Shown here one piece after another: positions 1-22,333 of a DNA stretch of 22,333 nucleotides. The position numbers were made by a program, and so were the translations under genes. The DNA lies in the IMG/VR virus record IMGVR_UViG_3300045413_000018, positions 1 through 22,333 of that record; one strand, given 5' to 3'. How positions within the stretch are numbered: position 1 is the first letter of the stretch; each line of letters begins with the position of its first letter. This stretch comes from a virus. The notes under the pieces are model-generated. The model was given only the letters and a program-made list of their open reading frames with translations, had not been told where the DNA came from and searched no databases.

Positions 1-469
1 CGATGTTGTCGGCACTCGGTCCAGGTCGGAGAATCTGACTTGAGATAGCACGACGAAGACCAGCGGCCTCTGCCGCATCCTCTTCTAGCCGCTCACGTCC
101 GCGAGTGCGAGCCACCATGGCTGCATTCGCGGACGTGTCCCCCGGCCCTTCCGGTCCCAACTCAGCCATCGTCTTGTCGAGAAGGGACTTGTAAATCCCA
201 CGTCCCTCTTCACGACTCTTCTCGATGTCAGAGTCGTAGTCTCGAACCTGACGAAGGTAGTCCTCGTTGAGTGCATTGTTCTCTGCGACTGCCCGTGCCT
301 GATCGTCACGCGCATACTTCATCACATCTTCAAAACGCTTGAATGCGTCTTGGCGATTTTGTTCGGCGAACTTCTCCTCGCGCTTCCTCGCCTTCTTCTT
401 GGCTCTGCTGCCAAGGATTCCGCCGATAGCTTTGAGGCCAAGGCCAATATTGACTGGATCAACGGGCAT
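1..469 (-). CDS. Internal virion-type protein, 3' end cut by window edge
   Basis: This open frame starts at ATG 469-467 and runs off the left edge with no stop, giving 156 codons. The start overlaps the stop of the upstream gene by one base (TGATG), which supports it. The translation begins MPVDPVNIGLGLKAIGGILG, a glycine-rich and mildly hydrophobic N-terminus, followed by a basic stretch (RAKKKARKREEKF) and then a long charged, helix-prone region rich in Glu, Arg and Ala. This layout is common in phage internal or ejection proteins, but I recognise no named family. Its position as a distal gene of the late operon, after the holin and next to other internal-virion-like proteins, supports a virion role. 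The function is inferred from context only. Confidence 0.75.
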   Translation of the reverse strand, partial: MPVDPVNIGLGLKAIGGILGSRAKKKARKREEKFAEQNRQDAFKRFEDVMKYARDDQARAVAENNALNEDYLRQVRDYDSDIEKSREEGRGIYKSLLDKTMAELGPEGPGDTSANAAMVARTRGRERLEEDAAEAAGLRRAISSQILRPGPSADNI

Positions 470-1716
470 CAGAATGCTCCTACTGTGCCAAGTCCGCGCT
501 TGTTGGACTTGATTCTGTTGCGTGTCTCAAGTGCTGCAAGGATCGGTGCTGTGTTGTTGACTGGACCTTGAGCAGAGTACGACTGACCAAGAAGTTCGTT
601 CAGAGAGAACTCATCAGGAGAGACGAGGTCTCGCATCGAACCTTCAAGATCATTCATCCCAGAACGGATAGCATTGTCGTATTGGTTCTTGGCCGACGTG
701 AAATCATAGGGATTTGTGATCGAGGAAGCTGCGACACCTTCCCCGGCTCTATCGTAGGCTGCTTGAGCCCTACCACGGATGGTGTCGAGTAGAGATGCAC
801 CACGTCCCTGGAGACGAGCACGCACCTGTTTCTCGCGAGCCCCAAGTCTGGAGAGAGCGTCGTTACGTCCGAATTCATTGAGTGCTCCTCGTCGGTATTG
901 ACGGTCGATTCCTTGTTCCGCCTCTCCTCTCTGCTCTCCGATGATCCTGTTGATGATGTCATCAGCGGCATTGCTAGAGACAGACAAATACGGATCACCG
1001 AGGGTGGAGCGAAGTTGACTTTGAGCCCTCCCTTGATACCGCCTGTTCAGTCTGTCCATGATCTGAGAAGCGCCACCAGGACCGAAGCCCACACTCGGAA
1101 TGGTACGAGGATCGACTCCAGATGGAAGTCCTTGCTCCATGAAGTCGAGTTCGTCTTCGATGTCTCGTGAGTACGGAGAGATGTCTACTCCCGCATTAGA
1201 GAAATCACTTCCGAGTCTGTTTCGTACTCCCTGTCGTCCGATGCCTGTGTAGTGCTTCACTCCTTCACTCTGTAACTGAGGAGCGAGCCACTTGTTTGCG
1301 GCATCGAAGTAATCCTTGTCGATCTCTCCCGCTCCATACCGACGTTGAAGATCGGTGTTGGTGGCATCAAGATCAAAGTAACGAGACGTTCCACCACCTT
1401 GGACCGCACGTTGCACGTTCGGATGATTGGGATCGACTTTAGTCAGAGAGAACGTGGCCGGGTTGAACTTGGGAGGAGCCGGTGGATCAGGAGGGATGGG
1501 AGGATTGGTATACCTCTCTGTGATCCTTGGCCCCGTGGTCGTCCCAGGACGGTTCGAGCTATCGCCCGTCTGCGGAGTTGGACCAGGACCAGCTACCGTG
1601 CCGCCAGCAGGAGGTGTCGTGGTGGCGTTGTGCCCAGGCGGATACGTTCCAAAGTAACGCCGGTAGGTCTCCGGGTCACTGAAGTCCAGTTCCCCCATTC
1701 CAAGCCATTCACTCAT
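469..1716 (-). CDS. Probable internal virion/structural protein with Pro-rich linker
   Basis: The product is 415 aa. ATG 1716-1714 overlaps the holin stop as ATGA, so translation is probably coupled. The first 24 residues (MSEWLGMGELDFSDPE...) lead into a Pro/Gly/Thr-rich linker at about residues 25-86. The rest is largely helical and charged, with many Arg, Gln, Asp and Gly residues and no predicted membrane segment. Its length, composition and place after the two large repeat proteins fit a minor virion or ejection protein of a short-tailed phage. I see no enzymatic motif and do not recognise a family. The low-complexity linker suggests a small N-terminal anchor tethered to a helical body, which is inference. 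Confidence 0.75.
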   Translation of the reverse strand: MSEWLGMGELDFSDPETYRRYFGTYPPGHNATTTPPAGGTVAGPGPTPQTGDSSNRPGTTTGPRITERYTNPPIPPDPPAPPKFNPATFSLTKVDPNHPNVQRAVQGGGTSRYFDLDATNTDLQRRYGAGEIDKDYFDAANKWLAPQLQSEGVKHYTGIGRQGVRNRLGSDFSNAGVDISPYSRDIEDELDFMEQGLPSGVDPRTIPSVGFGPGGASQIMDRLNRRYQGRAQSQLRSTLGDPYLSVSSNAADDIINRIIGEQRGEAEQGIDRQYRRGALNEFGRNDALSRLGAREKQVRARLQGRGASLLDTIRGRAQAAYDRAGEGVAASSITNPYDFTSAKNQYDNAIRSGMNDLEGSMRDLVSPDEFSLNELLGQSYSAQGPVNNTAPILAALETRNRIKSNKRGLGTVGAF

Positions 1717-2270
1717 CGCTTCACCACTTGTCTGAGTGTATCACTGAGAGTATCGCTCTTCTCTTGTGACGCCTTTGTAGAACCGAAGAAGAAGGCGACG
1801 ACTTGGTCTGCCTTCGCCGAAACGTAGCCGATGATTGTGCCGATCAACACGGCTTTGTTCGCGTCTCCGATGTCCAGGTTGCCAGCCAGGACCATCCAGA
1901 CGGTGTAGAAGAATCCGGCGATGATCACGGTCGCCAGAATGCCCTGCATACTAGCAGCAACATTGCTCTTTGTCATCAGGGTGCGGGCACTCTTCCGATC
2001 GTCAACCTCGATCCGGAAGACATCGACTCCAAGGCTCTCCATGTGAACCTTGAACTCGTTGTCCGCAGCCTTCAGCTTGGACGCCATCTCCGGGTCGGAG
2101 AGGGACGTGATCATCTTGTTGATCTCGTCTGGTGTGGCGTTGTCCTTGCCAAGGACTTTCTTCGCGATCCAGCCAGCGGCAAGACCACCAAAGGGACCGG
2201 CAATCGCAGTGCCGAGAGCAGGAGCGATTGTCTTGAGTGCCATTCCGGCAGCGTCAGTCAGGAAGCTCAT
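1713..2270 (-). CDS. Holin, 3TM (GTA-type) family-like
   Basis: The product is 185 aa. The N-terminus (residues 11-40) is Gly/Ala-rich and amphipathic or membrane-inserting. A soluble helical segment follows (45-90), then the DRKSAR signature at 91-96, a clear transmembrane helix at about 110-129 and another at about 140-162. It ends FFFGSTKASQEKS (160-172) and a charged tail. The combination of DRxSAR, two late TM helices and a C-terminal (Y/F)FFGSS-like sequence is what I know from the 'Holin of 3TMs, for gene-transfer release' family. A holin would make inner-membrane lesions that let the endolysin reach the cell wall. The start ATG overlaps the upstream stop as ATGA. The gene sits between virion genes, away from the M15 endolysin gene about 3.5 kb upstream in the operon. 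Confidence 0.72.
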   Translation of the reverse strand: MSFLTDAAGMALKTIAPALGTAIAGPFGGLAAGWIAKKVLGKDNATPDEINKMITSLSDPEMASKLKAADNEFKVHMESLGVDVFRIEVDDRKSARTLMTKSNVAASMQGILATVIIAGFFYTVWMVLAGNLDIGDANKAVLIGTIIGYVSAKADQVVAFFFGSTKASQEKSDTLSDTLRQVVKR

Positions 2271-4255
2271 TCTGGTAATCCTTCTATTCCTTTTCGTCTC
2301 AACTCGTTGAGATACTCGTCTACACCTGGAACCTGTGCTTCAACAGGGTCTAAGCCGTTCACGATCCTGTTGTATTCATTCCTAGCCTTCAACTGGTCGA
2401 TCATAGCCTTGTACTTGTCACCGAAAGCCGTCCTGATTGTTTCTTCCACGTCAGCAGTTATTTGATCCATTCCTTCATCGCTGAATAGATCATAGTTCGA
2501 GGGATCATCTCGGAAGAACCTACGGATAGTTTTACCGACAGTTCCGTCTGCTGAGTTTGCCTCGTTCTCTATCATCTTCCCGGTTGATTGATCATACTTG
2601 AAGAGAGCATTATCTTTGACTTCATCTGGTATGTTTTCCCAGTTTTTCCATATGTCTTCGAACTGCTCAAAACCCTCGCCTGTGTATTTCTTTGAGCCAT
2701 ATTCATGCATCTCTCTTCGGTGCAACAGTCTTTGAGCGTTCGGGTCTATAGCATGTCTCGCTTGGTCTGCGACTGCGTCGATCAGGTCTTGGTGGGAGTA
2801 CTGGTTGATGAAGTGTGATTTCTCTGGGGTTCTAGAGGTAACGCCTTTAAGCCTATCCTTCAATGCACGGATCACAGGAGAGAACTCCTGTGTGATCTTT
2901 GGATCGATTGTGCTGTTTGGAGACAGGAGTTCCTCGATAAACTTCTCACGAGACAGGTGAGAGAAGTCTGTTGGGTAGACATGAGGAGCGATCTGTTTAG
3001 TTCCCTCTGTAACTGCCTCTGCGAGTTTTGGAATGCTGCCATCAGGAATGAGTTGTGTGATGGCCTTCGCTGCTGTGCTCGAAATCAAGTTGCGGCGAGA
3101 TATAGGACCAGTGATCTTCTCAACTAGACTCGGCAACTTAGAAGATGCGTGCTCGACAACGGCAGGAAGGTTCTCTGACACGACGCTCGGGAGTTGTTTT
3201 GGAATCTCAGTGTTAAGGAACGAGGGCGTATCAGGTCGATACAAGTGGTAGAGCTGTTTTAGCTGATCGGTCATATCCATGAACTCATCGTCTCCCAGGA
3301 TACTCCGCAGATACGGGTATTCTGCTCTCAACACAGGTTCTCCAACCATGTTGAGATCGTCATGACGATACTTGTCTCTAAAGAACGAACCGATAAAGCC
3401 TTGGAGTGAGTTCTGTTCCTCATCATCGCGGTTAATGAGATCGTAAATAGTGTCTCCCATTATACGGCCTTGATCGCGGCCATCCTCGTTGGCTTTCCTT
3501 CTCCAGTATTGAGGATCAATCTCTCCTCTGAGGTGTCTGAGGACGGAGTTTAGTAAGTCGTCTAGATCGTATTCATACGGATCGTAGTTCATCGCCCTCG
3601 TATCTTCGAAGAGGTAGTTGCCATCCTCATCCACAATGTCGGATGGACGCTTTTCTCTTATGGCCTTCAGCCTTTCAAGGAGAGGACGATAACGATTAGC
3701 GACACTTTCAGGAATGCTGAACTGTGGGTTGGTCATATTGAACATCGATCTAGCTTGCGTGTTCCCAAGCACGCCGTTGTTCACGATTGCATCGTACAGA
3801 TCGTTGAGGGTTATGCCGTCTGTGTTCATCGAGAAGGGCTCAGGCGCTTTCTTTGCGACCTCCTTGACCACTTCCGGTATCATCCCATCAGGCACAGAAC
3901 TCGAAACAGCATGTCCCGCTGTCATCGAGAGTGCTCTTCGACGGCTCTCATCAAACGGAATCTTGGGGAAAAGGCGATCACGAAGCGACCTGAGAAGAGC
4001 ACCACCCTTGTTGACAGCGTACTTTGCAGGAGTAGCGAAGGTAATCCCACCAGGACCGATGAGGTCAGTAGGAGCAAAGATCGGAGTCTCAAGTGGTCTA
4101 TCGACGTACTCTTTGAAGTCGTCGTTCCACTGCCAACCTTCTGGAACCTGATGAGGACCACCGAGAAGTTCCGTCAAGATGGTATCGTCGAACGGGTCAC
4201 GTTCAACGTCGTAAGGATTCACTTGAACATTTGGACGTGAACGAATCATGTTCAT
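2267..4255 (-). CDS. Large repeat-containing probable internal virion (ejection) protein, two module copies
   Basis: The product is 662 aa. The N-terminus has a WQWNDDFKEYV segment and an APTDLIGPGG motif (61-70). Two related modules follow, at about residues 104-340 and 386-631. Each starts with an arginine-pair helix (SRRRALSMTAGHAV; SRRNLISSTAAKAI) and a P(D)...IP segment. Each then has an IP/RY(R)P...LK helix region, an IDP segment near an RR/H-rich stretch, and a C-terminal helix of the type YPYLRSILGDDEFMD or VEETIRTAFGDKYKA. The neighbouring 499-aa protein carries a third copy. No catalytic motif is seen. Size and context suggest an internal virion or DNA-ejection protein. ATG at 4255 lies 4 nt after the upstream stop; ATG 4249 (Met3) is an alternative start. 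Confidence 0.75.
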   Translation of the reverse strand: MNMIRSRPNVQVNPYDVERDPFDDTILTELLGGPHQVPEGWQWNDDFKEYVDRPLETPIFAPTDLIGPGGITFATPAKYAVNKGGALLRSLRDRLFPKIPFDESRRRALSMTAGHAVSSSVPDGMIPEVVKEVAKKAPEPFSMNTDGITLNDLYDAIVNNGVLGNTQARSMFNMTNPQFSIPESVANRYRPLLERLKAIREKRPSDIVDEDGNYLFEDTRAMNYDPYEYDLDDLLNSVLRHLRGEIDPQYWRRKANEDGRDQGRIMGDTIYDLINRDDEEQNSLQGFIGSFFRDKYRHDDLNMVGEPVLRAEYPYLRSILGDDEFMDMTDQLKQLYHLYRPDTPSFLNTEIPKQLPSVVSENLPAVVEHASSKLPSLVEKITGPISRRNLISSTAAKAITQLIPDGSIPKLAEAVTEGTKQIAPHVYPTDFSHLSREKFIEELLSPNSTIDPKITQEFSPVIRALKDRLKGVTSRTPEKSHFINQYSHQDLIDAVADQARHAIDPNAQRLLHRREMHEYGSKKYTGEGFEQFEDIWKNWENIPDEVKDNALFKYDQSTGKMIENEANSADGTVGKTIRRFFRDDPSNYDLFSDEGMDQITADVEETIRTAFGDKYKAMIDQLKARNEYNRIVNGLDPVEAQVPGVDEYLNELRRKGIEGLPE

Positions 4256-4259
4256 TCCA

Positions 4260-5759
4260 TCAGAACGGTAGGTCTTCGTCGTCGTCTTCTTCGAGTTCGC
4301 CGTCTTCCATTTCTTGTTGAGAAAGACGATGCCTCTTTTCTATCTCTTGCAGCAGTCTGTTGTATTTTTCTTCTCCGTAGAACTTTCTCAACGCATCCTC
4401 GATGCCTTTAGAACGAGCAGACATTCCGGTCATTCCCGAGTATTCCGCATCAACAAGAGCACTGTGACCGAATGTGCCGAACTCGCTCTTTGCAGCTTCC
4501 TCTGCCGCTCCTGATTCGGAGTTGAAGAAATCAAGGTCATCCATATCTTGTCTTATCTCTTCATCAGTAGGTGCGGCAACTTCAGGTGGGAGATCATCAT
4601 AATCATCATCATCATCATCAAGATCGTATGCTTCATCGACCCAGTCAGGGTCGTTCTCACGAAGTCGCCTATTATGCTCCATGTCTAATTCTCTCGTCAC
4701 TATATCGTGGGCTTCCCTGAAGTGTTTAGGATTCATCTCAATACGGGCTTGATCGAGGAAGTCTCTCAACCTTCCACCAGCAACACGAGTTCCGTATAAA
4801 AAGGAACGACCATTCGGCTTACCATCATCATCCCATCTTGGTCTGTTGTACCAAGTGACTTCATCTGCGTTCCTGATGGCCTCTAGGATAGGACGATATT
4901 TCTCTATGATGGTTTGTGGGATTTTTATCTTGTAGTCGTATGGCCCTTTACCATTGTCCGGATCGTATTCTGAAGGATCGTACTTCGTCAGTTCCCCGCC
5001 GTCGAGAATTGCATCAAGTAGTTCTCGATCATCGTAGTCGTGTGTCTGGATAATATCCGGTATCAACTCCGTCCACTTGACCTCTGGCTTGATCTCCTCG
5101 AACTGAGCATCGAGAATTTCTGGAACTACGTCAGAGATCAACTTCGGCAACTTGGGAACAGTCTTCATAGCGAGTTGAGTAAGACTGTTCCTCAGAAACT
5201 CACGGCGATCAGTTGGCCTCGTGATCGCGTTGGTAACTTGTCTCACGATAGGAGACACTTCTGTTGAGGCTTCTGGGATCACTGCTGGAAGATTCGTAGA
5301 GCCGCCACTAGCCATGCGACTACGAAGAGCACTGATGATTCCCTTTCCAGCAGCACGGAACGGCCCCGCTCCGATCAAGTCGAGCGGAGACATCGCAGAC
5401 TCAATCGGCGGGTCTTCTTGATGTATCCCTCTGCTGATGCTGTCTAGTACGTCCATGACGCTGTTGACGGACGCATCTTCAGAGTTCGGATCGATGCCCG
5501 TCCTCTGCATGTACTCTTCCATCCACCATGACGGATGGTCTTTCGACTTGAACTTGGAAGGCCAATGATACCGGCCTCCATCGGGCTCATAGCGTTCTGG
5601 ATAAACGCCCTCTTCCCACGCACCACGATAGTTGTAGTCAGGCGTGTTCAGATCAGGCTCCTCCTTGTATTCCCGTTTGAACTCGGAGAACCAAGGCAGC
5701 GAGCGAATCCACTCTTGGAAGTTAGCTTCCTCGAACTCGTCTTGGTATGGACGATTCAC
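4260..5759 (-). CDS. Probable internal virion protein, HWPS-type N-terminus plus one repeat module
   Basis: The product is 499 aa with a GTG start (5759-5757) that overlaps the M15 peptidase stop as GTGA; a GGAG lies about 8 nt upstream. Residues about 40-77 (DYNYRGAWEEG...GGRYHWPSKFKSKDHP) form a motif I know from many phage virion proteins, of the type 'DYRGAW...H(W)PS+FK.P.HP'. SPLDLIGAG at 124-132 parallels PTDLIG of the next protein. From 184 (DRREFLRNSLTQLA) to about 480 it has the same module that occurs twice in the downstream 662-aa protein, including IPQTIIEKYRPILEAIR and IEDALRKFYGEEKYNRLL. An Asp run lies at about 380-389 and the tail is very acidic (EDDDEDLPF). I infer a virion or ejection role; no enzyme motif is visible. 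Confidence 0.75.
   Translation of the reverse strand: MNRPYQDEFEEANFQEWIRSLPWFSEFKREYKEEPDLNTPDYNYRGAWEEGVYPERYEPDGGRYHWPSKFKSKDHPSWWMEEYMQRTGIDPNSEDASVNSVMDVLDSISRGIHQEDPPIESAMSPLDLIGAGPFRAAGKGIISALRSRMASGGSTNLPAVIPEASTEVSPIVRQVTNAITRPTDRREFLRNSLTQLAMKTVPKLPKLISDVVPEILDAQFEEIKPEVKWTELIPDIIQTHDYDDRELLDAILDGGELTKYDPSEYDPDNGKGPYDYKIKIPQTIIEKYRPILEAIRNADEVTWYNRPRWDDDGKPNGRSFLYGTRVAGGRLRDFLDQARIEMNPKHFREAHDIVTRELDMEHNRRLRENDPDWVDEAYDLDDDDDDYDDLPPEVAAPTDEEIRQDMDDLDFFNSESGAAEEAAKSEFGTFGHSALVDAEYSGMTGMSARSKGIEDALRKFYGEEKYNRLLQEIEKRHRLSQQEMEDGELEEDDDEDLPF
4592..4622. repeat. Trinucleotide (ATC/GAT) tract coding an Asp run
   Basis: A near-perfect ATC tract lies on the + strand, read as GAT (Asp) codons on the - strand. 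It gives about nine acidic residues near 380-389 of the 499-aa protein. The three-base unit means length changes would stay in frame. Confidence 0.7.
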
Positions 5760-6190
5760 GGATAGCTCCAGATGGTCGGTCGAGGACAGCGGACAGGATC
5801 ATTCGGAAGATCATCGAGATGAACGTAGCGAGATGGACCGTGTTGCTTAAGCCCGATTCCTGTCATGCCGAAGGTGATTGCGATCTGAATCAACTTGATC
5901 GCATCAGCACCACGAACCGCGATGTCAACCGCGTGTCCTGTCGTGTGTGGCCCATCTGGTCCTGTCGTGCTGACTGTCTCGTTGTAAGAAGGAGAACGGT
6001 AGCCACTCGTCACGATCATCGGTGCGTTGAATGCGATGCGGATGGACTGAAGCTTGTCCATGAAAGACGGAACGACAAGGACACGTCCCGTCCCGTTACA
6101 CCGAAACTCTGCCGCAGTGAAGTTCGGCCACTTCCAGTCTAGCTGTGCGTCGTCTGCGGTCTCGTAGAGCTGAGTGAGGAGATCACTCAC
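5756..6190 (-). CDS. Peptidase M15-type endolysin
   Basis: The product is 144 aa and matches the M15_3 zinc D,D-peptidase pattern. SGYRSPSYNETV (62-73) is the substrate-side motif. PHTTGHAVDI (81-90) holds the H-x6-D zinc ligands (H82, D89), and GIGLKQ...RYVHLDD (111-127) holds the third ligand (H124). A Phe/Glu-rich segment with NFTAAEFRCNGTG at 23-35 is also typical. These enzymes cut stem-peptide cross-links in peptidoglycan, so this is the likely lysis enzyme. A virion-associated role cannot be excluded, as it sits among tail and internal-virion genes. The start is GTG (6190-6188) with GGGAGG just upstream. It overlaps the stop of the preceding coiled-coil/TM gene by 8 nt (GTGAGTGA). There is no signal peptide, so it would need a holin for export. 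Confidence 0.88.
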   Translation of the reverse strand: MSDLLTQLYETADDAQLDWKWPNFTAAEFRCNGTGRVLVVPSFMDKLQSIRIAFNAPMIVTSGYRSPSYNETVSTTGPDGPHTTGHAVDIAVRGADAIKLIQIAITFGMTGIGLKQHGPSRYVHLDDLPNDPVRCPRPTIWSYP

Positions 6191-6536
6191 CGCCGCCTCC
6201 CAACTTGCTCAAGACTTTCCCGGCTCCTGATCCGAAGAGCCCACCAATCGTAGCGAAGATGCCAATGAGCCACACTGCTCTTCGCTTGATTTCGCGAAAG
6301 GAATTGAGATCAGGCTCTACCTCCTTGGAGAGCTTCTCTTCAATGACGTGGACACGAGCGTGGACGACCTTGTCCTCCTGAATGTGTGCTTCTAGAACAC
6401 CAACAGTCTTGACGAGTTTCTCTGTCGTCACATCCAACTTCTCAAAGAGACGCTCGCGGACGATAGCAGCCGCTTTCTGCTCTGCGATCAACTCGCCGAG
6501 CATCCGCGAGACTTCGTGGATTTCCCCGTCAGACAT
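6183..6536 (-). CDS. Coiled-coil protein with C-terminal TM helix, possible lysis accessory
   Basis: The product is 117 aa. Residues about 5-75 form a charged heptad-like coiled coil (EIHEVSRMLGELIAEQ..., LDVTTEKLVKTVGVLEAHI). A basic spot, REIKRRA, comes before a hydrophobic helix at about 87-104 (AVWLIGIFATIGGLFGSG), and the tail is Lys/Gly-rich. This layout resembles DUF1515-type phage proteins and XhlA-type hemolysin/holin proteins (soluble coiled coil plus one TM near the C-terminus). It lies directly before and overlaps the M15 endolysin gene, which supports a membrane lysis role such as holin, pinholin or regulator. I could not tell these apart. The start ATG is 4 nt after the upstream stop. 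Confidence 0.7.
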   Translation of the reverse strand: MSDGEIHEVSRMLGELIAEQKAAAIVRERLFEKLDVTTEKLVKTVGVLEAHIQEDKVVHARVHVIEEKLSKEVEPDLNSFREIKRRAVWLIGIFATIGGLFGSGAGKVLSKLGGGGE

Positions 6537-6540
6537 GAGA

Positions 6541-6912
6541 TCACTCGTTCGGCCATGCAGCGAGGATCGCAGTGCGTTCGGCAGCAGTTATTCCGGCGAC
6601 GTTACCCGCGACGAGTAGTGTCAGCATTCCTGCGACAATGTTCTTGTCGAATCTACTCGCTTGCCAATATCGGCCCTCGGCGTAACGCACACGTCTCGCA
6701 AGTTCAGTGTTGCCAGGGTATGTCGCAGCGGCCTCGATGATCTCTTGGAATCGAGCCTCTGCGGCACCTTGCGTCAGGCCGGTTGTCACCAGACCGGCAA
6801 TCACCGTGTCCATGAACTCTGTCTTAGACAGAGCGCGTGGAGGAATTATCCGGTCTGGAAGATCAATTTCCTCGACCAGTACGCCGTTGTCGAAAACCCG
6901 CTGCTTCGGCAT
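6541..6912 (-). CDS. Hypothetical protein between fibre and lysis genes
   Basis: The product is 123 aa. The ATG directly follows the upstream TAA stop (TAAATG). It starts MPKQRVFDNGVLVEEIDLPD, a pattern common in phage tail-end or fibre-associated small proteins. A helical Ala-rich body follows (about 28-110), with conserved-looking segments GLTQGAAEARFQEIIEAA and RRVRYAEGRYWQASRF, and a moderately hydrophobic stretch, IVAGMLTLLVAGNVAGI, at about 92-108 that could be amphipathic. I do not recognise a family with certainty. A tail or fibre accessory role is inferred from position only. Confidence 0.7.
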   Translation of the reverse strand: MPKQRVFDNGVLVEEIDLPDRIIPPRALSKTEFMDTVIAGLVTTGLTQGAAEARFQEIIEAAATYPGNTELARRVRYAEGRYWQASRFDKNIVAGMLTLLVAGNVAGITAAERTAILAAWPNE

Positions 6913-7503
6913 TTATTGAGCCCTCAGTCTGATGAACGGAATTCCAGAGGAGATTTGGTCAACTGCGTCCGATGTGCTAGGGAACGCGGCATACGATCTC
7001 TGATTTATAGTGCCGTGTCCTCCAGCGCCAAACTGGTTTGCGTCTGGTAATGCAAAATCCATAAGGTGCTCATGGAACTGCACGTTGGCCGCTGCGACGA
7101 TCATGATCTGTGTCCCGAACGTCGTTTGTGCAATGCCAGCCAGCCAATACAACTGCCCACCCGTCAGCGTTGCCGAGATAGTTGCAGCGTTATCACCGGC
7201 TGCGCCACTGGTCGTCAGTTGCCCACCATCGACAACGAGCGCCCCAGGATGTCCGCCGCCGTCATCGGCATAAATCCCAAGCCGAAAATTGATCGTGACC
7301 GCTCCCGTGTTGTAGAGCGCGATGCGATCAAACGTCGTGGTCTTACGGCACAGGAACGGAACAAAGTAATCATAGTTTGCCGACATGTTTGCAGTCCCGT
7401 GCTGCGCTAACGGAACTGCACCGCAGTACCATTTTCCAGAGGTGTAGCCGATGCCAACCGGCATGTTTGGCCGGTGCGTCATTGGTCTCGCGATAGCAAC
7501 CAT
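6913..7503 (-). CDS. Probable tail fibre/receptor-binding protein
   Basis: The product is 196 aa from ATG 7503-7501, which overlaps the upstream TAA stop by one base (TAATG). A TTG three codons further upstream is less likely. The sequence is rich in Gly, Ala, Thr and small hydrophobics, typical of beta-sandwich fibre tips. It includes YDYFVPFLCRKTTTFDRIAL, NFRLGIYADDGGGHPGAL and a C-terminal ISSGIPFIRLRAQ. I recognise this beta-jelly-roll-like arrangement from phage fibre-tip and carbohydrate-binding domains, but no named family. Its place right after a fibre gene suggests it binds the host receptor or caps the fibre. This is inference. Confidence 0.7.
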   Translation of the reverse strand: MVAIARPMTHRPNMPVGIGYTSGKWYCGAVPLAQHGTANMSANYDYFVPFLCRKTTTFDRIALYNTGAVTINFRLGIYADDGGGHPGALVVDGGQLTTSGAAGDNAATISATLTGGQLYWLAGIAQTTFGTQIMIVAAANVQFHEHLMDFALPDANQFGAGGHGTINQRSYAAFPSTSDAVDQISSGIPFIRLRAQ

Positions 7504-8435
7504 TATGTCCAATCTCCCAAGGTTGAGTCGTAAGTGATGAAGAAGGTTTCGATTATGGTTCCCATCGCAAGAGTGGATGTGGAACCATTGATCTTCTTCC
7601 CGTTCGGAGCAATCGAGAACGTGTAGCCCGATGACGAGTAGAAGACTGCGAACCCGATCTTGTCTCCGTCAGTCGGACTCGCTGGAAGGGTGACGGTTGT
7701 GTTCGAGCCAGGGGCGACCGGGTAGAACGTATTGGAGGAAGCCGCGAATGAACTAGTCTGCCTCGAACCGACACTGAGGCCGAACACAGTAGCCGATGGA
7801 TAGGCGAGAGAAGCAGTCGCGTTTGCTGTCGGGAGCTTCGCGATCCTTCGTGTGACGATTGCTCCGGCAGAGATGCGGATGAAGATGTAGACATCCTTGT
7901 CCACATCCATCACGAAGTCCGAGGAGAGACCGTCGATGGTCTGTCCGTTCCTCGCAACCGTGATTGTACCGGCGGCAAGATCGCGGGCGATAATGACCGC
8001 TTCACCAGCGTTCATGGACGGAAGCGTGACGGTCGCCGCAGCAGTGACACGATATGGCGTGTTGGCTGTGAGCGCCTGACTTCCCGTGACGTTGGTGAAA
8101 TTCAGTTCATTGGCGAGTTCCATCGAACTCCAGTTCGCGGATACGACGGTCCAGTAAGTCGGATTTGAGGATCGTGTGCTGGCGAACGTGGTGGGAGAAG
8201 CAACGCTCGTGTGATTGACGTTGCAGACCCAGATGGAATTCAAGTCTGGATCGATAGCACGATTGCCTACGACATAAGCAGTCGAGTTCTTCCAGACAGT
8301 TGCGTTCGTGAAACCGGCAAGAGCAGCGAAGATGTCATCGATGTCGTCCATGTTTCCATTGACGGTATCGTGCCAAGTCGCGTCATTGAAGTCGTGCTTG
8401 CCGAGCCTGTAGTTGGTTGTATAGGTGACACTCAC
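7503..8435 (-). CDS. Tail fibre protein with carbohydrate-binding-like module
   Basis: The product is 310 aa. The start is GTG (8435-8433) overlapping the upstream TGA as GTGA, with GGGAG about 9 nt before it. The N-terminus (TTNYRLGKHDFNDATWHD...NMDDIDDIFAAL, residues 6-39) is the fold-back helix type found at the base of many phage fibres. Residues 48-96 (WKNSTAYVVGNRAIDP...IWVCNVNHTS...YWTVV) resemble the chitin-binding/CBM5-12-like modules common in phage tail proteins, with spaced Trp and Tyr residues. The remainder is Thr/Ser/Ala-rich beta structure with TLPS/TLPAS strand repeats. It likely attaches to the nozzle and contacts the host surface. No lyase or hydrolase motif is seen. Confidence 0.8.
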   Translation of the reverse strand: MSVTYTTNYRLGKHDFNDATWHDTVNGNMDDIDDIFAALAGFTNATVWKNSTAYVVGNRAIDPDLNSIWVCNVNHTSVASPTTFASTRSSNPTYWTVVSANWSSMELANELNFTNVTGSQALTANTPYRVTAAATVTLPSMNAGEAVIIARDLAAGTITVARNGQTIDGLSSDFVMDVDKDVYIFIRISAGAIVTRRIAKLPTANATASLAYPSATVFGLSVGSRQTSSFAASSNTFYPVAPGSNTTVTLPASPTDGDKIGFAVFYSSSGYTFSIAPNGKKINGSTSTLAMGTIIETFFITYDSTLGDWT

Positions 8436-10351
8436 CGCCGATTACTCCCATGAAGACGAGAGACAGTCAGAGAGATAAGCCGTAGATCGTCTTTGGATGA
8501 ACCCTTGATGCGATACTTGGCTATCTTGAATCGGACGGGCCACGCCCAGAGGCGTTCTTCAATGGTGCGTCGGCCACCACCGTAGGGCTGGTCATAGTTG
8601 CCGTAGCCCCCGGAGTCCCCGCCGACGAATTGAAGCGTCAATTCAGGGTCATCTGCATTATCCTCGTCGTACCGAATGTTGTCAACGTATGTTTCGAGCG
8701 TGAACGAGGATGTGCCCTGTGTCTCCAGACTGATGTATTTGCCTGTCTTCACTCCGGTTCTGTCCCCGAAGTCCACCCACGGCATCTCGTTGTCGAAGCT
8801 TACATCGTCTCCCGTGGCTCCATTCGGTCCATTGATGCGATCCGCGAAGAACTCATCGACTTCCGATCCATAGACGTAGATGCGAGTGGTATCTGCGAGG
8901 AAGACGCGATTGAGGAACGAGAGACATGCTGCTCTCCAGTTCCAACCAGTGAATCGTGCCCACTGAGTCTTCTTGTCTCCAGGCTTCGACGTGTAGATGA
9001 AGCCAGTAGTCTCCGTCAGATAGGTGTCGTTGGGATGATTGGGGACGAAGAGCATGTATTGATCTTGAATCCTGTTGTAGACAGCGAAGACGCGGTTCAG
9101 GAGAGCCGTCTCATCAAGATTACGAAGCATAGAACGAAGAAGAGGGTCCACATTGCGAGAAGCCTTCCTTGGCCGCAGTGTTCCAGTGAAGAGTGCCTGA
9201 GAGACACTTGGGATACCGTTGTTGTCGCACATCAAGAACTCGTCACCGACAGAGATCATTGATCGATGAGAGACCGACCCGTACTGGTCAACAGCGTCTT
9301 GGTAGAGAGGATCGTGAGCACCGGCTGACGTGTATCTGTCGATCTGTGGGAAGAGAGATGCCTTATCGAAGGCGACGACAGGACGATCACGATAGCGGCC
9401 AAGCCCACGAATCTCACTTGTTCCCGCGATCTTCGAGAGATCATCGTTCCTCGCGATATTCGGAGCAGGATCACCAGCCCACGTACCACTCGCATCCTTG
9501 TGAGAGATGTAGAGCGTACTCGGGTTCGTAGCGTTGCCAGCGATGATGAGGAAGTGGTTCATCGCCACGATGTATCTGCCGATAGGAGTATTGGCGTTGC
9601 TACCTGTCGGAATGTCCTTGAGATAGTTGCAGCCGAACGCGGCAGTGATTAGGAGCGGCTTGTCCACACCGTTGACTGCGATCAACTCTCCACCGAACTC
9701 TGCGAAGTTGACCACCTTCGCTGTCGAGGACCAGAACGCAACACCGAGACCAGCGGCAATCGCAGCGTCCCAGATACGAGTGAGCACACCAGCGCCGTTG
9801 ACCTTCGCGATCTGTCCTGTCGTGGTCGCTACAACGATGAAGTCGTTGTAGTAAGTCATGTTCAGGATGTTTCCAGTCATCGTTGACGTGGCACCATACG
9901 TGTAAGTGCCAGAAAGATTCTGGATGAGTGTCGGGTCTGTCGGAGTGAAGGCACCGACGTTGATATAGAAGGTGTGAGCGTCAACGACAGTCACAGCCTT
10001 CACACCATCGATGGCTGTGCCGAGAATGCCGTTGATGTTTCCCATTGAGGCGAACGTGATGTTGTCGCCTGTCGTCAATCCGTGGTGGATTCGATTGATG
10101 TAGAGATTGGGAGAAGAGGAGAGAGTGAAGTCGGCTTCGAAGTAGTCATCATCGCTCATCGTGAAGGTTGCCGCAGAATCGACGCGGCAGAAGAGACGAG
10201 TACCGTATCGTTTGCGAATTCCACCGCCAGAGTCGCGGTACATATTGTCGAGCTTGACCTGATAACTCGGGTCGAGGTTTAACTCGTTGTCGGCGACGTT
10301 GAGACCGCCGTCAAAGTCGCGAAGGGTGGAGTGACGAAGTGGACTAGTCAT
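8432..10351 (-). CDS. Tail nozzle/hub protein (P22 gp10- or T7 gp12-like role)
   Basis: The product is 639 aa from ATG 10351-10349, which overlaps the upstream stop as TGATG and has GGAG about 8 nt before it. A GTG three codons earlier is less well spaced. The opening LRDFDGGLNVADNELNLDPSYQVKLDNMYRD (split: FDGGLN, DNELNL, LDNMY) and RKRYGTRLF is a hallmark of podoviral tail tube/nozzle proteins. The long middle is beta-rich with alternating short strands, as in a beta-propeller (for example SHRSMISVGDEFLMCDNNG). The C-terminus ends in a beta domain with SLETQGTSSFTLETYV and RFKIAKYRIKG. It follows the adaptor gene, matching the usual order adaptor-nozzle-fibre. It probably closes the tail tube and carries the fibres. 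Confidence 0.82.
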   Translation of the reverse strand: MTSPLRHSTLRDFDGGLNVADNELNLDPSYQVKLDNMYRDSGGGIRKRYGTRLFCRVDSAATFTMSDDDYFEADFTLSSSPNLYINRIHHGLTTGDNITFASMGNINGILGTAIDGVKAVTVVDAHTFYINVGAFTPTDPTLIQNLSGTYTYGATSTMTGNILNMTYYNDFIVVATTTGQIAKVNGAGVLTRIWDAAIAAGLGVAFWSSTAKVVNFAEFGGELIAVNGVDKPLLITAAFGCNYLKDIPTGSNANTPIGRYIVAMNHFLIIAGNATNPSTLYISHKDASGTWAGDPAPNIARNDDLSKIAGTSEIRGLGRYRDRPVVAFDKASLFPQIDRYTSAGAHDPLYQDAVDQYGSVSHRSMISVGDEFLMCDNNGIPSVSQALFTGTLRPRKASRNVDPLLRSMLRNLDETALLNRVFAVYNRIQDQYMLFVPNHPNDTYLTETTGFIYTSKPGDKKTQWARFTGWNWRAACLSFLNRVFLADTTRIYVYGSEVDEFFADRINGPNGATGDDVSFDNEMPWVDFGDRTGVKTGKYISLETQGTSSFTLETYVDNIRYDEDNADDPELTLQFVGGDSGGYGNYDQPYGGGRRTIEERLWAWPVRFKIAKYRIKGSSKDDLRLISLTVSRLHGSNRR

Positions 10352-11010
10352 CACTGCCACTCCGTCATCTGGCTACCTACTCCTGGGTTGAGGGGAACAG
10401 GAGAGACCTTCATGATGTCGGTCGCGACTTGGGAGATGCGGTCGAGGAAGTCTGCCTTGAAGAGAGCAGCCTGTTCCATGTTCGCTGCATCCTGCGTGGC
10501 GTAAATCCACGCAGCACGGAGGACGACAGAGTCGAAGTCGAGACGTATTTCATCATCTGTCGTGAAGTCATCCGGTTTCGTTCTCACGTAGAGATCGAGG
10601 TCGCCTGTTGATTCTGCCGGGTAAACGCGGAAGAGACGATCAACGTCGTCGTTGTAAGAAGTGAAGTACTTCGCCTGTGTTCCTGCAACTGTGTTGGGAT
10701 TGAGCGTAACAGGGAGACCGAGAACCTTCGTCTCCGTGTCCCCAAGATACATGACCGCGATGTCTTGAATCCTCTTCACATCGTCTGTCACGTCCGCGTT
10801 TGGAATCCCGATTGTTCCGTCGAGAGTGACCGTGATCCACGATGAATAGATCGGCCACCACATCTTGTCGAAGATTTGATTGAAGGCTCGCTGGATGTAG
10901 CGGCCCATGATGTCTTCTGAGTACGTCTGGACGCTTGTGCCTGGGACTTGAGAGAGTTCCCACACGACTGCTTGAATGGCGTCAGAGAAGGTAGGGAACG
11001 AGAGAGCCAT
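10351..11010 (-). CDS. Head-to-tail adaptor (tail tubular protein A / gp4-like role)
   Basis: The product is 219 aa with ATG 11010 and a strong GGAGG 7-8 nt upstream. The N-terminal helices (FSDAIQAVVWELSQVPGTSVQTY, then IMGRYIQRAFNQIFDKMWWPIY; residues about 8-57) are followed by a small beta region (SSWITVTLDGTIGIP) and C-terminal helices (DFDSVVLRAAWIYATQDAANMEQAALFKADFLDRI). This helix-beta-helix arrangement and size are typical of adaptors that dock under the portal in short-tailed phages. Its position just before the nozzle gene agrees. It follows a hairpin that looks like a terminator. Assignment is by layout rather than by a signature motif. Confidence 0.72.
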   Translation of the reverse strand: MALSFPTFSDAIQAVVWELSQVPGTSVQTYSEDIMGRYIQRAFNQIFDKMWWPIYSSWITVTLDGTIGIPNADVTDDVKRIQDIAVMYLGDTETKVLGLPVTLNPNTVAGTQAKYFTSYNDDVDRLFRVYPAESTGDLDLYVRTKPDDFTTDDEIRLDFDSVVLRAAWIYATQDAANMEQAALFKADFLDRISQVATDIMKVSPVPLNPGVGSQMTEWQ

Positions 11011-11029
11011 AGCTTCCTCCGAATAGGAA

Positions 11030-11063
11030 GAGAGGGGCCGGTGGAAGGAACCCGGCCCCTCTC
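11030..11063 (-). terminator. Strong hairpin between decoration and adaptor genes, probable leaky terminator
   Basis: Perfect 12-bp inverted repeat (GAGAGGGGCCGG / CCGGCCCCTCTC; arms 11030-11041 and 11052-11063) with a 10-nt loop. On the - strand it is followed by TTCCTATTC, a moderate pyrimidine tail. It sits between the end of the capsid/decoration gene group and the adaptor gene. The position recalls T7's terminator after gene 10. The weak U-tract suggests partial termination or an mRNA-stabilising structure. Confidence 0.6.
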
Positions 11064-11090
11064 AATACTCACATCAGACGACCGTCAGGA

Positions 11091-11786
11091 TCAGCCGCCG
11101 TAGTGAGCGATTCCGTGCAGACCGCCGTTCGTACCATTGTGGGAATTGTCCGCAATGGCAACGACTGACAACTGCTTCGAGCCGTCAGGCGTCGTGGTGG
11201 ACTTGTAGCGTCCACGAGGCTCGCCGGTAGAAGCAGTCGCCGGGTCGGTGAGCACTGGAGCAGTCAACGTACCAGCAGCAGCATCCACACCATCAGCAAC
11301 TTCACGGATGACGTAGGTCGTCTTGTAAGGAAGACCCAACTCTCGTCCCCAACCCGCCGTGATCGTACCCGCGTTGGAGGCGAAGACCAGCTTGTCGATG
11401 GTCTTGTAGCACTTGATCGTCGTCACAGCGACGTTCGACGTGATCGTCAGTGACTCGATGATCGGCTGACCAAGATAGTCGCGACCGTAGATCGTGACTA
11501 CCGAGGAAGCCGTCGAGGCCGCACTGACGAACTGCAAGCTCGATCCGAATCGTGCCGTGGCGAGGTAGGCCGTGGACGATGCGAACTGCGACCGCACGAA
11601 CGTCGTGGTCGAGGTCAAGATCGTTGCCGTGTTGCAGAGATTGGTATTCGACGCTGTCAGCGGCGCACCAAACTTCGCGATGTACACGGCTCCCTCCATG
11701 ATGTCGGCGGCATACGACATCACCGGAACGTAGCTGTTCACCGGAGGATTGTAGTCAGCGTGGGATTTTTGGAAAGCAAGAGGCAT
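11091..11786 (-). CDS. Probable head decoration/structural protein
   Basis: The product is 231 aa, with ATG 11786 and AAGGAGTG about 9 nt upstream. It is rich in Thr, Ser, Ala and Val, with alternating beta-strand patterns throughout, including VVTIYGRDYLGQPIIESLT, an Ig- or jelly-roll-like strand pair, and GWGRELGLPYKTTYVI. The Gly/His-rich tail (NGTNGGLHGIAHYGG) is distinctive. No membrane segment or catalytic motif is seen. Two genes after the major capsid protein is the usual place for a decoration/cement protein or a second capsid protein. I infer an abundant capsid-surface protein; the strong following hairpin fits a highly expressed message. Confidence 0.68.
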   Translation of the reverse strand: MPLAFQKSHADYNPPVNSYVPVMSYAADIMEGAVYIAKFGAPLTASNTNLCNTATILTSTTTFVRSQFASSTAYLATARFGSSLQFVSAASTASSVVTIYGRDYLGQPIIESLTITSNVAVTTIKCYKTIDKLVFASNAGTITAGWGRELGLPYKTTYVIREVADGVDAAAGTLTAPVLTDPATASTGEPRGRYKSTTTPDGSKQLSVVAIADNSHNGTNGGLHGIAHYGG

Positions 11787-11806
11787 TGTGATTCACTCCT
11801 TCTGGT

Positions 11807-12148
11807 TCAAGCCGCTTTGGCCTGTTCTGTCTTCGCCTTGACCGGCATCGACAGACCAGGAATCCCAAGACGACCGACAACGTCGCCAGAGTTCATGTCG
11901 ATCATCTGTGGGTCTTCGAGGAATCCAAAGCGTTGCATGTCCGACTCGCGTTCAACGAAGATCGAGTGACCACGAGGGAACACGACCATGTAGCCATGAT
12001 CGTATGTCTTCGTGATGACTTCAAGCTTGTTGACCACCTTGTCGCCCTCTTTGACCTTCTTGTAACGGCGAACCGTCTTCGTGAAGGGACCAGCCTGCTT
12101 CTGGACGAAGAAAGCCGGCTTGATGTCACGAGGTTGAAGATCACTCAT
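11807..12148 (-). CDS. Hypothetical protein next to major capsid gene
   Basis: The product is 113 aa, with ATG 12148 preceded by GAGGTGA and 8 nt after the capsid stop. The sequence is basic in its first half (FVQKQAGPFTKTVRRYKKVKEGDKVVNKLEV). A turn-rich segment follows (PRGHSIFVERESDMQRFGFLEDPQMIDMNSGDVVG), and it ends in a Lys/Ala-rich tail. I do not recognise a family. Its small size and place between the capsid and decoration genes suggest a head-completion or capsid-associated protein, but nothing in the sequence proves this. Confidence 0.68.
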   Translation of the reverse strand: MSDLQPRDIKPAFFVQKQAGPFTKTVRRYKKVKEGDKVVNKLEVITKTYDHGYMVVFPRGHSIFVERESDMQRFGFLEDPQMIDMNSGDVVGRLGIPGLSMPVKAKTEQAKAA

Positions 12149-12156
12149 GGCTCACC

Positions 12157-13107
12157 TCACTCGTTGATCAACACAGCCTGTGAGCGATACGCACGCCACA
12201 AGCAGAGCTGACCTTGCCAGATGACTCGCGAACCAGAGGCGTCAACCGTCCACGGAGAAGTGAGCTTCTTCGTGGTCATGTTGACGTGCCGCAGGATGTG
12301 GAGACGAAGGTACTTCGAGTTGATGAAGTACGCTTTGTTCACCGGGCAGTCTTCGTCGTAGAGGATCGTGATGCCAGCGTGCGACACACCAGAGAAGCCC
12401 AGGTCGTACATCTTCGACCCGCTCTTCGAGGTGTTGAGGTTGATCACCGCCTTGTCACGAACCGCCTGACGATAGTGACGCATGATGTTGCGTCCAGCCA
12501 GCACGAGGTCGGGCTTCTCACCCTTCACAGTAAGATCGAGAAGGATGTCATCAAACGCTTCTTCGATGTTGGTCGAATCGAGAGTCGAGTCGAAGTCGTA
12601 AGATGAAGTGCGCCACTGGGTTTCCGTGACGCGAGAGACACCACCCAGAGTTCCGGTCGTTGGATCGTCTGGAATGACGTTGCCGAGACCGTATGGGTCA
12701 GTGCCCGAGCCGGTCGCATACAGATACGACGAGAAACGCTCCTTGATGCTCTCTTCCAAGACATCCATCTTGGCCTTGAGCAGCTTGAAGATTTGCGCTT
12801 CACCGCGATTCTCGTCTTCCTCCTGCTGAGAGATGACAACCGTACCCGCGACACGCGCCCATGTGTAGGTGACGGTCGTGAATTCGTTGGTCTGAGCAGT
12901 CGGGAGAGCGTTGTAGTACTCATAGGACGTGACGTTCGGATTGCGTCCAATCGTCAGCGGATTGGTGATTTCCTTTCCGCCGTCCTCAAACTCAACCTGT
13001 TCATTCGCGAATTGCCACGCCATGAAGGCGTTGCTCTTCACGCTTGCCATGATGAGCTTGCCACGCGATTTCGTCAGCGTGGAATGCGTGACAGTAGCGA
13101 GAGTCAT
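12157..13107 (-). CDS. Major capsid protein
   Basis: The product is 316 aa. ATG 13107 has AAAGGA about 8-9 nt upstream; Met20 (MASVKSNAFMAWQF) is a possible alternative but lacks as good a ribosome site. Recognisable features are AWQFANEQVEFEDGGKEITNP near the start, the strand-rich YNALPTAQTNEFTTVTYTWARVAGTVVIS segment, a long spine-like helix (GEAQIFKLLKAKMDVLEESIKERFSSYLYAT, about 102-132), and GLGNVIPDDPTTGTLGG. The C-terminal strands are rich in aromatic and aliphatic residues (VIWQGQLCLWRAYRSQAVLI). This pattern is known from podoviral HK97-fold capsid proteins. It directly follows the scaffold gene, the standard order. Confidence 0.88.
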   Translation of the reverse strand: MTLATVTHSTLTKSRGKLIMASVKSNAFMAWQFANEQVEFEDGGKEITNPLTIGRNPNVTSYEYYNALPTAQTNEFTTVTYTWARVAGTVVISQQEEDENRGEAQIFKLLKAKMDVLEESIKERFSSYLYATGSGTDPYGLGNVIPDDPTTGTLGGVSRVTETQWRTSSYDFDSTLDSTNIEEAFDDILLDLTVKGEKPDLVLAGRNIMRHYRQAVRDKAVINLNTSKSGSKMYDLGFSGVSHAGITILYDEDCPVNKAYFINSKYLRLHILRHVNMTTKKLTSPWTVDASGSRVIWQGQLCLWRAYRSQAVLINE

Positions 13108-13119
13108 GAATCATTCCTT

Positions 13120-14079
13120 TCAGATTTTGTACCCGTTCTCTCGCATCGACGCCTTGATGATGTCGGAGTACGAAGAAGACGCGGGCATTGGGGTTGGGTC
13201 TTGTTCTTCGCCGTCCCCATTCACGGGTGTCTCTGTCCGGAGACGAGAACGTGGGGGACTGCCGTTCGCTGGTGCCCTCTTGATCTGCCCTCTTAGGGGC
13301 TGAGACCAATCGAGACCGTTCTTCTGGAAGTGCAACCTGAGTTCGTAGTAAGCGGCCTCAAGGTTCAAATCCGGGTTACGGTCGAGAAGAAGAGCAATCT
13401 CTTCTTCGTGTGCGGAGGCGTCGGGATGACTCGCCATGAAGCGGTCATACGTGTCGCGAACCTTACGGTCCACTTCGCCTCGGGCTTCTCTTGCGGCCTG
13501 TGCATCCGCAAGGGGCTTGGTAGCTTCCGAGATCATCTGCTTGATAGCAGCTAGATCGACGGAGCCGCCGCCAGCATCCACTTTAATACCAGCGGCCTTG
13601 GCTTGTGTCAATAAATGCGAGATCAGGCGGGCAGGGTCTTCTTTCCACGCCTTAACAAGGGCATAGCCACTCACAGCTTCAGCGGGAGTAAGGCCATGCT
13701 CTTTATATGAAGACGCTTCCTTGAATGCCTGAATCTCACGACGAAGAGCAGGAATCTCTACCTCGTGAGAGTGACGATACTTCTCGAAAAGACGGCGTTG
13801 AGCACCGCCTTCTACGAGTTGCCGACCGTCTTTGTCGAGGAGAGGCTTCGGTCCCTTGAGAGTCTGCCGGTCTTTCTGCGGTTCCTTCGCTTGTTTGACC
13901 GGCTGTTCTTCTTGTTCGACCCTCTCTTCCTTAACTGGTTGTTCTTCACCCTGATCTGCGGGTGTTCCTTTGTCTTGTTCTTGTTCCTGTTCCTGACCGT
14001 CAAGACCAAGACGCTCTTCTTCCGTGACACCACTCTGCTTGAGGATGTCTTCCATGATTCCGCCTTCCTTCTCAGCCAT
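13120..14079 (-). CDS. Scaffolding protein
   Basis: The product is 319 aa, with ATG 14079 preceded by AGGAAGGAGAA. Residues about 25-75 are extremely Glu/Gln/Lys-rich (QEQEQEQDKG, EEQPVKEERVEQEEQPVKQ), as expected of a disordered scaffold. Helices follow (ALRREIQAFKEASSYKE; LAAIKQMISEATKPLADAQAAREARGEVDRKVRDTYDRFM) and a basic-to-mixed C-terminus (RAPANGSPPRSRLRTE ... SDIIKASMRENGYKI) that could bind the coat protein. Its place between portal and major capsid genes is the usual one. It would guide procapsid assembly and then be lost or cleaved. Confidence 0.85.
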   Translation of the reverse strand: MAEKEGGIMEDILKQSGVTEEERLGLDGQEQEQEQDKGTPADQGEEQPVKEERVEQEEQPVKQAKEPQKDRQTLKGPKPLLDKDGRQLVEGGAQRRLFEKYRHSHEVEIPALRREIQAFKEASSYKEHGLTPAEAVSGYALVKAWKEDPARLISHLLTQAKAAGIKVDAGGGSVDLAAIKQMISEATKPLADAQAAREARGEVDRKVRDTYDRFMASHPDASAHEEEIALLLDRNPDLNLEAAYYELRLHFQKNGLDWSQPLRGQIKRAPANGSPPRSRLRTETPVNGDGEEQDPTPMPASSSYSDIIKASMRENGYKI

Positions 14080-14093
14080 TGTAGTTCTCCTTC

Positions 14094-16220
14094 CTAGATC
14101 GGTGGGGGTTGTCCAGTCACTTCAGTGATCGCCTGAACAGGATCGGCTCCTGACTGGATGAGAGAGACGACCTGTTGAGCTTGTTCGGGTGGAAGCTGCG
14201 AGAGGAACTGATCAATCTGTCCTCCACCTTGAGCAGCAGGTTGAGCTTGTTGCTGTTGACCGTCAACCTGTTGCTCTGTGTTGTCGGCTGACATGCCAAT
14301 CTGCATCTCAACCGTTCTCCTGATGAATTCCCAGTCCTCTTCCTTGATACTCACGTCATCGAAGGCGTTCTCTAGTGCCTTCAAGGCGATGACGATAGCA
14401 GCAGGAGTAGCACTGGCGAACTGTCCGAGAACTTGAGTGATGTCGATGGCCTCTCTCTTCTTCTCGTCTGAGTTCGGCTTCTGAGTTGAGCCTGAAGCTA
14501 CAGTAACGGAGGAGATGATGTAAGGAAGCTTCTCTGGACCGATTGGCATAGAGAATGCTTGCCAGATTTTACCCTGAACAGGACCAAGCATCTTGGCAAC
14601 GTCTTCCGGAGTCATGTTCATCAAGCAGAGTTGGAAGAGACCGAGAGCGATGTCACTGATCCAGTCTTCAACGATGTCCGTCTTGTCTCCAACACGAACA
14701 GTCCGCGACTCTGCGTACTGACTGATGGCCTGATTCGTCGTGTTCGTCTTGAACTGTCCGCCGCGACCGGCCTCGTTGACCGGAACAATCCTGTCGATGG
14801 CGTTGTAATGCGTTGTCTTGTCGAACAACTGCATGAAGTTCACGCCAGGAGGAGGAACAGAGAAGACGGCGTCTGTCATCTTGACGCCTTGTGCTCCTAG
14901 ACGAACGCCGTAAGCACCGTTCGTCTTTCCTCCTTCAAGAACCTTCGCCATCGTCTGTTCATCGATCAAATCGAGATTGTACCAGATGTTGAATCGAGCC
15001 CAACGACGAGCGAGACGAGCGTGCTCATTGATGTCGTTGATCGCATCCTGCTGATCGAGATAGTAGGACACTTCTCCCTTCGCATAGACGCCCTCGATGG
15101 GAGTGACGAGCATCAGAGGGTAGAAGGGGAAGAAGTTCGGTAGACTGAGAGGATCATTCCACACCCAGAGCGGCCACTTCATCTCGTTGGCGAGATACAA
15201 CTCTACCCGACGAGTCACTTTGTCCCAGACGTAGTAGACCTTGCTGCGCTTCGCACTCTCATACTCTTCCTGCGAGTCGTAGCCGTAGATTTTGGCGTCG
15301 TCCTTGTCGAAGATTGAGTAGTCTTCCTGATTCTCACTCTTCTTCTTCTTGACGACGTAGTCGGGTTTGAAGATCAGGGTGTGTTGTCCCTGCTTGTCCT
15401 TCTGCATGTACTTGGCTTGGAGGAACTTGGTTGAAAACATCGCCTCCTTTGCCATCCATTGAGCATCTGAAAAATCCGAAGCAGTCGCGTTGGGATCAAC
15501 AAGTACGGCGCACTCGTTAAGGATTTCAAGTGTGGGACCACTCGCAGCGAGGAGATCGTACTTATCGTCGATAGCGGCAAGTTCGGCCTCAAGGGTTTCA
15601 ATCTCCTCTTGCTTCGTTGCCTTTTCAAGAGCCTTCGAGATTCTTTGGACATCAGCGTACATCTGATCACTGGACATATCCTTCTTGACGTAGTCGATTT
15701 CAGCCCAAACAAGGTTCGTAAGCTGACAGCGCATGATTGCCTGTCGTGCTTTCGCCTTGAGGGATACGCCAGGAGAAGATTTTCCAGAAAGAATGGTGTT
15801 GATCAGACGTTCACTGACAGTGACGAAGTCCTTGAGGTTCGGGTCTTCGAAATTCGGAGTGAATTCGATGCGAGGATTGCGTGAGAAGATGCGCGGGGTG
15901 AGAGCCATGACGTTGGAGAAGACGACATTCTCAATCTCGCTCGATTCATCCTTGCGGATGGTGCTCGACTTCACGCGATTACCGTTGCGAGTGACCATCT
16001 GATCACTCTTGAAGTAATCAACGGCCTCGTTCCAGGCGTCCTTGAACTCTTCTCTCATCTTCTCGGCAGCAGCGATCCTCGCTTTCCACAAAGGACCGCG
16101 CTTCTGAGAGACGGGAATTTTCTGATCCCCGATCATCTGGAAAGAGTTGAGCTTGCTCGGCTTCGGAGTGCTTGTGGAGACGCCAGATTGCTCAAGAATC
16201 TTGTCTTCGACTTCAGCCAT
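14094..16220 (-). CDS. Portal protein
   Basis: The product is 708 aa from ATG 16220-16218, chosen over an upstream ATG at 16250 because GAGAGGAAGG sits just before it and it overlaps the terminase stop by 8 nt. Length and architecture fit a large P22-type portal. An N-terminal helical region leads into NVMALTPRIFSRNPRIEFTP, and a coiled-coil insert lies at about 188-220. LEILNECAVLVDPNATASDFSDAQWMAKE is a typical portal wing/stem segment. RFNIWYNLDLID, PVNEAGRGGQFKTNTTNQAISQYAES and a C-terminal Gln/Pro-rich tail (QQQQAQPAAQGGGQ...) follow. It forms the ring through which DNA enters and leaves the head. The neighbours are the terminase upstream and the scaffold downstream. Confidence 0.9.
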   Translation of the reverse strand: MAEVEDKILEQSGVSTSTPKPSKLNSFQMIGDQKIPVSQKRGPLWKARIAAAEKMREEFKDAWNEAVDYFKSDQMVTRNGNRVKSSTIRKDESSEIENVVFSNVMALTPRIFSRNPRIEFTPNFEDPNLKDFVTVSERLINTILSGKSSPGVSLKAKARQAIMRCQLTNLVWAEIDYVKKDMSSDQMYADVQRISKALEKATKQEEIETLEAELAAIDDKYDLLAASGPTLEILNECAVLVDPNATASDFSDAQWMAKEAMFSTKFLQAKYMQKDKQGQHTLIFKPDYVVKKKKSENQEDYSIFDKDDAKIYGYDSQEEYESAKRSKVYYVWDKVTRRVELYLANEMKWPLWVWNDPLSLPNFFPFYPLMLVTPIEGVYAKGEVSYYLDQQDAINDINEHARLARRWARFNIWYNLDLIDEQTMAKVLEGGKTNGAYGVRLGAQGVKMTDAVFSVPPPGVNFMQLFDKTTHYNAIDRIVPVNEAGRGGQFKTNTTNQAISQYAESRTVRVGDKTDIVEDWISDIALGLFQLCLMNMTPEDVAKMLGPVQGKIWQAFSMPIGPEKLPYIISSVTVASGSTQKPNSDEKKREAIDITQVLGQFASATPAAIVIALKALENAFDDVSIKEEDWEFIRRTVEMQIGMSADNTEQQVDGQQQQAQPAAQGGGQIDQFLSQLPPEQAQQVVSLIQSGADPVQAITEVTGQPPPI

Positions 16221-17718
16221 AGCGAACCTTCCTCTCTCCGTTCTCTGCATCGCTCTCTGCCCAGTACTCTAGGCCGAATGTACGCTTGCGGAATGGAATA
16301 ACCACCTTCCCGAGATTGGGACGACGCGAGAGAGCGTACTTTAGAGCGTCTAAAAAGTGGTCATTCTTGTCTACCGGCTCATCTTCGAGGAACTCCCCGT
16401 CCTTTTTCTTCCACATATACGTTCCAAACTCATCCACGATGAACTGGAGATGAGAAGAGAAGTAGATGTGTGGAGCATTGTCTCCACCGTAGAACGGATT
16501 TGTGTGATGACGAGTCCTTGTTAGGTATTGTCTGATCTTTGTGATGCCTGGGATGACGGCATTATCACCCTTCCCCATCCTGATGTCCACTTCGAGGAAG
16601 AGATCGGCGACTGTCTGTGAGAGAATCTGCCGACTTCCCGGTTTCTTCTTGAAGATGTCAGGATCGGCGGTGATTATCCCGTCTCTATCGATCCCCCACT
16701 TGTCTCTGATCTTCGTGATCTCCTTCGCCTGATCATCGATCTCGAAATTCGCCTTGTGGAAGCCGTCAACGATGAAGAGGTTGTTGTCAGCATCGACAAG
16801 AATGAGAATGTAGCAGGACGGAGACACGATTCCGTAGTCGTATCCCTCAACGACGACGAGACGGACGTGCTCTCCACGAAGACGAGTGACGACTTTCTGC
16901 ATAAGACCGGGATCGATCATATGCACTTGCTCGTCAAACTGATCGTAGACCAGTCCCTCGTATGCTCCCCACTTACCGAGAAGGAAACGCTCCTTCATCT
17001 GGCCCGTGTAGCTCGCTTCGAGTGATGCGATGTAGTCTTGTGGGAGATTCTCCTTGTTCTCGTAGGTCGATCCCTCAAAGAGTTCGATCTGAGGATGACC
17101 CTCAACGTCCACAATCAAGAATGGATTCTTGATCTTCGCCTTGTAATCGTGGACAGGCTTGATGATCCGCTTGTAGAGCCAGTTTCTCGTCGGGTTTGAG
17201 GTGATGATCAAGAAACGCGGACCAGTCAGCGGCATCTTTGTATCGGTGCCGACGTATCGAGTTGATCCACGCAGACGACCAAGGAGATCGAGGAAGTCTT
17301 TGTGCTCGAACTCTGGGTCTTCCATCTGATCAACGACGATCAAGTCGTAAGTGGCAGACAGAAGGTTCGATGATGTGTCTTGCTCACTCGAACCTTGCTG
17401 CGACACGTAGCGGAAGTTGATCACGCTTCCGTTCTCAAGCACGACGTTGTTGGGCTTGTCGGTCTTCCTCTTGATCCAAGACCTCGGACACCACTTGAGG
17501 AACTCAGCCTTGAGCGTGTCTTCCAGCTTCGGGTACGTGGAGCGAGCGAGAAGAGCATTCATGCCAGGATATTCCTGAGCGAGAATGAGCGTCTTGATCG
17601 CAGCGGCACTAGTCTTGCCGTTGGCGTAACCTCCTCCATAGAACTGAATCTTCGCGTGTGATGCGAGGAACCGTTCTTGGAGAGAGCCTTCCCGTACCTT
17701 GAAGGAAGGAGCACGCAT
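16213..17718 (-). CDS. terL: Terminase large subunit
   Basis: The product is 501 aa. ATG 17718 overlaps the preceding stop as TGATG. The ATPase domain has a Walker A-like loop GGGYANGKTS (28-37), a Walker B LIVVDQMEDPE (126-136), and a coupling motif ITSNPT (172-177). Gln replaces the usual Glu right after the Walker B Asp, with Glu at 133; related terminases are known with DQxEE. The nuclease domain shows the expected acidic residues: GYDYG (D294), ADPD (D352) and NDHFLDALKYA (D453/D457). Together these match headful or cos-type packaging motors, which pump DNA into the procapsid and cut concatemers. It directly precedes the portal gene. Confidence 0.93.
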   Translation of the reverse strand: MRAPSFKVREGSLQERFLASHAKIQFYGGGYANGKTSAAAIKTLILAQEYPGMNALLARSTYPKLEDTLKAEFLKWCPRSWIKRKTDKPNNVVLENGSVINFRYVSQQGSSEQDTSSNLLSATYDLIVVDQMEDPEFEHKDFLDLLGRLRGSTRYVGTDTKMPLTGPRFLIITSNPTRNWLYKRIIKPVHDYKAKIKNPFLIVDVEGHPQIELFEGSTYENKENLPQDYIASLEASYTGQMKERFLLGKWGAYEGLVYDQFDEQVHMIDPGLMQKVVTRLRGEHVRLVVVEGYDYGIVSPSCYILILVDADNNLFIVDGFHKANFEIDDQAKEITKIRDKWGIDRDGIITADPDIFKKKPGSRQILSQTVADLFLEVDIRMGKGDNAVIPGITKIRQYLTRTRHHTNPFYGGDNAPHIYFSSHLQFIVDEFGTYMWKKKDGEFLEDEPVDKNDHFLDALKYALSRRPNLGKVVIPFRKRTFGLEYWAESDAENGERKVRYG

Positions 17719-18050
17719 CAGACTAAGAAGTCACCGAAGCCGATGACACACGTTGTCGATGCTCCAGATGCGATCAGCGAGAGAGTCTGATTTCCATCTC
17801 GGACGGAGAAGTTGACCTCCTGCCCCGGAGCAATCACGACATCGTAGGCAGAAGTTGTCGCTGTCGTTCCCTGCCTGACGTAGATGAGCTGAGAGGCGTG
17901 GTAGTTTCTGATGTTGCAGAAACGACCTTTAGGAAGCGACCCCATGAAAGAGTTCGCTGGTCCCGAAGGATGGATTTTTGGGATCAATACGTCGGAAGCC
18001 GACGCCCCAATCGATGCTGTCTGGGATGTGTTCGTGATGAACGCCGTCAT
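17718..18050 (-). CDS. Hypothetical small structural-type protein
   Basis: The product is 110 aa. ATG 18050 has a very good AGGAGAG site (18062-18056) 5 nt upstream. A TAG in the same frame lies at 18065-18063, just before that site. The sequence is Thr/Ser/Ala-rich with beta-like strands (FCNIRNYHASQLIYVRQG; DVVIAPGQEVNFSVRDGNQTLSLIAS; TTCVIGFGDFLV), like small phage head or tail decoration proteins. No family is recognised. The first 41 codons overlap, in another frame, the 3' end of the upstream DUF115-like gene (122 nt). The stop is shared with the terL start (TGATG). Confidence 0.72.
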   Translation of the reverse strand: MTAFITNTSQTASIGASASDVLIPKIHPSGPANSFMGSLPKGRFCNIRNYHASQLIYVRQGTTATTSAYDVVIAPGQEVNFSVRDGNQTLSLIASGASTTCVIGFGDFLV

Positions 18051-19035
18051 GACCGCTCTCCTCTAAGAGTTTGTTACGAAGGTTAGGATCGAGATGTAGA
18101 TGATGTAGTGCTGCCCAATCTGGGAGCAGCCCTCTTCCGATGAAGTTTACACGGAACTCCGGAGGGAATCTTCCCTCTTTTTGGGCGTTTAGAAGTGTTC
18201 CAAGTTCATGAGCCGCATCTTCTAGCTGCACGAACATTGGACTGTTCGTGACGTAGCGATGGATCAACTTCAACCTCGTCTCGGGATCAGACAGTCCCAC
18301 AGTGATCTTCATCGCTTCAATCTTCACGTTCTTCTTCTTAGCTTCAACGTGAAGATCATCACCGCTGTAGCAAGAGTCGAACCCTGCGAGGACCGTCTCT
18401 GTGAACCACATATAGTTGGGATTCGCGAGACGAAGGAAGCGGAGACCAGTAGTTGATCCACCACCGATGAGATGACTTGGATCAATCTCGCACAAGTCGG
18501 CGAGAATGTCCGGATTGTCGTCTCCCTGATAGTTGTGGACGACAGAGACCTTGAAGTCCTTCAGTTTGTCGAAGACATTCTGGTCGCAGTAAGAGCCAAC
18601 GAGGTACTCGGTCTCTTCTCTCGGTGTGAAGTAGTCACCTACCCACTGTCGAGAGTCGGTTAGGTACATGATGTCTACAGGAATGCCGTTGTCGAAGAGG
18701 AAGTCGTGAGCTGTGTTGACTGCTCCGATGACCGCTCCCTGTAGATGCATCCTTCTTATCCACTCGATGTCCTTCCGCAAAGAAGGCCCTGAGCCACATA
18801 TAATAAGTGTCTGACCGAGACCGACCTTGATGAACTTGTCGATCCCTGGATACTCCTGGCTTCTCTTCGCAATCCTGAAAGCTCTCTCTAGTTTACCCTC
18901 GTCTCCTGCATCGAGAGGATTTACGATTGAGATTCCCAAGCCAGTACTGAATTCATACTCATTAGAGAAGACGAGTCCTTCATTCATTTTCTTCCTGATT
19001 TTCAGTCTGAGCGCAGTATCGTCCATTGCCTTCAT
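17929..19035 (-). CDS. DUF115/MptE-like protein (sialyltransferase-like fold), inserted between terS and terL
   Basis: The product is 368 aa, with ATG 19035 overlapping the terS stop as ATGA. After about 70 residues comes the nucleotide-binding motif LIICGSGPSLRKDI (77-90), then GAVNTAHDFLFDNGIPVD (104-121) and YLTD (124-127). GGGSTTGLRFLRLANPNYMWF and LAGFDSCYSG (191-224) follow. The order G(S/N)GPSL, then D, then a Thr/Gly-rich helix start, then a Gly-Phe-Asp strand is what I know from DUF115/MptE-like proteins. Those are related to the GT42 sialyltransferase/Maf glycosyltransferase group, which would use an activated sugar or similar nucleotide. The substrate here is unknown. The C-terminal ~40 residues after LLPDWAALHHLHLDPNL overlap the next gene and may not be authentic. 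Confidence 0.72.
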   Translation of the reverse strand: MKAMDDTALRLKIRKKMNEGLVFSNEYEFSTGLGISIVNPLDAGDEGKLERAFRIAKRSQEYPGIDKFIKVGLGQTLIICGSGPSLRKDIEWIRRMHLQGAVIGAVNTAHDFLFDNGIPVDIMYLTDSRQWVGDYFTPREETEYLVGSYCDQNVFDKLKDFKVSVVHNYQGDDNPDILADLCEIDPSHLIGGGSTTGLRFLRLANPNYMWFTETVLAGFDSCYSGDDLHVEAKKKNVKIEAMKITVGLSDPETRLKLIHRYVTNSPMFVQLEDAAHELGTLLNAQKEGRFPPEFRVNFIGRGLLPDWAALHHLHLDPNLRNKLLEESGHDGVHHEHIPDSIDWGVGFRRIDPKNPSFGTSELFHGVAS

Positions 19036-19616
19036 CCCTCCAGTGTTGGCAAGTCTTTAGAAGATTCACGCTTGATGAACTCTATTTTGAGGCCGCCAGC
19101 CACACTAATACGGTGTTGCACGATGTCAGCGGGACGGTAGCCAGCACGGTCAAGAACATCCTGAGCAGCACGAAGAGCGATGTCATCTTCTGCATTGTTC
19201 ATGACCTCGTAGACTTTATCGACCGCTCCTTTGCTCATTGCAGCGAAACGGAGTCGCATGTCCTCGCTGTTCATGTCGAGGATTGACTCAGCGAGTTTGT
19301 CTCGAAGTTGTGTGTAGACGGAAGAGCCGACGACAGTATCGAACTGAGATTGAGTGATCCCGAGTGCCTTGATGATCTCCTGCTGTGGAAGACCGATCAA
19401 CGAGTAGCAGAGAGCCGCAGCAACTCCGTTCAACTTCTTGGGTTCAACCGAGAAGTCTTCAAGACGGTTCGTAGTCGGGACATGATTATAAGTAGACGCG
19501 GGCAGAGAGTCCTTGTTGGGAGTCTCTGCCCGATCTCTTATGATCTTCCCGCTTGCTGTGGAGATTCGGGTTCCATCAGCAAGCTCGATCTCTTGGATTG
19601 GAGCGATCTCGTTCAT
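19032..19616 (-). CDS. terS: Terminase small subunit candidate
   Basis: The product is 194 aa from ATG 19616-19614, which overlaps the upstream stop as ATGA; an ATG 24 codons earlier, inside the preceding gene, is less likely. Residues about 63-103 look like a helix-turn-helix of the phage terminase type (VAAALCYSLIGLPQQ, then IIKALGITQSQFDTVV). A second helical part follows at about 130-161 (AVDKVYEVMNNAEDDIALRAAQDVLDRAGYR), an arrangement common in small terminase subunits. It would recognise packaging DNA and regulate TerL. The assignment rests on the HTH and on lying upstream of terL, from which it is separated by two other genes. Confidence 0.68.
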   Translation of the reverse strand: MNEIAPIQEIELADGTRISTASGKIIRDRAETPNKDSLPASTYNHVPTTNRLEDFSVEPKKLNGVAAALCYSLIGLPQQEIIKALGITQSQFDTVVGSSVYTQLRDKLAESILDMNSEDMRLRFAAMSKGAVDKVYEVMNNAEDDIALRAAQDVLDRAGYRPADIVQHRISVAGGLKIEFIKRESSKDLPTLEG

Positions 19617-20329
19617 TTTCTCGTTTGAACGGCTACGTTCCGTCGTAGGTAATCTTTGAGTAACGACGGTTGGTACTTCATATACCATTTCACTAACGGC
19701 CCAATACCGAACGGAAGCATCTCGGGACTGAAGTCGCTATTCGAAGAACCTTTGAGGTATTTAGCGATGATCTCGTCGTTCATTGATTCATTCGAAGCGT
19801 TCTGAATCGAGAAAGGAGCAGTGTTGTATTTGTTCAGTGTGGTAGTTTCTGTATCCTCATCCGGGTCTTCTCCTCCTTCTCCTTGACTCTTAACAGGAGG
19901 AGCTTTCCTCAAGTCATCCTCGTATCCCCAAGCAGCATCAAAGACGGCTTGAAGTTCGTCACTTCTCCCTTCGTCTTTCATCCCGATAGGAGAACGACTC
20001 ATGATTGCTCCATCTTCATCATTGCCGATAGTATCCGGCTTCGAAGGAGGAACGGTCTTGAGGATGTCTTCCTCGGTCTTCTGTGCTCTCTCCTTGTTCT
20101 TAGGAGCAGCGTCCATCAGCCGATTCACATTGTCGTTCGTCCATCCGTCGTACTTGGAGATAAGATCGGACACTCCTCCGAGTTGAGGACGAGGACCAAA
20201 GTCTACTGGGACTCTGTTCTTGGTGTATTCCACATCCTTCATACTCTTTCTCTTGTTGCTCTTGTCCATAAGAGCAGTACCGCCAATGAGAGCGGCAAGA
20301 CCGGCTAAAGCTGGAGCAAAGAAAGCCAT
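19613..20329 (-). CDS. Hypothetical protein, N-terminal hydrophobic segment
   Basis: The product is 238 aa, with ATG 20329 preceded by AGGAGA. The first ~22 residues (MAFFAPALAGLAALIGGTAL) form a hydrophobic segment that could be a membrane anchor or a virion ejection-type N-terminus, followed by a basic stretch (KSNKRKSMKDVEYTKNR). The rest is polar, Asp/Glu/Lys-rich and probably disordered over about residues 80-165 (GEGGEDPDEDTETTT). It ends in a region with GIGPLVKWYMKYQPSLLKDYLRR. I recognise no family. It lies at the start of the late operon, upstream of terS, and its stop overlaps the terS ATG. Confidence 0.7.
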   Translation of the reverse strand: MAFFAPALAGLAALIGGTALMDKSNKRKSMKDVEYTKNRVPVDFGPRPQLGGVSDLISKYDGWTNDNVNRLMDAAPKNKERAQKTEEDILKTVPPSKPDTIGNDEDGAIMSRSPIGMKDEGRSDELQAVFDAAWGYEDDLRKAPPVKSQGEGGEDPDEDTETTTLNKYNTAPFSIQNASNESMNDEIIAKYLKGSSNSDFSPEMLPFGIGPLVKWYMKYQPSLLKDYLRRNVAVQTRK

Positions 20330-20347
20330 GTTTGTTCTCCTAAGAAA

Positions 20348-20383
20348 GAAGGAGAGAGCCGCCTTCCAACGACTCTCTCCTTC
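20348..20383 (-). terminator. Intrinsic terminator-like hairpin on the leftward transcript
   Basis: On the - strand a 14-bp stem (one G-U pair; arms 20370-20383 and 20348-20361) closes an 8-nt loop and is followed by TTTCTTAGG. This is a fair rho-independent terminator downstream of the 123-aa gene and upstream of the 238-aa gene. Its stem core is GGAGAGAG/CTCTCTCC. The T-run is short, so termination is likely partial. On the + strand no T-run follows. Confidence 0.55.
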
Positions 20384-20408
20384 GCATGATCCTGTGACTA
20401 GAGGGGGA

Positions 20409-20426
20409 GTGTCTGGGGGGAGACAC
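20409..20426. repeat. Small hairpin just after the first late gene
   Basis: Perfect 6-bp inverted repeat GTGTCT/AGACAC with a six-G loop (+ strand), immediately downstream of the 20431-20429 stop. It precedes the larger terminator-like hairpin on the - strand. No T-run follows, so it is a secondary structure only. Confidence 0.45.
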
Positions 20427-20428
20427 GT

Positions 20429-20800
20429 TTAAGTCAATGCAGGACCACCATTCCCTGACAAGTCGGCGGGGAAGCTCGGTCGAGTCTTCATTGTCGCGAT
20501 CTCATTGATCGTGTTCGAGTTGCTTGTCGAGTTCGCCGCGAGAGTCGTGATCGTCTGACTCTCAATCGTTCGAACTCCACCGAGTTGACCAGCATCCGAG
20601 TCAACTTGCTGCACTCGCTTGTTCGTCACGCTACCTGTCGTGGAACCTGATGCAGTGATGAGGTCTACGATCTGATCTCGCAGTGCTTTCGCGGTCTTTC
20701 CGTTACGAACCCGCACGAAGAGCTGTGAAATCCCAGGACGCCGGTTGTTCAGGAGTGAATAACCACCTGATCCCCAGAAGTCCGCGTAGAAAGCTGCCAT
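20429..20800 (-). CDS. Hypothetical protein, first gene of the late operon
   Basis: The product is 123 aa, with ATG 20800 preceded by GAGAGGA about 8 nt upstream. The N-terminus is aromatic and Gly-rich (MAAFYADFWGSGGYSLLNN). A helical segment follows (GKTAKALRDQIVDLITASG), then Thr/Ser/Asn-rich repeats (VRTIESQTITTLAANSTSNSNTINEIAT) and a C-terminal LSGNGGPALT. The final GNGG-type ending and the Thr-rich middle are seen in small phage structural proteins, but I assign no family. It is the gene closest to the large intergenic region and would be the first translated on the leftward transcript. Two hairpins follow it, so its expression may be set apart from the rest. Confidence 0.7.
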   Translation of the reverse strand: MAAFYADFWGSGGYSLLNNRRPGISQLFVRVRNGKTAKALRDQIVDLITASGSTTGSVTNKRVQQVDSDAGQLGGVRTIESQTITTLAANSTSNSNTINEIATMKTRPSFPADLSGNGGPALT

Positions 20801-20960
20801 GTTCGTGTCCTCTCATGGAAGGGTGAAGGAATCCCCACCGATTTTCCCCCGGCGGGGGGTATCCCCATTTTAGAAACAAAAACGGAAAAAGCAAGAGAGA
20901 AGGGGGGTGCCTTTCTTTCTTATATAGTAGAAGGGACGAAAGAAAGTAACACGAACACAC

Positions 20961-21027
20961 GAAATGGGTGAACAGGCCCCACGAGGAGCGAAGCTCCTCG
21001 ACCATCATCGATGTCCCGAACCATTTC
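20961..21027. repeat. Stem-loop: 8-bp perfect hairpin nested in an outer 7-bp pair
   Basis: CGAGGAGC-GAA-GCTCCTCG (20982-21000) is a perfect 8-bp stem with a GAA triloop. Outside it GAAATGG (20961-20967) can pair with CCATTTC (21021-21027). It would lie in the leader of the leftward late transcript, about 160-200 nt before the first start codon. No T-run follows on either strand, so I do not call it a terminator. Confidence 0.55.
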
Positions 21028-21186
21028 ACCACATAGATCACCACATACCACACATAGAACACGATAGAACGCAGAAGCTCACAACTCATCACGACTTCCA
21101 CCCGGTTCCCCTCTCTTTATGTAGATAGAAGAAAGAAAGACACAGGGATCACCTGGAGATGGTCGATTGCACCTCCTTCGATCTTA

Positions 21187-21195
21187 TTTATACCA
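21187..21195 (-). promoter_or_regulatory. Possible leftward extended -10 element
   Basis: On the - strand the sequence reads TGGTATAAA, a TGn-TATAAT-like extended -10. No good TTGACA lies 16-18 nt upstream. It could start the leftward late transcript with a roughly 380-nt leader. A second TATATA at 20921-20926 is another weak possibility. The phage may use its own promoter type, so this is only a suggestion. Confidence 0.25.
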
Positions 21196-21246
21196 TTCTA
21201 CTCAGGAAAGTGCCCCCCTTTTGGGAATCGTGGGGGGGAGAGGACC

Positions 21247-21312
21247 ACAACAAGCACACAACAAGCAGATACCAAGCAGATAACAAGGAGACACCAAGCA
21301 CACACCAAGGAA
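21247..21312. repeat. Six tandem 11-bp degenerate repeats (iteron-like)
   Basis: Units begin at 21247, 21258, 21269, 21280, 21291 and 21302 with consensus A-Y-A-M-CAAG-S-A-S (for example ACAACAAGCAC, ATACCAAGCAG, ACACCAAGGAA). CAAG recurs exactly every 11 bp, about one helical turn, so all sites face the same side of DNA. Two further units in the same 11-bp phase occur at about 21550-21570 (ACAAGCAAATAACAAGG). Arrays like this usually bind an initiator or repressor protein. Confidence 0.7.
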
Positions 21313-21428
21313 CAAACGGAGTTCGCTGCTAGATCAGCGTCTTACCCACCACTCCCTTTGCTTTCTACATAGTAGTCAGTGTGTGTTGTACCTTCATGTG
21401 TTCTTCCTTCTACATCGTATGGGCGTCC

Positions 21429-21497
21429 CCTCGTCGGACTTCTCACGAAGCCGACGAGGTCAGGCTCTCGTCGCCGCCCAAGAGCGGCGATGGAGCC
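21429..21497. repeat. Two adjacent strong hairpins
   Basis: The first pairs CCTCGTCGG (21429-21437) with CCGACGAGG (21451-21459), and inside it CTTC with GAAG around a TCAC loop. The second pairs TCGCCGC (21471-21477) with GCGGCGA (21484-21490), extended after an internal loop by GGCTC (21463-21467) with GAGCC (21493-21497). Both are GC-rich with no T-run after them. They could be part of a folded RNA or protein-binding sites. Confidence 0.6.
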
Positions 21498-21570
21498 CCG
21501 TCCCCAAGAGGCCGGGTCTCCACCCTAAAGGGCTTCGATCCTTGACGCGAACAAGCAAATAACAAGGTGT

Positions 21571-21683
21571 CGATATTGCGTCGAGGAGAGTGACTCGTCT
21601 TCGGGTCCTCCCCATGTTTTATTTTTAATCGCAGTATGGGGACCCCCCCCTACAGCCTTCGTCTTTCTCCTGCCGCAATATCG
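21571..21683. repeat. 10-bp inverted repeat enclosing a second stem
   Basis: CGATATTGCG (21571-21580) and CGCAATATCG (21674-21683) are perfect inverted copies about 93 bp apart. Between them GGGT...CCCCAT (21603-21615) pairs with ATGGGGACCC (21636-21645) around an AT-rich loop (GTTTTATTTTTAATCGCAGT). The AT-rich loop within nested stems is origin-like, which is inference. Confidence 0.55.
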
Positions 21684-21689
21684 AACGCA

Positions 21690-21736
21690 TTGGGCGATGG
21701 GAGATGCACTCCCGTATCCGCCCTCCCATCGCCCAA
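21690..21736. repeat. 14-bp perfect inverted repeat
   Basis: TTGGGCGATGGGAG (21690-21703) and CTCCCATCGCCCAA (21723-21736) are perfect complements with a 19-nt loop. In addition GGGAG...CTCCC inside the loop can compete for pairing. No T-run follows on either strand. It is the longest perfect stem in the intergenic region. Confidence 0.65.
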
Positions 21737-21822
21737 GGCTTTGTATAACAAACAAGTGTCCTAAAACGTACCACAGGACCGCAAGTTCCCGCTGTCAAGA
21801 CCGGCGGGGGAGCATGAACAAA

Positions 21823-21853
21823 CTTTTAATGCGGGAATAAACCGCATTAAAAG
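21823..21853. repeat. 12-bp perfect inverted repeat, AT-rich base
   Basis: CTTTTAATGCGG (21823-21834) and CCGCATTAAAAG (21842-21853) with loop GAATAAA. The T4/A4 at the stem base give a terminator-like shape for both strands, though only TTTG follows on the - strand. It could equally be an operator for a dimeric repressor. Confidence 0.6.
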
Positions 21854-21884
21854 CGCGACTGCATCGAGTAGTTGGAGAGGGGAA

Positions 21885-21935
21885 GAGTTCGCTGACCGTC
21901 GCGGCTTCGCTTTGTCACCCCCGCCGCGAGAACTC
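21885..21935. repeat. Hairpin with 7-bp and 6-bp stems
   Basis: TCGCGGC (21899-21905) pairs with GCCGCGA (21923-21929), and outside it GAGTTC (21885-21890) pairs with GAACTC (21930-21935), leaving an 8-nt bulge on the left. The loop is 17 nt. It lies inside the long inverted repeat. Confidence 0.5.
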
Positions 21936-22058
21936 ATACTTATTCTTTTTGCTTCGCAGTTCTTTTGAATGAGTTGTCTTGACAGCTCGCGGTCCTGTGG
22001 TCCTGCGGATGAGTCATGTCAATCCAGGCAGACAAACCAAGCAAAAGGAGTGCGTATC

Positions 22059-22307
22059 ATGGAATCGTGTGTATCAATCATCGTCACAGCATCGCTGCCG
22101 AATTCGGATCGAGTTCGCTTCTATCGTGAGTACTTCCTCTCTCCGTTCGAGCATTACAGCAGGAATGGGCGTGGTGAGATCACGCTCAAGTACAGAGTGC
22201 AGCGTGCGATGCAGCGTCGGGTGACGATGCTGAACTACCGCGCTCGTTCACTGAAGAAGCGCGCTGTCTTCAAGTTCCATATCAGAGATCGGAAAGGGGG
22301 GGAGTGA
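22059..22307 (+). CDS. Small basic hypothetical protein, first rightward gene
   Basis: The product is 82 aa from ATG 22059, chosen over an upstream in-frame ATG at 21969 because AAAGGAG lies about 9 nt before it. The protein is basic and Arg-rich (VRFYREYFLSPFEHYSRNGRG; YRVQRAMQRRVTMLNYRARSLKKRAVFKFHIRDRKGGE). It has no membrane segment and no recognisable domain. It is the first gene transcribed away from the late operon, so it probably belongs to the early or replication side. Its charge would allow nucleic-acid binding, but that is only suggestive. A G-run containing GGGGAG near its end serves the next gene. Confidence 0.72.
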   Translation: MESCVSIIVTASLPNSDRVRFYREYFLSPFEHYSRNGRGEITLKYRVQRAMQRRVTMLNYRARSLKKRAVFKFHIRDRKGGE

Positions 22308-22312
22308 CCGCC

Positions 22313-22333
22313 ATGAAGATCGCATTAAACAGC
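22313..22333 (+). CDS. Start of next rightward gene, cut by window edge
   Basis: ATG 22313 follows the upstream stop by a few bases with a G-rich ribosome site (GGGGGGGAG) 8-9 nt before it. Only seven codons (MKIALNS) are visible. The spacing supports a real start, but nothing can be said of function. Confidence 0.5.

Follow-up and report, generated by a model that had tools for sequence, protein, structure and literature searches.

What is the role of a long inverted repeat that closes over internal hairpins next to the first rightward gene of a virus, and does it act as RNA or as DNA? The sequence that we analysed, referred to here as the window, is a 22,333-base IMG/VR virus record that stops at position 22333. 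Up to about 20.8 kb its genes are read leftward, and they include structural genes: the major capsid protein (phrog_9953, E 9.7e-50), the large terminase subunit (phrog_2, E 4.4e-29) and, as a weak match only, the small terminase subunit (phrog_2538, E 7.4e-5). The capsid and terminase matches identify the virus as a tailed phage. Between its two terminase genes lies an MptE-like pterin diphosphokinase domain (17929-19035, − strand; PF01973, E 4.6e-16). The first leftward gene, gene1 (20429-20800, − strand), has homologues in related phages and is followed at 20348-20383 by a − strand hairpin whose perfect stem spans 11 bp and is trailed by a T-rich tail, likely a terminator or attenuator within the structural operon. 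The first rightward gene (22059-22307, + strand) encodes 82 amino acids with no assigned function and is preceded by an aaaggag ribosome site; the same frame can also be read from an ATG at 21969 that lacks such a site, and the record ends 26 nt past the gene. No convincing gene-like ORF was found between 20801 and 22058, the longest (132 amino acids) overlapping gene1 on the same strand. The element thus lies in a divergent intergenic region, and it ends 57 nt ahead of the start at 22059, the position by the first rightward gene that had been noted originally.

The fold of the element is built from three perfect blocks. The outer helix P1 pairs 21770-21782 with 21989-22001 over 13 bp, with pair probabilities of 0.83-1.0 in an 859-nt context, and the inner helix P2, recovered by both stem search and folding, pairs 21791-21801 with 21976-21986 over 11 bp. 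The original prediction had described blocks of 12 and 11 bp joined by linkers of 8 and 2 nt; the linkers and the inner block are as described and the outer block is one pair longer. A third block of 9 bp, P3 (21802-21810 with 21918-21926, probability 0.92-1.0), directly abuts P2 on the 5′ side, while a 49-nt insert on the 3′ side contains P4 (21928-21978), the weaker side hairpin of a three-way junction with a probability of about 0.5. In the fold P1, P2 and P3 together comprise 33 bp with an internal loop and the junction, so that a long helix with an internal loop leads through a three-way junction into a multiloop. This multiloop carries P5 (21823-21853), the enclosed 12-bp hairpin of the prediction, which is indeed perfect (21823-21834 with 21842-21853, 7-nt loop). 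P1, P2, P3 and P5 all have probabilities near 1 in the full 859-nt context. The second enclosed hairpin, of 7 + 6 bp, exists as a potential pairing at 21885-21935 (21899-21905 with 21923-21929 and 21885-21890 with 21930-21935), but it is absent from the best fold because P3 needs the same bases; forcing it gave −103.1 against −108.0 kcal/mol, 4.9 kcal/mol worse. Among the options offered at the outset, the best supported is a structured RNA built around a three-way junction, although the helix that forms the junction is not the one that had been named.

The inverted repeat with its very stable fold is real and far beyond chance expectation. The window contains 12 perfect stems that are 11 bp or longer and span up to 260 nt, compared to a mean of 1.2 in 40 dinucleotide shuffles (sd 1.3, maximum 4). 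Six of the 12 fall within 20801-22058, where shuffling the region 1000 times gave 0.058 on average and never more than 2, and a nested pair of stems appeared in none of these 1000 shuffles, in agreement with the earlier judgement that a chance origin is very unlikely. The RNA folding energy of 21771-22000 corresponds to z scores of −7.8 on the + strand and −7.0 on the − strand, and the DNA fold of 21768-22003 to −8.7 and −9.8 for the two strands. A scan of the whole record in 369 windows of 230 nt found coding windows that are equally extreme (19441 at z −8.4, 61 at −6.8). A low z score alone is therefore not special in this record; the long perfect nested helices are.

The element is the last of several structured stretches that occupy 21425-22001, between the leftward structural genes and the gene at 22059. 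Upstream hairpins, two of them adjacent, lie at 21425-21545 (z −4.96 on the + and −3.36 on the − strand). They are followed by a second long-range closed element at 21570-21684 (−4.57 and −4.22), in which a perfect 11-bp closing helix, with a probability of only about 0.45 in the 859-nt context, surrounds hairpins, and by a perfect 14-bp hairpin at 21690-21736 (−5.34 and −4.41). The stretch 21316-21425 is unstructured (z 0.32), as is 20860-21315. Within the latter, tandem 11-bp direct repeats on the + strand (21249-21314) are made of six units spaced 11 nt apart, each with one CAAG, and one unit per helical turn suggests binding of a protein on one face of the DNA. Arrays with the same period are also found upstream of gene1 in 4 of 103 relatives, a set in which many records stop short of this region (L006 4774-5241, L012 263-286, L016 17-72 and L022 459-587). 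These arrays are mostly GT-rich in the direction of the structural genes and their sequence differs between phages. As a post hoc observation, three of the five GCGAAGC/GCTTCGC sites in the window are located within 1 kb of the region (20988, 21904 and 21951).

Which strand, then, is likely to carry the function? The fold of 21200-22058 gave z −8.91 on the + strand versus −5.92 on the − strand (80 shuffles each), and the + strand was the more extreme in all four structured pieces and in 9 of 13 windows. A hairpin at 21856-21874 contains two G-U pairs as read from the sequence, and therefore exists on the + strand only. The unpaired linkers of the element are A-rich on the + strand. Strand asymmetry, linkers and G-U hairpin favour an RNA that is read rightward, although they do not prove it: the strand bias is modest and the DNA folds equally well, so that a role at the DNA level, if less likely, may still apply. 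No sigma-70-like promoter pointing right was found ahead of the element. Each arm contains TTGACA reading outward; sigma-70 promoters within the arms were considered and rejected, as the promoter scan reports no such site there.

Taken at sequence level, we give about an even chance to the reading that the element is part of a long, structured, cis-acting leader RNA that runs rightward before the early gene at 22059. On this reading a structured RNA transcribed rightward across 21.2-22.05 kb would have the element as its 3′ domain, would serve the early gene as a long 5′ leader and would act in cis on the expression of the genes behind it; the fold leaves the ribosome site behind the closing helix free. 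Both the rightward transcription and the cis role on downstream genes are what we infer here. The likeliest forms of such a leader would be a processing or stabilising structure of the RNase III type, or a put-like antitermination RNA allowing polymerase to read through terminators. The put-like form is attractive because the early regions of several relatives contain small genes separated by terminators, which are visible by eye behind small early genes in L108, L112, L130, L043 and L090.

Homologues of the element were sought in 167 relatives (L002-L168), collected through the terminase (23 loci), the capsid protein (the best 80 of 503 matches) and gene1 (65 loci, one overlapping); several of them are the same contig entered twice. 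Among the best 80 of 503 capsid matches, the nearest relatives are about 75% identical in the capsid protein, and for the terminase the identity is 45-49% over most of its length. The 10 phage records with a capsid match all fall below 60% identity, and no close cultured member of this phage group was found. With blastn the element gave no homologue in phages, two matches of about 41 bases in plasmids (E 0.09) that we judged to be chance, and only 18-25-base matches in the relatives (E 0.27 or worse). Exact patterns of the arms, hairpins and repeats had no hit in viral_contigs, and the arm pattern none in genome_contigs. A covariance model (R1), into which the window sequence was entered twice and which is hence without covariation and insensitive, returned only the window itself below E 2.9 among 100 sources (99 of 103 relatives, L100-L103 left out) and nothing below E 1.8 in 64 further loci, a coverage of 163 loci of distant relatives; in 16 whole records it gave no hit either, although an empty answer from that search carries no weight. 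With nearest relatives this distant, a non-coding element could have diverged past detection. In viral_contigs neither the 82-aa gene nor gene1 as a single query found relatives, and the capsid alignment had no match in genome_contigs, hence no host was assigned. A DNA profile of the region upstream of gene1, built from 26 relatives, did not recover the window region, its best match (E 4.7) lying elsewhere; the resemblance of C-rich motifs at 21211-21240 to motifs in the relatives is therefore an impression by eye.

We compared the divergent region in 15 records with the window, and then in 21 with the window. Fold peaks on the early strand are scattered in most records and lie at a similar distance in many relatives. 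As homologous RNAs they were rejected: the five that were read as sequence, in L108, L112, L130, L043 and L090, are by eye terminators behind small genes. A hairpin array with z −7 to −9 just ahead of the first early gene of L095 was likewise dismissed as a homologue, since part of it is missing in L106 and blastn gave no similarity to the window region. The near-identical phages L095 (850-1430) and L106 (345-800) share 98% of gene1, yet in the first early gene's leader L106 has 60 nt in place of 184 nt of L095 hairpin DNA. The early side of the region is therefore variable in this group. Such gain or loss suggests that structure of this kind can be dispensable, and the variability is evidence of fast turnover and counts weakly against an indispensable function. 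In L006 the palindrome form GTTTACACGTGTAAAC is seen by eye four times (about 2739-2760, 4740-4755, 4840-4855 and 5314-5331), one copy being diverged; these are perhaps operator sites.

The same variability fits a reading in which the hairpin DNA is neutral or mobile and the intergenic stretch hypervariable, gaining and losing inverted duplications and hairpins without function. The complete absence of homologues from our searches and the L095/L106 exchange point this way, but three perfect blocks joined by unrelated linkers do not look like a decaying inverted duplication. Marks of a miniature inverted-repeat transposon are also missing: no direct repeat of the target-site kind is seen to flank 21770-22001, and the arm pattern gave no second copy in viral_contigs or genome_contigs. 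We regard neutral hairpin DNA as improbable. Somewhat less improbable, though still unlikely, is a DNA-level structure such as a replication origin or initiation region, with hairpins formed on one strand and the 11-bp repeats bound by an initiator. Folding of both strands as DNA, the divergent intergenic location, the repeats themselves and their counterparts upstream of gene1 would all suit an origin; the + strand bias over the whole region and the dependence of one hairpin on G-U pairs would not. The repeats are moreover 450 nt distant from the element, and no replication gene was seen among the ORFs scanned in the window. A pair of operators bridged by a looping protein, also offered in the original prediction, is weakly supported: the pairing runs on through the third block as one helix, and the search of viral_contigs and genome_contigs gave no further copy of the arms.

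An RNA need not be a leader. The size and the density of structure over 21425-22001 would also suit a free-standing, GOLLD- or ROOL-like non-coding RNA of large size (about 600-850 nt), and the phage location is shared with these RNAs (PMC12286853). No Rfam match was obtained for either strand of the whole window at E up to 1, there is no tRNA gene in the 22.3 kb (the record being a fragment), no terminator-like site follows 22001 on the + strand, and the stretch 21316-21425 is unstructured. A free-standing RNA ranks among the least probable readings considered here. We place at the same low level a bolder proposal, in which 21.2-22.05 kb would encode a large ornate phage RNA of an orphan class, early-acting and from a phage group that our searches met only in metagenomes, with repeated 11-nt single-stranded motifs followed by at least four structured domains, the last closed by the inverted repeat.

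Ahead of the structural genes, the comparison with relatives also revealed a separate short hairpin kept by compensatory change. It has a 7-bp stem and lies at 20982-21000 on the structural-gene (−) strand. In 27 of 30 relatives (all except L126, L135 and L136) a hairpin of seven stem positions with the loop CT(N or NN)CG precedes the gene1 match by 106-194 nt; a single stem position is mismatched in eight of the 27, and near-duplicates occur among the loci. In the window 20982-21000 is the only hairpin of this type, on the same strand and about 190 nt before gene1, where shuffling leads to an expectation of 0.06 for stems of at least 7 bp. An alignment of 28 rows (25 distinct) showed pairing in 95.4% of cells, a percentage inflated by picking the rows with a search that rewards pairing, and changes on both sides at all seven pairs (19 cells). 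None of 500 shuffles reached any of the five measures used. On the opposite strand, here the + strand, the loop reads C(GNA)G or C(GNNA)G. In this it resembles the early promoter hairpins of N4, for which the same closing pair and the same loop G and A are needed for extrusion (PMC4496689). In many of the relatives that were printed, a sigma-70-like TTGACA/TATAAT-like pair is visible by eye after the hairpin. The hairpin may act as RNA or be extruded from DNA; judged by sequence comparison, it is better supported than the inverted-repeat element itself.

How does the putative leader compare with known systems? In retrons, the inverted repeat of msr-msd closes internal hairpins upstream of a gene. 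The element likewise consists of an inverted repeat around internal hairpins ahead of a gene, but no reverse transcriptase is present among the ORFs scanned up to the record end at 22333, past which a later one may lie. The packaging RNA of phi29, whose family is included in Rfam, has ends paired by a long helix and a three-way junction. Here a long end-pairing helix, a three-way junction and nearby packaging genes are found as well; the differences are the lack of an Rfam match and a terminase with a large and, weakly matched, a small subunit. T7 and lambda have RNase III sites in their leaders, such a site being a long near-perfect RNA duplex in the early leader that is cut in vivo. P1, P2 and P3 are predicted to give 33 bp, interrupted by an internal loop and the junction, and would be a candidate for such a site. 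With GOLLD and ROOL (PMC12286853) the region shares long, dense structure of unknown function in a phage intergenic region; these RNAs, which are discrete long non-coding transcripts, are often found near tRNA genes, whereas here we found neither Rfam match, tRNA nor conservation. The put element of HK022 (PMC9378689), about 70 nt long, comprises two stem-loops downstream of an early promoter and suppresses downstream terminators without a protein factor. As in HK022, the window, from a tailed phage, has predicted RNA stem-loops ahead of early genes, and the adjacent pair at about 21429-21496 is reminiscent of put with its two stems. In contrast to put, no sigma-70-like promoter was found before the 21429-21496 stem-loops, and the candidate leader, with its long-range closing helices, would extend over some 600-850 nt instead of about 70 nt. 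Should it prove to be a leader RNA, it would be an unusually large example among phage RNAs with cis control over early genes.
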